Shown here in pieces: positions 1-64,000 of a stretch of 64,000 nucleotides of DNA. Position 1 is the stretch's first letter, and each line of letters begins with the position of its first letter. Source of the DNA: an uncultured Sphingomonadaceae bacterium (GTDB taxonomy: Bacteria; Pseudomonadota; Alphaproteobacteria; Sphingomonadales; Sphingomonadaceae); contig CANMVC010000002.1 in NCBI GenBank assembly GCA_947501325.1, positions 124,001 to 188,000 of the forward strand. Direction: 5' to 3'. A program made the translations under genes and the position numbers. The notes under the pieces were generated by a model. That model was given only the letters and a program-made list of their open reading frames with translations, had not been told where the DNA came from and did not search any database.

Positions 1-1
1 C

Positions 2-1075
2 TGGTCGGCAAACCAGCGCAAAAATGGCAGTTATGCCGGTTGGTTTACCGGACGATTGCGCCGCTTGATCAACCCGGTATTGCCGCTTTTCTTGATATGG
101 ACAGTGTTCGCCCTGTTCGGCACGGCTATAGGTGTGGATCGCAAAATTGTGGAGCTTGCCACTCAACTGGCCCTGATTCCCGTTTGGTTCCTGGCGGTCT
201 ATTTAATGGTCGGAGCTGTTGTACCGATTACGCATGCGGCTTGGAAACGCTTTGGCATGGCGTCATTCTGGGCTTTGGTAGCCTGCGCGATAGCGATTGA
301 TGCAGCAACCTTTTCTTTGAACATAGCCTATGTCAATTTTGTAAACTTCGCCTTCATCTGGTTGGCCGTTCATCAACTCGGTTATGCATGGAGCGAAGGT
401 TATTTTTCAAATTCTTTCCGCGCGCTGACATGGGGTATTGGCGGTTTGACAGCGCTGGGTTTGTTGGTTGGCTTTGGCCCTTATCCCATAGCGATGATCG
501 GGGTGCCCGGTGAAGCTGTTAGTAATAGCATGCCGCCGACCATCGCTTTGCTGGCGCTCGGCATCGCTCAAACCGGCTTTGCTCTGGCGCTTGAGCCAGC
601 CGCCCGGCGCATGCTCGATAATATCAAGCTGTGGACCGGCGTCGTTCTTCTCAACGGTATGATAATGACGACCTATTTGTGGCACCTGACCGCTTTTGTC
701 TTGGTCATGGTAGCGGCATGGCTGCTGGGTGGAATTGGTCTGGATGTGGATCCTGGCAGTGCAACCTGGTGGCTGGCGCGTCCGATCTGGTTTGCGCTCT
801 ATATAGCCGCCTTGCTGCCACTGATCATGATCTTTGCCAAATATGAACAGGGAGGGGCGGGAGGCGCAGAAGCCGATCGAGCGGATCTCCCGCACTGGCG
901 ACTGATGGTCGGATTGGTTTTCGTTTGTGCTGGATTGGCGGCTACAGCCGCGATTAGCATTGCCAGCCCTTTGGGTGTAACAGGTGTGCGCCTGTGGGTC
1001 GTGGCCATGCCTTTTATCGGTGCCGCCTTTATAGGCTTTGGCCCAGCCCATAAGCTGGCACGCCGGCTGCGTTAG
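2..1075 (+). CDS. Acyltransferase 3 family membrane protein (5' end cut off)
   Basis: Partial gene: the frame is open to the window edge, so the true start lies upstream and 357 residues are visible. The protein is almost entirely hydrophobic, with about nine predicted membrane helices. It carries a YLWH motif near nt 674-685, a signature of a late helix in acyltransferase-3 (OafA/NodX type) proteins. These move acyl groups, often acetyl or succinyl, onto sugars or lipids at the inner membrane. The first visible stretch is basic and Arg-rich, as in the cytoplasmic loop before the second helix of this family; the usual catalytic His region would lie upstream. A TTG at 56 is a possible internal start but would cut the family domain. 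The acceptor substrate cannot be inferred. It stands alone before sodB, which has its own upstream region. Confidence 0.65.
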   Translation, partial: WSANQRKNGSYAGWFTGRLRRLINPVLPLFLIWTVFALFGTAIGVDRKIVELATQLALIPVWFLAVYLMVGAVVPITHAAWKRFGMASFWALVACAIAIDAATFSLNIAYVNFVNFAFIWLAVHQLGYAWSEGYFSNSFRALTWGIGGLTALGLLVGFGPYPIAMIGVPGEAVSNSMPPTIALLALGIAQTGFALALEPAARRMLDNIKLWTGVVLLNGMIMTTYLWHLTAFVLVMVAAWLLGGIGLDVDPGSATWWLARPIWFALYIAALLPLIMIFAKYEQGGAGGAEADRADLPHWRLMVGLVFVCAGLAATAAISIASPLGVTGVRLWVVAMPFIGAAFIGFGPAHKLARRLR

Positions 1076-1092
1076 TTTCTGCCACTCAGTTT

Positions 1093-1122
1093 TCAACTGC
1101 ATATGTTCTTAAAGGCAGTTGA
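1093..1122. repeat. Inverted repeat between acyltransferase gene and sodB
   Basis: Perfect 8-base arms TCAACTGC (1093-1100) and GCAGTTGA (1115-1122) with a 14-base spacer. No T-run follows directly, so it is a poor intrinsic terminator. It lies 66 bases before the sodB start and could be an operator or a weak hairpin. Function unknown. Confidence 0.4.
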
Positions 1123-1187
1123 TACTGCATCCTTTTGTGACCATATGCGTTCTATGAAAGCTATTCTAACTACGGAGAAATTTCCCG

Positions 1188-1793
1188 ATGTCCTTTGAAC
1201 TTCCTGCGCTACCTTATGCAAAAACTGCTTTTGGAGAGTTGATCTCTGAAGCCACTTTTAACTTCCACCACGGCAAGCATCATAATGCCTATGTCACCAA
1301 AACCAACGATGCGATTGATGGTACGGACCATGCGGGTAAGAAATTGTCCGAGATTATCAAGGCGGCTGACGGCGGCCTGTTCAACAACGCGGCCCAGGTT
1401 TGGAACCACAGCTTTTACTGGTTGTGCTTGAGCCCGGAAAAGAAAGAAATGCCCGCTGAGTTGAAAAGCCGCATCGAAACAGATTTTGGTTCTGTCGAAG
1501 AATTTAAAGAAAAGTTCAAAGCCGAAGCGGTGGGTCATTTCGCCAGCGGTTGGGCATGGTTGGTGTTGAACGGCGACAAGCTGGAAATCACCTCATTGCA
1601 CGACGCGGATAGCCCGGTAGCGCATGACATGAAGCCATTGCTGACGATCGATGTCTGGGAACATGCCTATTATCTCGATTATCAGAACGCACGGCCAGAC
1701 TATGTTGCGGCATTGCTTGATAACGCGATTGATTGGGACTTTGTAGCAAAGAACCTTGATGGCGAAGGTGTAAGCCGCGCCGACCAAGGCTAA
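1188..1793 (+). CDS. sodB: Superoxide dismutase [Fe]
   Basis: Dismutates superoxide to hydrogen peroxide and oxygen in the cytoplasm. The 201-residue length and the start MSFELPALPY match SodB closely. Metal ligands are visible at His27, His74 (in AAQVWNHSFYW), Asp155 and His159 (DVWEHAYYLDY). The residues around the active site look like the iron rather than the manganese form, but metal choice cannot be proved from sequence. GGAG ten or so bases upstream supports the ATG at 1188. It is a single-gene unit, with an inverted repeat upstream and a strong terminator after it. The peroxide it makes could be handled by the peroxiredoxin at 17.7-18.2 kb. Confidence 0.95.
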   Translation: MSFELPALPYAKTAFGELISEATFNFHHGKHHNAYVTKTNDAIDGTDHAGKKLSEIIKAADGGLFNNAAQVWNHSFYWLCLSPEKKEMPAELKSRIETDFGSVEEFKEKFKAEAVGHFASGWAWLVLNGDKLEITSLHDADSPVAHDMKPLLTIDVWEHAYYLDYQNARPDYVAALLDNAIDWDFVAKNLDGEGVSRADQG

Positions 1794-1814
1794 GCGGCTC
1801 CATTTAAAAAGTTC

Positions 1815-1852
1815 AAAAACCGCGCTCCATTTTGGATGGGGCGCGGTTTTTA
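1815..1852. terminator. Rho-independent terminator between sodB and yciB
   Basis: A GC-rich stem (AAAACCGCGC paired with GCGCGGTTTT, extended by TCCA/TGGG pairing) is flanked by A-runs on the left and T-runs on the right. It can therefore end both sodB and the converging dapF-mtaB-ftsY-yciB transcript. Confidence 0.85.
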
Positions 1853-1862
1853 TTTGTCCAGA

Positions 1863-2477
1863 TTATTTGGCCGCAGTTTCTTCCGCTTCCTCGTTTTGAC
1901 CAAGGTCCAGGCCATGGCGCATCAGCATTGGTACATTGGCGATTGCGAAGATAAAGGACAAAATCGTGATGCCCCAAACTTTCAGGGTCAGCCAAAGATC
2001 GAATGTCAGGGTCAGCCGCATCGCTTCATTGAGCAAAGCCATGGCGACAAAGAAAATGGCCCAATTGCGTGAGAGCTTCAGCCAGCCTTCGTCTGACAAG
2101 CCTTCATAAGCGGCTTGCAGCAGATATTTTAGCATCGCTTTACCGCGGAGCAGCCCCACGCCCAATATCACTGCGAACCCGGTATAGATTATCGTTGGTT
2201 TGATCTGGATAAACCGCGGGTCATTAAAATAGATAGTAAGCGCGCCAAAGCCGATGACCAGAACAGCGGACAACCAAAGCATCGGTGATATTTTGCCGAT
2301 TTTCCATTTGGATATGATGACCGCGATCAGGATAGCCGCCATGAATGCGGCTGTTCCGAAAATGATGTTGGAAAATTTGTAAACCAGGAAAAAGATCAAC
2401 AGAGGACCGAAATCCAGCGCGAAGCCCAGACCCTTATTCTCTTTTTTTGGCTCTACGTTGATGACGTCATCGCTCAT
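1863..2477 (-). CDS. yciB: Inner-membrane septation protein YciB/IspZ family
   Basis: A 204-residue integral membrane protein with about five helices. It has the family layout: a short charged N-terminus, then a GPLLIFFLVY-type first helix, a WKIGKISPML loop and a GxxLLRGKAM turn. YciB/IspA proteins are tied to cell-envelope synthesis and septation in enterobacteria and Shigella; the molecular role is still poorly defined. It is the last gene of the leftward operon dapF-mtaB-ftsY-yciB. Its ATG overlaps the ftsY stop by four bases, pointing to translational coupling. The C-terminus (residues about 185-204) is charged and probably cytoplasmic. The family assignment is firm, the cellular role is known only by homology. 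Confidence 0.85.
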   Translation of the reverse strand: MSDDVINVEPKKENKGLGFALDFGPLLIFFLVYKFSNIIFGTAAFMAAILIAVIISKWKIGKISPMLWLSAVLVIGFGALTIYFNDPRFIQIKPTIIYTGFAVILGVGLLRGKAMLKYLLQAAYEGLSDEGWLKLSRNWAIFFVAMALLNEAMRLTLTFDLWLTLKVWGITILSFIFAIANVPMLMRHGLDLGQNEEAEETAAK

Positions 2478-3403
2478 TCTTCAATTCCTGCTATGGCCGC
2501 TGCCAGGTCGTTGGCGTCAAAAGGCCGTAAATCTTCCATCGTCTCGCCCACGCCAATGGCGTGGATCGGCATTTCAAATTGCTTGGCGGCCGCAACAAGC
2601 ACGCCGCCGCGCGCTGTACCATCCAATTTGGTCATTATCAGGCCGGTAACCTTCGCCACTTCCTTAAATACTTCAATTTGAGACAAAGCATTTTGTCCTG
2701 TCGTGGCATCCAGTACCAGCACCACATTATGCGGCGCTTCAGGATTGAGCCTACCCAGCACGCGCCGGATCTTGTCGAGCTCATCCATAAGCTCGGTGCG
2801 GTTTTGCAACCGTCCCGCTGTATCAACAATTAACACATCAATACCGGTGGCCGTGGCCTGTTTCACGCCTTCATAAACGATACTGGCGCTATCACCACCC
2901 TCTTTGCCGCTGATGATCGGAACGCCAAGCCGTTCGGCCCAGACTTTCAACTGCCCGATTGCCGCTGCGCGAAACGTGTCTCCGGCAGCCAGCATCACGC
3001 CATAATCCTGTTCCAGAAATAGATGTGCAAGCTTGGCAATAGTCGTGGTTTTCCCAGAGCCGTTGACACCGATCACCAATATGACCTGGGGTCGAGGGAA
3101 GGCATCTATTTCCAACGGCACCGCGACGGGTTCCAATATACCGGCAATTTCTGACTGAATAATTTCGCGGACCGCATGCTCGCTAAGGCCCTTTTCAAAC
3201 CGCTCCTTCGAGAGTTTTTCGCGGATGGACGCCGCTGTTGACGGGCCAAGGTCGGACATGATCAAAGCATCCTCGATATCATCGAGCGTCGCGTCATCCA
3301 GTTTTGCCTTGGTAACGAGCCCTGTCAGATTTTCGGTTAGCTTGCCTGACGTTTTGCTGAAGCCACCAAACAGGCGATCCTTCCAACCGGGTTTTTCACT
3401 CAT
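2474..3403 (-). CDS. ftsY: Signal recognition particle receptor FtsY
   Basis: SRP receptor GTPase that docks ribosome-nascent chain/SRP complexes at the inner membrane. The 309 residues hold an N-terminal helical domain (about 1-95) and the GTPase G domain, with P-loop GVNGSGKT at 112-119, the DTFRAAA motif at 142-148, DTAGR at 194-198 and TKLDGTARGG at 258-267. The long acidic A region of E. coli FtsY is missing, as in many alphaproteobacteria, so membrane contact presumably relies on the amphipathic helix before the N domain. It overlaps mtaB and yciB by four bases each. Its partner Ffh is encoded about 4 kb away at 7506-8960 on the opposite strand. Confidence 0.95.
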   Translation of the reverse strand: MSEKPGWKDRLFGGFSKTSGKLTENLTGLVTKAKLDDATLDDIEDALIMSDLGPSTAASIREKLSKERFEKGLSEHAVREIIQSEIAGILEPVAVPLEIDAFPRPQVILVIGVNGSGKTTTIAKLAHLFLEQDYGVMLAAGDTFRAAAIGQLKVWAERLGVPIISGKEGGDSASIVYEGVKQATATGIDVLIVDTAGRLQNRTELMDELDKIRRVLGRLNPEAPHNVVLVLDATTGQNALSQIEVFKEVAKVTGLIMTKLDGTARGGVLVAAAKQFEMPIHAIGVGETMEDLRPFDANDLAAAIAGIEE

Positions 3404-4665
3404 ATTATCTTTCTTCCGATCAGTTTTTGGCCATCGGAGGAGATGACTTCAACAGGGATGATCTGGCCTTCTGGCATGGTTTCTTCAAAACTAATATGGG
3501 CAAAATTCTCGGCATATCCAGCTTTGCCATTCAGTTCACACAGGACATTTTGCCGAGTGCCCACCAGATTGTCGCGCCAGAGTTGCGCTCTGGATGCCAG
3601 CTTTTGTCGCAATAGCTTGGCGCGTTGCTTGATAACGGAGCCGTTCACTTGTGGCATATTGGCTGCTGGCGTGTCTTTTCTGGGCGAATAGGGGAATATG
3701 TGGCCGTGAATGACGTCGCACTGATCGATAATATCCATGCTATTCGCGAACATCGCATCAGTTTCCGTAGGGAAACCAGCGATGATATCGGCGCCAATCG
3801 CGATGTCTGGACGTTTTTCCTTGAGCCGCGCGACCAATTCGATGGCTTGTTCCCGACTATGCCGGCGCTTCATCCGTTTCAGGATCATATTATCACCCGA
3901 CTGCAATGACAGATGGACATGCGGCATCATCCGTTGCTCGCCAGTTAGAATATCAAAAAGCCGCTCGTCAATCTCGACGCCATCAACAGATGACAGGCGC
4001 AAGCGTTTCAAATCAGGCACATGCTTCAGCACGCGCTCGACCAGATGGCCAAGGCTAGGGTTTCCCGGTAGATCCGGACCATAGCTGGTGACGTCGACCC
4101 CGGTTAGCACCACCTCATTAAAGCCCTTGTCGACTAGTGCTTGAACCTGTTCCACCACTTGTCCGGCAGGGACGGACCGGCTGTTCCCGCGGCCGTAAGG
4201 AATGATGCAAAAGGTGCAGCGATGATCACAGCCATTTTGCACCTCGACAAAGGCCCGGGAACGCTCGGCAAAAGCGCTGACCATATGCGGTGCAGTTTCC
4301 CTGACCTGCATGATATCAGACACGCGGATATCGGGCTTGTTGGTTTCCAGGCCGAATTTGAAGTTGTCGGCATCATATTTGTCGAAATTGCCAACTACAC
4401 CCGATGTTTCGGGCATGGTGTCGAACATGGCGGGGTCAATTTGCGCTGCGCAGCCGGTAACCACGACCTTCTTGTCGGGATTGTCCCGTTTTGCGCGCCG
4501 GATCGCCTGGCGTGTCTGCCGCACGGCTTCATTGGTTACGGCACAACTGTTGACGATGACCAGTTGATCCGCATCGATATTGGACGTGGCGATGCTTTGC
4601 CGGATCGCTTCACTCTCTGCGATATTCAGGCGACAGCCCATGCTGATAATATCCGGGCCACTCAT
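3400..4665 (-). CDS. mtaB: tRNA t6A37 methylthiotransferase MtaB
   Basis: Radical-SAM enzyme that converts t6A at tRNA position 37 to ms2t6A. The 421 residues show the methylthiotransferase N-terminal domain, with three cluster cysteines (Cys11, Cys41, Cys72), then the radical SAM motif CDHRCTFC (Cys146, Cys150, Cys153). The C-terminal portion is TRAM-like. Closely related MiaB acts on i6A and RimO on ribosomal S12. The spacing and the motif CRLNIAESEA, lacking the MiaB form of the N-terminus, favour MtaB. It overlaps dapF upstream and ftsY downstream by four bases each, a coupled operon. The dapF-mtaB-ftsY order is, to my knowledge, common in Alphaproteobacteria. Confidence 0.88.
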   Translation of the reverse strand: MSGPDIISMGCRLNIAESEAIRQSIATSNIDADQLVIVNSCAVTNEAVRQTRQAIRRAKRDNPDKKVVVTGCAAQIDPAMFDTMPETSGVVGNFDKYDADNFKFGLETNKPDIRVSDIMQVRETAPHMVSAFAERSRAFVEVQNGCDHRCTFCIIPYGRGNSRSVPAGQVVEQVQALVDKGFNEVVLTGVDVTSYGPDLPGNPSLGHLVERVLKHVPDLKRLRLSSVDGVEIDERLFDILTGEQRMMPHVHLSLQSGDNMILKRMKRRHSREQAIELVARLKEKRPDIAIGADIIAGFPTETDAMFANSMDIIDQCDVIHGHIFPYSPRKDTPAANMPQVNGSVIKQRAKLLRQKLASRAQLWRDNLVGTRQNVLCELNGKAGYAENFAHISFEETMPEGQIIPVEVISSDGQKLIGRKII

Positions 4666-5480
4666 CCGAAATCGTCCCAGTTTGCTTCACCGGAAAAGAC
4701 ATAAGTTGTAGGCCCTTGCATCAGAATCGAACCGCCGTCCTGCCAGGACAGTATCAGTGTTCCGCCCGGAAGATGGACTTTGACGGGGCTCTGGACCAAT
4801 CCCCGTTTGATAGCGGCTACCGCTGTCGCGCAAGCGCCAGTGCCACAAGCGCGCGTTAAACCAACGCCGCGTTCCCAAACCCGCAAGTGGATATCGCTGT
4901 CCCTGACATGCGCAACATTGACGTTCACGCGAGCCGGGAAAAGGGGATCAACCTCAATCATCGGTCCCAGGCGATCCAGTTCAACCGCATCACTATCCGA
5001 AACAAAGAAAATCACATGGGGGTTTCCGACATTGACGGCTGCCGGATCCTGCAGATCCTCCCAGCCTACCGGCATATGCAGGCTATCCATGGCATAGGCG
5101 AGGGGTATGGCGTTCCAGTCAAATCTGGGCTCACCCATGTCAACAATGGCGCCTTCATCTGTGACTTGACCAGATATCATGCCGCCATCGGTCTCGATCG
5201 ATGTGCCGTCACCTAACAGCTTCACAACGCAGCGCGTGGCATTGCCGCAAGCTTCGACCTCCCCGCCATCGGCATTGTAGATTTGCATGCGGACATCGGC
5301 TTTTTCCGATGGTCTCAGGATTATGAGTTGATCGCAGCCAATGCCATTATGTCGATGGGCAATTGTTGCCGCTTTCGCACTCTCCATAGTCAAGTTATCG
5401 GAGATTTCCCGCGCACGCGCGTCGATGATGACAAAATCATTGCCCAATCCATGCATCTTGTGAAATTGCCCGCGTGTCAT
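4662..5480 (-). CDS. dapF: Diaminopimelate epimerase
   Basis: Interconverts LL- and meso-diaminopimelate, supplying peptidoglycan cross-links and lysine. The 272-residue length is normal. The two catalytic cysteines are in place: Cys78 in EACGNATRC and Cys212 in RACGTGACA, with the N-terminal MHGLGNDFVIID signature. It is the first gene of the leftward operon with mtaB, ftsY and yciB. Its ATG at 5480 begins the unit, and the promoter should lie in 5481-5571. Asd, which feeds the same pathway, is encoded at 11.7 kb. Confidence 0.95.
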   Translation of the reverse strand: MTRGQFHKMHGLGNDFVIIDARAREISDNLTMESAKAATIAHRHNGIGCDQLIILRPSEKADVRMQIYNADGGEVEACGNATRCVVKLLGDGTSIETDGGMISGQVTDEGAIVDMGEPRFDWNAIPLAYAMDSLHMPVGWEDLQDPAAVNVGNPHVIFFVSDSDAVELDRLGPMIEVDPLFPARVNVNVAHVRDSDIHLRVWERGVGLTRACGTGACATAVAAIKRGLVQSPVKVHLPGGTLILSWQDGGSILMQGPTTYVFSGEANWDDFG

Positions 5481-5535
5481 ATTGGGCGATTTAGGGGCGC
5501 AGGCCTAGCAAGTCCAGCATTTCAAGCGCCCGGCA

Positions 5536-5566
5536 AGGGTCCGCGGATCTGGCGGACCCTTTTTCT
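5536..5566 (+). terminator. Plus-oriented hairpin with T-tail between dapF and GGDEF/EAL gene
   Basis: Perfect 9-base arms AGGGTCCGC (5536-5544) and GCGGACCCT (5552-5560) are followed by TTTTT. The T-tract faces rightward, yet both flanking genes run leftward. As a leftward terminator for the GGDEF/EAL gene the hairpin would lack a U-tract. It may stop antisense transcription or act as a weak leftward terminator. Confidence 0.6.
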
Positions 5567-5571
5567 AGCGC

Positions 5572-7239
5572 TTAGCCAGCTTTTCGCTGCGTTTCTGCGA
5601 GCGGTTCAATGGTTTTTTCCACCGCTTCCTCTGTAACGGATTCCAGCTGTCCCGGTAGCAAATTCCGCTCAGTCAATACTTTGCGTGTCTGCAAAACAGA
5701 GAGCGGACGGCCGTAATACCAGCCTTGGCCCTTGGAACAGCCCATATTGCGGAGCTCGTTTTCAATCGCCTTATCTTCAATCCCTTCCGCTGTGATTGGG
5801 ATGCCCAGACTTTCACCCAAACCGGTAATGGCTTTCACAATCGCCGCGCTCTCAGAATTTTCCAGAATCGAAACGACAAAGCTGCGATCGATCTTGATCC
5901 GGTCGAACGGCAATGCGCGAAGGTGAGCCAGTGAGCTATAGCCGGTGCCAAAGTCATCTAGCGCGATGCGGATGCCCTGGTTTTTCAGGCTGCCGACGAT
6001 GGACTGCGCGAGGCTGAGATTCTCGAACAGTGAGCTCTCGGTAATTTCGATTTCAAGTCGACTGGGTGGAAAGCCTGTTTCCACAAGCAATTTAACGATT
6101 TTCTGGGCAAGCCAGGGGTCGAGCAATTGAACCGGAGAAATATTTACAGCAACCGAAAGGCTGGGATCCCAATTTTTTGCATCTTCAAAAGACTGACGCA
6201 TGACACTCAGCGACAAATCGCCGATCATGCCGGTTTCCTCCGCGATGGGAATAAATACGTCTGGCGAGACCAGCCCTTGTGTCGGGGATTCCCAGCGCGC
6301 CAGCATCTCAAAGCCGGTCAGTTTGCCTGTGGCGAGATCAATTTGCTGCTCATAATAGGGCACAAACTCGCCCGCCGGAATGCCTTTGCGCATGCCCGAT
6401 TCAATGGTGTTACGCGTCTGCAGCTCTTGCTCCATTGACACGTCAAACCAGCAAAAACGGTTCCGCCCCTGCTTCTTGGCGCTATACATCGCGATATCGG
6501 CGCGTTTCATAAGAACATCGACGCCATCGGACTCAAAATCAAAGCGCGACATACCGATAGACGTCGTTACCACCAGATGATTGCCATTTTCGACGATAGG
6601 TTTAGATATGCTGTCAATCAGGTCGTCAGCAATGCGGTCGACCATTTCCGGCTGATCGGGGTCAAAAACGAACGCGCATGCAAACTCATCGCCACCGAGG
6701 CGCGCCAGCAAGTTGTTCGGTGGGATGACTTTGGAAATGCGGGCGGCCACTTCTTTCAGGACAATGTCACCGGCGCTATGACCGTGCACATCATTGACTG
6801 TCTTGAAATTATCGAGGTCGAGCATCACAAAGGCGGTACTTTTATTCTTGCGCTGCGCCGTCGCAATCATTTCGGTGGTTCTCTCCGTGAGAGTCCTGCG
6901 ATTCAGAAAACCGGTGAGCGGGTCGGTCACTGCCAGTGAATGGGCCAATTCTTCCGCCGCAGCCCGTTCGGTAACTTCTTTGGCCAGATCACGGTAACGC
7001 CGCCAACCAAATAATATGAGCGCTATATTGAGAAGAAATGCGGAAACCAACATCTTGTCGGAGCCGCCGCCATATCCCGATAGAGAGGCGATGGCCTCGG
7101 TGATTACCGTGCCGCCGGTTCCGACGAACATGAGTATCGCAAAAATAACGATCAGGCTGGTCACGACATCGCGGCGTGCAGACACCGCATGCTTGTTGCT
7201 CGACTTAACGCTATTTTCTTCCGACATATTATACCCCAT
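5572..7239 (-). CDS. Membrane-anchored GGDEF-EAL cyclic-di-GMP protein
   Basis: Predicted to make and/or degrade cyclic-di-GMP. From the ATG at 7239 it has 555 residues. Two membrane helices (about 27-45 and 63-80) flank a short periplasmic loop, followed by a GGDEF domain with intact GGDEF at 182-186 and an EAL domain. The EAL motif reads EML (311-313), keeping the essential Glu. DDFGTGYSS (428 on) and the TAEGIE motif are also intact, so phosphodiesterase activity is plausible. The RxxD inhibitory site five residues before GGDEF is absent (PPNN there). Start choice is uncertain: TTG 7254, ATG 7239 (GGGAAA upstream) or ATG 7227 (GGGG upstream). No sensor domain beyond the two helices is visible. 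It stands alone between the dapF operon and ffh. Confidence 0.88.
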   Translation of the reverse strand: MGYNMSEENSVKSSNKHAVSARRDVVTSLIVIFAILMFVGTGGTVITEAIASLSGYGGGSDKMLVSAFLLNIALILFGWRRYRDLAKEVTERAAAEELAHSLAVTDPLTGFLNRRTLTERTTEMIATAQRKNKSTAFVMLDLDNFKTVNDVHGHSAGDIVLKEVAARISKVIPPNNLLARLGGDEFACAFVFDPDQPEMVDRIADDLIDSISKPIVENGNHLVVTTSIGMSRFDFESDGVDVLMKRADIAMYSAKKQGRNRFCWFDVSMEQELQTRNTIESGMRKGIPAGEFVPYYEQQIDLATGKLTGFEMLARWESPTQGLVSPDVFIPIAEETGMIGDLSLSVMRQSFEDAKNWDPSLSVAVNISPVQLLDPWLAQKIVKLLVETGFPPSRLEIEITESSLFENLSLAQSIVGSLKNQGIRIALDDFGTGYSSLAHLRALPFDRIKIDRSFVVSILENSESAAIVKAITGLGESLGIPITAEGIEDKAIENELRNMGCSKGQGWYYGRPLSVLQTRKVLTERNLLPGQLESVTEEAVEKTIEPLAETQRKAG

Positions 7240-7505
7240 GACGGTTTCCCACAAATATCAAGCGCATCTATTGCGTTCATATTCCTCAATTTCTGGTTAA
7301 GATTACCTGATTTAGGGGATTTAGAGGGTTGCGGGGCGTCGTCAGATCGACTAGTGGCAACGCAAATAACGATACAAATTGTATTGGCATTTCAGTTACG
7401 AGTTCAAAAACTCACACGTCGGTTAGCGAGGTTTCGCCCACCGGCGTTTTTTGCGTTGAAGGTTTTTAGGCCGATTTTGGCCGTTTTGGAAGAAAGGAAG
7501 ACGCC

Positions 7506-8960
7506 ATGTTTGATAAGTTAAGCGTTCGGCTCGGTGGCGTCTTTGACAAACTGCGGGGTCGTGGCGCTCTTAAGGAAGAAGATGTTCGCGGCGCGATGCG
7601 CGAAGTGCGTATTGCCCTGCTGGAAGCCGATGTTGCACTTCCGGTTGTAAAAGATTTCGTTGAAAAGGTTACTGAACAAGCGGTTGGTCAATCGGTTCTG
7701 AAATCCATCACGCCAGGTCAACAGGTCGTGAAAATCGTCAATGACGGTCTGGCCGATATGCTGGGCGCAGAGGTTAGCGGCCTGGAGCTGGCCGTTACGC
7801 CGCCAGCTATCATCATGATGGTCGGTTTGCAGGGATCGGGTAAGACCACCACCACGGCAAAAATTGCCAAACGCCTTAAAGACAAAGAGAATAAGAAGGT
7901 CATGATGGCCTCGCTCGACGTCAATCGTCCTGCCGCGCAAGAACAGCTAGCAGTGCTTGGCGAACAGATCAGCGCCGCGACCCTGCCAATTGTTGAGGGC
8001 CAGCAACCGGTTGAGATTGCCAAACGCGCGTTGCAGGCTGCGAAACTACAGGGTTTCGATGTTCTGATGCTCGATACCGCAGGTCGTCTGCATGTCGATC
8101 AGCAGCTTATGGACGAGATGAAGGCGGTCGCCGATGTCTCTAAACCTCAGGAAACCTTGCTGGTTGTCGATGCTCTGACTGGTCAGGATGCCGTCAATGT
8201 CGCGTCCAACTTCTCCGAGCAGGTTGATCTCAGCGGTGTGATCCTCACCCGGATGGACGGCGATGCGCGCGGTGGTGCGGCGCTCTCGATGCGGGCGGTC
8301 ACCGGCAAGCCGATTAAATTTGTTGGCGTTGGCGAGAAGATTGATGCGCTTGAAGAATTTCATCCTGAACGGGTAGCCGGTCGGATCCTGGGCATGGGTG
8401 ATGTCGTTAGCCTTGTCGAGAAAGCGGCGCAGGTCGTTGACAAGGAAGAGTCCGAGGCGCTGGCCGAAAAAATGGCCAAGGGTCAGTTTGACCTCAATGA
8501 TTTGCGGTCGCAATTGCGTCAGATGACCAAAATGGGCGGCCTCGGGGCGCTGGCCTCGATGATGCCGGGCATGAAAAAGGCCAAGGCCGCCATGGCGGGT
8601 GGCGCGATGGACGACAAGGTTCTGGTGCGCATGGATGCTATTATCGGTTCGATGACCAAGGAAGAGCGCGTGCGCCCCGGCCTGCTCAATGCGAAGCGCA
8701 AGGTGCGTGTAGCAAAGGGCTCCGGTACGACAGTGCAGGACGTCAATAAGCTCCTGAAAATGCATCAGGAAATGTCCAAGGCGATGAAAAAGATCAAGAA
8801 AATGGGCGGCATGAAGGGCTTGATGTCGATGTTTGGCGGAGGCGGCGGTGCTGCTGGTGCAGGCATGGGCGGGCAAGGGGGCGGAATGCCCGGACTGCCG
8901 GACATGTCTCCAGGCGGATTGCCACCTGATCTTGCAAATTTGTTGAATAAGAAGAAATAG
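7506..8960 (+). CDS. ffh: Signal recognition particle protein Ffh
   Basis: GTPase of the bacterial SRP, which binds signal sequences and 4.5S RNA. The 484 residues have an N domain (1-90), a G domain with P-loop GLQGSGKT at 107-114 and a DTAGRLHVD motif, then a Met-rich M domain (about 300-440) with the [11 protein letters not shown] stretch. The C-terminal 30 residues are Gly/Met/Pro-rich. GGAAG is well placed before the ATG at 7506. It begins the rightward run into rpsP, rimM, trmD and rplS, a common order in Proteobacteria. No 4.5S RNA gene is visible nearby. The 266 bases upstream are non-coding and must hold its promoter. Confidence 0.96.
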
Positions 8961-9003
8961 TTTTAGAAATTACGTTTATTATATTGTTTTAGAAAGGTTT
9001 ATT

Positions 9004-9549
9004 ATGTCAGTAGCAATGAGAATGGCCCGTGGCGGCTCCAAGAAACGTCCTTATTACAAGATCGTGATCGCGGATGTCCGCGCTCCACGGGACGGCAAAT
9101 TTATCGAACGTATCGGCAGCTACAACCCGCTGCTCGCCAAAGATGACGAAAAGCGTGTAGTTCTGGACGTTGATCGCGCGAAGCATTGGTTGAGCGTCGG
9201 TGCGCAGCCAAGTGATCGTGTTGCGCGTTTTCTGGACGCTGCCGGCGTTTTGAAGCGCGAAGCGCGTAACAACCCGAACAAGGCCAAGCCAGGTGAAAAA
9301 GCCACCGAGCGTTTGGAAGAGAAAGCTGAAAAAGCGGCTGCAGCAGAAGAAGCGGCTAAAGAAGCAGCTGCCGCTCCTGTAGAAGAAGCGCCAGCTGAAA
9401 CACCAGCAGAAGAAACACCGGCCGCTGAAGAAGCTGCTCCTGAAGCGCCAGCGGAAGATGTTAAAGCCGAAGAACCACCTGCAGAAGAAGCGAAATCTGA
9501 AGAAGCGCCTGCTGAAGACAAGGCTGCCGAAGAAAAGTCCGAGGGCTAA
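9004..9549 (+). CDS. rpsP: 30S ribosomal protein S16 with long acidic tail
   Basis: Ribosomal protein S16 of the small subunit. The conserved core ([18 protein letters not shown] onward, to about residue 85) is followed by about 95 residues made almost only of Ala, Glu, Pro and Lys. This makes 181 residues, against about 80-90 in E. coli. Extended S16 proteins with Ala/Glu-rich tails are usual in Alphaproteobacteria, though this one is at the long end. The ATG at 9004 follows AGAAAGG; ATGs at codons 5 and 7 are alternatives nearer to the usual M-x-R-x-R start. The tail looks intrinsically disordered. It lies 43 bases after ffh in an AT-rich gap that may hold an extra promoter, and 3 bases before rimM. 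Confidence 0.95.
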
Positions 9550-9552
9550 TCC

Positions 9553-10041
9553 TTGGCTGAAGTTGATCCGGACACGTCTGTCCCCCTTGCCGTCATTATT
9601 GGCGCGCACGGGGTGACGGGCGAGGTCCGGCTCAAGCTGTTCTGCGAGACTTTGGACAGTCTCAAACAGCACAAGAGTTTCAACGGCGGAAAACTGACGC
9701 TGAAATCCGTGAAGCCCCACAAAATGGGCGCGATTGCACGGATTGCCGAAATTACCGACCGCAATGGCGCAGAAGCCGCCCGGGGGACAGAATTAACGGT
9801 CCCGCGTGCCGCCTTGCCGCCACTCGATGAAGACGAATTTTATCATATCGACATTATCGGCCTGCGCTGTGTCTCGGACAATGGTGAAGAGTTAGGCAAA
9901 ATATTCGCCATTTATGAGTTTGGTGCTGGCGATGTCATCGAAATAGAGCGCGCCAGCGGCAAGAAATTCATGGTACCTGTGAGTGCGATCGATATGCGCA
10001 ATGATCCGGCCATTGTGCTGTCGGATTTTGTCGAACCATGA
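9553..10041 (+). CDS. rimM: 16S rRNA processing protein RimM
   Basis: Assembly factor for the 30S head that binds S19 and helps mature 16S rRNA. The 162 residues show the N-terminal RimM barrel (VIIGAHGVTGEVRLK) and a C-terminal PRC-barrel (DEFYHIDIIGL to about residue 160). The start appears to be TTG at 9553, with GAGG in the last codons of rpsP as ribosome-binding site. I see no ATG or GTG that keeps the domain whole. It sits 3 bases after rpsP and its stop overlaps the next small gene by four bases. Confidence 0.93.
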   Translation: MAEVDPDTSVPLAVIIGAHGVTGEVRLKLFCETLDSLKQHKSFNGGKLTLKSVKPHKMGAIARIAEITDRNGAEAARGTELTVPRAALPPLDEDEFYHIDIIGLRCVSDNGEELGKIFAIYEFGAGDVIEIERASGKKFMVPVSAIDMRNDPAIVLSDFVEP

Positions 10042-10328
10042 CCGGACCGATATTTTTCATCATCCTGATCATTGCTTTGGCAGCATTTCCGGCCTTTGCA
10101 GGTTGGAAGTTTAGTCAAAACAAAGATCAATTTGTCCGCATGGCCAGCACGATAGTCGCAGGGCAAATGATCGTTACGCCGGGAATTATATTAATCGCCT
10201 TTTCCGAGGATCGGGCAGGTGACGAAAGCCCCATGCAAACGATGATAATATATGCGGCCATGGCGCTGGTTATTTCGATCATGACCTTTGCGATTCTTGA
10301 GATCAGAAAAACGCAGCAGGACAAATGA
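10038..10328 (+). CDS. Small hypothetical membrane protein between rimM and trmD
   Basis: A 96-residue protein I do not recognise. It has three likely membrane segments: about 4-24, 38-55 and 69-86. The first loop is basic ([10 protein letters not shown]), the second loop acidic ([10 protein letters not shown]), and the tail charged. It overlaps rimM by four bases (ATGA) and trmD by four bases at its end, so it is fully embedded in the ribosomal operon and probably translated by coupling. In most proteobacteria rimM is followed directly by trmD, so this is an added gene. No cofactor or catalytic motif is visible. The overlaps make it very likely to be real. Confidence 0.7.
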
Positions 10329-11179
10329 CCTTCACCGCCCAAATCTTGACCCTCTATCCCGAAATGTTCCCGGGGCCGCTTGGTACGTCGCTGGCGGGCA
10401 GGGCGCTGGAAGAAGGCAAATGGGCCTGCAACCCGATCCAGATGCGGGACTTTGCCACCGACAAGCACAAATCAGTCGATGATACGCCGGCAGGTGGCGG
10501 TGCTGGCATGGTTTTGCGGGCTGACGTCATGGCGTCAGCGGTGGATTATGCGATGGAGAGGATGGATAAGATAATTTCTGATCAAAAATCCGTTCGTTCT
10601 GAGCCTGTCGAAGGACGGTTGCCGGCTGAGGGCATGGCTTCGACAAGCTCAGCCAGAACGGATTTAGGGGGAAGCATTGCCCCCATCCTCGCGATGACTC
10701 CGCGCGGAAAGCCGCTGACGCAGGCGCGTGTGCGGGATATTTCCGCTGGGCCAGGCGTCACCATCCTATGCGGTCGTTTTGAAGGATTTGACGAGCGGAT
10801 TTTCGATGCGCGGCCGATTGAACAAGTCTCGATTGGCGATTATATTCTTTCCGGCGGAGAAATGGGCGCTTTGGTGCTTTTAGACGCTTGCATTCGCCTG
10901 CTTCCCGGGGTAATGGGCGCGTCTTCTAGCGGAGATGACGAGAGTTTCGAAACCGGACTTTTGGAATATCCGCAATATACCCGGCCTCAGAAATGGGAAG
11001 GGCGTATTATCCCTGAAGTCTTGCGATCGGGGGATCATGCGAAAATAGCTGCTTGGCGGAAACAAAGGGCAGAGGAAGATACACGGCTAAGGCGGCCCGA
11101 TTTATGGGAGCATCACAGGGATGCTCCGGATCAGTCGCCCTCTGGTGCGCGAGGACAGAAAAAGGAAGATCGGTCATGA
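10325..11179 (+). CDS. trmD: tRNA (guanine-N1)-methyltransferase TrmD with in-frame insert
   Basis: Methylates G37 of tRNAs, preventing +1 frameshifting, with a trefoil-knot SAM site. Of the 284 residues, the core matches Trm[14 protein letters not shown], the AGGGAGMV loop, [31 protein letters not shown] and [11 protein letters not shown]. coli TrmD is 255. The excess is largely one insert at about residues 82-117, just before the strand leading into the SAM-binding knot. Residues 88-114 are encoded by an 80-base palindromic repeat. At the position of the E. coli catalytic Asp169 (EDSF) this protein reads ESF (Glu206). The ATGA overlap with rplS shows that the frame is kept to the end. Probably functional, since TrmD is essential in most bacteria. 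Confidence 0.93.
10586..10665. repeat. Palindromic repeat element inside trmD
   Basis: An 80-base imperfect inverted repeat. The left arm starts AAATCCGTTC and continues GTTCTGAGCCTGTCGAAG. The reverse complement of the right arm starts with the same AAATCCGTTC, then TGGCTGAGCTTGTCGAAG. The CTGAGCxTGTCGAAG core is, from general knowledge, a widely dispersed intergenic repeat in sphingomonads. Here it is read in frame through both arms (residues 88-114 of TrmD), with no stop codon. I found no second copy in this window. Confidence 0.8.
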
Positions 11180-11607
11180 ACCTGATCCAGACACTTGAGA
11201 AAGAAGCTGTAGAAGCATTTGCAGCCTCTAAAGAAATACCGGAATTTCGCGCTGGCGACACGCTGCGCATTGGTGTTCGCGTCGTTGAAGGCGAACGCGT
11301 TCGTACCCAGAATTTTGAAGGTGTGTGCATTGCACGGACCAATCGCGGCATGGGCTCCAACTTCACCGTTAGAAAGATTTCTTTCGGCGAAGGCGTTGAG
11401 CGTGTGTTCCCGCTATACTCCCCTAACATCGAAAGCATTACCGTGGTTCGCCGTGGTGTTGTTCGTCGTGCGAAGCTTTACTATCTGCGCGGCCGTACAG
11501 GTAAACGGGCTCGTATTGCGGAACGCCGCTTGAACCAGCCTAAAGATGCTGTAGCGACAACCAAACCGGCAGAAAAGCCAGCTGCAAAGGAAGCAGAAGC
11601 GAAATAA
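11176..11607 (+). CDS. rplS: 50S ribosomal protein L19
   Basis: Ribosomal protein L19 at the 30S/50S interface. It has 143 residues from the ATG at 11176, which overlaps the trmD stop as ATGA. A longer reading from 11053 would overlap trmD by 127 bases and has no homology reason. Core motifs are [36 protein letters not shown] and [18 protein letters not shown] short Lys/Ala/Glu tail (about residues 120-143) follows, milder than that of S16. It is the last gene of the operon, before a clear terminator. Confidence 0.96.
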
Positions 11608-11630
11608 GACACGCTTCATAACCAATTCCA

Positions 11631-11668
11631 AACAGCCGGTTTTCCAAAGGGATAACCGGCTGTTTTCA
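11631..11668 (+). terminator. Terminator after rplS
   Basis: Perfect 11-base arms AACAGCCGGTT and AACCGGCTGTT separated by 12 bases, followed by TTTC. It closes the ffh/rpsP-rplS operon 24 bases after the rplS stop. Confidence 0.8.
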
Positions 11669-11690
11669 TATTCAGTACAGGAAAAGTTTC

Positions 11691-12716
11691 ATGGGTTACA
11701 AAGTTGCAGTTGTGGGCGCGACCGGAAATGTCGGGCGCGAAATGCTGACCATCCTTGCCGAGCGCGAATTTCCAATTGACGAGATCGCCGCTGTAGCATC
11801 GTCGCGGTCTCACGGGACCGAAGTCGAGCTGGGTGATACGGGCAAGATGCTCAAAGTTCAGAATATCGAGCATTTTGACTTTGCTGGCTGGGACATGGCT
11901 CTATTTGCTGCCGGTTCTGGCCCGACCAAGGAATATGCACCCAAGGCGGCGGCTGCAGGCTGTGTTGTGATCGATAACAGCTCGCTCTATCGCATGGACC
12001 CTGACGTGCCGCTGATCGTTCCCGAAGTGAACCCCGAAGCCATTGCTGGCTATACGAAGCGCAATATTATCGCCAACCCCAATTGCTCGACGGCGCAGAT
12101 GGTTGTGGCCCTCAAGCCGCTGCATGATGCCGCTACGATCAAGCGCGTGGTCGTATCGACCTATCAGTCTGTTTCCGGTGCTGGCAAAAGCGGCATGGAT
12201 GAACTGTTCGAACAGTCCCGTGCGATTTTTGTTGGTGATCCCAAGGAAAACCACGTTTTTACCAAGCAGATTGCCTTCAACGTCATCCCGCATATCGACG
12301 TGTTCCTGGATGATGGTTCGACCAAGGAAGAGTGGAAAATGGTCGTCGAGACCAAGAAAATTCTCGACCCCAAGATCAAACTGACCGCGACCTGCGTCCG
12401 CGTGCCGGTTTTCGTAGGCCACAGTGAAGCGATCCATATCGAGTTCGAGAATGAAATCTCGGCCAAGAAAGCACAGGAAATCCTCCGCGAGGCACCGGGC
12501 ATCATGCTGGTCGATAAGCGGGAGGATGGCGGCTATACCACCCCTGTTGAAAGCGCTGGCGACAGCGCCACCTATGTCAGCCGCGTGCGTGAAGATCCGA
12601 CGGTGGAAAACGGCCTGATCATCTGGTGCGTGTCCGATAACCTGCGCAAAGGCGCGGCGCTCAACGCGGTGCAGATTGCGGAGCTTTTGGGGCGCAAGCA
12701 TTTGCAAAAAGGGTAA
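11691..12716 (+). CDS. asd: Aspartate-semialdehyde dehydrogenase
   Basis: Reduces aspartyl phosphate to aspartate-4-semialdehyde, the branch point to lysine/DAP, threonine and methionine. It has 341 residues, with the NADP-binding GATGNVG at 9-15 and the catalytic Cys132 in NPNCSTAQMV. The VPVFVGHSEAIHIEFE segment contributes the later active-site His. This is the common bacterial type. Its product also serves as co-substrate of the carboxynorspermidine/carboxyspermidine synthase encoded at 37.5-38.8 kb, and it feeds the pathway of DapF. AGGAAA is placed before the ATG at 11691. It follows the rplS terminator, so it needs its own promoter within about 20-80 bases. The next gene starts 14 bases later. 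Confidence 0.96.
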   Translation: MGYKVAVVGATGNVGREMLTILAEREFPIDEIAAVASSRSHGTEVELGDTGKMLKVQNIEHFDFAGWDMALFAAGSGPTKEYAPKAAAAGCVVIDNSSLYRMDPDVPLIVPEVNPEAIAGYTKRNIIANPNCSTAQMVVALKPLHDAATIKRVVVSTYQSVSGAGKSGMDELFEQSRAIFVGDPKENHVFTKQIAFNVIPHIDVFLDDGSTKEEWKMVVETKKILDPKIKLTATCVRVPVFVGHSEAIHIEFENEISAKKAQEILREAPGIMLVDKREDGGYTTPVESAGDSATYVSRVREDPTVENGLIIWCVSDNLRKGAALNAVQIAELLGRKHLQKG

Positions 12717-12730
12717 ATTTCCCGCAAGAC

Positions 12731-13384
12731 ATGCCGATGACATTAGAAGCAGACGTATATTGGTCGTTCCGATCGCCCTATAGCTATCTCGCAACACGGC
12801 GCTATGTCGCGCTGACGCGGGAATATGATCTCACCATCAACCAGCGTTTTGTGTATCCGCTTGCGATCCGCGATCCCGATTTCTTTGAGAAAAACCATCC
12901 CAACTGGTTGGCCTATACGTTTCGCGATATCTTCCGCGTGGCGCAGTTTATGGATATCCCGATGGCACCGCCCAATCCCGATCCGATTGTGCAGGATATT
13001 GCCACCCGCAAAATTGCCGAAGATCAGCCGCATATCTTTTTGCTCACACGCATGGGGCAGGCGGCATCCCGGCGCGGCAAGGGGCTCGAATTTGCCGATG
13101 AAGTCTCGCGTCTTATCTGGGGCGGGACGCAGGGTTGGAATGAGGGTGATCATCTGGAGCAGGCTACCACGCGCGCAGGGCTTGATCTGGCCGAGCTGAA
13201 AGCCGAAGCCGAGGCGCGCCCAGAGGAGTTGGACAAGGAAATTGCGGGTAACCAGAACGCTCTGGAAGCCGCTGGCCACTGGGGCGTGCCGACTTTGGTG
13301 TTTGAAGGTGAGCCATTTTTTGGACAGGACCGGATTGATCTGGCGGTCTGGCGGATGAAGCAAAAGGGATTGGCCAAGCGTTAG
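12731..13384 (+). CDS. DsbA-family / 2-hydroxychromene-2-carboxylate isomerase-like protein
   Basis: A 217-residue thioredoxin-fold protein of the HCCA isomerase/GST-kappa branch. The N-terminus reads WSFRSPYSYLATRR, with Ser15 where DsbA proteins carry the CxxC. Such enzymes use glutathione to isomerise hydroxychromene carboxylates in naphthalene-type degradation, or act as kappa GSTs. The C-terminal GVPTLVFEGEPFFGQDR gives the cis-Pro loop (GVP) and the family's G-Q-D-R segment. No aromatic-degradation genes are near, so the physiological substrate is unknown. It lies 14 bases after asd and may be cotranscribed. An ATG two codons downstream is an alternative start. Confidence 0.8.
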   Translation: MPMTLEADVYWSFRSPYSYLATRRYVALTREYDLTINQRFVYPLAIRDPDFFEKNHPNWLAYTFRDIFRVAQFMDIPMAPPNPDPIVQDIATRKIAEDQPHIFLLTRMGQAASRRGKGLEFADEVSRLIWGGTQGWNEGDHLEQATTRAGLDLAELKAEAEARPEELDKEIAGNQNALEAAGHWGVPTLVFEGEPFFGQDRIDLAVWRMKQKGLAKR

Positions 13385-13569
13385 AATAAAGGGCTTTCCT
13401 ACATGCTCGAAAATGCTTAGCTTGAATGGATGGTTATATGTCTCTCTCTCCTGCCACTCGATTCAGCGACCATGATATTCACTTCAACCGAATTTCACCT
13501 TCATTCTGCGTATCATTTGTAGAATTTATGGAGTCATAATCGGGACGATAGCCAAGGAGAGAATCGATA

Positions 13570-14019
13570 ATGGATGGGACATTGTCTGGCGGCTGCCTTT
13601 GTGGCGCGGTGCGATACACGCTCCATCCCGGTTTCAGGATGCGGCCCTATGCTTGCCATTGCACGGATTGCCAGAGGCGAACCGGGAGCGCATTTAGTCT
13701 GCATATGGGCATTGTGGCCAACGACCTGTCCATCGAAGGCGAATTGAACGAAGGCAAGTTTACCCAGCCCAGCGGCGCGATCAGCACCATCACAGGCTGC
13801 GCAAAATGCATGAGCCGCATTTATGCCGCCAACGATCTAAGGCCGGGATTGGCCAGTATCAGGGTTGGCACATTGGATATTAGCAACGAGGTGAGTCCTG
13901 CTGCGCATTTCTGGATATCCAGTAAACAGCCGTGGATCACTATTCCAGAGGGCGTGCCAACACTTGAAACGCAGCCGCAAACCAGCGAGGAATGGCTAAA
14001 ATATGTAGGCCCGAAATGA
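13570..14019 (+). CDS. GFA/CENP-V domain zinc protein, copy 1
   Basis: A 149-residue member of the glutathione-dependent formaldehyde-activating enzyme (GFA) family. Zinc cysteines are Cys9 and Cys11 (GGCLCGAVRY), Cys29, Cys31 and Cys34 (ACHCTDCQRRTGSAF), plus Cys77 and Cys80 (GCAKC). The family name comes from Gfa, proposed to speed the joining of formaldehyde to glutathione; most small paralogues are uncharacterised. Its ATG follows AAGGAGAG. It overlaps the second GFA gene by four bases. The 185 bases before it contain no gene that I can see. The function beyond zinc binding is not established. Confidence 0.88.
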   Translation: MDGTLSGGCLCGAVRYTLHPGFRMRPYACHCTDCQRRTGSAFSLHMGIVANDLSIEGELNEGKFTQPSGAISTITGCAKCMSRIYAANDLRPGLASIRVGTLDISNEVSPAAHFWISSKQPWITIPEGVPTLETQPQTSEEWLKYVGPK

Positions 14020-14462
14020 CGGACCCGCGAACTGGCGGCTGCCAATGCGGGGCCGTGCGCTATGCGCTTAGCGGCCCGATTCCTCCAGCCTATGCTTGTC
14101 ATTGCGGAGAGTGCAAGAAACAGAGCGCTAGCGCATTTTCGTTGTCTGTTCCGTTGACCTATGATGCTTTGACCGTGACCGGAACGCCAAGGTATTTCGA
14201 AACAGTCGCGTATAGCGGGAAGCGAAAATATAACTATTTCTGCGGCGATTGCGGGACGCGGCTTTGGCATAGCGAAAGCAACCCACCGACGGCGATTACC
14301 TTAAAGGTTGGTACATTAGATCGCTCTTCGGATATCAAGCCGGTCGGGCATTTATGGGTGTCGAAAAAGCAAGCGGGTATTACGCTTGATCCCGCAAGTG
14401 ATCAGCATCAAACACAGCCAGACGATGTCGTCGCTTGGCGCAATAATCTGGGGCAGATATAG
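14016..14462 (+). CDS. GFA/CENP-V domain zinc protein, copy 2
   Basis: A second GFA-family protein, 148 residues from the ATG at 14016, which overlaps the first copy's stop (ATGA). An upstream ATG at 13992 would lengthen the overlap without reason. Cysteines lie at 9, 11, 28, 30 and 33 (GGCQCGAVRY, ACHCGECKKQSASAF), with a further pair in YFCGDCGTRLWH. The two copies are clearly related but diverged (different loops, and the second has the fuller CGDCG motif), so the duplication is old or they were acquired separately. It runs straight into the hydrolase gene. Confidence 0.88.
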   Translation: MTDPRTGGCQCGAVRYALSGPIPPAYACHCGECKKQSASAFSLSVPLTYDALTVTGTPRYFETVAYSGKRKYNYFCGDCGTRLWHSESNPPTAITLKVGTLDRSSDIKPVGHLWVSKKQAGITLDPASDQHQTQPDDVVAWRNNLGQI

Positions 14463-14470
14463 TGGAAATA

Positions 14471-15214
14471 ATGACTTGGGACTTCACCTCCTTTGATGGC
14501 GTGAAGCTGAAAATTCATGAAATGGGGAAAGGGCGGGCCGTGATCCTGTTCCACGGCTTGTTCTCCAATGCGGAGACCAATTGGATCAAATTCGGTCATG
14601 CGGCTACGCTGGCCGAGGCAGGTCATCGCGTGATTATGCCGGACCTGCGTGCCCATGGGCACAGCGAAGCGCCGCATGATGCCGCCGCTTATCCGCAGGA
14701 TGTCCTGATTAAAGACGCGTTGGCGCTGATCGATTATCTGGATTTGCCCGACTATGACATTGGCGGATTCTCCCTGGGCGCGCGGACAACCGCGAAACTG
14801 CTGACCACTCATATTGCTCCGGGAAAAGCGATACTCGCAGGGATGGGGCTGGAAGGCCTCGCAGGCTGGGACCGGCGGCAGGGCTTTTTCCTGAAAGCCA
14901 TCGAGATACGCGACACCGCCAAACGCGGCGATCCCCATTGGATGGCGATACAGTTTATGAAGAGCCAGAAGATTGATACGGTCGCTGCCGCACATTTGCT
15001 GAAAACATTTTCCGATATGGAGCCCGAAGCCATTCAGACCATCACTACTCCGACATTGGTGCTCTGCGGATCGGACGATCGCGACAATGGTAATCCCGAA
15101 AAACTGGCGGAATTATTGCCGAACGGGCATCATATCGCAGTGCCTGGCACGCACATGAGTAGTGTTACCAAATCAGAAATGGGGCAGGAGATGCTCCGGT
15201 TTCTGAAGGCATAG
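14471..15214 (+). CDS. Alpha/beta hydrolase
   Basis: A 247-residue alpha/beta-hydrolase-fold enzyme. The oxyanion-loop HG is at 28-29 (LFHGLFSN), the nucleophile is Ser101 in GFSLG, the acid is probably Asp202 or Asp203 in LCGSDDRD, and His228 is in VPGTHMS. The substrate is unknown: esterase, lipase-like or C-C hydrolase are all possible. The ATG at 14471 has GGA nearby. A GTG at 14462 overlapping the stop of the GFA gene by one base would add three residues. The near-contiguous arrangement GFA-GFA-hydrolase-membrane protein suggests one transcript. In the classical pathway S-formylglutathione hydrolase follows Gfa, but this protein does not resemble the FghA/esterase-D family in its motifs. 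Confidence 0.85.
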   Translation: MTWDFTSFDGVKLKIHEMGKGRAVILFHGLFSNAETNWIKFGHAATLAEAGHRVIMPDLRAHGHSEAPHDAAAYPQDVLIKDALALIDYLDLPDYDIGGFSLGARTTAKLLTTHIAPGKAILAGMGLEGLAGWDRRQGFFLKAIEIRDTAKRGDPHWMAIQFMKSQKIDTVAAAHLLKTFSDMEPEAIQTITTPTLVLCGSDDRDNGNPEKLAELLPNGHHIAVPGTHMSSVTKSEMGQEMLRFLKA

Positions 15215-15232
15215 GAAAGGGAAAGGAAGCCG

Positions 15233-15760
15233 ATGCCGAAATATATCAATTGGCGCAATTTCTGGATATTCTGGCTTGGCGGTCTCGCCGTTTTCCTGTT
15301 CAATGTCGCGACTATCGGGCCGCTGATGACCGATGTCGCGCCCACGGGAATATTGGATCACCAAAGCGCTGGTACAGCCGAAAGGGTGGACGCTATTCAG
15401 CAGAGTTGGGCAGTGGCTGGGCAGATGAACTATGCCAAATGGTCGATGATAACCGACCTTATCTTTATCGGCCTCTATTCGATTGGCGGTATCTTGGGTG
15501 GGCGTCTGATCTGGCAGGAAGCACGCTCACCATCGCTCAAGAAACTGGGACTGTTCATGGTGCTGATCTATTTTCTGTTTGGCCTGTTCGACTATATCGA
15601 AACGCTCAGCCAGATCACCCAATTATTGCAGAATGAGGGCAGCGATTTGCTGGCTGGTATTGCCGCCATGGCCAGGCCCCCTAAAATATTGACTTGGATT
15701 ATTGGCACGGTTGGAATGATCATCGCGTTGGTCTGGCGCAGCCGCGAAAGACGCGCTTGA
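15233..15760 (+). CDS. Hypothetical four-helix membrane protein
   Basis: A 175-residue protein with four hydrophobic segments at about 11-28, 72-92, 102-120 and 150-167. A soluble loop of about 40 residues (30-70) with Gln and Trp lies between the first two. I do not recognise the family; the layout resembles small uncharacterised membrane proteins of marine alphaproteobacteria. AAAGGAAG precedes the ATG at 15233. It starts 18 bases after the hydrolase stop and is probably the last gene of that unit. No catalytic motif is visible. Confidence 0.65.
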   Translation: MPKYINWRNFWIFWLGGLAVFLFNVATIGPLMTDVAPTGILDHQSAGTAERVDAIQQSWAVAGQMNYAKWSMITDLIFIGLYSIGGILGGRLIWQEARSPSLKKLGLFMVLIYFLFGLFDYIETLSQITQLLQNEGSDLLAGIAAMARPPKILTWIIGTVGMIIALVWRSRERRA

Positions 15761-15816
15761 CGGTCGCGCCATAAAGTTTCAATCCATACCAAATAGGAAT
15801 AACAGAGGATCGCTTC

Positions 15817-17670
15817 ATGAAAACTTCGCCCATTAAATTTGGTGCTTCGATTATCACCCTTGCCGCAATGGCGTTGAGCGCTCCGGTTCACGCCAAACAT
15901 CATGAAGACAGCGAAACGGCATCCAAGGCCAATCCGACAGCGGCAGATGCCAAGAAATTTGTCGATGAAACCGAGAAGGATATGTTTGATTTCTCACTCG
16001 ATGCAGCGCGGACATATTGGATCAACTCCACTTATATAAACGATGATACCGACGCGCTGGCTGCAAAAGTGGGAGCCGAAGGGACCACCAAGTCCGTGCA
16101 AGCTGCAATTGATGCCGCCAAATATAAAGACGTTCAGGGCCTGGATGCCGTGACCACGCGCAAGCTTGATAAGCTGCGCGGCGGCATCGTGCTTCCCGCG
16201 CCGACGACAGAAGGGGCGGCAACAGAGCTTAACACCATCGCGACCAAGCTGAACTCAGCCTATGGCAAGGGCAAAGGCACATTGAATGGTGAGGAAATTA
16301 ACGGCTCCGACATCGAAGCCGCCATGGGCACCAACCGCAATCCGGACGAACTGTCCGAAATGTGGGAAAGCTGGCACAGCAATGTCGGTGCACCGATGAA
16401 GGATGATTATGCACGCATGGTCGAGATTGCCAATGAGGGCGCCAAGGAATTGGGCTTTGCCGATGTCGGTGCGATGTGGCGTTCCGGCTATGACATGCCG
16501 GCGGATGATTTTGCCAAGCTGACCGATAAGCTATGGTCGCAAGTCAAGCCGCTTTATGACGAACTCCATTGCTATACCCGGGACAAACTCAACGAAAAAT
16601 ATGGCGATGACGTGCAACCCGAAACCGGCCCGATCCGTGCGGACCTGCTTGGCAATATGTGGGCGCAGGAATGGGGCAATATCTATGATATCGTCGCTCC
16701 GGAAGGCGCGGGTGACATCGGTTTTGATACGACCCAGCTACTGACCTCCAAGGGCTATGACGCGATGAAAATGGTCAAAGCGGGGGAGGGGTTCTTCTCG
16801 TCCCTGGGCTTTGAACCGCTGCCTGACACATTCTGGGACCGGTCGCAATTTACCAAGCCGGCGGACCGCGAAGTCGTGTGTCATGCCAGCGCCTGGAATA
16901 TCGACAATATCGACGATATCCGTATCAAGATGTGCATCAAGGTGAATGGCGATGATTTTGTCACCATCCACCACGAGCTCGGTCATAACTATTATCAGCG
17001 CGCCTATAACAAGCAGAGCTATCTGCACCTCGATGGTGCCAATGACGGTTTCCACGAAGCCATTGGCGATATGATTGCGCTATCCATCACACCGGAATAT
17101 CTGGTGCAGGTCGGCTTGTTGGACGCCGATAAGGTGCCAAGCGAGGACAAGGATGTAGGTCTGCTGCTGCGTCAGGCGATGGATAAAGTCGCGTTCCTGC
17201 CCTTCGGTCTATTGGTCGATAAATGGCGTTGGCAGGTTTTCTCCGGCGATATTGCGCCAGAGCAATATACGCCCGCCTGGCATGATCTGAAATTGCAATA
17301 TCAGGGTATTACTCCGCCTGTAGAGCGGCTCGATGACGCTTTTGATCCGGGCGCGAAATATCATATTCCCGGCAACACGCCATATTCGCGCTATTTCCTT
17401 GCGCGGATCCTGCAATTCCAATTTTACAAAGCGGCCTGTGATGCCGCCGGTTGGGATGGTCCGCTGCATCGCTGTTCTTTCTATGGCAACAAAGAAGTGG
17501 GTGCCAAGCTCAACGCGATGCTGGAACTTGGCGCATCCAAGCCTTGGCCCGATGCTCTGGAAGCCTTTACCGGAACGCGTGAAATGGATGGCTCAGCGAT
17601 GATCAGCTATTTTGAACCGCTGATGGATTGGCTGAAGGAAGAGAATAAGGGCAAATCATGCGGTTGGTAG
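15817..17670 (+). CDS. M2 family zinc dipeptidyl carboxypeptidase (ACE-like)
   Basis: Secreted or periplasmic metallopeptidase of the angiotensin-converting enzyme family. It has 617 residues. A signal peptide (basic start, hydrophobic 8-21, VHA-K cleavage near 26) is followed by the M2 domain. The zinc site HELGH is at 386-390, with the third ligand Glu414 in FHEAIGD, both exactly as in ACE. The long tail ends in GKSCGW. M2 enzymes release C-terminal dipeptides; in marine bacteria they probably serve peptide nutrition. The usual length is 600-700. It is a single gene with its own upstream region (56 bases after the membrane-protein gene) and a shared terminator after it. Confidence 0.92.
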   Translation: MKTSPIKFGASIITLAAMALSAPVHAKHHEDSETASKANPTAADAKKFVDETEKDMFDFSLDAARTYWINSTYINDDTDALAAKVGAEGTTKSVQAAIDAAKYKDVQGLDAVTTRKLDKLRGGIVLPAPTTEGAATELNTIATKLNSAYGKGKGTLNGEEINGSDIEAAMGTNRNPDELSEMWESWHSNVGAPMKDDYARMVEIANEGAKELGFADVGAMWRSGYDMPADDFAKLTDKLWSQVKPLYDELHCYTRDKLNEKYGDDVQPETGPIRADLLGNMWAQEWGNIYDIVAPEGAGDIGFDTTQLLTSKGYDAMKMVKAGEGFFSSLGFEPLPDTFWDRSQFTKPADREVVCHASAWNIDNIDDIRIKMCIKVNGDDFVTIHHELGHNYYQRAYNKQSYLHLDGANDGFHEAIGDMIALSITPEYLVQVGLLDADKVPSEDKDVGLLLRQAMDKVAFLPFGLLVDKWRWQVFSGDIAPEQYTPAWHDLKLQYQGITPPVERLDDAFDPGAKYHIPGNTPYSRYFLARILQFQFYKAACDAAGWDGPLHRCSFYGNKEVGAKLNAMLELGASKPWPDALEAFTGTREMDGSAMISYFEPLMDWLKEENKGKSCGW

Positions 17671-17676
17671 ATGACA

Positions 17677-17716
17677 AAGGCCGGCGGAAGATAGTTCCTC
17701 CGTCGGCCTTATTTTA
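17677..17716. terminator. Terminator between M2 peptidase and peroxiredoxin genes
   Basis: 12-base arms AAGGCCGGCGGA (17677-17688) and TCCGTCGGCCTT (17699-17710) with one mismatch, followed by ATTTTAG. The position between convergent genes suggests that it serves both. Confidence 0.75.
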
Positions 17717-17732
17717 GTTTGTTTTGAAAGGC

Positions 17733-18209
17733 TTAAAGCTGGTCGAGCATATAGTCTGCTGCACTGACTTTGAAGTCACCAGGGGCTTCTACGTTTAGCT
17801 CCTCGACCACGCCGTCATTCACGATCATCGAGAAACGCTGACCACGGGTACCCAGACCAAAGCCGGAGCCGTCCATTTCCAGCCCTACAGCTTTGGCAAA
17901 ATCGCCATTGCCATCGGCTAGCATGGTGACATCTTCTGAACCGGAATCTTTGTTCCAGGCGCCCAGAACGAAGGCATCATTGACAGCGGTGCAGGCAATT
18001 TCATCAACGCCTTTGGCTTTTAGCTCGGCGGCTTTCTCAACATAGCCGGGCAGATGCTTGGCAGAACATGTCGGTGTATAAGCGCCGGGAACGGAGAATA
18101 ATGCGACTTTCTTGCCCGCAAAATATTCAGAGGAGCTCACTTGCTCGGGTCCGTTGGCTGTTGCTTTTACGAGGTTTACCTCAGGTATTTTATCGCCTTT
18201 GTTGATCAT
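17733..18209 (-). CDS. Peroxiredoxin, Prx5 type
   Basis: Thiol peroxidase that reduces hydrogen or alkyl peroxides in the cytoplasm. The 158 residues carry the Prx5-type motif PGAYTPTCSAKHLPGY with peroxidatic Cys48 and the supporting Pro41 and Thr45. A further Cys73 in EIACTAVND is conserved in the subfamily. No fused glutaredoxin domain is present, so reduction presumably comes from separate glutaredoxin/glutathione (Gor is encoded at 56-57.5 kb) or thioredoxin. It is transcribed leftward from the intergenic region shared with yqgE, which therefore holds divergent promoters. Confidence 0.92.
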   Translation of the reverse strand: MINKGDKIPEVNLVKATANGPEQVSSSEYFAGKKVALFSVPGAYTPTCSAKHLPGYVEKAAELKAKGVDEIACTAVNDAFVLGAWNKDSGSEDVTMLADGNGDFAKAVGLEMDGSGFGLGTRGQRFSMIVNDGVVEELNVEAPGDFKVSAADYMLDQL

Positions 18210-18359
18210 ATTATCGCTCCTTTGAGATTTTTTCGGAATATCGTTAAGTCCTATATATCTGTGGTGACAGGATCATGAAATTGCAAGCAATGTAATGATA
18301 ATGCTCATCTTATCGAATTTACAATGTGCAGTGGGAAAGAAGGTGGTTATGTTAGCGCG

Positions 18360-18920
18360 ATGAATGCACCTTTATATTTTTCCGGCCAGTTTTTGCTCGC
18401 AACACCGGGCATGGCCGATCCTCGTTTTGCGCGCTCGATCATAGCGATATGCTCTCATGATGAAAATGGCGCGCTGGGTATCAACATCGGGGAAACTTCA
18501 TCTGATATAAGTTTCCACGGAATATTGGAGCAGTTTGATATCGTGCCGGACGCCTTGAAGGATCGCGACGTCTTTGTCGGTGGACCGGTTGAAAAGCAGC
18601 GCGGCTTTATTCTTCATAGTCTGGATTTCAATTTATCAGATACATTGCAGGTCGGTAATCTTTGGGGATTAAGCAGCTCCGTCGATATTCTCGGAGCGAT
18701 TGCGAAAGATCGCGGACCCGAAAAATGGATCGCCGCGCTCGGCTATTCCGGATGGGGGGCAGGGCAATTGGAGCATGAGCTGACGCAGAATGGATGGTCG
18801 GTGACCCAAGGCGAACCAGATTGGCTCTATGAGACAGAAGCAAAAGACAAATGGGAAATGGCTTGGGAGGCGCAAGGAATAGACCCTAATATGCTGTCCG
18901 GTCAGTTTGGTAGCGCTTGA
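18360..18920 (+). CDS. YqgE/AlgH family protein
   Basis: A 186-residue protein of the UPF0301 family. The N-terminal YFSGQFLLATPGMADPRF, the GALGINIGE strand, the VFVGGPVEKQRGFILH motif and the GYSGWGAGQLEHEL motif are all typical. In Pseudomonas AlgH was linked to alginate regulation; the biochemical role is unclear. The ATG at 18360 gives the family's usual length. A longer reading from 18324 adds 12 residues that look unlike the family and has no ribosome-binding site. It stands alone between the peroxiredoxin and ahcY genes. Confidence 0.88.
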   Translation: MNAPLYFSGQFLLATPGMADPRFARSIIAICSHDENGALGINIGETSSDISFHGILEQFDIVPDALKDRDVFVGGPVEKQRGFILHSLDFNLSDTLQVGNLWGLSSSVDILGAIAKDRGPEKWIAALGYSGWGAGQLEHELTQNGWSVTQGEPDWLYETEAKDKWEMAWEAQGIDPNMLSGQFGSA

Positions 18921-18978
18921 AACAGGATAGACGTCGCTTTTTATTACGAAAACCCCATAATTATTAGCATAATATTTC

Positions 18979-19002
18979 AAATATAAAGACATCTTTATAT
19001 TT
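18979..19002. promoter_or_regulatory. Palindromic operator upstream of ahcY, SahR/SamR-like
   Basis: Perfect 11-base arms AAATATAAAGA (18979-18989) and TCTTTATATTT (18992-19002) with a 2-base spacer, 80 bases before the ahcY start. The ArsR-family SAH/SAM-cycle regulators of Proteobacteria bind ATATAAAG-type palindromes, and ahcY is their core target. That identification is from memory of the motif and is inference. Confidence 0.6.
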
Positions 19003-19082
19003 GCTTCCGAAGCGCGGAAACGCTAGAGAATGCGCAACTGTCGTGCCGGATTTCCAGCGCGGCGCTTTGTCTTTCAAGGAGA

Positions 19083-20501
19083 ATGAATGTGGCTACCGCA
19101 GCAGATACAGTAAACCAAGATTACATCATCAAGGATATCTCCCTTGCCGATTTTGGTCGTAAGGAAATTGAGATTGCCGAAACCGAGATGCCTGGTTTGA
19201 TGGCTCTGCGCGAAGAATTTGGCGCTGAAAAGCCTCTGAAAGGCGCGCGGATCACCGGTTCGCTACATATGACAATCCAGACCGCCGTGTTGATTGAAAC
19301 ACTTCTGGACCTTGGCGCTACGGTTCGTTGGGCTTCTTGCAATATCTACTCAACGCAAGACCATGCCGCAGCAGCTATTGCCGCTGGCGGGACACCGGTC
19401 TTCGCGATCAAGGGTGAAACACTGGAAGAATATTGGGCTTATGTTGAGCGTATCTTCGATTGGGGCCAGGACGAGACCTGCAACCTGATCCTCGATGATG
19501 GCGGCGATGCAACGATGTTTGCTCTCTGGGGCGCACGTGTTGAAGCAGGCGAAGAGCTGTTTAAACCTGACAACGAAGAAGAAGAAGTGTTCGTTGCTAC
19601 CTTGACCCGTTTCCTGGCTGAACGCCCTGGCTATCTGACCAAGACGGTTGAAAACATCAAAGGTGTTTCGGAAGAAACAACAACGGGCGTTCACCGTCTT
19701 TATGACCTTGCCAAGCAAGGCAAATTGCCTTTCCCCGCTATCAACGTTAACGATAGTGTCACCAAATCCAAATTTGATAACCTTTACGGCTGTAAAGAGT
19801 CCTTGGTTGATGCCATCCGCCGTGCAACCGACGTTATGCTCGCTGGTAAAGTTGCCTGTGTCGCTGGTTTTGGCGACGTTGGTAAAGGTTCTGCTGACTC
19901 GCTGCGCAATGGCGGGGCTCGCGTTATTGTTACCGAGGTCGATCCGATCTGTGCCTTGCAGGCATCGATGGAAGGCTATGAAGTCGTCACCATGGAAGAA
20001 GCGACAAAACGCGCTGATATATTTGTGACTGCGACAGGCAACAAAGACGTGATTACAGTGGATCACATGCGGGATATGAAAGACCGCGCAATCGTCTGTA
20101 ACATCGGTCACTTTGACAGCGAAATCCAGATTGCTGCCTTGCAGAATATGAAATGGACCGAAATTAAGCCGCAAGTTGATGAAGTTGAATTTCCCGACGG
20201 CAAGAAGCTGATCATTCTTGCACAGGGCCGTTTGGTCAACTTGGGCTGTGCCACTGGCCACCCGAGCTTCGTCATGTCAGCCAGCTTCACCAATCAGGTG
20301 ATGGCGCAGATCGAACTCTGGTTGCGGCCTGAGCAATATAAGAATGACGTTTACGTCCTTCCAAAACATCTCGATGAGAAAGTGGCCGAGTTACACCTGA
20401 ACAAACTGGGTGTGAAGCTAACCAAATTGTCTGCAGAACAGGCCGATTATATCGGCGTGCCAACCGAAGGCCCATTCAAGCCAGACCATTATCGTTACTA
20501 G
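19083..20501 (+). CDS. ahcY: Adenosylhomocysteinase
   Basis: Hydrolyses S-adenosylhomocysteine to adenosine and homocysteine, removing the inhibitor of methyltransferases. The 472 residues include the substrate domain ([18 protein letters not shown]), the roughly 40-residue acidic insert ([10 protein letters not shown]) typical of bacterial long forms, and the NAD-binding GFGDVGKG at 262-269. The conserved C-terminus ends PFKPDHYRY. Start choice: AAGGAG lies only one base before the ATG at 19083, but seven bases before an in-frame GTG at 19089, so the GTG may be the real start. An 11+11 palindrome upstream suggests regulation by SAH or SAM level. A terminator follows. Confidence 0.96.
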
Positions 20502-20508
20502 AAATTAT

Positions 20509-20545
20509 ACCGGATGGGCCCTTGGTGGCTCATCCGGTTTTTTTA
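20509..20545 (+). terminator. Terminator after ahcY
   Basis: 12-base stem ACCGGATGGGCC / GGCTCATCCGGT (one G-U pair), loop of six, then seven T residues. It ends two bases before the stop of the convergent slt gene. Confidence 0.88.
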
Positions 20546-20546
20546 T

Positions 20547-22310
20547 CTAGCGCGCGGTAAAGCGCGTTTTACTGCTGCTTGGTTTTTTCGGAAAACTGGG
20601 CCACTGATTTTGCGACAATGTTCTTAAGCTAGCTGATTTGATGCCAGCTTGCTTTTCATACATCCAGTAGTTGCGCAAGATAATCGAAACATAACCACGG
20701 GTTTCGACATAAGGAATGCTCTCCATATAAAGGAGGGGATCATCATTATCCTTAATTTCGTTGTTCCAGCGCTGAACAGAGCCGGGGCCCGCATTGTAAG
20801 CCGCGGCAACTTTCGGCAGCTTGCCACCAGTGATCGATGAATCGCTAAGATATTCGAGATAGGATTGACCATATTCCAAGTTGGTTGAAGGCTCGAACAA
20901 TTGAGACTTCTCAAATTGGCGTCCATTCGCGCGCGCAATATCACCGGCTGTTCCAGGGCGAACCTGCATCAAACCGATGGCATTGGCCGGGCTTACAGCT
21001 TTGCTGCGGAAGGCTGACTCTTGGAGCGTGTGCGCATATACCAAGGCGGGGTCCACACGCCACCCGCCGTCGGGTTTCCATTTCGGGGCAGGGAAGCGGG
21101 CTTGCGCGTCCGGTTTAAACCCACGCGGTGCATGATGCGCAAGCCATAATTGTGTGCGCGGTAAATTCAGCTCCCGCGCCAATTTCAACAACGCTGCATG
21201 ATCGCTGGAATTGCCGATAGTGGCCTGGTGCCGCAACACTTCATCCGCAAGGGCTTCTTCGCCGATTTCCACCAAGGCGATCGCGGCTTTGACATTTTCA
21301 TGCTGCTTCAAGGCTTTCCAGTCACCTTTGGCAAATCCGGCACTGGATTTCAAATTCGCGACATCCATACCCAAAGTCTGGGCTGAGAGCAGGCCATAAA
21401 AACTATCGCTCCGCTTTGCCGCTGTTTGCAGTTTGCCTTGCGCTTTTTGCGGTTGGCCACATACGATATCAGAGCGTGCACCCCAATACAGACCGGCGGC
21501 CTGCAGATCGGAGTTGGCGGCGCGGCGTCCAACATTGTCAAAAGCCGCGCTGGCCGTCTGGCAGTCTTTCAACCGCCAGGAAGAAAGACCTGCCACCCAA
21601 TCGGCGTGGACAACCCAAGGGCCGCTGCCCTTTTGTGCTTCTTGCGCCATGCGTTGAGCAGATCTGTCGTCATTTTCGATATAATAAGACCATGCAACCC
21701 GCTGTTGGAGTTCTGTGCGAGCATCTGAGGACAAGATGTCATTCGTTTCAAAAAGCAACGCCTCGGCGGATTGTGGACTGTCGTTCTTGATGAAGCCCAA
21801 TATGCGACCGCGAATAGCATTGGCGGCATTGTCTGACTTTACTGAGCTGGGTTTTTTCCGGATCGATAGTCCCGGAACGTAAGACAGATTGCGCCGTTGC
21901 GGCAAATTAGGTAGCAATTGCGCTCCGCGTTTCTTTGCCAAACGGCCAAGTTGCGCCGCTTGCGGAATATGAGGCGCTTCATTGACCAATGTCAGCAACT
22001 GCCCCAGTTCCGCGCGAGGCGAATTAGCAGCCAGGAGATATTCAGCCTGGGCGATGGATTTTAGCGGGCTATTCGGTGCATCGGCGATCAAATTTTTCGC
22101 AGTATCCCATTGATTTCCGCCCATTGCTTTGAAAATCGCGCGATAATGTTCTGACTGTTTACGCCTCAACTGCGACGGAATATCTTTTGCGACAGAAGAG
22201 CTCTTGAACAAGACCGCTCCGCCATCCTGCGCTATTGCCGGAGCAACAGGAAGGCAGATGAGGCCCGAGATAAGGGCAGCTTTGATTTTTCTCGAAAACG
22301 GATTTTTCAC
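20547..22310 (-). CDS. slt: Soluble lytic murein transglycosylase
   Basis: Periplasmic enzyme that cleaves the MurNAc-GlcNAc bond of peptidoglycan with formation of anhydro-MurNAc. From GTG at 22310 it has 587 residues. A signal peptide (KNPFSRKIKAALISGL, cleavage after APAIA near 27) and a long alpha-superhelical region (about 35-400) precede the Slt catalytic domain. The catalytic Glu431 is in HTLQESAF, GLMQV at 446-450, and AAYNAGPGSVQRW follows. The GTG start overlaps the stop of the upstream UDG-like gene (GTGA). A longer reading from 22349 would add 13 hydrophilic residues before the signal peptide, which is unlikely. Confidence 0.92.
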   Translation of the reverse strand: MKNPFSRKIKAALISGLICLPVAPAIAQDGGAVLFKSSSVAKDIPSQLRRKQSEHYRAIFKAMGGNQWDTAKNLIADAPNSPLKSIAQAEYLLAANSPRAELGQLLTLVNEAPHIPQAAQLGRLAKKRGAQLLPNLPQRRNLSYVPGLSIRKKPSSVKSDNAANAIRGRILGFIKNDSPQSAEALLFETNDILSSDARTELQQRVAWSYYIENDDRSAQRMAQEAQKGSGPWVVHADWVAGLSSWRLKDCQTASAAFDNVGRRAANSDLQAAGLYWGARSDIVCGQPQKAQGKLQTAAKRSDSFYGLLSAQTLGMDVANLKSSAGFAKGDWKALKQHENVKAAIALVEIGEEALADEVLRHQATIGNSSDHAALLKLARELNLPRTQLWLAHHAPRGFKPDAQARFPAPKWKPDGGWRVDPALVYAHTLQESAFRSKAVSPANAIGLMQVRPGTAGDIARANGRQFEKSQLFEPSTNLEYGQSYLEYLSDSSITGGKLPKVAAAYNAGPGSVQRWNNEIKDNDDPLLYMESIPYVETRGYVSIILRNYWMYEKQAGIKSASLRTLSQNQWPSFPKKPSSSKTRFTAR

Positions 22311-23104
22311 GAACTCGTAATCCTTGTCAGCAGTTGCAAATCTTTCCACGCCTCAGCCTTGAACTCGGGTCTTTCGATCAAAATTCGCGGATGAAAGGTC
22401 GCTATGGCTTCTGTTTTGAATGACCCATGGTTAACAAATTGTTTATTTTTGCGGGCCGTGAGCAGATTCTGGTCAAAAAACATTTGAGATGGCGTGTCGC
22501 CAAAGAGGATTATCCGTTTCGGCTGAACAAGCTCAATATGATGGAACATCCTCTTTTTCAGCGTCTCATGAAACTTGGGATCAATTTGGCCATCAAAGGA
22601 TCGCGTCAAGGAGACGGACGCAAAATAGATCTGCTCCGAATCGCACCCGATAGCTTTGAGCATATTGGACAATAAGGCCGCGCTTTTTTCGGCGAAGAGA
22701 GAATTTTGGGTCAGGCTACCTTGCTCGGGCATTCCGGCAATGATCATTATTTCAGGCTCTATCACACCGGTTGGTAGGATATGATTTTGCGACCATTGCG
22801 CCTCAACCAAATTTGCGGGTGACGATAACCAAGAGAGAAACGCATCATGCTGGTCAGGATAATTTTCGCTGAGTGCATGAACTTCGGCAGTTTTCGGAAC
22901 AGTTTTTGCCTTGCTTTCCGTAGGGGCAATCGTCTCAACCAGTTTTGGCTCTACTGGCGCCTCTACAACCGCAGCCTCTGTCAAAAGCGAGGTGGGTTCG
23001 TCCGTATAGTGCAGATCGACACCCGCCAGGCTCCACCAGTCGCGAAGGCTTTCTATCTGTTCAACAGACGTGCTTTCCGAAGATATGGACGTAGAAAAAT
23101 TCAT
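22307..23104 (-). CDS. Uracil-DNA glycosylase superfamily-like protein, degenerate
   Basis: A 265-residue protein whose C-terminal half (about 115-265) resembles family-4/5-type uracil-DNA glycosylases: an EIMIIAGMPEQG strand-loop where motif A (GEAPG) would be, KRIILFGDTPSQMF, and ATFHPRILIERPEFKAEAWKDL like the motif B His-Pro segment. The four Fe-S cysteines of family 4 are not seen, and the motif A loop is unusual, so activity is doubtful. The N-terminal 90 residues are low in structure, Glu/Thr/Val-rich. It overlaps slt by four bases. Related proteins are often annotated simply as hypothetical in sphingomonads. DNA-repair function is inference. Confidence 0.6.
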   Translation of the reverse strand: MNFSTSISSESTSVEQIESLRDWWSLAGVDLHYTDEPTSLLTEAAVVEAPVEPKLVETIAPTESKAKTVPKTAEVHALSENYPDQHDAFLSWLSSPANLVEAQWSQNHILPTGVIEPEIMIIAGMPEQGSLTQNSLFAEKSAALLSNMLKAIGCDSEQIYFASVSLTRSFDGQIDPKFHETLKKRMFHHIELVQPKRIILFGDTPSQMFFDQNLLTARKNKQFVNHGSFKTEAIATFHPRILIERPEFKAEAWKDLQLLTRITSS

Positions 23105-23232
23105 CTATGCATAGAGTCATGAGTTGACGAGTTGGTCAATTGGCGGGCAAGCATGTTTCTGTCCAAAGGGTTGCCGTTTGCGGCAAGGTGAATGTATGAC
23201 AAGTTTATAGTGTTGAATACAGGAAAAATACG

Positions 23233-24888
23233 ATGAGTGAACGAGAATCTATGCCTTACGACGTGGTCATTGTTGGCGGCGGGCCAGCAGGACTAAGCGC
23301 GGCCATCCGTTTCAAACAAATGGCGGATGAAGCAGGCAAAGATCTCTCCGTATGCATTTTGGAAAAAGGATCGGAAATCGGCGCCCATATATTATCTGGC
23401 GCGGTTGTTGATCCAAAAGCCTTGGATGAATTACTGCCCAACTGGCGCGAAGAAGATTGCCCGATGGCCGCTGTCCCAGTGACTGACAACCAGCATTGGG
23501 TTTTGACAAAGAAAAAGAAATTTGCCCTGCCGCACATCATGTTTCCGGGCTTTATGCAGAATAAAGGAACCTATACGGGTTCCTTGGGCAATCTGTGTCG
23601 TTGGCTGGGTGAACGTGCAGAGAATATGGGCGTGGAAATTTTTCCGGGCTTTGCCGCTGCTGAGATTCTTTATAATGATGATGGCTCGGTCAAAGGTGTC
23701 GCGACAGGCGATATGGGCGTGGCCCGCGATGGCAGCCACAAACCGGATTATCAGCCGGGACTAGAGCTGCACGCGAAATATACTTTCTTCGCAGAGGGCG
23801 TGCGGGGTCATCTGACCAAGATCCTGAAGGATAAATTTGCGCTTGATGCGGACAGCGAACCCCAGATTTACGGGCTTGGTATCAAGGAGCTTTGGGATAT
23901 TGAACCTGATAAGCACGTACCTGGCCGTGTCATCCATAGCCAGGGTTGGCCGCTAGGCGAGGGCTCTAATGGGGGTGGCTTTCTTTACCATCAAGCAGAC
24001 AACCAAGTCGCCTTGGGTTTTGTGACGTGGCTCAATTACGAAAATCCGTATCTGTCGCCATTTGAGGAAATGCAACGTTGGAAACAACATCCTGAAATTC
24101 GCAAGATTCTGGAAGGCGGCAAACGCATTTCCTATGGCGCGCGGGCGATTAATGACGGTGGCTTCCAGTCCGTGCCGAAGTTATTCTTTCCTGGCGGTGC
24201 GCTGATTGGCTGTTCTGCAGGTTTCGTGAACGTTCCACGGATCAAAGGCACGCACACGGCCATGAAAACCGGAATGATGGCAGCTGAAGCGGCTTTTGAG
24301 GCTATTGTTGCTGATCGTCAGAACGATGAACTGGCTGTTTATGGCACGGCTTATGAAAATAGCTGGGTCCGTGAAGAGTTGCGGATCGTTCGGAATGTTT
24401 TGCCGGCAGCAGAGAAATATGGCGATTTCCTAGGATCGATAATTGCTGGTATCAATATGTGGGCGGAAAATTTCAAAATCAAAATGCCGTTCACAATGAA
24501 GCATCATCCAGATCATACGCGGTTGAAACGAGCTGAGCATTGTGTCCCGATTGAATATCCGAAACCCGACGGCATTATCAGCTTCGATCGCCTGTCTTCG
24601 GTTTTTTTATCCAACACCAATCACGAAGAAGATCAACCGGTTCACCTGCAATTAAAAGATGATTCCATACCAGTTGATGTAAACTTACCGGTTTTTGCAG
24701 GCCCTTCGCAGCGTTATTGCCCCGCGGGAGTCTATGAATTTGTTGAGGATGACGCCGGTAACCCTAAATTCCAAATCAATGCGCAAAATTGTGTGCATTG
24801 TAAAACATGTGACATTAAGGACCCTAACCAGAATATCAATTGGGTCGTGCCCGAAGGTGGTGGAGGCCCCAATTACCCCAATATGTAA
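23233..24888 (+). CDS. Electron transfer flavoprotein-ubiquinone oxidoreductase
   Basis: Passes electrons from ETF (from acyl-CoA and related dehydrogenases) to ubiquinone at the inner membrane. It has 551 residues. The FAD-binding VVIVGGGPAGLSAAIR begins near residue 10, the membrane/quinone-binding middle is present, and the C-terminal [4Fe-4S] site has Cys496, Cys520, Cys523 and Cys526 (RYCPAG, NCVHCKTCDIKDP). The length equals the bacterial norm. The ATG follows AGGAAAA. Downstream the TPR gene appears to begin inside its last codons. The etfAB genes are not in this window. It fits with the propionyl-CoA/acyl-CoA genes at 57-64 kb only in a general way. Confidence 0.95.
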   Translation: MSERESMPYDVVIVGGGPAGLSAAIRFKQMADEAGKDLSVCILEKGSEIGAHILSGAVVDPKALDELLPNWREEDCPMAAVPVTDNQHWVLTKKKKFALPHIMFPGFMQNKGTYTGSLGNLCRWLGERAENMGVEIFPGFAAAEILYNDDGSVKGVATGDMGVARDGSHKPDYQPGLELHAKYTFFAEGVRGHLTKILKDKFALDADSEPQIYGLGIKELWDIEPDKHVPGRVIHSQGWPLGEGSNGGGFLYHQADNQVALGFVTWLNYENPYLSPFEEMQRWKQHPEIRKILEGGKRISYGARAINDGGFQSVPKLFFPGGALIGCSAGFVNVPRIKGTHTAMKTGMMAAEAAFEAIVADRQNDELAVYGTAYENSWVREELRIVRNVLPAAEKYGDFLGSIIAGINMWAENFKIKMPFTMKHHPDHTRLKRAEHCVPIEYPKPDGIISFDRLSSVFLSNTNHEEDQPVHLQLKDDSIPVDVNLPVFAGPSQRYCPAGVYEFVEDDAGNPKFQINAQNCVHCKTCDIKDPNQNINWVVPEGGGGPNYPNM

Positions 24889-26545
24889 GATATCGGCTTT
24901 TGGCATTCTTTTTGCCGCGTTGCTCGGCGGGACTGCCCATGCAAAACGAAGCGATGGCTCCTATGGACTGAACAAATATGTTGAGGCACGGTTAGCAGAA
25001 TCGGTTTACAAACCCGCTGTCGCTGCCGAAATCTATGCAGAATCACTCAAGGAACAGCCCGAAAATCTTCTTGTAGCCAGCAAAGCATATGTGAAAGCCG
25101 TGCAGGCGGGAGATATCACGCTTGCCTTGAAAGCCATCCGCAGTCTCGATCTGCGTGGTCAGATTGATCCAGAAATGCCGGTGCTATTATTCGCTGATTC
25201 TTTTGCACGGAATGATTTGAAGGCGGCTGCGACGGCGACTGTCGAGCTTGAGGCCCTGGGTAATTTTGGCTTTTTGTCGCCATTTCTCAATGCATGGCTT
25301 GCAACGGCAGCCGGGGATAGTCCCTTGGCCGACTTGGCATCGGCCAAAAAAAACAAAACGGCTTCCTACTATCATCGCGAGCAGTTGATATTGCAAAGCC
25401 TGGCGCGCGGAAAAGAAGATGATGTAAGTCAGCTAATAGATGCGCTGGTAGAAGAAAATGAAGTAAGGATGGCGCCGATGCGCATCCTTGCCGCTCGTCA
25501 TTTTCTGGCAAAAAGAGATACAGAACGGGCGATGCAAATACTGGAACAAGAGCGTACGGGCCCGGAAACCAAGTTGCTCCGGGCCATCCGTTCTGGCGAA
25601 CCCAAAAAACTGGCACAAAAGATTGACGCCAAGGTTGGTATCGGATTTCTTTTTCAACGATTGGCATTCGACCTCAGAACCCAGCGCGCATATTTTCTAG
25701 CGCTCGTTAATGCTCAGGCTGCCTCCAGGGTTTTTCCTGATAGCGACTATGGGCATCTCATCCTGGGAGAAATCTACGGAGATAATGAAAACAACATATC
25801 TGCGCGGTCTGAATTTACAAAGATACCCTACACTAGTGCCTATGCATTGCAGGCGATCAACATGGAAATCGCAACCTATGCTGACGAGGAGGATTATAGT
25901 GGTGGCCAGGCCAGATTGGATGACATAATTGCTCAGGATCCCGAGGCACCGGAACTCAGGATGCTGAAGGGCCAGTTGTTGCAGTATAGCGGCGACCATA
26001 AGTCTGCGGCGATTGCTATCAAACAGGCCATAGCTTTGGCCGAGAAACGGAATTTCCCGAATGTGCGGTTGGCAAGCTATTGGTTGGCATTGGGCGCCGC
26101 GCAAGAACAGGCGGGGCTCTGGCCGACGGGTTTAGAATCCCTTGAGGAAGCCAACCGGTTGCAGCCTAACTCACCGAGTATCTTAAACTATCTCGGTTAT
26201 GCGCAGTTAGAGCGTCGCGAGAATACGGCGGCTGCCATTGATCATATTCGCCAAGCCTATAAAATGCGATCATCCTCTCCGGCCATTACAGACTCTCTGG
26301 GATGGGCCTATTTCATCATTGGGGAGCATGACAAAGCGGTCAATTATCTGGAACGTGCGCGGGCGGGCGAACCGCAAGACCCCACAATCAATGAACATCT
26401 GGGAGACGCTTACTGGGCAGTTGGGCGTAAATATGAGGCTCGATACGCCTGGAAATCAGCGAAATTATTTGCCGATGTTTCGGATGTACAGCGCCTGGCT
26501 GAAAAAATAGATCTGGGACTGCAACCGGAACTTGTCTCTCCCTAA
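24857..26545 (+). CDS. Exported tetratricopeptide-repeat protein
   Basis: About 562 residues of TPR-like helical repeats, clearest in the C-terminal third (ILNYLGYAQLERRENTAAAIDHIRQAY, DSLGWAYFIIGEHDKAVNYL, NEHLGDAYWAVGRKYEARYAWKSA). An N-terminal hydrophobic stretch ISAFGILFAALLGGTAHA looks like a signal peptide, suggesting periplasmic or outer-membrane location. The frame lacks an ATG before the signal peptide. GTG at 24857 or 24860, inside the end of the ETF-QO gene, is my choice, with weak ribosome-binding signal (CGAAG). It stops one base into the ispE start (TAATG). Similar proteins next to ispE or ETF-QO are, as far as I recall, usual in sphingomonads. Function unknown. Confidence 0.75.
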   Translation: MVEAPITPICKISAFGILFAALLGGTAHAKRSDGSYGLNKYVEARLAESVYKPAVAAEIYAESLKEQPENLLVASKAYVKAVQAGDITLALKAIRSLDLRGQIDPEMPVLLFADSFARNDLKAAATATVELEALGNFGFLSPFLNAWLATAAGDSPLADLASAKKNKTASYYHREQLILQSLARGKEDDVSQLIDALVEENEVRMAPMRILAARHFLAKRDTERAMQILEQERTGPETKLLRAIRSGEPKKLAQKIDAKVGIGFLFQRLAFDLRTQRAYFLALVNAQAASRVFPDSDYGHLILGEIYGDNENNISARSEFTKIPYTSAYALQAINMEIATYADEEDYSGGQARLDDIIAQDPEAPELRMLKGQLLQYSGDHKSAAIAIKQAIALAEKRNFPNVRLASYWLALGAAQEQAGLWPTGLESLEEANRLQPNSPSILNYLGYAQLERRENTAAAIDHIRQAYKMRSSSPAITDSLGWAYFIIGEHDKAVNYLERARAGEPQDPTINEHLGDAYWAVGRKYEARYAWKSAKLFADVSDVQRLAEKIDLGLQPELVSP

Positions 26546-27399
26546 TGGCTTCTGACAGGGTGATGATTGAGGATAGTGAGGTGGCTTGCGCCAAGATAAA
26601 CCTCGCCTTGCATGTCCGGCGGCGATTGCCGAACGGTTATCATGACATCGAAACGATATTTGCGTTTCTAGACTGCGGGGACGTTATTTCGGTCGGCGCT
26701 GATCAGAATATCGAACTCACGATAACTGGCGAATTTTCGAGCGAACTGAGCAATAGCGGCAATCTGGTTCTGGACGCGGCTCATCTGTTGGCGTCTTATG
26801 GCAAGGTCGAAGCCGGAGCTAAAATAACCTTGGACAAGCGGCTGCCAGTGGCATCTGGCATTGGTGGTGGTTCGGCCGATGCGGCGGCGACCTTGCGCCT
26901 CTTGAACCGCTATTGGGCCGTTGGACTTTCGCTGCAGGATCTTGCACGACTTTCCGAGCCTCTCGGCGCTGATATTCCCGCCTGTGTGATCAATCAAACA
27001 AGCCGCGGCGAAGGGATCGGTCAAGATCTCGTGGAGATTGGCAACGCGTCTTTGGAGGGCCATCATGCTTTGTTGGTAAATCCGCTGGTACCCATATCAA
27101 CCGCAGCAGTTTTTCGCGATTGGGACGGCGTTGATCGGGGCGATTTGTCGGCCCGGGATCCGATTCAGGCGGCATTGGACGGCCGCAATGATTTGCAACC
27201 GCCAGCGCAGCTTCTCGCGCCGATCATCGGCGACTTGCTGTCAGAACTCAACAAGACAGGCACGGTGCTAGCCAGAATGTCTGGCTCGGGTGCCACTTGC
27301 TTTGGCCTTTATGAGACGGCGGCAAAGGCTCACGCAGCGGAAAAGGATATTGCTGACGCATTTCCAGATGTTTGGACCATGGTGGGAGGATTAAAATGA
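26545..27399 (+). CDS. ispE: 4-diphosphocytidyl-2-C-methyl-D-erythritol kinase
   Basis: Phosphorylates CDP-methylerythritol in the MEP isoprenoid pathway. The 284-residue GHMP kinase shows Lys17 in CAKINLALHV, the ATP-binding loop LPVASGIGGGSADAAA (100-115) and Asp143 in LGADIPAC, the catalytic Asp. ARMSGSGATCFGLYE gives the C-terminal glycine motif. The ATG at 26545 overlaps the TAA of the TPR gene by one base. Its stop overlaps the next gene by four bases, so the three are one transcript. Confidence 0.94.
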   Translation: MASDRVMIEDSEVACAKINLALHVRRRLPNGYHDIETIFAFLDCGDVISVGADQNIELTITGEFSSELSNSGNLVLDAAHLLASYGKVEAGAKITLDKRLPVASGIGGGSADAAATLRLLNRYWAVGLSLQDLARLSEPLGADIPACVINQTSRGEGIGQDLVEIGNASLEGHHALLVNPLVPISTAAVFRDWDGVDRGDLSARDPIQAALDGRNDLQPPAQLLAPIIGDLLSELNKTGTVLARMSGSGATCFGLYETAAKAHAAEKDIADAFPDVWTMVGGLK

Positions 27400-28121
27400 C
27401 GGAACCCTACAAGATATTGGGCATGCCAGAAGAGCGCGGCGTATTGGTGGTTGTGGATCATGCATCCAATAATGTTCCGTCTGATATAAATCTCGGCATC
27501 GATCCTGCGCTTCTTGAAGAACATATCGCTTATGATATCGGCGTTGCCAATGTTGCGCGTTATATGTCCGAAACACCCGGATATCTCAGTATATTAGGAA
27601 CAGTTTCCCGCCTTGTGACGGACCTGAATCGTTTTCCGGACGAAGACGGTGTTATTCCCCGGAAAAGCGATGGTGTGGAAATTTTAGGCAATGCTATCAA
27701 CCCGGCCGAAAAAGCCGCCCGGCTCGATCGATTTTTCCACCCCTATCACGACCGTGTTGCGGCTCTGATCCGGGACATGGATCCCGTACTCACGCTGTTT
27801 CTCCACAGTTTCACGCCAAAGCTTCGGACCGAAAGCGCCGAAGTGCGGCCTTGGGAAATCGGCGTTTTGTATAACGAGTATGAGGCTGCTTCGCGCTTGG
27901 CTATCCAGTTTCTGGAACAAGAACAATTGGTCGTTGGCGATCAGCAGCCCTATTCCGGAAAAGACCTTCATGCGACCATGAAGCGGCAAGCGGAAGATAT
28001 CGGGAAAGCCTACACAGAAATTGAAATTCGCCAAGATATGGTTGCGGAAGAAACCGGACAGCGGCGTTTCGCCGAAATATTGTTGCGAATTTGCGATAAA
28101 ATGCGAACAGGGCTTGCGTGA
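27396..28121 (+). CDS. N-formylglutamate amidohydrolase-like protein
   Basis: A 241-residue protein of the N-formylglutamate amidohydrolase (HutG-type) family. The N-terminal VLVVVDHASNNVPSDI contains the metal-binding region, and TRLVTDLNR-like sequence (VSRLVTDLNRFP), an LFLHSFTPK strand and a C-terminal EIRQDMVAEE are typical. In histidine degradation such enzymes hydrolyse formylglutamate, but no hut genes are near, so another N-acyl amino acid may be the substrate. The ATG at 27396 overlaps the ispE stop (ATGA), with GGGAGGA just upstream. An upstream reading from 27372 would add eight residues and is less likely. Confidence 0.85.
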   Translation: MTEPYKILGMPEERGVLVVVDHASNNVPSDINLGIDPALLEEHIAYDIGVANVARYMSETPGYLSILGTVSRLVTDLNRFPDEDGVIPRKSDGVEILGNAINPAEKAARLDRFFHPYHDRVAALIRDMDPVLTLFLHSFTPKLRTESAEVRPWEIGVLYNEYEAASRLAIQFLEQEQLVVGDQQPYSGKDLHATMKRQAEDIGKAYTEIEIRQDMVAEETGQRRFAEILLRICDKMRTGLA

Positions 28122-28181
28122 AGGCTACAGTTTTGGAAGGAGGATCGGAAATTCTAGCGACCTCTTTTTCAGGACAATGAG

Positions 28182-29903
28182 ATGACCCGGACCTTCGATA
28201 AATCCAAACTGCCCAGCCGTCATGTCAGTGTCGGCCCGGAACGCGCCCCACAACGCAGCTATTATTACGCCATGGGTATGACCGAAGAAGATATCGCGAA
28301 ACCCTTTGTCGGCATTGCTTCTGCTGGAAATGACAGCGCGCCGTGCAACACCTTGCTGGATGCGCAAGCCGATATGGCGCGGGAAGGCGTTATTGAAGCA
28401 GGCGGCACGCCCCGCCGGTTCAACACGATTACCGTGACCGATGGTATCGCCATGGGCCACCAAGGGATGAAATCCTCACTCGTCTCGCGCGAAGTGATTG
28501 CAGATTCGGTCGAGGTCAGCGTGCGCGGCCATTGCTACGATGCTGTCATCGGCTATGCTGGCTGTGACAAAAGCTTGCCCGGGATGATGATGGCGATGCT
28601 CCGTCTTAATGTACCCTCTATATTCGTCTATGGCGGCTCCATATTGCCTGGCCGCTTTCACGATGAAGATGTGACTGTTGTCGACGTTTTTGAAGCTGTA
28701 GGTCAGCATAGTGCCGGAAATTGTCCGCTACAGGAACTCATCGAGCTCGAAAAAGTCGCTTGCCCCGGACATGGCGCATGCGGCGGCCAGTTTACCGCCA
28801 ACACCATGGCCTGCGTGGCCGAGGCGATTGGATTGTCGCTACCCAACAGCAATATGGCCCCGGCCCCCTATGAAACCCGCGACGCGATGGCCGTCGCAGC
28901 GGGGCGTCAGGTCATGGAGCTGATAGCCCTCAATCTACGTCCTCGCGATATCTGCACCAGAGAGGCGTTTGTGAACGCTGCGCGTATCGTGGCCGCTACA
29001 GGCGGATCGACCAATGCTGCGCTCCACCTGCCTGCCATGGCAAGCGAAGCAGGCATTGATTTCGATCTGTTTGATGTTGCTGAAGCCTTTAAATCCACAC
29101 CCTATCTGGCAGACTTGAAACCCGGCGGCAAATATGTGGCAAGAGACATGCACGATGCTGGTGGCGTCTACATGCTGATGAAAACCATGATGGACAATGA
29201 TCTGCTAAATGTCGATTGCATGACGGTTACCGGCAAAACACTGGGTGAAAATATCGACGAGATTACATGGAATAGCGATCAAAAGGTCATATATGATGTC
29301 AAAAATGCGATCACCGAGACGGGCGGTGTGGTTGGCCTGAAAGGATCGCTCGCCCCGGAAGGCGCAATTGTGAAGGTCGCTGGTATGGCGCGCTTACAAT
29401 TTCGCGGCCCCGCACAGATTTTTGAATGTGAAGAGGATGCGTTTGCCGCCGTAGAACGGCGGGAGATTAAAGAGGGATCGGTTGTGGTCATTCGGAATGA
29501 AGGACCAAAAGGCGGCCCGGGCATGCGTGAAATGCTGGCAACAACTGCTGCTCTTTATGGACAAGGCATGGGTGAAAAGGTCGCACTCATCACAGACGGT
29601 CGTTTTTCGGGCGCAACACGGGGCTTTTGTATTGGCCATGTTGGACCAGAGGCAGCAGATGGCGGTCCCATTGGCTTGGTGGAAGAGGGCGATATTATCA
29701 ATATCGATGCTGAATCCGGTGTAATCGATCTCGAAGTGGATGACGATACGCTGGCAGACCGTCGTTCACGATTTACTCCACATGCGAACGAATATGGGTC
29801 AGGTGCATTATGGCGCTATGCGCAAAATGTCGGGCCGGCCTGTAAGGGCGCGGTAACTCATCCGGGAGCGAAAGCCGAAAAACATGTCTATGCGGATATT
29901 TAG
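28182..29903 (+). CDS. ilvD: Dihydroxy-acid dehydratase
   Basis: Fe-S enzyme that dehydrates dihydroxy acids in valine, isoleucine and leucine synthesis. It has 573 residues. Cluster cysteines are probably Cys55 (APCNTLLD), Cys128 ([14 protein letters not shown]) and Cys200 ([16 protein letters not shown]), with catalytic Lys130. The C-terminal [18 protein letters not shown] is characteristic. The presence of Cys128 and Cys200 suits the [2Fe-2S] or [4Fe-4S] dehydratases rather than sugar-acid dehydratases, though the IlvD/Edd family is broad. The 60 bases upstream hold the start region. The downstream lipoprotein gene begins 20 bases before its stop. Confidence 0.92.
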
Positions 29904-30315
29904 CGCCTGTGTGATTGTATTGTCGGTGACCGCCTGCGGCAAACCGGACAACGGAATTTTGGCAGAGGCGGAAGAAAATGCGTCAGCGCAAGCTGCTCGT
30001 GATGGCCGCATCGAATGTGCCATTAATGGCGACAGTAATTTTTCCGCTGATTGTCAAACCGAGCGCTTGTCAGGCGAGAATGGTGTTACGCTGGTGATTC
30101 GACATCCCGATGGGGGCTTTCGGCGTTTCAACGTGCTCACCGATGGCCGCGGATTGGAAGCCGCGGACGGGGCTGAAAAAGCCAAAATCGAAATTGTCGA
30201 TAATGATAAAATATTGGTGAGCGTCGGTTCCGACAAATATATCATGCCAGCGCGAATGAAGACTGCCGAAGTCGCTGACCCAGCAGGTAAACCGGCACCA
30301 CAAGCGGGCAATTAG
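29884..30315 (+). CDS. Putative lipoprotein
   Basis: A 143-residue protein starting inside the last 20 bases of ilvD. The N-terminus ([20 protein letters not shown]) is a lipoprotein signal with lipobox VTAC and lipid-bearing Cys18. The mature part has a Cys-containing segment ([21 protein letters not shown]) that could form a disulphide, then a beta-rich domain and a Pro/Ala tail. Such proteins are recurrent next to ilvD in sphingomonads in my recollection; no function is known. An ATG at 29890 is an alternative start. It ends eight bases before nnr. Confidence 0.75.
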
Positions 30316-30323
30316 GAATTACG

Positions 30324-31727
30324 ATGCTCAATGATGGGCATATCCTGAAAGTGGCAGCAATGCAGGCCGCCGAGCGGCAGTTAATTGAAGGCGGAACGTC
30401 CGTCATGGAACTGATGCACCGCGCTGGCACAGGCGCGGCTGATTTTATCTGGCGCGCTGCGCCTCATATGCCAACACTTGTGCTTTGTGGGCCGGGTAAT
30501 AATGGCGGCGATGGCTATGTCATCGCGCAAGCCCTCCTGGAAAAAGGTGCGACAGTTAAAATCGCGGCTACCGGAGAGCCAACAACTGATGCTGCCAAAA
30601 ATGCAAAATCTCTGTGGCAAGGGCAAACACTGGCTTATGAAGAAGCCGCGCCCGAGATGCAGTTCGTGGATTGTCTGTTTGGAACCGGACTCACCAGGCC
30701 TGTTGGCGGAGATATGCTGGAAAATTTTCAACGGTTGTTCGTTGGTGGGCAGCGACGGGTAGCTGTCGATTTGCCAAGCGGTATCGATACCGATGCGGGA
30801 TCCATGTTAAACGCGGTATCGAAATATGACCTGACCATAGCGCTAGGGGCCTTTAAGCCGGCTCATTACTTGATGCCTGCCTCCGCGCTAATGGGTGATC
30901 TGGTTGGAGTGGACATCGCTGTTCGGGCGACTTCGCCCATAAAAATACTGGAACGCCCGTCGATAGAAGCTCCCGCCAAATCCGACCATAAATATAGCAG
31001 AGGATTGGTCGCCGTTGTGGCCGGTGACATGCACGGTGCGGCGAAATTATGCGCTCTGGCGGCGCAGCGATCTGGCGCAGGCTATGTGAAGATATTCGCT
31101 GGTTCAGAATTCTCGACGCCCAATCATAGCATTGTCGTGGAAAACCATGGTGCACTGGATCAGCTGCGCGTCCAGCTGGCTGACGACAGAATAAGTGCGA
31201 TCGTCGTCGGGCCGGGCTTGGGGCGTACTGTGCAAGCGTCGAAGCTCTTGGATCTTGTTCTGGACATCGAAAAACCGGTACTTCTGGATGCTGATGCATT
31301 GATGCTCTTAGGCAGCACAGCGGTCCATCGTCTAAAAGATCGTTCATCGCCCGTCATGATAACACCGCATGGCGGAGAATTTTCTGCCATATCAAGCGAC
31401 CGCGACAGCTCCAAGATTGACGAGACGTTGAAGCTGGCTGCCGCCAGCAATGCTGTCGTATTGCATAAAGGCAGCGACAGTGTGATCGCCAATCCCGCAG
31501 GAGATGCGACGCTGGCCCGGTCGTCGTCCAGTTGGTTATCGACGGCAGGAACAGGTGACGTTCTGGCTGGTATCATTGCCGCTCGTTTTGCTCATGAAAA
31601 AGATGCTTTTCTGGCCGCTAAACAAGGGCAGTGGCTGCATAGCCGCGCTGCCAGCTTGGCCGGACGCAGCTTCTCGCCAGAGATACTGATTGATCATATC
31701 CCGAAAGCATTACAAGAGTGCCTATGA
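30324..31727 (+). CDS. nnr: Bifunctional NAD(P)HX epimerase/dehydratase
   Basis: Repairs hydrated NAD(P)H. The 467 residues combine an N-terminal YjeF epimerase domain (about 1-210, with GPGNNGGDGYVIAQALLEKG and LFGTGLTRPV) and a C-terminal ADP-dependent dehydratase domain (about 225-467, with GPGLGR, TPHGGEFSAI and STAGTGDVLAGIIAARFA). Both active-site signatures are intact. The C-terminus overlaps the next gene by four bases. It is often found with RNA-modification genes; here it precedes an RlmD-like methyltransferase. Confidence 0.93.
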   Translation: MLNDGHILKVAAMQAAERQLIEGGTSVMELMHRAGTGAADFIWRAAPHMPTLVLCGPGNNGGDGYVIAQALLEKGATVKIAATGEPTTDAAKNAKSLWQGQTLAYEEAAPEMQFVDCLFGTGLTRPVGGDMLENFQRLFVGGQRRVAVDLPSGIDTDAGSMLNAVSKYDLTIALGAFKPAHYLMPASALMGDLVGVDIAVRATSPIKILERPSIEAPAKSDHKYSRGLVAVVAGDMHGAAKLCALAAQRSGAGYVKIFAGSEFSTPNHSIVVENHGALDQLRVQLADDRISAIVVGPGLGRTVQASKLLDLVLDIEKPVLLDADALMLLGSTAVHRLKDRSSPVMITPHGGEFSAISSDRDSSKIDETLKLAAASNAVVLHKGSDSVIANPAGDATLARSSSSWLSTAGTGDVLAGIIAARFAHEKDAFLAAKQGQWLHSRAASLAGRSFSPEILIDHIPKALQECL

Positions 31728-32935
31728 GCACTGAAACTGACCCCAATGTAATTTTGCGAGTGGCGGCCAAAGGTGATGGAATCACCGCAGATGGCCGACA
31801 TATCGCTTTCTCGGCACCGCTTGATAGACTGAATGAAGACGGAGGCCTGATAAAGGGCCCGCACCATGTAGAGCCCCCGTGCCAGCATTTCAAAGAATGT
31901 GGCGGCTGCAGCCTTCAGCAATTGGATGACGAGAGTTATAAGCAATTTGTAATTGATCGGGTCGTTTATGCGCTGGAGGGGCAGGGGCTTAGCGCCGGAA
32001 CATTGCATCCCCCGCAAATCTCGCAACCCAAAAGCCGCATTCGTGCCAGCCTGCGCGCCGCGATGATGGGCAAAACTTTTAAACTCGGATTTAGCGGTGC
32101 CGGTAGTCATAGAATTGTCGATCTCAAGCAATGTGAAATCATGCGGCCTGAATTATTTGCGGTTATTGCTCCGCTCAGAGCCTTTTTGAAATCCGTGGCG
32201 CGGCGCAAGCATGACATGAATGTGGAGATGAGCCTGTCGGACCAGGGCGTTGATCTCTGTATCAAAAATTACGAACCTGAGAGCCTGGAGCAAAGAGAGG
32301 CATTAGTCGATTTTGCCAAGACGAACGGTTTGGCGCGATTGTCCGTCGATAATGGCTATGGACCGGAAACCCAGTGGGAGCCGGAACCGGTCACTGTTAC
32401 ATTCAATGGTATCGTCGTCGCATTGCCGCACAACAGTTTTCTCCAGCCCACGACAGATGGCAAAGCGGCGCTGGTCGCCGCGATGCAGGAAACGGTGGGT
32501 GATACCAAATTGGTTGCCGATCTGTTTGCCGGCCTTGGCACTTTTACTTTTTCGCTAGGGGACGGCCATAAGGTCTATGCCGCGGAGGGATCGCGTGATG
32601 CAATTGGCGCATTGAAAATGGCGGCGAACCTTTCCGGTCGGCAAATATTTACGGAGCATCGCGATCTGTTTCGTCGCCCGCTCAGTCCGGAAGAATTGAA
32701 TCGGTTTGGAGCCGTGATTCTGGATCCGCCGCGTGCCGGTGCACGGGATCAGGTTGCCCAGATCGCGCAATCCGAGGTGCCAAAGGTTTGTTACATAAGT
32801 TGCAATCCAGCGAGCTTTGCGCGTGATGCAAAGCAGCTTTGTGACGCAGGCTATAAGCTGGATGCGCTGTGGCCGGTGGGCCAATTCCTGTGGTCGACCC
32901 ATGTGGAGCTGGTTTCAAGCTTCACCAAGGCATAG
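31724..32935 (+). CDS. 23S rRNA uracil-C5 methyltransferase, RlmD/TrmA family
   Basis: SAM-dependent m5U methyltransferase of RNA. From ATG 31724 (overlapping the nnr stop as ATGA) it has 403 residues. The N-terminal [4Fe-4S] cluster site uses Cys53, Cys59, Cys62 and Cys137 (PPCQHFKECGGC, LKQCEIMRP). The SAM loop is DLFAGLGTF (267-275), the nucleophile Cys360 lies in YISCNPASFARD, and the base Glu395 in STHVELVSSF. The first 50 residues may be a reduced TRAM domain. Family members hit U1939 (RlmD) or U747 (RlmCD); which site this one modifies cannot be told. A GTG two codons upstream is an alternative start. Confidence 0.88.
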   Translation: MSTETDPNVILRVAAKGDGITADGRHIAFSAPLDRLNEDGGLIKGPHHVEPPCQHFKECGGCSLQQLDDESYKQFVIDRVVYALEGQGLSAGTLHPPQISQPKSRIRASLRAAMMGKTFKLGFSGAGSHRIVDLKQCEIMRPELFAVIAPLRAFLKSVARRKHDMNVEMSLSDQGVDLCIKNYEPESLEQREALVDFAKTNGLARLSVDNGYGPETQWEPEPVTVTFNGIVVALPHNSFLQPTTDGKAALVAAMQETVGDTKLVADLFAGLGTFTFSLGDGHKVYAAEGSRDAIGALKMAANLSGRQIFTEHRDLFRRPLSPEELNRFGAVILDPPRAGARDQVAQIAQSEVPKVCYISCNPASFARDAKQLCDAGYKLDALWPVGQFLWSTHVELVSSFTKA

Positions 32936-32945
32936 CAGGGTTAGT

Positions 32946-33905
32946 CTAGTTTTCGGACCAGTTCACGCCTGCCTTTGATCGTGTGTCCACCGTCAGGTCA
33001 AACACGTCTGCTCTGGAATAGTGACCGTCAACATCCAGTGCCGCCTTCGCCTCTTTACCGGCATCCAGATCGATATCGGCTGTCAGGATAATGTCTTCTT
33101 CGCCTGCCTCTGCCAATATGGTGGCATCGGGCGCGACAATGATGCTGTGGCCAAATTGCAATTGCGTGTCCGGAATTTCCTTGAACAGGGCCAGCGCGTC
33201 GTCATTACCGCCGACCAGTTTCAGGCCTTCGATCAGATCATCGCGGTGCAATAATGTACCCGCCGCCAGCACATGACACCCGCCTTCAAAGGCATAATGG
33301 CGCGAGGCTATTTGATAGGTTTCTCTAACCGTGGGCCAGGCTGCGACGTGGACGTCTTCCCGTAAATTATGCATCGCGGCGCGGGCGAGTGGCATCCAGT
33401 GTTCCCAGCAAATCAGATTGCCAACCCGACCCCACTCAGCCTCATGCACATTGATGGTGGAGCCGTCACCGCGATTCCAGATCAGCCGCTCGCCGTGGGT
33501 CGGGACCAGCTTGCGATGGTTCAGCACCGGCAATTCCGGTCGGAACATCATCTGGTTGTTGTAGAGACTGGAGCGCAGCCGCTCGTGCACGCCGATTGAA
33601 ATGCAGAGTTTCCTCGCGTCTGCCAGTTCCTGCAGCGGCGCCAGTCTTGGATCGTTCTCGACTATCGCCTGGTCCATTAATATCCGGTGCAAGGCCTTGC
33701 TCCCCGGATGATCCCACAGCGCGGCCCCCGGTGCTTCGTCGAGCCAGATCGGGTAGCCGCCCAGAAATGTCTCGCCAAAGCCGATCATCCGCGCGCCTTC
33801 GTCGCTGGCCTTGCGGGCCAGGTTAACGGCTTGTTCTATCCCCTTGTCGATGCACAGGGGAACCGGTGCCGCCTGGACTATTGCGACATTCAAAAACTGG
33901 GGCAT
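32946..33905 (-). CDS. Nitrilase-type carbon-nitrogen hydrolase
   Basis: A 319-residue amidase/nitrilase with the Glu-Lys-Cys triad: Glu45 (FGETFLGGYP), Lys132 (NHRKLVPTHGER) and Cys166 (NLICWEHWMPLAR). The CWEHWMP context and the GETFLGGYPIW loop are of the true nitrilase/cyanide-hydratase branch, as opposed to the omega-amidase or NAD-synthetase branches, so a nitrile substrate is likely. Leftward, directly after a MAPEG gene (18-base gap), so nitrilase and the two MAPEG proteins may be one transcript. It converges with the methyltransferase gene across a 10-base gap with no visible terminator. Confidence 0.88.
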   Translation of the reverse strand: MPQFLNVAIVQAAPVPLCIDKGIEQAVNLARKASDEGARMIGFGETFLGGYPIWLDEAPGAALWDHPGSKALHRILMDQAIVENDPRLAPLQELADARKLCISIGVHERLRSSLYNNQMMFRPELPVLNHRKLVPTHGERLIWNRGDGSTINVHEAEWGRVGNLICWEHWMPLARAAMHNLREDVHVAAWPTVRETYQIASRHYAFEGGCHVLAAGTLLHRDDLIEGLKLVGGNDDALALFKEIPDTQLQFGHSIIVAPDATILAEAGEEDIILTADIDLDAGKEAKAALDVDGHYSRADVFDLTVDTRSKAGVNWSEN

Positions 33906-33923
33906 GGCAAAGACCGTTTCTGG

Positions 33924-34358
33924 TTAGTGGAACACTGTAATTGCTGCATGGATAGCCAAGGCTATAATACACAGGCTGGACAAGGCGAACACCAAAAAGC
34001 GGTACATGATCTTGTTGATCGTCGCCTGGATCAGGCTGTGCAGCACGCGCAAGCCAACATAGGCCCATGCAATAGTGAGGTTCAGACCGTCTCCCTGTCC
34101 GACCAACGCTAACACAATACACACCGCATAAAATAGCGTCGGTTCGGTGAGCAGATGGTTATAATTATGCGCTTTCCACTGTACCTCCGGCGGCAGCAGG
34201 GCATCGAGGCCGCCGGCGGTGGACTCCCGGCTGAGCTTGTCAGGATCAACCTTGGCCTTGCTCATCGCTGGAAGACGCGTCACATACATCCACAGCCACA
34301 TGATCATGGTCCACAGAATAAGCGCCACAACAGGCTGTAAGATAGGACTATTTTCCAT
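33924..34358 (-). CDS. MAPEG family membrane protein, copy 1
   Basis: A 144-residue MAPEG (membrane-associated eicosanoid/glutathione metabolism) protein with four helices at about 10-28, 71-88, 95-112 and 122-141. The WKAHNYNHLLTEPTLFYAVC segment is the family's conserved loop-helix. Bacterial members may have glutathione transferase or peroxidase activity, but most are untested. It follows a paralogue (34379-34807) with the same WKxHNYxHLxxxPTLFYA pattern, the result of a tandem duplication. It precedes the nitrilase gene. Confidence 0.88.
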   Translation of the reverse strand: MENSPILQPVVALILWTMIMWLWMYVTRLPAMSKAKVDPDKLSRESTAGGLDALLPPEVQWKAHNYNHLLTEPTLFYAVCIVLALVGQGDGLNLTIAWAYVGLRVLHSLIQATINKIMYRFLVFALSSLCIIALAIHAAITVFH

Positions 34359-34378
34359 TTTTATTCCCCCCTAAAAAT

Positions 34379-34807
34379 TCACACAAAAGTTGTAAAAAAA
34401 GCATTCATCGCCATGATCAGCAGGCATAATGTCGATGCCAGGAACAACATGAAGCGCACATTCACAAGGTTGACGGTGGCCTGCCAGATGCTGTGAGCGA
34501 TCCGCAGCAAGACATAGCCCCACGCCAGCCACAGATTGATCCCTGTCCCCGCCTCAGCGATCGCAAGGATAATGACAGTAGCGTAAAACAGCGTCGGCTG
34601 TTCCATCAGATGGGTATAGTTGTGAGACTTCCACGCAACCTTGTCAGGCAGTTGCGGATCGACATCCGGACCCCGGCCACCGGGTTTGGCGGCGATGTCG
34701 ATGCCCATTTTCTTGGCTGCCGGAAGCCGCGTCCCGGCCATCCAGAAAAGCATGACAAGAGACCAGATGACCAGCAGGGCTGCCGGCGCCAATATTGCAG
34801 TGCTCAT
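34379..34807 (-). CDS. MAPEG family membrane protein, copy 2
   Basis: A 142-residue paralogue of the neighbouring MAPEG protein. It shows four helices and the segment WKSHNYTHLMEQPTLFYATV, plus a Gly/Pro-rich loop (AAKPGGRGPDVDPQLPDK) between helix one and the conserved region. The first gene of the leftward run MAPEG-MAPEG-nitrilase, with GGAGGAAAC before the ATG. Glutathione-linked detoxification is a reasonable guess from the family; the fixed tandem suggests a hetero-oligomer or different substrates. Confidence 0.88.
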   Translation of the reverse strand: MSTAILAPAALLVIWSLVMLFWMAGTRLPAAKKMGIDIAAKPGGRGPDVDPQLPDKVAWKSHNYTHLMEQPTLFYATVIILAIAEAGTGINLWLAWGYVLLRIAHSIWQATVNLVNVRFMLFLASTLCLLIMAMNAFFTTFV

Positions 34808-34890
34808 GATAGTTTCCTCCCCAATTAGTCAATAATTGGGCGGAACCTGCGTCACATATTGTAAATTGTCAAATGCAACTTAATCGGAGC

Positions 34891-36090
34891 TTATGCGCCC
34901 GGGAAAGACACCACATTTTCACGATCTGTGCGGTCGAGATTTTCGCCGACATAGAGGCTTGCCATCGGTTCGTCCGCCACATCATGGTCATCGATCGAAC
35001 CATAGCCGTTAAACTTGGTGCGCATTGCCGATCCATAAGCGCCAAGCATGCCAATCTCGATATAGTCGCCGGTCTTCACATCTGCGGGCAGCATGAAGGG
35101 TCCGGCCATATGATCCATGTCATCGCAAGTGGGGCCGTAAAAGCTATATTCTGCTGTCGCTGCCGCATCGGATCCGTCACCGAGCAATTGCACCGGAAAG
35201 CGCCAGCCAATATGGGCTGCATCAAACAAGGTGCCATAAGCACCATCATTGATATATAGTTCATTGCCGCGTCGCTGCTCTACCTTGACGATGAGCGAAT
35301 TATATTCTGCGGACAAGGCACGACCCGGCTCGCACCAAAGTTCAGCCGAATAGCTGATTGGCAAATCTTCAAATGTCCGGTCAATCGCGTTGAAATAGTG
35401 GTTTAGCGATGGTGGCTCCATATCGGGATAGATAGACGGAAAGCCGCCGCCGACATTGACGATATCAACGGTGATAGATGCCTCTACAATCGCCGTACGC
35501 ACGCGTTCCAATGCGTGAACATAGGCCAGCGGCGTCATCGCCTGACTGCCAACATGGAAACAAATTCCCAGTTCATCGGCAACCTGACGCGCGCGTTGCA
35601 GCAGCTCTACAGACTGGTCCACAGCTACACCGAATTTGGATGCCAGACTGATCTGCGCAAATTCCGAAGCAACCTTGATACGGACACAAAGCGTCAGATC
35701 TTCTGCGCCATTGGTGGCCCGTTCAATCTTTTCCAGCTCATCCATGCTGTCGAGCGAGAATACACGAACGCCATGATCATAATAGGCTTCGCGGATTACC
35801 GCTTCCGATTTGATTGGGTGCATGAAGCACAGCACAGCCTCGGGAATGGTGCTGCGAACAAGACGCACTTCATCAATCGACGCCACATCAAAATGGGTCA
35901 CACCTTCACTAAACAACAAGTGCAACAGCGCAGGTGATGGATTCGCCTTCACCGCATAAAGCGACTTGCCGGGAAACTGCTCGACAAAATAGCGCGCAGC
36001 ACGCCGGGCCGCATGCGGACGGTTCAGTAAAACTGGAATATCGGGGCTAAGAGCCTTCGTCAGCTCCTGCGCATCATGGAAATTGTGCAA
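34891..36090 (-). CDS. Ornithine/lysine decarboxylase, PLP group IV type
   Basis: Decarboxylates ornithine to putrescine (lysine to cadaverine is possible). The 399 residues match the beta/alpha-barrel decarboxylase family. The PLP lysine is Lys48 in YAVKANPSP, followed by HVGSQ (179-183), the phosphate-binding GGGFP (214-218), EPGR (254-257) and the active-site GPTCDDMD with Cys322 and Asp323. The start is TTG at 36090, with AGGGGG nine bases before it. No ATG or GTG upstream suits. It follows nspC across a 166-base gap that holds a structured leader. With nspC and the dehydrogenase it forms the putrescine-to-spermidine route via carboxyspermidine. Confidence 0.9.
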   Translation of the reverse strand: MHNFHDAQELTKALSPDIPVLLNRPHAARRAARYFVEQFPGKSLYAVKANPSPALLHLLFSEGVTHFDVASIDEVRLVRSTIPEAVLCFMHPIKSEAVIREAYYDHGVRVFSLDSMDELEKIERATNGAEDLTLCVRIKVASEFAQISLASKFGVAVDQSVELLQRARQVADELGICFHVGSQAMTPLAYVHALERVRTAIVEASITVDIVNVGGGFPSIYPDMEPPSLNHYFNAIDRTFEDLPISYSAELWCEPGRALSAEYNSLIVKVEQRRGNELYINDGAYGTLFDAAHIGWRFPVQLLGDGSDAAATAEYSFYGPTCDDMDHMAGPFMLPADVKTGDYIEIGMLGAYGSAMRTKFNGYGSIDDHDVADEPMASLYVGENLDRTDRENVVSFPGA

Positions 36091-36104
36091 CTCAAGGGAC
36101 CCCC

Positions 36105-36256
36105 TAGATTTAAGATCGATTGAGCTGCCTTGCGGATTCGCAAGCGGCCATGGGGCAGCAAGGCGCGGCTATATTGCCGACTGGACGGTCTGTAAAGACC
36201 CAAAGCCTTATAAAAGCTGAACAGGATGAAAAATATTTTCACGTCCCGAAAGCTGG
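36105..36256 (-). promoter_or_regulatory. Structured leader of the ornithine decarboxylase gene, candidate speF-type element
   Basis: On the minus strand the 150 bases upstream of the decarboxylase can fold into several hairpins. One is GGTCT-TTAC-AGACC (plus coordinates 36187-36200). Another is CTTGCG-AATC-CGCAAG (36129-36144), enclosed by GCTGCC (36154-36159) pairing with GGCAGC (36124-36129). A purine-rich ribosome-binding site follows. Rfam has a speF leader family upstream of alphaproteobacterial ornithine decarboxylases. I assign it by position and structure only. Confidence 0.45.
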
Positions 36257-37420
36257 CTAGCTCAAGCGATCGCGAAATTCCGTCCAGTCAAACTGCTTCA
36301 CACAACGCAGATCATCGGTCTCGCTATTCCACAGCCAGATAGAGGGCAGGGGTACACCGTTAAATGTATTGGTTTTGACCATCGAATAATGGGCCTGATC
36401 GAGAAAGGCGATCCGCTGGCCGATATGTACCGGTTCTGGCAGCCGGTAGTCGCCGATAATATCACCCGCGAGACAGCTTGGTCCGCCCAGCCTGATCGCA
36501 TCCCCATCGCTGGCTTCGTTCAACATCGCGGGGCGATAAGGTGCTTCGATTACGTCGGGCATATGACAAGTGGCTGATATATCAGTAATACCAATGGGCA
36601 TGTCGTTATCGAAAACGTCCAGTATCTCGCCGACCAATATCCCTGCATCGAGCGCCACGGCCTCGCCGGGTTCGAGATAAATCTCGCAACCGGACTTGGC
36701 CTTGAGCTCGGTTAGAAACTCAACCAGCGCATCGCGGTCATAATCATCCCGGGTAATATGATGACCGCCGCCCAGATTGATCCATTTGAGTTGTTCGAAA
36801 TAGGGAGCGATTAGCGGTTCTATCGTTGCCCAGGTCTGTTCCAGGGCATCGAAATTTTGCTCACACAGATTGTGAAAATGGATGCCGGAAATATCACCGA
36901 AATGACCGGCCTGCAGCTGTGATACTGGAAAGCCCAAACGGCTGTGTTTTTGGCTGGGATCATATTTTGGTGTTTCACCCAGTGCAATTTCGGGGTTCAG
37001 GCGAAGACCAATATCGCAATCATCCAGACCGGCAATGGACCGGCTTTTCCACCGACGAATTTGTGCAGGATTGTTGAAAGTGACATGATGGGAAAGAGCC
37101 GCAATCTCGACCAGATCATCCGCTTTGTAAGCGGGGGAATAGGTGCTGATAGGACCGTTGAAATGCTTATTGGCTAGCTTTGCTTCCCAAAGCCCGGACG
37201 CACAAAAGCCGTCGAGATATTGATCGATCAGCGGCGCAAGTGACCACATCGAAAAAGCTTTAAGCGCAAGCAGCACTTTCGCGCCAGATCGCGCCTTTAC
37301 ATCGGCCAATATCTCAAGATTGCGGCGAACCGCCGCTTCATCCACCACAAAGGCGGGCGAGGGGACCCGCGCCAGATCAAAATGCGCAAATGCGCCGGGA
37401 TCGCCTGCTTTGGTTTCCAT
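36257..37420 (-). CDS. nspC: Carboxynorspermidine decarboxylase
   Basis: PLP enzyme that decarboxylates carboxynorspermidine or carboxyspermidine to the triamine. The 387 residues show the PLP Lys54 in LLALKAFSMW, FHNLCEQNF, NLGGGHHI, the EPGEAV motif, and GGPSCLAGDIIGDY as the active-site cysteine loop. These are the NspC signatures; they separate it from diaminopimelate decarboxylase. It lies downstream of the carboxynorspermidine synthase gene, separated by a 127-base repeat, and upstream of the ornithine decarboxylase. In Alphaproteobacteria this set most likely makes spermidine or homospermidine-like triamines. Confidence 0.93.
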   Translation of the reverse strand: METKAGDPGAFAHFDLARVPSPAFVVDEAAVRRNLEILADVKARSGAKVLLALKAFSMWSLAPLIDQYLDGFCASGLWEAKLANKHFNGPISTYSPAYKADDLVEIAALSHHVTFNNPAQIRRWKSRSIAGLDDCDIGLRLNPEIALGETPKYDPSQKHSRLGFPVSQLQAGHFGDISGIHFHNLCEQNFDALEQTWATIEPLIAPYFEQLKWINLGGGHHITRDDYDRDALVEFLTELKAKSGCEIYLEPGEAVALDAGILVGEILDVFDNDMPIGITDISATCHMPDVIEAPYRPAMLNEASDGDAIRLGGPSCLAGDIIGDYRLPEPVHIGQRIAFLDQAHYSMVKTNTFNGVPLPSIWLWNSETDDLRCVKQFDWTEFRDRLS

Positions 37421-37425
37421 ATAGC

Positions 37426-37547
37426 CTCCCTCTCCCTCTTCAGGGGAGAGGGCCGGGGAGAGGGGGAATCCAATTTCCCCGGCCAGTAAGATAAATTTTG
37501 AGAGACTGCCCCTCTCCCTAACCCTATCCCCTCAAGGGGAGAGGGGA
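37426..37547. repeat. GC-rich intergenic palindromic repeat in the polyamine cluster
   Basis: Fills almost the whole gap between the carboxynorspermidine synthase and nspC. Each side carries copies of CCTCTCCC and GGGGAGAGGG, with 37430-37475 and 37508-37546 inverted to one another. The middle holds AATTTCCCCGGCCAGTAAG. The element resembles the widespread proteobacterial CCCTCTCCCC...GGGGAGAGGG intergenic repeat that gives spurious PSPRPSPLKRERE-type peptides. Confidence 0.8.
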
Positions 37548-38765
37548 CTAGAATTCCAACGGCCCATCCAGCTCTTCCAGCGTCCACGGCAAGCCATGTT
37601 CATTGAGCATATCCATAAACGGATCGGGATCAAATTCTTCCATATTGAAGACACCTTTGCCGACCCATTTGCCGGACAGCATCAAGGCTGATCCAATCAT
37701 CGCCGGCACGCCGGTTGTGTAGCTCACACCCTGATTGCCAGTCTCCTTAAACGCCGCCTCGTGGCTGCAGATATTTTTGACGTACAGCGTCTTCTGGACC
37801 CCGCCTTTTTCACCGGTCGCAATCACCCCGATATTGGTGTTGCCCTTTGTCGTCTCGCCCAGGCTTGCAGGTTCGGGCAATACGGCTTTCAGAAACTGCA
37901 GCGGAATAATCTCGCGGCCCTCATACATAACCGGATCAATCCGGGTCATGCCTACATTTTGCAGCACTTCCAGATGGGTAAGATAGGCATCGCCGAACGT
38001 CATCCAGAACCGGATGCGCTTGATTTCCGGAATATGGGTTTTGAGCGATTCAATTTCCTCATGATACATGAGATACATGTTCTTCGGACCCACGGCCTCG
38101 AAATCAAATTCCTGTTTGTGGGACAGGGCAGGTGTCTCGACCCATTCGCCATTTTCCCAATGGCGCGCAGGAGCGGTCACTTCGCGGATATTGATTTCCG
38201 GATTGAAATTGGTGGCGAAATGCTGGCCATGATCACCGCCATTGCAATCCAGAATGTCGACCGTGTCGATCCGGTCGAAATGATGTTTTTTAAGCCATGA
38301 TGTGAAAATGGAAGTGACCCCGGGGTCAAAGCCGGATCCAAGCAGCGCCATGATACCGGCATCCTTGAAGCGATCATGATAATCCCATTGCCATTTATAT
38401 TCGAACTTGGCTTCGTCGCGTGGTTCGTAATTGGCTGTGTCGAGATAATCAGTATTGGTAGCCAGACAGGCATCCATGATTGGCAAATCCTGATAAGGCA
38501 GGGCCAGATTGACGACGAGAGCGGGCTGCACTTTTTCGATCAGCGCAGTCATGGCGGGAACGTCATCTGCATCAATTTGGGCAGTTTCAATCACTACGCC
38601 GGTACGGGCCTTGACGGACTCGGCAATGGCTTCGCATTTGGAAACCGTGCGACTGGCCAGCATGATTTCTGAAAAGGGACCAGTTTCTTTGGCTATCAGT
38701 TGCGCCATCTTGTGCACTGCCACTGAACTGACACCACCTGCACCAATCACCAAAACTTTGCTCAT
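37548..38765 (-). CDS. Carboxynorspermidine/carboxyspermidine synthase (dehydrogenase)
   Basis: Saccharopine-dehydrogenase-fold enzyme that condenses a diamine with aspartate semialdehyde and reduces the Schiff base. It has 405 residues from ATG 38765 (GTG at 38774 is an alternative). The Rossmann loop is KVLVIGAGGVSSVAVHKMAQL at the N-terminus. DILDCNGGDHGQHFATNFNPEINIREVTAPARHW and VSYTTGVPAMIGSALM are family segments. The aspartate semialdehyde would come from Asd (11.7 kb) and putrescine from the decarboxylase at 35 kb. It is the first gene of the leftward polyamine run, divergent from the threonine dehydratase-like gene. Confidence 0.9.
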   Translation of the reverse strand: MSKVLVIGAGGVSSVAVHKMAQLIAKETGPFSEIMLASRTVSKCEAIAESVKARTGVVIETAQIDADDVPAMTALIEKVQPALVVNLALPYQDLPIMDACLATNTDYLDTANYEPRDEAKFEYKWQWDYHDRFKDAGIMALLGSGFDPGVTSIFTSWLKKHHFDRIDTVDILDCNGGDHGQHFATNFNPEINIREVTAPARHWENGEWVETPALSHKQEFDFEAVGPKNMYLMYHEEIESLKTHIPEIKRIRFWMTFGDAYLTHLEVLQNVGMTRIDPVMYEGREIIPLQFLKAVLPEPASLGETTKGNTNIGVIATGEKGGVQKTLYVKNICSHEAAFKETGNQGVSYTTGVPAMIGSALMLSGKWVGKGVFNMEEFDPDPFMDMLNEHGLPWTLEELDGPLEF

Positions 38766-38818
38766 ATCGCACACTCATTTTGCTAGAGGAATCGAGTAAC
38801 CGCATATAGAAGGACGCC

Positions 38819-39799
38819 ATGACAGAGCAATTACTTTTGGACCCGAACCGAAAACCAAGTGCGGCGGGCGTCGAAAGGGCGGCTGCCAAGGTTGCGGATA
38901 TTCTTCCCAAAACGCCATTGCTGCCATTGACCGTCGCTGGAAAGACAATCTGGTGCAAAGCGGAATGCCTGCAGCCGATCGGAGCCTTCAAAATACGCGG
39001 CGGATGGCATCGTCTTACCGATCTCGACGAAAAGCAACGCAAGAGCGGTGTGGTGGCCTTTTCGAGCGGCAATCACGCGCAGGGCGTGGCGTGGGCTGCG
39101 CGGCGCCTTGGCATCAAAGCTATCATTATCATGCCGGCGGATGCGCCACTTGCGAAACTGGAGAATACGAAGAAGCTGGGTGCCGAAGTCATTACCTATG
39201 ATCGTCTGGCTGATTCCCGCGAAGAATTGGCGGCAGAGTTGGCAGGTAAAAACGGCGCGGTGGTTGTTCCCAGTTTTGACGATCCCTGGATTATCGAAGG
39301 GCAGGGCAGCACCGGCGTGGAGATTCGTGAACAGATGATGGAGCAAGCGGGCGGTGTGCCCGATCACCTCGTTGCCTGCTGCGGCGGTGGCGGATTGGCG
39401 ACAGGAATTTCGCTGGTCAATCCCGAAGCGGGCATAACGGTTGTCGAACCGGAAGGCTGGGACGATATGAAACGGTCGCTGGAAGGTGGCAGCATCGTTC
39501 CGGTTCAGGATAATCCGCCTGAAACAGAATGTGATGCCTTGCAAACCTTGCTGGTTTCACCGCTGACTTTTGACGTATTGAAAGCGCGTAAGGCGACGGG
39601 TCTCGCTGTCACCAAGGCGGAAGTGCATCATGCGATGCGGGTGGCGTTTGAAAAACTGCGTCTGGTTGTGGAGCCGGGCGGAGCTGTGGCCCTGGCCGCG
39701 ATATTGTCCGGTAAAGCCGCTGTTACAGACAGAACCGTCATTACAATTTCCGGTGGCAACGTCGACCGTGACCGGTTCGCTGCGATAATAGGTGCTTGA
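38819..39799 (+). CDS. Threonine dehydratase / serine racemase-like PLP enzyme
   Basis: Fold-type II PLP enzyme, 326 residues. The Schiff-base Lys58 lies in LQPIGAFKIRGG, followed by the phosphate-binding/Asn loop SSGNHAQGVAWAA and CCGGGGLATGIS. No C-terminal ACT regulatory domain is present, so it is the short, catabolic or racemase-like form rather than IlvA. The reaction is either threonine to 2-ketobutyrate or serine racemisation/dehydration. It is divergently transcribed from the carboxynorspermidine synthase (53-base shared region), and ends 38 bases before the sigma factor gene. Confidence 0.85.
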   Translation: MTEQLLLDPNRKPSAAGVERAAAKVADILPKTPLLPLTVAGKTIWCKAECLQPIGAFKIRGGWHRLTDLDEKQRKSGVVAFSSGNHAQGVAWAARRLGIKAIIIMPADAPLAKLENTKKLGAEVITYDRLADSREELAAELAGKNGAVVVPSFDDPWIIEGQGSTGVEIREQMMEQAGGVPDHLVACCGGGGLATGISLVNPEAGITVVEPEGWDDMKRSLEGGSIVPVQDNPPETECDALQTLLVSPLTFDVLKARKATGLAVTKAEVHHAMRVAFEKLRLVVEPGGAVALAAILSGKAAVTDRTVITISGGNVDRDRFAAIIGA

Positions 39800-39837
39800 A
39801 ACTTTGGTGAATTATCATAGTCTCTGCGGCGGAGAAT

Positions 39838-40407
39838 ATGTCCCAATCCAGTGAAACAGATCGCGCCCGCGCGCAGCTCTCGGCCCTGATCGGGCAGGCC
39901 GCTGATGGTGACCGTCAGGCGTTTCAGGATATATATAATCTGACTTCGGCGAAACTTTTTGGCGTTTGCCTCCGTATCTTGAATGATCGCCAGGCATCGG
40001 AAGATGCGCTGCAGGATGCCTATGTCAAAGTCTGGCGCAGCGCAGGGCGGTTCGATGCAAAGCGTGCCAGTCCGATAACTTGGCTGGCCACCATAGCGCG
40101 CAACACCGCCATTGATCGGAAACGATCGGGCGGTAACCGGGTGATGGTTTCGGATGATGCCATAAAGGATATGGCAGCGGATGAACAAAGTGCATTGGAA
40201 AGATTAGAGAAAAAGGAAGGCGCGGATATTTTGAACAAATGCCTTGATAGTCTGGAAGCCCGGCAGCGCAACGTAATCCGAACGGCTTTCTTTGAAGGGC
40301 ATAGCTACAATGAATTGGCACAGAAGCTGGGCACGCCATTAGGGACGGTTAAAAGCTGGGTTCGCAGGGGATTGAAGCGTTTGAAGGATTGCATGGACGA
40401 TGGTTGA
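39838..40407 (+). CDS. ECF RNA polymerase sigma factor
   Basis: A 189-residue extracytoplasmic-function sigma factor. Region 2 spans about residues 25-95 (LRILNDRQASEDALQDAYVKVWRSAGRFDAKR..) and region 4 about 125-185 (LEARQRNVIRTAFFEGHSYNELAQKLGTPLGTVKSWVRRGLKRLKDCM). The gene overlaps an anti-sigma gene by eight bases, and a fasciclin gene follows. The same gene set (SigK-RskA with FAS1-domain targets) is known from mycobacteria, so I place it near the SigK/ECF19-type group by context. GGCGGAGAA precedes the ATG at 39838. It probably autoregulates, but I see no convincing promoter in the short upstream gap. Confidence 0.9.
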   Translation: MSQSSETDRARAQLSALIGQAADGDRQAFQDIYNLTSAKLFGVCLRILNDRQASEDALQDAYVKVWRSAGRFDAKRASPITWLATIARNTAIDRKRSGGNRVMVSDDAIKDMAADEQSALERLEKKEGADILNKCLDSLEARQRNVIRTAFFEGHSYNELAQKLGTPLGTVKSWVRRGLKRLKDCMDDG

Positions 40408-41104
40408 AGAAACGGAACCGCTGAAAGATGACGAGGCACTGGCCGCCGAGCTGGTGCTTGGGCTGCTGGATGGTGACGAGAAAGCCAGGGCGCTGCGCGT
40501 GCAACTTTCCGATCCAAAATTTGCGCAGACAGTTGATGAGTGGAATGCGCGCATCGATCCGCTTTTTCAGGAAATTAAAGAAGTCGAGCCAGTGGCATCT
40601 GTCTGGGACGGGATTGAGAGCCGGCTTGACGGGGGATCATCTTCCTCCAGCGTGGTGGTGCAGTTGAAACGCTGGCGCATGGGGGCGATTGTGTCTGGCG
40701 CGCTGGCAGCCTGTCTGGCGCTGGCTTTGATTGTCGGTCCTGGCACCTTAGCGCCAACTTCCGAGCCCCGGTCTGTGGCGGTTGCGCAACTGACCGGCAA
40801 TATTGAGGGGCTGGTTCTGGCGGTGTCCTACAATCCTGAAACTGCCGAAATGCGGGTTGATGTGGATGGTATGCCGGAAACCGACACGGCCCCGGAAATC
40901 TGGGTTGTCGATCAGGACGGCGTCTTCCGCTCCCTGGGCCAGATCGGCCGTGATGGCGTTAGCGAGATGACGGTCCCCAGCGACCACCGCGAATTCATCA
41001 CTTCCGCGGCAACTTTACAACTTACCATGGAACCCCCCTCCGAAACTCCCCACGCCAAACCCACCGGAGAACCAGTCGCAATGGGCAAAATAACAATTAT
41101 TTGA
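40400..41104 (+). CDS. RskA-like membrane anti-sigma factor
   Basis: A 234-residue anti-sigma factor. The N-terminal cytoplasmic helical domain (about 1-75) lies before a single membrane helix at about 94-113, followed by a periplasmic RskA C-terminal domain (QLTGNIEGLVLAVSYNPETAEMRVDVDGMPETDTAPEIWVVDQDGVFRSLGQI). It overlaps the sigma gene by eight bases, ensuring matched expression. The zinc-binding HxxxCxxC motif of ZAS anti-sigma factors is absent. It presumably binds the sigma factor until proteolysis or a redox or envelope signal releases it; the signal is unknown. Confidence 0.88.
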   Translation: MVEETEPLKDDEALAAELVLGLLDGDEKARALRVQLSDPKFAQTVDEWNARIDPLFQEIKEVEPVASVWDGIESRLDGGSSSSSVVVQLKRWRMGAIVSGALAACLALALIVGPGTLAPTSEPRSVAVAQLTGNIEGLVLAVSYNPETAEMRVDVDGMPETDTAPEIWVVDQDGVFRSLGQIGRDGVSEMTVPSDHREFITSAATLQLTMEPPSETPHAKPTGEPVAMGKITII

Positions 41105-41112
41105 TCGATTTT

Positions 41113-41140
41113 GCATCCGTTGCAAAACTCTCCCCGTAAC
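41113..41140 (+). promoter_or_regulatory. Candidate ECF-type promoter before the fasciclin gene
   Basis: GCATCC at 41113-41118 and CGTAAC at 41135-41140 with 16 bases between, 48 bases before the fasciclin ATG. The mycobacterial SigK consensus, as I recall, is CCATCC with CCGAAT at 16-17 bases, so the resemblance is notable given the sigma/RskA/FAS1 context. Inference. Confidence 0.4.
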
Positions 41141-41187
41141 TCCTCGCATATCCAGCTTCGGATATGGTTTTTTAGGAGTTACCCCCA

Positions 41188-41742
41188 ATGAAGAATATTC
41201 GTTTTTCCAAAGTCGCAGTAGCATTAGTCGGTTCGCTTGCACTGGTCAGTGGTGGCAGTGCTTATGCCATGAAGCATCACGCGGAAATGTCCTCGCAGAA
41301 TATCGTTGAGAAAGCCGCCAGTACCGATGATTTCTCCACTCTGGTCGCCGCAGTCACCGCTGCTGATCTTGCTGGTACTTTGTCCAGTGAAGGCCCTTTT
41401 ACGGTATTTGCGCCTCTGAATTCAGCTTTTGCAAAACTCCCTGAAGGAACCGTCGAAACGTTGGTGAAGCCTGAGAATAAAGAGACCCTTACCTCAATCC
41501 TGACCTATCACGTGGTAGCCGGTCGCTTCAAAGCCAAAGATGTGATGGGCTTAATCAAGAAAGCGCCTGACGGTGTTGCTTCAATTCCAACCGTCCAAGG
41601 TGGTGTATTGAAGGCATCCATGGGAAGCGACGGTTCATTGACGCTCACTGATGCGAAGGGCGGTATGTCAAAAGTCGTTATGGCCGACGTGAACCAGTCC
41701 AACGGCGTAATTCACGCCATCGATACGGTTGTAATGCCCTAA
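41188..41742 (+). CDS. Secreted fasciclin (FAS1) domain protein
   Basis: A 184-residue exported protein. A signal peptide (KNIRFSKVAVALVGSLAL, cleavage after AYA at 27) is followed by one FAS1 domain, about 38-184. The H1 motif is TVFAPLNSAFAKLP and the H2 region LTYHVVAGRF; GVIHAIDTVVMP is the closing strand. FAS1 domains mediate adhesion or membrane association in bacteria. Probably the target of the sigma factor encoded just upstream. AGGAG(TTACCCCCA) lies before the ATG. A strong bidirectional terminator follows. Confidence 0.93.
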   Translation: MKNIRFSKVAVALVGSLALVSGGSAYAMKHHAEMSSQNIVEKAASTDDFSTLVAAVTAADLAGTLSSEGPFTVFAPLNSAFAKLPEGTVETLVKPENKETLTSILTYHVVAGRFKAKDVMGLIKKAPDGVASIPTVQGGVLKASMGSDGSLTLTDAKGGMSKVVMADVNQSNGVIHAIDTVVMP

Positions 41743-41766
41743 AGATTGGACTTTTCAATCCCCCTG

Positions 41767-41800
41767 AGGCCTGCAGTGTTTCGACACTGCAGGCCTTATT
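41767..41800. terminator. Terminator with UUCG tetraloop after the fasciclin gene
   Basis: Perfect 13-base stem AGGCCTGCAGTGT / ACACTGCAGGCCT closed by a TTCG loop, followed by TATTCTT. It serves the fasciclin gene and, by position, the convergent ligase gene. Confidence 0.88.
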
Positions 41801-41801
41801 C

Positions 41802-43376
41802 TTACGTAATCATTTTTTGCAGTGTCTTAACATGGTCTGCTTCAGCTGCCGGCTTGTCTGTTCTGATCCGAGATATCCTAGGGAAGCGCATAGCTAGTCC
41901 AGATTTATGACGCTTGCTTTGATGAACTGAATCAAAAGCGACTTCCAAAACCATGGTCTTTTCCACTTCGCGAACCGGGCCAAATCGCTTGATCGTATTT
42001 TGTCTTACAAATCGGTCCAGCATTTTTAATTCCTCATTCGTAAAACCAGAATAGGCCTTCCCGACCGGATAGAGTTCTCCATCGTCTGTCCAGCATCCAA
42101 AAGTATAATCAGAATAGAAAGATGATCTTTTGCCTGATCCCCGCTGCGCATACATCATCACGCAATCAGCGACCAAGGGGTTGCGTTTCCACTTATACCA
42201 GAGGCCTGTTTTGCGGCCTGATATATATGGACTATCTCGTCGCTTTAGCATCACTCCTTCAATGGCTGCATCTCTTGCACCATCGCGAATCTCATTCAGA
42301 TGTTCAAAGTCGCGTGCCTCCAATATCGCTGAAATGTCAAACCGTTCGGGGTTGAGTTTGGGAACAAATGCTTCGAGTTTTTTCCGGCGTTCCGTCCAGC
42401 TGAGTTCTCGCAAATCCGTCTCCTTATCAAATAATATATCGTATAAACGAACAAAAGCTGGATAATCGGCCCGCATTTTCGCTGAAACTTTTTTGCGGCC
42501 CAATCTTTGCTGTAACGCGTTGAAGCTCGCGGCTTCACCACCCTGAAACTCGCCGCGAACTAAGAGCTCCCCGTCTACAACACCGATGGCATCGAAAGCA
42601 TCAGCAACATCTGGAAACGCTGACGTTATGTCATCGCCGCCACGACTAAAGAGTTTCGTCTCCTGACCTGTCCCAACAATTTGGATACGGATACCGTCCC
42701 ATTTCCACTCTGCGACATAATCAGCCATATCCAGTTTTTTGTCTTCCAAGGGATGTGCGAGCATGAAAGACCGGAAAAACGGAATACCTGTTAAATCCGG
42801 CCGATCAGCGCGTCCTTCTCCCCATGCAAATAATTCCAAATAGGGTGGTGAGAGTGCATGCCAAACCTCTTCTATGTCTTCGATTGGCATAGCAAAGGCT
42901 TGCGCAAACGCCGTTTTAGCTAGGCGTGCTGAGACACCGACACGCATCCCTCCGGTTGCTAGTTTGAGCAAAGCATAGCGTTCATTCGAACCCATGATAT
43001 CCATAAAATTTGCTAATAGTTTTGGCGCTTCCGATCGACTGACAGCTGCGAGCTCGTCAACAATCTGCCCAACTGATAGATGCTCCTGAGAGGTATTTTC
43101 AGGATTTTCAGGCCAAATCAGCGCTACGGTTTCCGCTGTATCACCAACAAAATCTCGACTTAAGCGAAAGAGCGTCTCGTCAACGCGCTCCATTGCCATA
43201 TTTCGGACAGCTGAAGCTTTGACGGTTGGAAAATCAAGTTCCCCCGTCAGCGCTGCTAAAACCCACCCCCGATCAGGATCAGATGCTTGCTTCAGATAGT
43301 AACTGATCAACCGCAACTTGCCGTTGCGTGATCGCGTATAGATCAAGTTGTCGAGAAGTTCGGAAAAGGCCTGCAT
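41802..43376 (-). CDS. ATP-dependent DNA ligase (exonuclease-associated)
   Basis: A 524-residue ATP-dependent DNA ligase. The nucleotidyl Lys225 lies in EWKWDGIR, which follows a large N-terminal DNA-binding domain. VKLIFLG-type motifs are replaced by VDGELLVRG (motif III), IEGVMLKRRDSPYISGRKTGLWYKWKR (motifs IV/V, partly quoted) and an OB-fold C-terminus. It belongs to the bacterial group that travels with an MBL-fold exonuclease and usually with a Lhr-like helicase and PdeM phosphoesterase. Here only the exonuclease gene is adjacent, separated by three bases. The ATG at 43376 or the GTG one codon upstream is the start. Role: DNA-damage repair, inferred. Confidence 0.9.
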   Translation of the reverse strand: MQAFSELLDNLIYTRSRNGKLRLISYYLKQASDPDRGWVLAALTGELDFPTVKASAVRNMAMERVDETLFRLSRDFVGDTAETVALIWPENPENTSQEHLSVGQIVDELAAVSRSEAPKLLANFMDIMGSNERYALLKLATGGMRVGVSARLAKTAFAQAFAMPIEDIEEVWHALSPPYLELFAWGEGRADRPDLTGIPFFRSFMLAHPLEDKKLDMADYVAEWKWDGIRIQIVGTGQETKLFSRGGDDITSAFPDVADAFDAIGVVDGELLVRGEFQGGEAASFNALQQRLGRKKVSAKMRADYPAFVRLYDILFDKETDLRELSWTERRKKLEAFVPKLNPERFDISAILEARDFEHLNEIRDGARDAAIEGVMLKRRDSPYISGRKTGLWYKWKRNPLVADCVMMYAQRGSGKRSSFYSDYTFGCWTDDGELYPVGKAYSGFTNEELKMLDRFVRQNTIKRFGPVREVEKTMVLEVAFDSVHQSKRHKSGLAMRFPRISRIRTDKPAAEADHVKTLQKMIT

Positions 43377-43379
43377 CAC

Positions 43380-44378
43380 TCAGTCATCTTCCTCTTCCCG
43401 ACCAACCATCTCCAAAGCTCTGGCTTTCATCTGGTTAAGTGCACACCAATGCACCAGCGCCTCTTCGCGGCCATGCGTTACCCAGGTTTCCGATGGAGAC
43501 ACATCTTTGATGGTTTGTGTAAGTTCATCCCAATCGGCATGATCAGACATGATGAGGGGGAGTTCAACATTCCGCTGGCGCGCCCGTTGCCTTACGCGCA
43601 TCCAGCCAGATGCCATGGCGCTGATAGGCTCCGGCAACCGCCGGCTCCAACGATCATTCAGAGCAGAAGGTGGTGCCATGACGATTTGCCCGCGCATATC
43701 ACCCTTCTCTGTTTCCATAACCGATCGAATATCGCCTAAATCAACTCCTAGCTGCATGTATAAATGACACATTTTTTCCAGAGCGCCGTGCAGATAGATT
43801 GGATCGTCGTAGCCGGCTTGCCTGAGCTCACCGATGACCCGTTGCGCCTTGCCCAAAGCATAAGCACCAACCAATATGCAGCGATCTGGATTTGTTTCCC
43901 TCGCCCATAATAGTTTTTGTATTTCAACGGCGGTGGGAGGGTGTTTAAATACCGGCAATCCGAACGTAGCCTCGGTTATAAAAATATCGCAGGGGATAAC
44001 TTCAAAGGGAGCGCAAGTAGGATCGGATCGCCGTTTATAGTCACCAGTGGCAACAACCCGCTCGCCTTTATATTCCAAAAGTATTTGGGCCGAGCCCAGA
44101 ACGTGTCCAGCGGAGTGGTAGCTGATCCGAACATCACCTAGTTTGAAACCGTCGCCATACGGTACGGCGAACCCATCAGCGGTAGCATAGCGTAATTTCA
44201 TTATCGCAAGAGTTTCGGGGGTAGCCCAGACTTTCCCGTGACCTCCACGAGCATGATCCGCATGACCATGTGTCACTAATGCGCGGGATACAGGTCTTGC
44301 GGGGTCAATCCATGCATCTGCAGGTTTTACGTAAATACCGTGAGGATGTGGTTCAATCCAATGGGTTTCTTTGGTCAT
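43380..44378 (-). CDS. Ligase-associated MBL-fold DNA exonuclease
   Basis: A 332-residue metallo-beta-lactamase-fold nuclease of the YSH1/CPSF-like group. The HGHADH metal motif is at 37-42. YHSAGHVLGSAQILLEYKG and VATGDYKRRSDPT are further metal-binding segments, and SDHADWDEL is the C-terminal motif. It directly precedes the ATP-dependent ligase, with which family members are described as a DNA-repair pair. The genes are leftward, and their base composition looks somewhat more AT-rich than the rpsP or topA regions, so a separate origin is possible but not shown. Confidence 0.9.
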   Translation of the reverse strand: MTKETHWIEPHPHGIYVKPADAWIDPARPVSRALVTHGHADHARGGHGKVWATPETLAIMKLRYATADGFAVPYGDGFKLGDVRISYHSAGHVLGSAQILLEYKGERVVATGDYKRRSDPTCAPFEVIPCDIFITEATFGLPVFKHPPTAVEIQKLLWARETNPDRCILVGAYALGKAQRVIGELRQAGYDDPIYLHGALEKMCHLYMQLGVDLGDIRSVMETEKGDMRGQIVMAPPSALNDRWSRRLPEPISAMASGWMRVRQRARQRNVELPLIMSDHADWDELTQTIKDVSPSETWVTHGREEALVHWCALNQMKARALEMVGREEEDD

Positions 44379-44424
44379 CGCTATATATAGCGTTTAAAAA
44401 CCAAAAAGTTCCAGCAAAAGCCTG

Positions 44425-45639
44425 TTAGGCCGCCAACTGCAATTCCAGACGGCTCCAAATTTCTAGCAAAGCTTCGGTAAGTTCGGCCATCATCTCTTCT
44501 GTATGGACAGGACCAGGAGTAAATCTCAGTCTTTCTGTGCCACGTGGCACGGTTGGGTAGTTAATCGGCTGAACATAGACACCATATTCCGCCAACAAGA
44601 TATCACTGATCCTTTTTGCTTTGACCGGATCACCCACTAAGAGAGGGACGATATGTGTCGTCGATCCCATTACCGGCAAACCAGCATCAGAGAACATGTG
44701 TTTCAATGTTTGTGCAGCGGCTTGCTGCCCATCGCGTTCTTGACATGATTGCTTGAGATGCCGGACACTTGCCAACGCACCAGCTACAAGAACAGGTGAG
44801 AGACTGGTCGTGAATATAAAGCCAGGCGCATATGAACGGATTACATCAATGATCTTCTGATCTGCGGTAATATAACCGCCCATAACTCCCACAGCTTTTG
44901 CCAATGTGCCTTCTATGATAGTGATGCGATCGGCAACCCCGTCACGCTCAGAAATACCGCCACCATGGTCGCCATACATGCCGACAGCATGCACTTCGTC
45001 GCAATAGGTAAGTGCGTTATATTTGTCAGCAAGGTCGCAAATTTCATGCAGTGGCGCGACATCGCCATCCATCGAGTAAATGCTCTCGAAAGCCACCAAT
45101 TTTGGTGCATCTGGATCTTCTGCGGCTAAGAGTTCCTCAAGATGGTCAAGGTCATTATGTCGGAAGACGCGTTTTTCACAACCACTATTCTTGATACCGG
45201 CGATCATGGATGCATGGTTCAATTCGTCTGAAAAAATGATGCAGCCGGGCAAGATTTTGGTCAGCGTTGAGAGCGTCGCTTCGTTGGAAACGTAGCCCGA
45301 AGTGAACAATAGAGCGCCGGACTTGCCATGCAAGTCAGCCAGTTCGCTTTCCAGCTGTACGTGATAATGGGTATTGCCGCCAATGTTGCGCGTGCCACCA
45401 GAGCCAGCGCCGACATCATGCAGGGCTTCTTCCATCGCGGCAATAACGTCGGGATGTTGACCCATGGCGAGATAATCGTTGGAACACCAAACGGTTACCG
45501 GCTTGGGCCCGTTGTGATGCGCAAAGCAACGCGCGTTGGGAAAGGTTCCCTTGTTCCGTAATATATCTATGAAAACGCGGTAGCGACCCTCACTGTGAAG
45601 ACGGTCGATCGCTTGAGAAAAAACCTTATCATAGTCCAC
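44425..45639 (-). CDS. hemA: 5-aminolevulinate synthase
   Basis: Condenses glycine and succinyl-CoA to aminolevulinate, the first step of heme (and chlorophyll) synthesis by the C4 pathway, typical of Alphaproteobacteria. The 404 residues have the PLP Lys248 in IEGTLAKAV, at the same number as in the Rhodobacter enzyme. [15 protein letters not shown] is the substrate loop and [10 protein letters not shown] the cofactor Asp region. The start is GTG at 45639 with GGAATGG upstream. It sits alone between murI and the exonuclease gene. Succinyl-CoA can come from the methylmalonyl-CoA pathway encoded at the right end of the window. Confidence 0.95.
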
Positions 45640-45748
45640 TTTACACCATTCCCTGTGTCATTCTCTTACCAAGCGATCCCTCTGGAATGGCCATTAACGA
45701 CCTTTTTTCGGAAATTCCAGCGCGAACCATTCGCAATAAGCCATTTGG

Positions 45749-46561
45749 CTATAACGCTTCCAATCTCGTCAAGCCAAATTCTTCCAGTTTGCTCCGATAA
45801 GGCAACAATTTTTCGATCCTATCTGTCGTCACAAAAACCCCGTTTTCAGGCGATTTCGGCCAAGTTACGTCATGTGTGAGATAGGCAATCCGTCTTGCAA
45901 TGCCCTGTGAACCATCGATAAATTTAATGTCTCTGACAAAAGATTTCTGCAACTCTTCTTGCAACAATGGAAAATGCGTGCAGGCCAGAATCACTGTATC
46001 AATCTCTTTGCCATATTCTTGTTCCAGCAAGCCAGATACGGCCAGATCGATAATTGCAGGATCAAGCAGGTCTCCGCGCAATTTGGCCTCGGCCGCATGA
46101 ACCAGTTCAGGGGCTCCAAAACGCAGCAGTTTTTTATCTGCTGCAAATTCGCTGTGTAGCCGGTCCACGTAAGGTTGCCGAATGGTGGCAGGTGTGCCCA
46201 ACAAACCAATAACGCCCGTTTCGGTCATCAGACTGGCTGGCTTTATGGCCGGCACCGTTCCTACCACAGGGATGTCCAATACCGATCGGACGACATCAAG
46301 CGCGATTGTTGACGCCGTATTACAAGCAATTGTAACCAACTGTGGCTTATAGCGTTCGACCAGTCGCCCCAACAGCAGCGGGATACGGGTGGAGAGCTCC
46401 GCCTCGGATTTCATACCATAGGGCATCCCTGCATAATCAGCAGCGTAAATGACAGGCGCTACGGGTAGAAGCTTCTGCGCTTCCTTGAGCACCGACAGAC
46501 CGCCGATTCCGGTATCAAAAAACAATAGTGGCGCAGTTGTTTCTATTTCGTCGGCTATCAT
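45749..46561 (-). CDS. murI: Glutamate racemase
   Basis: Makes D-glutamate for peptidoglycan. From ATG 46561 (AAAGG seven bases upstream) it has 271 residues. The two catalytic cysteines are Cys80 (IACNTAST) and Cys194 (LACTHFPLL), and DTGIGGLSVLKE is the N-terminal signature. A longer reading from TTG 46597 would add 12 residues and cover half of an inverted repeat; I consider it less likely. It lies upstream of hemA in the same direction, with a 109-base gap, and divergent from plsY. Confidence 0.94.
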   Translation of the reverse strand: MIADEIETTAPLLFFDTGIGGLSVLKEAQKLLPVAPVIYAADYAGMPYGMKSEAELSTRIPLLLGRLVERYKPQLVTIACNTASTIALDVVRSVLDIPVVGTVPAIKPASLMTETGVIGLLGTPATIRQPYVDRLHSEFAADKKLLRFGAPELVHAAEAKLRGDLLDPAIIDLAVSGLLEQEYGKEIDTVILACTHFPLLQEELQKSFVRDIKFIDGSQGIARRIAYLTHDVTWPKSPENGVFVTTDRIEKLLPYRSKLEEFGLTRLEAL

Positions 46562-46593
46562 TGCTGCACCTTTAAAATCGGTTCGTTGAGGCA

Positions 46594-46626
46594 TCAACCG
46601 GCTCCGTTAGTCCTACAACCGGTTGA
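46594..46626. repeat. Inverted repeat between murI and plsY
   Basis: Perfect 8-base arms TCAACCGG (46594-46601) and CCGGTTGA (46619-46626), 17-base spacer, in the divergent promoter region. Possible operator. Confidence 0.35.
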
Positions 46627-46709
46627 TCTTAACAGGTTTTACACCGCAAAAGCCTTGCTCAAACGTTCTCTTACAGATAGCTCACGGAAATCAAGGGGGA
46701 TTTGGTATC

Positions 46710-47303
46710 ATGCAATCCATGTGGATTGAACCAATTTTGGCTGTGTTCTTCGGCTACATGCTGGGATCAATCCCTTTTGGCCTGTTGCTGACGCGCTTGT
46801 CTGGCGCTGGCGATCTGCGCGAGATAGGATCTGGTAATATCGGCGCGACCAACGTTTTGAGGACCGGAAACAAAGCCATAGCGGCGCTGACCTTGCTACT
46901 CGATGTCGGCAAGGGTGCCGTGGCGGTGCTTATTGCGTCGAGCATTGAAGGCGGATTGGGCGTGTTGGCGGGGATGGGGGCGTTTCTGGGCCATCTTTAT
47001 CCGGTTTGGCTGAAATTCAAGGGTGGCAAAGGGGTCGCGACCTTGCTCGGTATTGTTGCCGCTTTGGCCCCTATATTGGGCATAGTCTTTGCCATAACCT
47101 GGATTGCCTGCCTGGTAATATTACGATATTCATCGGTTAGTGGCATGCTTGCCTCTATTTCGATACCCATCACAGCTGTTATAGTTGGTCAATATTCATG
47201 GGTACCCATGTTTATAGGCTTTGCCCTGCTTGTAATCTGGAAGCACCGCGCTAATGTTGAGCGGCTGATGGCGGGCGAAGAGCCCAAAGTCGGCGCGTCC
47301 TAA
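46710..47303 (+). CDS. plsY: Glycerol-3-phosphate acyltransferase PlsY
   Basis: Inner-membrane enzyme that transfers acyl from acyl-phosphate to glycerol-3-phosphate. From ATG 46710 it has 197 residues with five helices. The motifs GSGNIGATNVLRTG (40-53), a KFKGGKGVAT loop and a C-terminal WKHRANVERL segment identify it. GGGGA lies nine bases before the ATG. The reading from 46623 has 29 extra polar residues that do not match the family. It is followed 29 bases later by dprA, an order common in bacteria. Confidence 0.93.
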   Translation: MQSMWIEPILAVFFGYMLGSIPFGLLLTRLSGAGDLREIGSGNIGATNVLRTGNKAIAALTLLLDVGKGAVAVLIASSIEGGLGVLAGMGAFLGHLYPVWLKFKGGKGVATLLGIVAALAPILGIVFAITWIACLVILRYSSVSGMLASISIPITAVIVGQYSWVPMFIGFALLVIWKHRANVERLMAGEEPKVGAS

Positions 47304-47332
47304 TTCCCCCAACCCGTTAAACGGTACGCAGC

Positions 47333-48445
47333 ATGAACGAAGACTTTGATCGGCTGAGGCTGATTCGATCCGCCAATATTGGCCCGGTAAGCTATGTCCA
47401 ACTCATCCGTCGTTACGGCACAGCCGCCAAAGCGCTTGAGATGCTGCCTGAATTGGCCGCAAAAGGCGGGGGCAGGGCACCACGCCTCTCTGACCGCTCC
47501 AGCATCGAACGGGAAATGGAAAGGACGCTCAAGCTGGGCGCGCAATATCTGTTTCTTGGCGACCCGGATTACCCCTATCTGCTGACAGAACTTGGTAACG
47601 CACCGCCAGCCTTAATCTATCGCGGTAAACTGGCCTTGCTCAGCCATCCAACCGTTGCGATTGTCGGTGCGCGCAATGCCTCCGCCGCCGCTTGCCGGTT
47701 TGCCAGGGATCTCGCCAACAGCCTGATGACCGAGCATGTCACGGTTGTTTCCGGCCTGGCGAGAGGAATAGATACGGCTGCTCATCAGGGATCGGTCAAC
47801 AAATCCGCCGTTGCGGTAATCGCCGGCGGCATCGACATCTGCTATCCACCGGAAAATGAAAAACTGCAGAACCAGATAGCGCAAGATGGCCTGCTATTGG
47901 CCGAGCAACCACCCGGCACGGAACCCAAAGCCCGCCATTTTCCCTATCGGAACCGGATTATTGCCGGCCTGTCCCAAGGAACAATCATTGTTGAAGCCGC
48001 TCCCAGATCAGGCTCCCTGATCACCGCCAGACTGGCCGCAGAGGCCGGACGACATGTCATGGCTGTACCCGGCTCTCCGCTCGATCCGCGGTCAAGGGGG
48101 TGCAACGGACTGATCCGCGAAGGCGCTACACTGATCCAGTCCGCAGATGACGTCCTGGAACTCATCCACCATTTTGACGAGCGCGCAGCAGGCGCCAATA
48201 TACCGCTCGATCTGTTTGAAACCCAAGGTGATCCCTCGAAATTGCGGGAAACGCAAAGTGAAGAAATTGATGACACAGCCAGACAGTTGCTAACCCGGCT
48301 GCTCAGCATGACGCCGGTGTCAGTCGATGAGCTTGTCCGGCAATCCGGCTTGTCCGCTGCCTCGGTACAAATGATCCTGCTGGAACTGGAACTCGCCGGC
48401 CGATTGGCACGCCACTCGGGAGCCCGCGTAAGTTTGCCCAGTTGA
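47333..48445 (+). CDS. dprA: DNA processing protein DprA
   Basis: Binds incoming single-stranded DNA and loads RecA in natural transformation. The 370 residues have an N-terminal SAM-like part (to about 80), the Rossmann core with VAIVGARNAS, VVSGLARGIDTAAHQGS, VIAGGIDICYPPEN and the GTIIVEAAPRSGSLITARLA segment, and a C-terminal winged-helix domain (about 315-370). A complete, intact gene; its presence does not prove competence. It starts 29 bases after plsY. Confidence 0.93.
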   Translation: MNEDFDRLRLIRSANIGPVSYVQLIRRYGTAAKALEMLPELAAKGGGRAPRLSDRSSIEREMERTLKLGAQYLFLGDPDYPYLLTELGNAPPALIYRGKLALLSHPTVAIVGARNASAAACRFARDLANSLMTEHVTVVSGLARGIDTAAHQGSVNKSAVAVIAGGIDICYPPENEKLQNQIAQDGLLLAEQPPGTEPKARHFPYRNRIIAGLSQGTIIVEAAPRSGSLITARLAAEAGRHVMAVPGSPLDPRSRGCNGLIREGATLIQSADDVLELIHHFDERAAGANIPLDLFETQGDPSKLRETQSEEIDDTARQLLTRLLSMTPVSVDELVRQSGLSAASVQMILLELELAGRLARHSGARVSLPS

Positions 48446-48556
48446 AATCCTATAAAATTAAGCTAAACGGCAATCTCGTCCATCAAGTGCTTGACGAATG
48501 TCCAACCTGTGTTCCAGCCTCGCGCGTATACGTGAGACAAATGAAAATCGGAAATT

Positions 48557-51130
48557 ATGCAATTAGTAATCGTTGAGTCACCCGCCAAAGCGAAAACAAT
48601 CGAAAATTATCTCGGATCGGATTTCAAGGTGCTGGCCTCTTACGGTCATATCCGCGATCTGCCGCCCAAAGATGGCTCGGTTGATCCGGACGACGGCTTT
48701 GCCATGCTGTGGCAGCCCTATGCGGACAAGACCAAGCAGCTCAAGGCGATTACCGACCTCTCCAAAAAAGCCACGCGTCTCATTCTCGCGACCGACCCTG
48801 ACCGGGAAGGCGAAGCGATTAGCTGGCATGTGCAGGAAGTTTTGCGGAAAAAGAAAGCGCTCCCTGAAAAGGTCGACCGCGTAACCTTTAACGCGATCAC
48901 GAAATCTGCGGTCACCGAAGCCATGGCCAATCCGCGGGCGCTGGATGACGATTTGATCGATGCCTATCGTGCGCGCCGCGCGCTGGATTATCTGGTGGGC
49001 TTCACATTGTCCCCTGTATTGTGGCGCAAACTGCCCGGTGCCAAATCCGCTGGCCGTGTCCAATCCGTCTCTTTGCGCCTGATCGTTGAGCGTGAGCGCG
49101 AGATTGAAGCGTTCAATCCGCAGGAATATTGGTCCGTCACATCACAGATGGAGCAGGGCGGTCAGGCTTTTGAAGCACGGCTCACTATTCATCAGGGCAA
49201 AAAGCTTGGCAAGATGGACCTGTCCAACGAAGCCGAAGCGACGGCCGCCAAAACAGCGGTTGAAAACGGCCTGTTCACGATTGAAACGGTCGAAACAAAG
49301 CCGCTTACCCGCAACCCGCCACCGCCATTTACGACCTCGACCCTGCAACAGGAAGCAGCCCGTAAACTCGGCTATTCGGCAAGCCACACGATGCGCATCG
49401 CGCAGCAGCTTTATGAAGATGGCGGTATTACTTACATGCGTACCGATGGCGTGCAGATGGACGGCAGCGCCATTTCCGCCGCGCGCAAGGCGATATCCGA
49501 TCGCTATGACGCCAGCTATGTGCCCGACAGTCCCCGCATCTACAAATCCAAGGCCAAAAATGCGCAGGAGGCCCATGAGGCGATCCGGCCCACCAGCTTT
49601 ACCCGCGACACGATGGGCAGCGGCGATCATGCCAAGCTTTACAGTCTGATCCTGAAACGCGCTATGGCCAGCCAGATGGCCGCCGCGCGACTGGAGCGCA
49701 CGACCGTTGAAATGCTCGATGGCACAGGTCAAACCGGCCTGCGCGCCACCGGTCAGGTCGTCAAATTCCCCGGTTTTATGGCACTATACGAAGAAGGCCG
49801 CGACGACAGCAAAGACGAAAATGGCGGCTTGCTTCCGGCTATGTCCAAAGGTGATAGTCCGGCCAAGAAGTCCGTCGAAGCCAATCAGCATTTCACGCAA
49901 CCGCCACCGCGTTACAGCGAAGCGAGCCTGGTCAAGAAGATGGAAGAACTCGGCATTGGCCGTCCTTCCACCTATGCCTCGATCATCAAGACGCTGAAAG
50001 ACCGTGCCTATGTCCGGACCGAGGGAAATCGTTTCTTTGCAGAGGAAAGCGGGCGGCTTTTAACAGGTTTTCTCGAAAGATTTTTCGAGCGCTATGTCGC
50101 TTATGAATATACCGCCGGCCTTGAGGACGAGCTGGATGATGTCAGTGGCGGCCGTGCCGAATGGCAGAAGATTCTCGAAGCCTTCTGGCATGACTTCAAA
50201 CCAAAAACGGTCGAAGTCATGGAGAAATTGCCGTCAGAAGTTACGGCAGAACTGGACAAGTTTCTCGAACCTTATCTTTTCCCGGAAAAAGAAGACGGCA
50301 CCGATCCGCGCCTCTGTCCGCGCTGTAACGAAGGCAAACTGGCCCTTCGTGGCGGCCGCTTTGGCGCCTTTGTCGCCTGTTCCAACTATCCTGAATGCAA
50401 GTTCACCCGGCGCTTTGCGCAAGGTGGCGGCGCCAATGCCGATGCGGATGAAGGTCCGGAAGATTTGGGTGTTGATCCGGATACAGATGAAAAAGTGACC
50501 AAGATGGTTGGCCGCTTTGGTCCCTATGTCCAGCGTGGCGAGGGCAAGGAAGCTAAGCGTTCCTCCATCCCGAAAGATGTTCCGGCAGAAGATTTTGGCC
50601 TCGAATGGGCATTGAAACTGCTTTCATTGCCACGCGAAGTTGGTGTGCATCCGGAAACGGGCAAGGAAGTTAACGCGCTGATTGGTCGCTATGGTCCCTA
50701 TTTGAGTCATGACGGCAAATCGGCACGTCTGGAAAACACGGCGGAAGTCTTTGAAATCGGCATGAACGCCGCCGTTGCCAAGCTCGCCGATGCCGCGAAA
50801 AACGGTAAGGGTGGCCGCAGAGGCGCTGAGCCACTCAAGATCATGGGCAAACATCCGCGCACCGAAGAAGAAATCAAGCTGATGGATGGCCGCTACGGCC
50901 CCTATGTGACCGATGGTACGACCAATGCGTCACTGCCCAAGACAGTGGATAAGGATCAGCTTACGCTCGAAGAAGCAGCGCAGCTGATTGATGACCGCGC
51001 GGCAAAAGGCCCGGCCAAGAAGCGCAAGAAGAAAGCGGCGCCAAAGAAGAAGGCTTCTGCCAAGAAAAAGCCTGCGGCGAAAAAGAAACCGGCGGCGAAG
51101 AAAGCCCCTGCGAAGGCTAAGGCGGAGTAG
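48557..51130 (+). CDS. topA: DNA topoisomerase I
   Basis: Type IA topoisomerase that relaxes negative supercoils. Of 857 residues, the Toprim domain (1-120) has Glu7 and the DxDxE metal triad Asp80, Asp82, Glu84 (ATDPDREGE), and the nucleophile Tyr293 lies in ITYMRTDG. One tetracysteine zinc motif is seen (CPRCNEGKL to CSNYPEC), with three further repeats of a GRxGPYV type at the C-terminal side. A very Lys/Ala/Pro-rich tail of about 45 residues ends the protein, likely DNA binding. It follows dprA by 111 bases, a common neighbourhood (plsY-dprA-topA). Confidence 0.96.
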   Translation: MQLVIVESPAKAKTIENYLGSDFKVLASYGHIRDLPPKDGSVDPDDGFAMLWQPYADKTKQLKAITDLSKKATRLILATDPDREGEAISWHVQEVLRKKKALPEKVDRVTFNAITKSAVTEAMANPRALDDDLIDAYRARRALDYLVGFTLSPVLWRKLPGAKSAGRVQSVSLRLIVEREREIEAFNPQEYWSVTSQMEQGGQAFEARLTIHQGKKLGKMDLSNEAEATAAKTAVENGLFTIETVETKPLTRNPPPPFTTSTLQQEAARKLGYSASHTMRIAQQLYEDGGITYMRTDGVQMDGSAISAARKAISDRYDASYVPDSPRIYKSKAKNAQEAHEAIRPTSFTRDTMGSGDHAKLYSLILKRAMASQMAAARLERTTVEMLDGTGQTGLRATGQVVKFPGFMALYEEGRDDSKDENGGLLPAMSKGDSPAKKSVEANQHFTQPPPRYSEASLVKKMEELGIGRPSTYASIIKTLKDRAYVRTEGNRFFAEESGRLLTGFLERFFERYVAYEYTAGLEDELDDVSGGRAEWQKILEAFWHDFKPKTVEVMEKLPSEVTAELDKFLEPYLFPEKEDGTDPRLCPRCNEGKLALRGGRFGAFVACSNYPECKFTRRFAQGGGANADADEGPEDLGVDPDTDEKVTKMVGRFGPYVQRGEGKEAKRSSIPKDVPAEDFGLEWALKLLSLPREVGVHPETGKEVNALIGRYGPYLSHDGKSARLENTAEVFEIGMNAAVAKLADAAKNGKGGRRGAEPLKIMGKHPRTEEEIKLMDGRYGPYVTDGTTNASLPKTVDKDQLTLEEAAQLIDDRAAKGPAKKRKKKAAPKKKASAKKKPAAKKKPAAKKAPAKAKAE

Positions 51131-51198
51131 GGGCGCTCCGGCGTTTTGAAGCTGGGGCTTGGGTTGGTGGCTACGTTAAAGTTCGTTTGCGTCTGTGA

Positions 51199-51981
51199 CT
51201 AGGCGCCCGACTGGCTGACCGAACGACGATATAAATGCCAGGTAGCGTGCCCTAGCACCGGAAGCACCAGGAGAAGCCCCAGAAAGAGCGGGAGCATAGC
51301 GACAAACAGCGCAATCGCGATCATCACAGCCCATGCCAATAAAATGATTTTGTTGGACCGCACAGTTGCCAGGCTCACGATAATGGCGGTGATAAAGTCC
51401 ACTTCGCGATCGACAAGCATCGGCAGGCTGACAACTGTGACGGCATAAAAGGCCAGCGCCATAAGCCCGCCCACAACACTGCCGACGAGCAACATCATCA
51501 GGCCCGCGCCGGTGCGAAACAGCTCAAGGGACTCTGACCCAATACCCGATTCAGCAAGAAAGATGGCGAATATGCCGTGGGCGACCATCAGCCAGAATGC
51601 GAATGCGACAAACAGGATGACGCCCATGCTCAATATTTGCTCGTCACCATGTCCGCGCAGGGCTCCAAGGACCGCTCGCCAACTCATTGGCAGACCGGCT
51701 TCGCGGCGGCGGCTGACTTCATAAAGACCCACGGCCACAAAGGGCGCGAGTAATGGAAATCCCGCCGCGACCGGGACCAGCCAGGCGATTTCACCGCGGA
51801 CAAACAGTCCGAAATAGAGAAACATCCCGGCAACCACATAAATACCTGCGAAAAATAACCCGAATAATGGATAGGCTCTAAAATCGGCCCAGCCTTTGGC
51901 AAGGGCAACGCGAAGGTCGCCGGCGGTTAGATCGCTGGCGACAGCTGCTGGTGCAATTTGAGCTTGTTGGCCTGTGCTCAT
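51199..51981 (-). CDS. DUF2189 family membrane protein
   Basis: A 260-residue polytopic membrane protein of the DUF2189 family. It has six helices or so from residue 36 on, with the charged loop EVSRRREAGLPMSWRAV after helix two. The start is taken as ATG 51981, which follows GAGGGGATGTC; a longer reading from 52023 adds 14 residues with no match. The function is unknown; members are often annotated as putative integral membrane proteins or near cytochrome-oxidase genes. It lies between topA (convergent) and era, whose gene ends 108 bases away. Confidence 0.8.
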   Translation of the reverse strand: MSTGQQAQIAPAAVASDLTAGDLRVALAKGWADFRAYPLFGLFFAGIYVVAGMFLYFGLFVRGEIAWLVPVAAGFPLLAPFVAVGLYEVSRRREAGLPMSWRAVLGALRGHGDEQILSMGVILFVAFAFWLMVAHGIFAIFLAESGIGSESLELFRTGAGLMMLLVGSVVGGLMALAFYAVTVVSLPMLVDREVDFITAIIVSLATVRSNKIILLAWAVMIAIALFVAMLPLFLGLLLVLPVLGHATWHLYRRSVSQSGA

Positions 51982-52088
51982 GACATCCCCTCCTCGTGGA
52001 AACGCCACAGGATAATGCATCAAATCAACCGTTACATCAAGTTTTGGGGAAATTAATGACCATGCGAGAACGCAAGGGGGCAGGGCGG

Positions 52089-52997
52089 TTACTTAACCCA
52101 ATCGAGGCCCATATCCTGATAGAGGCTCTTATCCTCATCCCAATTCGCGCTGACTTTGACGTGGAGATAGAGGTGCACCGGCTTGCCCAATATCTCGGAC
52201 AGCTCGGCGCGGGCCTTTGCGCCGATATCCTTGATCTGATGGCCGCCTTTGCCAAGGATGATTGCCCGTTGGCTGCTCTTTTCGACCAGAATCTGCTGAT
52301 GGATTTCCAGCGAGCCATCTTCCCGCTCCTTATATTGTTCCATCGCAATGGCGGTCGCATAGGGTAGTTCGGCATGGAGCTGGCGGAAAACCTGCTCACG
52401 GGTGATTTCTGCGGCCAGAATGCGTTCGCTGGCGTCGGAAACCTGATCTTCGGGAAAATGCCACGGGCCTTCCGGCATCGCGTCGACCAGATAGGCCTTG
52501 AGTTCCTCTAGCCCGTCACCGGTTTTTGCGCTGACGAAAAAAGTCTCATCAAAGACGGAGAGATCATTCAGCTTTGACGCGTGATTGAGTAATTTATCCT
52601 TGGCTGCAATATCAACCTTGTTGAGTACCAGGATGATTTTCTCTTTCCGGTGCTTGATCCGCTCAACAATCGAAGTGACTTTCGGGCCCAGGCCAGCGCG
52701 CGAGTCAACCAGAAAAACGATGATATCTGCGTCTTCTGCGCCATCCCAGGCGGCAGAAACCATGGCCCGGTCCAATCGGCGGTGCGGTTCAAAAATACCG
52801 GGCGTATCGACCAGCAACAGCTGTGTATTGTCTTCCATCGCAATGCCCAGCAATCGCGTTCGCGTGGTTTGTGGTTTCGAGCTGGTAATCGCGACCTTCT
52901 GCCCTACCAAAGCATTGATCAATGTCGATTTACCCGCATTGGGCGCGCCGATCAGCGCAACGACACCGCATTTGGGAGGGGCGGATGTTTCGGTCAT
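52089..52997 (-). CDS. era: GTPase Era
   Basis: GTPase that binds 16S rRNA and guides 30S assembly. The 302 residues have P-loop GAPNAGKS at 17-24, the DTPGIFEPH switch II, NKVDIA, and a C-terminal KH domain with ILGKGGHQIKDIGAKAR. It overlaps rnc by four bases, in the standard order lepB-rnc-era, leftward. All GTPase motifs are intact. Confidence 0.96.
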   Translation of the reverse strand: MTETSAPPKCGVVALIGAPNAGKSTLINALVGQKVAITSSKPQTTRTRLLGIAMEDNTQLLLVDTPGIFEPHRRLDRAMVSAAWDGAEDADIIVFLVDSRAGLGPKVTSIVERIKHRKEKIILVLNKVDIAAKDKLLNHASKLNDLSVFDETFFVSAKTGDGLEELKAYLVDAMPEGPWHFPEDQVSDASERILAAEITREQVFRQLHAELPYATAIAMEQYKEREDGSLEIHQQILVEKSSQRAIILGKGGHQIKDIGAKARAELSEILGKPVHLYLHVKVSANWDEDKSLYQDMGLDWVK

Positions 52998-53662
52998 GTA
53001 TATTTTTCCAGAAAGAGTTTCGCAGCAGTCGTCTCGGCGGTTTGGATCGAAGAGGCGGTTGCTTGCACTTCGCCTACCTTGTTGATTATGGCCTTGACGG
53101 TGAACCGCAGGTCATGATGCGGACCGACTTTTTCTACCAGTTCGTAAACCGGCATCTTGCGGTTATGCGCCGCGGCCCATTCCTGCAGCGCCGATTTGGG
53201 ATGCCGGATATCTTTCGCCATTCCCGAAATCCGGTCGCCCCAATATTTCAGGATAAAAGCTTTTGCCGCCTGCATCCCTTGATCGAGATAGACCGCACCG
53301 ATGAGTGACTCCATGACGTCACCCAACACCTTGGCGCTCTGCCGCGCGCCGTCATCCCGGGCTTGCTTGCCGAGCAACAAATGCTCGGACACGCCGAGAT
53401 CTTTCGCAATTTCCCCACAGACTTTACCGGAAACAAGGCCGTTAAGCCGCTGGGACAATTGGCCTTCCGGTTCATTGGGGAATTGCTCGTAAAGCTGTGA
53501 CGCTATCGTTAGCCCCAAAACGCGATCGCCGAGAAATTCAAGACGCTGATAATCACCATCGCCAAAGCTGCCATGCGTGATCGCACGGATATAGAGCGTC
53601 TCGTCGCCCGGCTTCTTTCCGGTCAGTTCGGTTATCCAATCCAGAAATTCCGTCTTATTCAA
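52994..53662 (-). CDS. rnc: Ribonuclease III
   Basis: Cleaves double-stranded RNA, including rRNA precursors. The start is TTG at 53662, overlapping the last eight bases of lepB, with GGAG six bases upstream. This gives 222 residues, the family's normal length. The catalytic motif YQRLEFLGDRVLGL and DVMESLIGAVYLDQG carry the metal-binding Glu and Asp residues, and a dsRNA-binding domain (about 150-220) follows. The much longer reading from 53734 would run through lepB and has no support. It is coupled with era downstream. Confidence 0.95.
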   Translation of the reverse strand: MNKTEFLDWITELTGKKPGDETLYIRAITHGSFGDGDYQRLEFLGDRVLGLTIASQLYEQFPNEPEGQLSQRLNGLVSGKVCGEIAKDLGVSEHLLLGKQARDDGARQSAKVLGDVMESLIGAVYLDQGMQAAKAFILKYWGDRISGMAKDIRHPKSALQEWAAAHNRKMPVYELVEKVGPHHDLRFTVKAIINKVGEVQATASSIQTAETTAAKLFLEKYT

Positions 53663-54461
53663 AACTTTCTCCAATGCGATCCCACCGTGCAGCGCTGAAC
53701 CAGGTCCACGGCTTGATCCATTCCGCAGACCCATCGGTTGAGAAAACCGACACCAGCGCGCGTCCTACCAGATTTTCTTGCGGAACCATACCAATGGCTT
53801 GACCTTCGGAGGCCGGGAACCGGCTGTCCGCACTGCGATCGCGGTTGTCGCCCATCAGGAACATATGGCCTTCGGGGACAACGAAAGTCTGTGTATCATC
53901 ACCCGCTGATCCTTCTGTAACATCCAGAACCTTGTAACTTCTGCCATTAGGCAGCGTTTCCTGATATTGTGGATAGCGGCAAATTCGCTCGCCATTGTCG
54001 TTTGTCGTCTCAAAAAATTCTTCATAACAAGCGCTATTAGGTGACACCAGATGGGTATAATCATCAATTTTCTTGCGGGTCACTTCCGTGCCGTTAATCG
54101 ATACCTTGCCGTTCGTTACCTGGATAATGTCCCCGGACAGACCAATGACGCGTTTGATATAGTCATCATTGCCGCTTGGTGGCGCTTTGAAGACGACCAC
54201 ATCGCCCGGTGTAGGCGCGTTGGCCAATATTCTGCCAGGGATGACCGGTACATTAAACGGCATGCTATATTTGGAATAGCCATAGGGCCATTTCGCCACC
54301 AACAGATAGTCACCCACCATCAGGCGCGGCTGCATCGATTCCGACGGAATATTAAACGGCGACACGATGAAGCTGCGTAAAATTATGACGAATAACGCCA
54401 GTTTTACCAGGAAAATCATGAAATCAGCGGTTTCGGACCGCTCAGTGCTTTTATCTTTCAT
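53655..54461 (-). CDS. lepB: Signal peptidase I
   Basis: Membrane protease that removes signal peptides from exported proteins. The 268 residues have one N-terminal helix (about 16-34), the nucleophile Ser42 in NIPSESMQP, the general base Lys103 in DDYIKRVIGLSGD, and GDNRDRSADSR near the C-terminal side. The start of the leftward lepB-rnc-era run, divergent from pgi, with a 157-base shared region. It completes the export chain with FtsY and Ffh also encoded in this window. Confidence 0.95.
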   Translation of the reverse strand: MKDKSTERSETADFMIFLVKLALFVIILRSFIVSPFNIPSESMQPRLMVGDYLLVAKWPYGYSKYSMPFNVPVIPGRILANAPTPGDVVVFKAPPSGNDDYIKRVIGLSGDIIQVTNGKVSINGTEVTRKKIDDYTHLVSPNSACYEEFFETTNDNGERICRYPQYQETLPNGRSYKVLDVTEGSAGDDTQTFVVPEGHMFLMGDNRDRSADSRFPASEGQAIGMVPQENLVGRALVSVFSTDGSAEWIKPWTWFSAARWDRIGESFE

Positions 54462-54618
54462 CGCGCCCCTTTGCTGATAATGACGCGTGCGGTCAAGAGA
54501 CAGTGTTTAACGACAATTTCCAGTGATTTGACCTTGTTCACAAGATAGACGCAGGATAGAGCTATGACCGCAAATATGGGGCGTATAGATCATTGATAAT
54601 AACTAGAAAGAGTGTGTT

Positions 54619-56112
54619 TTGGATCATTGGACAGCGATAGAAGCCCAGCCTGCATCAACCTTAAAAGCTTTGTTTGACGCCGATCCCGATCGTGTTGCGC
54701 AATGGAGTTTTGACCAATCCGGCATCTATTTCGATTTTTCCAAGACCCATATGAATAGCGCGTTACTGGACGGTTTTCAGAAGCTTTCTGCAGCCAAAGG
54801 TCTCGCCGATCAGATTGAAGCACTGACCAATGGTGTAGCAATTAATATCAGCGAGGGCCGCGCCGCAGAGCATACCGCCGAACGCGGCATCGGTGCTGAT
54901 ACCAGTGTCGAAAATGCAAGATTGCTCAAAAGCAGAATGAAAGCTTTGGTTCAAGCCATTGATGCCGGTGCTTTAGGCGAGATTGAGCATATTATTCATC
55001 TGGGTATTGGTGGATCGGCATTAGGGCCGGAATTGCTACTCGAAGCCCTGAAAATCGGTGACGAAAAATATGAGACGGCTGTCATCTCGAACATTGATGG
55101 CTGCGCGCTCGAACCGGTGCTCGAGCGTTTTGACGCGCATAAAACATTGCTGGTGATCGCTTCGAAAAGCTTCACGACCGCGGAAACCTTCCTCAATGCG
55201 CGGTCGGTGACAGACTGGATGACAGAGCAGGGCGTCACTGATCCTTTCGGAAAAATCGTCGCACTGACTGCCATGCCGGACAAGGCGGTTGAATGGGGCG
55301 TGGATGAAAGCCGCGTTTTGCCCTTTTCTGAGACAGTCGGCGGGCGTTATTCGCTTTGGTCCTGTATCGGGTTTAGCGTCGCCTTGACGCTGGGCGTGGA
55401 TGTTTTCGATGACCTGCTTGCTGGTGGCGCCGAAATGGATCAGCATTTCAAAGAGGCTTCCTTTGATCAGAATATACCGGTCATAGCTGCCTTTTGTGAC
55501 CAATATTATAGCCAGATCCGCAATTGCGAGACCCGCGCCGTCTTCGCCTATGACGAACGATTGGGCCTTTTGCCGGATTACCTGCAACAGCTTGAAATGG
55601 AAAGTAACGGAAAATCGGTTTTGGCGGACGGCAAGCCGCTTGATCGCCACAGCAGCCCGATTGTCTGGGGCGGAGTTGGAACCGATGCGCAGCATGCCGT
55701 GTTCCAATTGCTCCATCAGGGCACCCATCTTGTACCGGTTGAATTTCTTGCTGTGATTGAACCGGGCCATTCCCTGGCTGCCGAACATCATCACGGCTTG
55801 TTGCTCAATTGTTTCGCGCAGGGCGCTGCCCTGATGACAGGCAAGGAATCCGATGACGCTAATCGAAATTATCCGGGCGACAGACCGTCGGTCACTCTAC
55901 TACTGGACGATCTTGACGGGCGGACTTTGGGCGCGCTGATCGCTTTTTACGAGCATCGCACATTTGCAAATGCTGTGCTGTTGGGCATTAACCCCTATGA
56001 CCAGTTTGGTGTGGAGCTGGGCAAGGAGATGGCCAATGCGCTTTTGGCAGGGGATAGTAACCAAATGGACCTGTCGACCGAAACACTAAAAAACCGGGCA
56101 TTTCCTGCCTGA
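54619..56112 (+). CDS. pgi: Glucose-6-phosphate isomerase
   Basis: Interconverts glucose-6-phosphate and fructose-6-phosphate. The 497 residues have GIGGSALGPELL (near 130-141), ASKSFTTAETFLNA, the GGRYSLWS loop and catalytic Glu and His in later segments (LPDYLQQLEMESNGK, QGTHLVPVEFL). The start is TTG at 54619 with AGAAAGAG upstream. The gene is 17 bases before gor, suggesting a shared transcript. This fits glucose-6-phosphate supply for NADPH, which glutathione reductase uses. Confidence 0.94.
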   Translation: MDHWTAIEAQPASTLKALFDADPDRVAQWSFDQSGIYFDFSKTHMNSALLDGFQKLSAAKGLADQIEALTNGVAINISEGRAAEHTAERGIGADTSVENARLLKSRMKALVQAIDAGALGEIEHIIHLGIGGSALGPELLLEALKIGDEKYETAVISNIDGCALEPVLERFDAHKTLLVIASKSFTTAETFLNARSVTDWMTEQGVTDPFGKIVALTAMPDKAVEWGVDESRVLPFSETVGGRYSLWSCIGFSVALTLGVDVFDDLLAGGAEMDQHFKEASFDQNIPVIAAFCDQYYSQIRNCETRAVFAYDERLGLLPDYLQQLEMESNGKSVLADGKPLDRHSSPIVWGGVGTDAQHAVFQLLHQGTHLVPVEFLAVIEPGHSLAAEHHHGLLLNCFAQGAALMTGKESDDANRNYPGDRPSVTLLLDDLDGRTLGALIAFYEHRTFANAVLLGINPYDQFGVELGKEMANALLAGDSNQMDLSTETLKNRAFPA

Positions 56113-56129
56113 GTTATCAAGGAAATAAA

Positions 56130-57476
56130 ATGTCGAAATATGATTATGACCTGTTCGTCATCGGCGCAGGATCGGGCGGAACAAGAGCGGCGCGCGTGTC
56201 CGCATCTTATGGCGCCAAAGTAGCCGTTGCGGAAGAATATCGCGTTGGTGGCACCTGTGTCATTCGTGGCTGTGTCCCGAAAAAAATGCTGGTTTACGGC
56301 TCTCATTTTTCCGAAGATTTGGAAGATGGCAAGAATTTTGGCTGGACCTGGGAGAATGCGAAATTCGACTGGACCAAGTTGCGCGATCATATCCTGACCG
56401 ACGTTGATCGGATCAACGATGCCTATACCCAGACACTCAACAACCACGATGTCGAAATCATATTGGAGCGTGCAGAGATTGTCGGGCCACATGAAGTCAA
56501 GCTTGCCAGCGGCAAAACCGTAACCGCGAAATATATATTGGTTGCGGTTGGCGCGTGGCCGGATGTACCGGAATTTCCGGGCAGCGAGCATATGCTGACA
56601 TCCAATGAAATGTTCCATTTGGATAAACTTCCCGAAACGGTGATCATCTCCGGCGGAGGCTATATTGCCAATGAATTTGCCGGTATTTTCAATGGGCTGG
56701 GTAGCGAAGTATTTGTGGTCAATCGGTCAGACGTGATCTTGCGCGGATATGATGAAAGCCTGCGCGACCGGTTGCTGCAAATCGCCATGACCAAGGGCAT
56801 TAATTACAAATTCAACTGCACCTTCGACAAGATTGAAGAACGCGAAGATGGGGCGCTGGATGTCTATATGGACGGCAAGCCATCGATGCGGGCCGATGTA
56901 GTGCTCGCGGCCACCGGTCGTCGTCCCAAGATTGAGGGCCTTGGCCTTGAAAGTGCAGGCGTCGAAACGAACGACAAAGGTGCCATCAAAGTGGATGAAT
57001 ATAGCCGGACCAATGTCGATAGCATCTACGCCGTGGGCGATGTGACAGACCGCGTCCAACTGACTCCTGTTGCCATTCGTGAAGGGCAGGCTTTTGCGGA
57101 AACGGTGTTTAATGATACGCCCAAAACAGTCGATTATAGCTGCATTCCATCGGCGGTATTTTCCCAACCGCCTATTGCTTCGGTCGGCCTGACCGAGGGC
57201 GAGGCGCGAACGCAATATGGCAATATCAAGGTCTATTCGTCCGATTTCCGGGCGATGCGCAACGCCTTTGCTGACCGTCCAGAACGCAGCCTGTACAAAA
57301 TGATTGTCGAGGCCACGAACGAGAAGATTCTTGGTCTGCATATGATCGGCCCGGATGCCCCGGAAATCCTCCAGGCTGCGGCAGTGGCCGTGAAAGCGGG
57401 TTTGACCAAGCAGGCTTTTGACGACACCATTGCCCTGCATCCCAGCATGGCTGAGGAATTGGTCCTGCTCAAATAG
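56130..57476 (+). CDS. gor: Glutathione-disulfide reductase
   Basis: NADPH-dependent reductase of oxidised glutathione. The 448 residues have the FAD loop [15 protein letters not shown], the redox pair Cys43 and Cys48 (GGTCVIRGCVPKK), a NADP loop ISGGGYIANEFAGI, and AVGDVTDRVQLTPVAI. The C-terminal HPSMAEELV has the proton-relay His437 and Glu442, with Ser where Thr is commonest. It is the plant/alphaproteobacterial GR type. It serves the glutathione-using proteins encoded here (GFA pair, MAPEG pair, peroxiredoxin) by inference. Confidence 0.93.
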   Translation: MSKYDYDLFVIGAGSGGTRAARVSASYGAKVAVAEEYRVGGTCVIRGCVPKKMLVYGSHFSEDLEDGKNFGWTWENAKFDWTKLRDHILTDVDRINDAYTQTLNNHDVEIILERAEIVGPHEVKLASGKTVTAKYILVAVGAWPDVPEFPGSEHMLTSNEMFHLDKLPETVIISGGGYIANEFAGIFNGLGSEVFVVNRSDVILRGYDESLRDRLLQIAMTKGINYKFNCTFDKIEEREDGALDVYMDGKPSMRADVVLAATGRRPKIEGLGLESAGVETNDKGAIKVDEYSRTNVDSIYAVGDVTDRVQLTPVAIREGQAFAETVFNDTPKTVDYSCIPSAVFSQPPIASVGLTEGEARTQYGNIKVYSSDFRAMRNAFADRPERSLYKMIVEATNEKILGLHMIGPDAPEILQAAAVAVKAGLTKQAFDDTIALHPSMAEELVLLK

Positions 57477-57605
57477 GTTGACGCTACGGCATGGGCCGTT
57501 TCAAAAGTAACTTAATTGATCGATTAATTTGACATTGACGATTGCCTAACCGGCTGTGCATTGACTAGGGCATATCACACCTAGTGATTCACAGTCGGGG
57601 GATGA

Positions 57606-59132
57606 ATGTCAGACATTATCGCACAATTGGAAGCCAAGCGCGCAGAGGCGATGCTCGGCGGCGGACAAAAACGGATTGATAGCCAGCATGCCAAAGGCAA
57701 GCTGACCGCACGCGAACGGATTGAGATCCTTCTTGACGAAGGGTCTTTTGAAGAAATCGACATGTATGTCGAACATAATTGTGTCGATTTCGGCATGGAA
57801 GAAACCAAAATTGCGGGCGACGGTGTTGTTACCGGCTCAGGTACGATTAATGGCCGTTTGATTTTTGTGTTCTCTCAGGATTTCACTGTCTTCGGCGGCT
57901 CGCTCAGCGAACGCCATGCAGAGAAAATCTGTAAGATACTGGAAAACGCCATGAAGGTCGGCGCTCCCGTCATTGGCATTAATGACAGCGGCGGAGCGCG
58001 TATTCAGGAAGGTGTCGCATCGCTTGGCGGATATGCCGACGTGTTTCAGCGCAATGTGCTGGCCAGCGGGGTTGTTCCACAGCTCAGCCTGATCATGGGG
58101 CCCTGTGCGGGCGGAGCGGTCTACTCACCGGCGATGACAGACTTTATCTTCATGGTGAAGGATAGCAGCTATATGTTCGTGACCGGTCCGGATGTTGTGA
58201 AGACGGTCACCAACGAGATTGTAACCCAGGAAGAATTGGGCGGGGCCGTAACCCACACCACCAAGACCAGCGTCGCCGATGTCGCTTATGAAAATGACAT
58301 TGAAGCCCTGCTCGCGGCGCGTGATTTCATCGATTATATGCCGCTGAGCAATCGGGAAGAAGTGCCCGAGCGACCAACGGCCGATCCATGGGACCGATTG
58401 GAAGACAGTCTCGATACATTGGTTCCCGCTAACGCGAACCAGCCTTATGACATGCATGAGGTCATTCAAAAGATGTTGGATGAAGGCGAGTTTTTTGAAA
58501 TTCAGCCAGCCCATGCCGGCAATATCATCTGCGGTTTTGGCCGGATAGAAGGCTCTACCGTTGGCGTGGTCGCCAATCAGCCGATGGTTCTCGCTGGTTG
58601 TCTTGATATTAATGCATCGAAGAAAGCGGCACGCTTTGTCCGCTATTGCGATGCGTTCAATATTCCGATTGTGACTCTGGTCGATGTCCCCGGCTTTCTG
58701 CCCGGCACATCGCAAGAGCATAATGGCATTATCAAACATGGCGCAAAGCTGCTCTTCGCCTATGCCGAGGCAACGGTGCCGAAGATCACGATCATCACCC
58801 GCAAAGCCTATGGTGGTGCCTATGACGTCATGGCGTCAAAACATCTGCGCGGCGACTTGAATTATGCCTGGCCGACCGCCGAAATCGCGGTCATGGGCGC
58901 CAAGGGGGCAGTCGAGATCATCTTCCGCGGCAAGACTGAAGAGGAAATTGCCGAGAAAACCAAGGAATATGAAGACCGCTTCGCCAATCCGTTTATCGCG
59001 GCACAAAAGGGCTTTGTGGATGAGGTAATCATGCCGCATTCGACAAGGAGACGCGTGGCACTGGGATTGCGGAAGCTGCGCAACAAGCAGCTCGAAAATC
59101 CGTGGAAAAAGCATGACAATATTCCGCTGTGA
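57606..59132 (+). CDS. pccB: Propionyl-CoA carboxylase beta chain
   Basis: Carboxyltransferase subunit of propionyl-CoA carboxylase, giving methylmalonyl-CoA. The 508 residues hold the two crotonase-like halves, with [53 protein letters not shown] (partly quoted) and [14 protein letters not shown]. The biotin-bearing alpha chain (pccA) is not in this window and may lie after the mutase gene. The 129-base upstream gap holds the promoter. It begins the propionate/methylmalonyl cluster that runs to the right edge. Confidence 0.95.
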
Positions 59133-59253
59133 AGGGTGATTTTAGTGGTATTTGACATCCGTATCTATCGATTAAAACGGTCGCTTTTCCCGACTGTCAT
59201 TCTTGCAATTTCCGCTCTTTAACATTATAAGGACATGATAAGGAGTGCTTGAG

Positions 59254-59535
59254 ATGCAAAGCGAACGCGTGACTTTTCTGACATCACCGGAAGGCAAAGC
59301 CTCTATCGCTGCTCGAGCGGCAGCTAATGGCGTATCTATTGGTGAGTATATTCGTCGCAAAGTGGAAGATAATGACGATCTGACTTCCGCCCAAGAAGAA
59401 GAACTGCAGATATTGATTGACCAAATAAATTTGGCTGTGCCCAGAATACGGAAGTCGCTGGAAAGCGCGACCAGCATTTTGCGTGATTTACGCAAGGAAA
59501 ATGACGAGTTTTTTAGCTCTAGAGGCATTGCCTGA
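59254..59535 (+). CDS. Small hypothetical protein with ribbon-helix-helix-like N-terminus
   Basis: A 93-residue protein I do not recognise. The first 40 residues (RVTFLTSPEGKASIAARAAANGVSIGEYIRRKVE) have the strand-helix-turn-helix pattern of ribbon-helix-helix DNA-binding proteins. The rest is a charged helical segment that may pair with a partner. The ATG at 59254 has AGGAG eight bases before it. A GTG at 59245 would add three residues. It overlaps the next gene by one base (TGATG). Plasmid mobilisation MobC-like proteins or antitoxins are alternatives, but no toxin or relaxase is near. Confidence 0.65.
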   Translation: MQSERVTFLTSPEGKASIAARAAANGVSIGEYIRRKVEDNDDLTSAQEEELQILIDQINLAVPRIRKSLESATSILRDLRKENDEFFSSRGIA

Positions 59536-59750
59536 TGAGCGCCGTCAGCGATGTCCTGGCCGGATTGAAAAAGGTCATATTGCTTGAAGAGAATGTATCC
59601 CGCCTACAAGAGGAAGTGGCTGGCGTGGCGAAAGATGTGCGCCGAACGAGAGATTATGCTGCTGAGATAGACAAGCGCGTAGTTCGGATCGAAACAATGA
59701 TAGAAATGTCCGGCCGTACCTCGGAAAATCAACCGAGGATTGAGAAATGA
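59535..59750 (+). CDS. Small coiled-coil protein
   Basis: A 71-residue protein with a coiled-coil heptad pattern at about 10-58 (LKKVILLEENVSRLQEEVAGV and on), rich in Glu, Arg and Val. It has no membrane segment or Cys. It is translated from an ATG overlapping the previous stop by one base, so the two are co-expressed and may form a complex. The residue pattern is that of small coiled-coil proteins of unknown role. It is 58 bases before the DUF808 gene. Confidence 0.6.
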   Translation: MSAVSDVLAGLKKVILLEENVSRLQEEVAGVAKDVRRTRDYAAEIDKRVVRIETMIEMSGRTSENQPRIEK

Positions 59751-59808
59751 AAATAATCAGAGCAAATAATGGTGCGACCACCACCACGTGCTGGAACCTA
59801 AGCGCGTA

Positions 59809-60753
59809 GTGCCAACAGGATTAGTAGCCCTTCTCGACGATGTCGCGGCCATTGCAAAGGTCGCTGCCGCATCGATTGATGATATTAGTGTAGCCGCCGC
59901 GCGTGCGGGAACCAAATCTGCGGGTGTCGTTATCGATGACGCCGCTGTCACACCGCAATATGTGACCGGTTTTAGCCCGGCGCGTGAATTGCCGATGATC
60001 TGGAAGATCGCCAAGGGATCTATCAAGAACAAGCTTCTGTTTCTGCTGCCCGCAGCCGTTCTGCTGGGTCAGTTTGCACCGTTTCTGATCCCAATCATCT
60101 TGATCCTTGGCGGCCTGTTCCTATGTTATGAAGCGGCTGAAAAAGTACTGGAATGGCTTCATGTCGATGAAACCACCAAGCACGCAAAACCTGCCATTGT
60201 CGAAGGCCCTGGCCGCGAAGATGAAATGGTATCGGGCGCAATCCGCACCGATTTCATTCTGTCTGCGGAGATAATGGCGATCGCTCTGTCCGAGGTTACT
60301 GATGAAGTTTGGTGGCAACAGGGCATCATTCTCGCGCTGATCGGCATCGTGATAACGGTGGGTGTCTACGGTGTTGTCGCTTTGATCGTGAAAATGGATG
60401 ATGTCGGGCTGCATCTCGCGACCGAAAATGAAGGATTTGTCGCATCCTTTGGGCGCGGCCTGGTCGCGTTTATGCCCAAATTGCTGACCACCATTTCGAT
60501 CATTGGCACACTGGCCATGGCATGGGTCGGCGGAGGCCTGCTGGTGCATAATATCGCGGCGGTTGGCTGGCATGGTCCGGAGCATCTTATTGAAGTCATT
60601 TCACATCCGCTCGTCGGCCTGTTCCCTGAAACGGCCCAGCTATTTGCCAGCGGGATCAGTTTTGCGATATTATCCGGCCTGCTCGGCGTAGCCGTGGGCG
60701 CGGTGATCGCGCCACTGGTTCATAAAATCATTCCGCACGGAGAAGCACATTGA
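59809..60753 (+). CDS. DUF808 (YedI-type) inner-membrane protein
   Basis: A 314-residue protein of the DUF808/YedI family. The N-terminal VPTGLVALLDDVAAIAKVAAASIDDI is the hallmark, followed by VIDDAAVTPQYVTGF and about six membrane helices. The function is unknown. The family start suggests GTG at 59809; an upstream GTG at 59788 would add seven residues with no match, and both lack a strong ribosome-binding site. Its stop overlaps the epimerase start by four bases, so it is cotranscribed with the methylmalonyl genes although it has no known link to them. Confidence 0.85.
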   Translation: MPTGLVALLDDVAAIAKVAAASIDDISVAAARAGTKSAGVVIDDAAVTPQYVTGFSPARELPMIWKIAKGSIKNKLLFLLPAAVLLGQFAPFLIPIILILGGLFLCYEAAEKVLEWLHVDETTKHAKPAIVEGPGREDEMVSGAIRTDFILSAEIMAIALSEVTDEVWWQQGIILALIGIVITVGVYGVVALIVKMDDVGLHLATENEGFVASFGRGLVAFMPKLLTTISIIGTLAMAWVGGGLLVHNIAAVGWHGPEHLIEVISHPLVGLFPETAQLFASGISFAILSGLLGVAVGAVIAPLVHKIIPHGEAH

Positions 60754-61184
60754 AATTAGGCCGCCTCAATCACATCGGCGTAGTTACTCCCTCTATCCCC
60801 GACAGCATCGCCCATTGGCGCGATGTTATGGGAGCGACATCCATTGGAGAACCTTTCGACCTTCCGGCACAAGGCGTGAAGGTCTGTTTTGTCGATACAC
60901 CAGCAGATGGGCCCACGAATGGCACACAGATCGAATTGATCGAACCGCTCGGCGAAGATAGTCCGATCCATGGGTTTCTTGCCAAAAACCCGCTTGGCGG
61001 ACAGCATCATATTTGTTTTGAAGTGCCCGATATTCATGCCGCCAGGGCCGAATTCGAAGCCATGGGCAAGCGCGTCCTGGGCGAACCGCGCATTGGCGCG
61101 CACGGCACTCTTATCTTTTTTGTGCATCCCAAGGATACGGGCGGGATGCTAACCGAGATTATGGAAACACCAAAGGATCACTGA
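60750..61184 (+). CDS. mce: Methylmalonyl-CoA epimerase
   Basis: Interconverts the (2S)- and (2R)-methylmalonyl-CoA forms so that the mutase can act. The 144-residue vicinal-oxygen-chelate protein has metal ligands His8 (RLNHIGV), Gln60, His87 (GGQHHICFEV) and Glu136 (LTEIMETP). The start is TTG at 60750, overlapping the DUF808 stop (TTGA). It is flanked by pccB and the mutase gene, confirming the pathway. Confidence 0.93.
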   Translation: MKLGRLNHIGVVTPSIPDSIAHWRDVMGATSIGEPFDLPAQGVKVCFVDTPADGPTNGTQIELIEPLGEDSPIHGFLAKNPLGGQHHICFEVPDIHAARAEFEAMGKRVLGEPRIGAHGTLIFFVHPKDTGGMLTEIMETPKDH

Positions 61185-61253
61185 TCCGCTCAGCCAAAAA
61201 TAGAAAAGTCGATCCGGAACCAACCGGTTTGACGCCACTCAAAGGGACAACAT

Positions 61254-62039
61254 ATGGAATTCGAGAATATCAAACTGGCCATTGCCGATCAGGTGGCAAC
61301 GATCACGCTGAACCAGCCTAGCCGCCTCAACGCTTGCTCCCTGGACATGGCGGATGACATCTATTTGGCGCTCGACAAGCTGGAAGATGCACGCGCGGTC
61401 ATCATCACCGGTGAAGGCCGTGCCTTTTGTGCAGGTGCCGATCTTCAAGCCAAAGGCGGTGATAGCGCTTTGTCAGGTGGGCAGGGCTCATATGCGGCGC
61501 TGAACAAGCATTATAACCCGTTGATGCTGAAACTCGCCAAGCTGAATATTCCGACGATTACCGCGGTCAACGGTCCAGCGGCAGGCGTGGGTTGTTCCAT
61601 CGCGCTGGCAAGTGATTTTGCGATTGCCGGAAAGTCCGCCTATTTCTTGCAGGCCTTCGTCAATATTGGTCTGGTGCCCGATGGCGGGGCGAGCTGGATG
61701 CTGACCCGTTTAGTCGGCAAGGCGCGGGCCACCGAGATGATGATGCTTGGCGAAAAAATTCCCGGCGAAAAAGCCGCAGATTGGGGATTAATCTATAAAT
61801 GCGTGGACGATGCCGCTTTGATGGATGAAGCCAACGCCTTGGCAAAGCGTCTGGCCAATGGACCAACAGTCGCCTTGGGCGTCATGCGTCAAAATCTGGC
61901 CGCGGCGCTCGAAAGCGACTATAGTTCGGCTCTGCTCAAGGAAGCCGAAGGCCAGCGACTGGCCGGTGACAGCAAAGATGCACGCGAGGGTGCGATATCC
62001 TTCCTGCAAAAACGGAAAGCCGAATTTAAGGGCGAATAA
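61254..62039 (+). CDS. Enoyl-CoA hydratase/isomerase, PaaG-like
   Basis: A 261-residue crotonase-fold enzyme. The oxyanion region is [13 protein letters not shown] and [20 protein letters not shown]; the [14 protein letters not shown] motif has Asp143, the acid of PaaG/PaaB-type isomerases, while the two Glu residues of true hydratases are not both present. It is therefore more likely an isomerase such as PaaG than a standard hydratase. It is located between mce and the mutase gene, and its TAA overlaps the mutase ATG by one base. The role in the propionate cluster is unclear. Confidence 0.85.
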
Positions 62040-64000
62040 TGACCGATAAACCGACGATAGAAGACTGGAAAGCGCTGGCTGACAAAGAGGTCAAAGGGCG
62101 TGATCTGACTTGGGAAACGCCTGAAGGCATTGCTGTCAAACCGCTCTATACAGCGGACGATGCCGGCGATCCGGGCCTTCCCGGCTTTGGGCCGTTCACG
62201 CGTGGTGTGAAGGCCAGCATGTATGCGGGGCGTCCCTGGACAATCCGTCAATATGCAGGCTTCTCAACGGCCGAAGAATCCAACGCCTTCTATCGTCGCA
62301 ATTTGGCGGCGGGGCAGAAAGGCCTGTCGGTTGCTTTCGATCTTGCGACCCATCGGGGTTATGACAGTGACCATCCCCGCGTAGTCGGCGATGTCGGCAA
62401 GGCTGGTGTGGCGATTGACAGCATCGAGGATATGAAAATCCTGTTCGACGGTATTCCGCTCGACACCATGTCGGTTTCGATGACGATGAATGGCGCGGTT
62501 ATCCCGTGTCTGGCTTTCTACATTGTTGCAGCAGAAGAGCAGGGGGTCTCGCAAGATCAACTCGCCGGCACGATTCAGAACGATATTCTCAAAGAGTTTA
62601 TGGTTCGCAACACTTATATCTATCCGCCTGCGCCTTCCATGCGGATCATCTCGGATATTATCGCCTATACATCTGAGCATATGCCGAAATTCAACAGCAT
62701 TTCGATCAGCGGCTATCATATGCATGAAGCGGGCGCGACAGCGGTGCAGGAACTGGCCTTCACCATTGCCGATGGCCGGGAATATGCAAAGCAAGCCATG
62801 GCGACGGGGCTCGACATTGACGCATTTGCAGGCCGCCTGAGTTTCTTCTTCGGCATCGGCATGAACTTTTTCATGGAAGTGGCCAAGTTGCGGGCAGCCA
62901 GGACCTTGTGGCACCGCGTCATGACCAATCTGGGCGCGCAATCGGAACGTTCCAAGATGCTGCGCACCCATTGCCAGACATCGGGCGTTTCGCTGACCGA
63001 GCAGGATCCTTACAATAACGTCATCCGGACAACCATAGAGGCCATGGCCGCAACATTGGGTGGTACGCAGTCACTCCACACCAACGCGCTGGATGAGGCG
63101 ATTGCGCTACCGACTGACTTTTCCGCCCGGATTGCCCGCAATACGCAGATTGTTTTGCAGGAAGAGGCCGGTATCACCAAGGTCGTCGATCCGCTGGGTG
63201 GCAGCTATTATGTCGAAGCGCTGACCCACGAACTGGTTGAAAAGGCGTGGGAGATTATTGAACGTGTCGACGCCGAAGGCGGCATGGCAAAAGCGGTTGC
63301 CGACGGATGGCCCAAGGGCATGATCGAGGAAGCCGCTGCTGGTCGCCAGGCGCGGGTCGACAAGGGTGATGATGTCATTGTCGGCGTGAACAAATATGTT
63401 CTGGAAGACGAAGACCAGCTGGAAACGCTGGATATCGATAACGCGAAAGTACGTCAGGGGCAGATCGCGCGGCTCGACAAGATGCGCAAAGAACGGGACG
63501 AAGATGCCTGTCAGGCTGCGCTAAAAGCCATTACCGAAGGCGCCAAGGCCAATGGCAATATGCTGGCTCTTGCGGTTGATGCTGCGCGCAAACGCGCTTC
63601 TTTGGGCGAAATATCGGATGCGATGGAAGCGGCCTTTGGCCGGTACGCAACCAAACCGACACCGGTGAAAGGCATTTACGGGGCGGCCTATGAAGGCGAT
63701 CCGCAATATGCGCTGGTTGTTGACGGGGTCGATGCGGTGTCGCAGCGCTTGGGTCGCAAACCAAAAATCCTTGTCGCCAAAATGGGGCAGGATGGTCATG
63801 ACCGTGGCGCCAATGTCGTTTCGAGTGCGTTTACAGATATGGGCTTTGATGTGATTTCAGGACCCTTGTTCCAGACACCGGGCGAGACCCGCGATCTGGC
63901 TCTGTCAGAAAATGTGGATGCCGTAGGCGCGTCCAGTCTCGCCGCTGGTCACAAAACCCTCATCCCGGAGCTGATCCAGATGCTGCGGGATTCCGGGCGC
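62039..64000 (+). CDS. Methylmalonyl-CoA mutase, large (alpha) subunit, 3' end cut off
   Basis: B12-dependent mutase converting (R)-methylmalonyl-CoA to succinyl-CoA. The reading frame opens with ATG at 62039 ([17 protein letters not shown]..) and runs to the window edge, 654 codons visible. The barrel part has the substrate region [22 protein letters not shown], then the B12-binding domain, in which [19 protein letters not shown] holds the DxHxxG motif with the cobalt-ligand His. About 50-70 more residues are expected beyond the edge. The start overlaps the isomerase stop by one base. Confidence 0.93.

Follow-up and report, generated by a model that had tools for sequence, protein, structure and literature searches.

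A dispersed palindromic repeat is read in frame within trmD of a Sphingomonadaceae bacterium, in a loop apparently reused by different repeats

The trmD gene of this genome carries a palindromic repeat that is read in frame inside an otherwise normal coding sequence. The repeat belongs to a dispersed family, given the working name family A, that consists of two inverted half-units. In all likelihood, a copy of this non-autonomous, REP-like family entered trmD in this lineage and persists at a loop that tolerates extra length. As judged from sequence comparison, the same position of TrmD appears to be a recurrent landing site for clearly different palindromic repeats, and loops of the isoleucyl- and valyl-tRNA synthetases seem to behave like it. 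The features concerned are listed below by their positions in the window, the whole 64-kb stretch of DNA that was analysed.

10325–11179, plus strand: trmD, tRNA (guanosine(37)-N1)-methyltransferase, 284 aa, with in-frame insert (open reading frame, NCBIfam, Foldseek)
10568–10672, plus strand: stretch missing in insert-free relatives, ends approximate, net +36 aa (an insert-free TrmD query matches only 10325–10567 and 10673–11176)
10586–10613, plus strand: left half-unit of family A, with the core GAGCCTGTCGAAG at 10601–10613
10614–10637, no strand: spacer between the half-units
10638–10665, minus strand: right half-unit of family A, inverted, with the core at 10638–10650 on the minus strand
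11176–11607, plus strand: next open reading frame, overlapping trmD by ATGA at 11176–11179 (list of open reading frames)

The imperfect 80-base inverted repeat reported at 10586–10665 in the initial annotation is real. Its arms (10586–10613 and 10638–10665) are 28 nt each, 86% complementary and 24 nt apart, and when the 168-nt insert region was shuffled 200 times by mononucleotides, no inverted repeat as good arose. The same stretch has a strong predicted RNA fold (z = -5.66), matched by none of 200 dinucleotide shuffles. Stop-free read-through and the ATGA overlap, both claimed earlier, were borne out: the frame from 10325 to 11179 is open, and its 284-aa product passes two NCBIfam models for TrmD with the insert included, namely NF000648 (284.2 against a cut-off of 220) and TIGR00088 (238.1 against a cut-off of 195). 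The top Foldseek match is 3ief_A, itself a TrmD (E 2.1e-20, TM 0.51/0.63, rmsd 9.5). trmD is an essential gene, and the frame that follows it is one which we take to be rplS. A 16-residue peptide is encoded within the repeat, and the length and frame of the insert keep the gene open. Residues 88–114, originally given as the added segment, correspond to the repeat proper and are smaller than the total extra stretch, which amounts to a net 36 aa (284 aa here, 248 aa in insert-free relatives). About 25 nt before the palindrome and 7–13 nt after it are also extra relative to insert-free relatives, which entry of the repeat by itself would not account for.

Genome-wide, the family A core GAGCNTGTCGAAG occurs in 67 copies (34 and 33 on the two strands), compared with one match for the reversed control pattern. 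When cores within 75 bp are joined, these resolve into 44 sites; the arms are thus not confined to trmD, with 43 sites elsewhere, and the earlier assignment to a dispersed repeat class holds. Each half-unit consists of a conserved loop of 13 nt, TGAGCYTGTCGAA, closed by a short stem that covaries. Among 65 distinct half-units, stem position 2 pairs in 59 (shuffled mean 29.6, maximum 40) through CG, GC and AT pairs, and positions 3 and 4 pair in 57 and 54 (shuffled maxima 41 and 47). Position 1 hardly varies and is uninformative, as it pairs in 63 half-units and the shuffled maximum is also 63. Given its many copies and covarying stem, family A is a structured, dispersed hairpin repeat that is often paired; it is REP-like in both its copy number and the compensatory changes of its half-units. 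In the window, the only exact matches to the core are the two in the trmD repeat, and six matches with two mismatches are at chance level. The copies were tabulated in 39 rows representing 40 of the 44 sites: 16 had no spanning open reading frame of at least 90 aa, and three of the ten spanning frames scanned with Pfam gave a family match flanking or around an internal copy. In each of trmD, ileS and valS, the two cores of the paired copy start at a distance of 37 bases from each other, a spacing that fixes the frame EPVE/STSS; other pairs in the genome vary, 36 bases being common.

The trmD insert is present or absent by lineage. Across the 32 members of the genus (G000–G031, with G000 being this genome), 13 have an insert, 13 lack one and six are unreadable due to contig ends (G018, G022, G026, G029), no match (G004) or a weak match (G008). 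The insert is missing from the nearest relatives, G011, G017 and G019. With these three, this genome forms a clade with a support of 0.99 in a tree built from 12 flanking genes of 27 genomes; its exact place inside the four-genome clade has a support of 0.29. Proteins of the insert-free clade read ..DHAL..PDAPILAM.. or nearly so, and since this form also occurs in other genera, the insert-free gene is presumably ancestral. Family A has 67 cores here and 4–14 in the three sisters. The wider alignment that had been proposed for Sphingomonadales agrees: the distance between two fixed motifs is 83 residues here and 44–47 in 73 of 80 named loci, so the insert is no conserved feature of the order. 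Six other named loci have inserts of varied sequence (L070, L084, L085, L087, L095, L102), and L103 is unresolved. Together, these comparisons support the earlier proposal of a repeat mobilised into an essential gene insofar as they indicate lineage-specific, in-frame capture; presence and absence, along with copy number, point to mobilisation. Entry was probably by transposition or a similar event. In some drafts of the genus (G022, G026, G029; loci L150, L142, L143, L146), contigs stop within or beside the trmD insert, and the G026 trmD fragment passes into unrelated sequence at residue 80, probably through a misjoin or another event.

The same data bear on whether the insert is instead an old insert-bearing trmD allele of the genus, which reached this genome by short-tract recombination or descent, while the other allele was retained or restored in relatives without the insert. 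The linker before the arm is 33 nt in seven A-type alleles of the genus (G000, G002, G005, G010, G015, G023, G025), and a similar linker of 36 nt is present in G054 of another genus. This equality gives a hint that the insert was inherited from a common source and did not arise afresh here, and because of it we retain some, low, probability for short-tract exchange of an insert-bearing allele. In addition, all readable insert-bearing members of the genus have ER(M/I) or RM before the insert; against this, the insert-free G014 already has AMER there, so the likeness is partly non-specific. On either side of the insert, the DNA is most similar to that of the insert-free clade of this genome, so that an exchanged tract would need to measure about 120 bp; a long import from an insert-bearing clade was rejected on the same grounds. 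Likewise, family A is amplified in this genome and insert-free alleles keep the family-wide ..PDAPILAM.. form. We therefore consider an old allele unlikely and favor entry of a family A copy in this lineage.

To place the insert in a broader context, an insert-free TrmD query was compared with 129 genomes with a completeness of 90 or more, drawn evenly from 91 genera of the family; 128 of them matched. Inserts are found at exactly this position in 17 of the 128 genomes and 12 of the 91 genera, and six genera (g1, g3, g15, g16, g56, g212) contain both insert-bearing and insert-free members. The DNA of all 17 inserts was checked. Twelve have palindromes matched by at most one of 200 shuffles, and the other five (G035, G054, G057, G266, G313) have weak ones, with 12–33 of 200 shuffles as good. 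Within the genus, the palindrome of the G023 trmD insert was equalled by 5 of 200 shuffles. Given these shuffle counts, the repeat origin of these five inserts and that of G023 rests on likeness. Among the named loci, the palindrome is weak in L070 (17 of 200 shuffles as good) and moderate in L087 (4 of 200); L084 and G329 are one genome with the same insert.

The inserts at this position differ in type. Type A is CTGAGCCTGTCGAAG, type B/C is CCCCTCCC..GGGAGGGG, and type E, found in G307, is CCTCCCCGG..CCGGGGAGG. Type D (TCTCGAGCGCAGTCGAGA or near) occurs in trmD of G001, G003 and G016 and, in degenerate form, G007, followed in the same gene by A-like units; it is also seen in the named loci L102 and L085. 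These D cases lie outside the 17 genomes of the family survey. Not all of these types need be independent of one another: A and D have CCGTTCGTC ends in common, and B, C and E are all palindromes of G/C runs. For this reason we count at least three clearly different types rather than five independent ones. Beyond the family, one of 135 matched genomes of the class (G139) splits here, and its insert is not palindromic (73 of 200 shuffles as good); generality across the class was rejected on this basis. Among the other class genomes, G204 has a C-terminal match only, G098 matches on two contigs, and G110 and G138 give longer matches but have 28 and 22 residues here.

The number of family A cores in a genome is associated with the insert. 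Of 15 genomes with 20 or more cores, 13 carry an insert of some type in trmD, compared with 2 of 14 with fewer (p 1.5e-4, kinship ignored). For A-type inserts, the corresponding values are 9 of 15 and 1 of 14 (p 0.005, kinship ignored). Genomes with an A-type insert have 24–123 cores, except G054 (11), and the insert-free genomes searched have 0–14, except G031 (50) and G052 (72), two cases that count against the favored explanation. Neither this genome nor its insert-free clade has the D pattern, which does occur in the clade with D in trmD.

At the protein level, the insert codons appear to change nearly without constraint. In six A-type alleles (G000, G002, G005, G010, G023, G025), pN/pS is 0.87 in the insert blocks with linker and 0.11 in 60 downstream codons. 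The pS itself is lower in the insert blocks of these alleles (0.21 versus 0.48 downstream), as expected either of young copies or of constraint at the DNA level. An AlphaFold model of TrmD built from 44 aligned sequences (mean pLDDT 70.4, pTM 0.65, confidence being modest elsewhere too) has a helix at residues 66–91 and then coil up to a strand at 121–130, with pLDDT below 50 at residues 103–115. The insert is thus modelled as a helix extension plus a low-confidence loop, just ahead of the strand that presumably forms the SAM knot. This is in line with the earlier suggestion of a tolerated loop. On the TrmD chain 9ue5_A, the insert falls between residues 77 and 81. A dispersed hairpin repeat would have entered trmD in the loop that leads from a helix to the first strand of the half that binds SAM, with a length and frame that leave the gene open. 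Its peptide is predicted to lengthen the helix end and add a flexible loop. Near-neutral change and recurrence suggest that trmD would survive this because the loop is tolerant of length; tolerance rather than benefit, and normal TrmD activity, seem the likely outcome.

Comparable insertions were identified in other genes. Besides trmD, this genome has A in ileS, C at one valS site and A at another, and A in a gene for a phage-type terminase large subunit (L193:595-2031), between its two domains. The sisters G011, G017 and G019 have none of family A at the ileS and valS places where this genome has it. The first valS site, read in 27 of 29 genomes, is filled in six: C in this genome, A in G007 and G031, a weak D-like repeat in G052 (20 of 200 shuffles as good), the CGTCATTCC type in G054 and a C-like repeat in G057. 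The second, read in all 29, is filled in three, with A in this genome, a weak A in G007 (8 of 200) and C in G031. This genome and G031 (L230, L232) thus carry the same two valS types in swapped order, C/A and A/C. The ileS loop contains A (G000, G025), B/C (G021, G017), D (G016; weakly G052), the GGTCCCCCTCCCC type (G003, G005, G028), another in G035 and the CGTCATCCC type (G031). The shuffle test covered 15 of 29 ileS loops, G023 being without a match. Palindromes were weak in G052 and G057 (7 and 17 of 200 shuffles as good), and neither the G007 insert (199 of 200) nor the insert-free control G011 (153 of 200) is palindromic. A peptide search of 12 genomes gave, among the matches listed, A in glyS (G007, G025, G028), pheT (G054), sufC (G010, G025) and carA (G007):

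L289, L303, L304, L308, L296, L306 and L291: loci with in-frame family A copies in glyS, pheT, sufC and carA

Copies in glyS of three genomes each lie directly before ITIGNA, and those in sufC of two genomes are at the same site. Twenty stretches were taken from the matches listed, and two long-frame G005 matches were left out. Nine of the 20 frames have no Pfam match (L290, L292, L293, L295, L299, L300, L301, L302, L307), the repeat is upstream of the first start codon in three (L297, L298, L305), and in L294 (murB) it lies in an N-terminal extension.

Five of the eight genes with internal, family-confirmed A copies, among the matches listed, encode tRNA enzymes. This excess is only suggestive because few genes were sampled, trmD was the starting point and not itself a find, and frames without a family match were left out. 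A bolder reading, which we regard as possible though doubtful, is that a handful of tRNA-enzyme loops in Sphingomonadaceae (TrmD, IleRS, two in ValRS, GlyRS beta, PheRS beta) act as genuine hot spots, refilled repeatedly by whichever palindromic repeats are active, through mover preference or selected loop growth. If so, in-frame repeats would be a standing route for gaining and swapping peptide loops in these enzymes. Growth of the loops may itself have been selected, with the extra residues usefully changing TrmD or the synthetases, as the repeated filling of the same loops by different repeats and the share of tRNA enzymes would suggest. This is very unlikely given that insert peptides of different types share little sequence, pN/pS is near 1, most relatives lack inserts and the gene sample is small. 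Also very unlikely is retention of the hairpin for a function as RNA or DNA, for example in processing the mRNA or adjusting the downstream rplS, with the peptide as a by-product. The strong RNA fold and the low pS of the insert would fit such a role, and REPs have been proposed as RNA elements (available text of PMC3733652); against it, the insert is missing from 13 of 26 readable members of the genus and 111 of 128 genomes of the family, similar repeats occupy loops of unrelated proteins, and young copies also predict low pS. An assembly artefact is scarcely credible: assemblies fail at repeats, and G022, G026 and G029 have contig ends within or next to this region, but the frame is open, the site is placed 134 kb into a contig of 1.33 Mb, and inserts occur at the same codon position in many genomes, including one-contig assemblies (G010, G023, G025, G246).

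Translated REPs are already known, including in tRNA synthetases of sphingomonads. The available text of a survey of GTAG and CGTC REPs (Di Nocera et al. 2013, PMC3733652) describes short palindromes scattered between genes, mostly paired and sometimes wholly inside open reading frames, names tRNA synthetases of E. litoralis and S. alaskensis as intragenic targets, and reports different REPs at about the same recB site in two Xanthomonas. The main text of that survey does not name trmD, and no paper on repeats in TrmD was found in the literature searched. The kind of event is therefore known, and what is new is that different repeats have come to occupy the same loops again and again; compared with the cases in the survey text, many genomes and several repeat types use one loop here. 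CGTC-type REPs, which are described there as having no dedicated transposase, have an 8–9-bp stem and a 4–5-nt loop, whereas in family A the covarying stem measures 4 bp and the loop 13 nt. They are also defined by an unpaired CGTC end; CGTC is present in many family A copies, but within the stem foot. In the available text of PMC10969869, Rickettsia RPEs are about 150 bp long, form ten families and have nearly half of their copies in open reading frames. Family A resembles them as a palindromic repeat in frame within unrelated housekeeping genes, being in frame in trmD, ileS, valS and the terminase gene of this genome, and differs from them in being about 80 bp long and in having 4 of 44 sites inside family-matched genes, with three sites left out. 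Protein-coding palindromes, which the initial annotation linked to Rickettsia, are indeed described for RPEs but are not confined to that genus, as the sphingomonad tRNA synthetases show (PMC3733652, available text).

RAYT-mobilised GTAG REPs are like family A in being dispersed, inverted pairs of short hairpins, and unlike it in their linkage to a transposase; they are mainly intergenic, as family A may also be. This genome has no match to PF01797 (Y1_Tnp), which was matched in 11 of the 33 genomes searched, and none of the searched repeats is near six Y1_Tnp loci of relatives. A RAYT was accordingly rejected as the mover. The element is presumably non-autonomous. No target-site duplication was demonstrated at the trmD insert.

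These loops provide a natural repeated insertion experiment in essential enzymes, with one loop, varied inserts and close relatives without them. With such a system, one can test if translated repeats alter function or are just tolerated as junk, and if tRNA enzymes are targeted by repeats. The insertions also account for unusual loops in TrmD, IleRS and ValRS from these bacteria, as well as for breaks of some draft assemblies at these places.

Two further observations concern the neighborhood of the insert. An Rfam search of 7300–13000 gave two matches (E up to 1), both below gathering scores, and a known structured RNA was rejected. One of them is a weak ffh RNA match at 7401–7453 on the plus strand (26.7 bits against a gathering score of 35, E 0.069), which lies some 50 bases upstream of the open reading frame at 7506. 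Rfam gave no signal at the 3' part of trmD, where synonymous sites are unusually conserved. Among 25 genomes of the genus, the top codon has a frequency of 0.80–1.00 per 10-codon block at 10889–11110, with one 10-residue block at 1.00, compared with 0.66–0.74 at 10769–10858. These codons may contain an overlapping signal ahead of the next gene. Likewise, in 77 of the 80 named loci, the top codon in the block GRTIPEVLRS reaches 0.92, compared with 0.68–0.81 in neighboring blocks.
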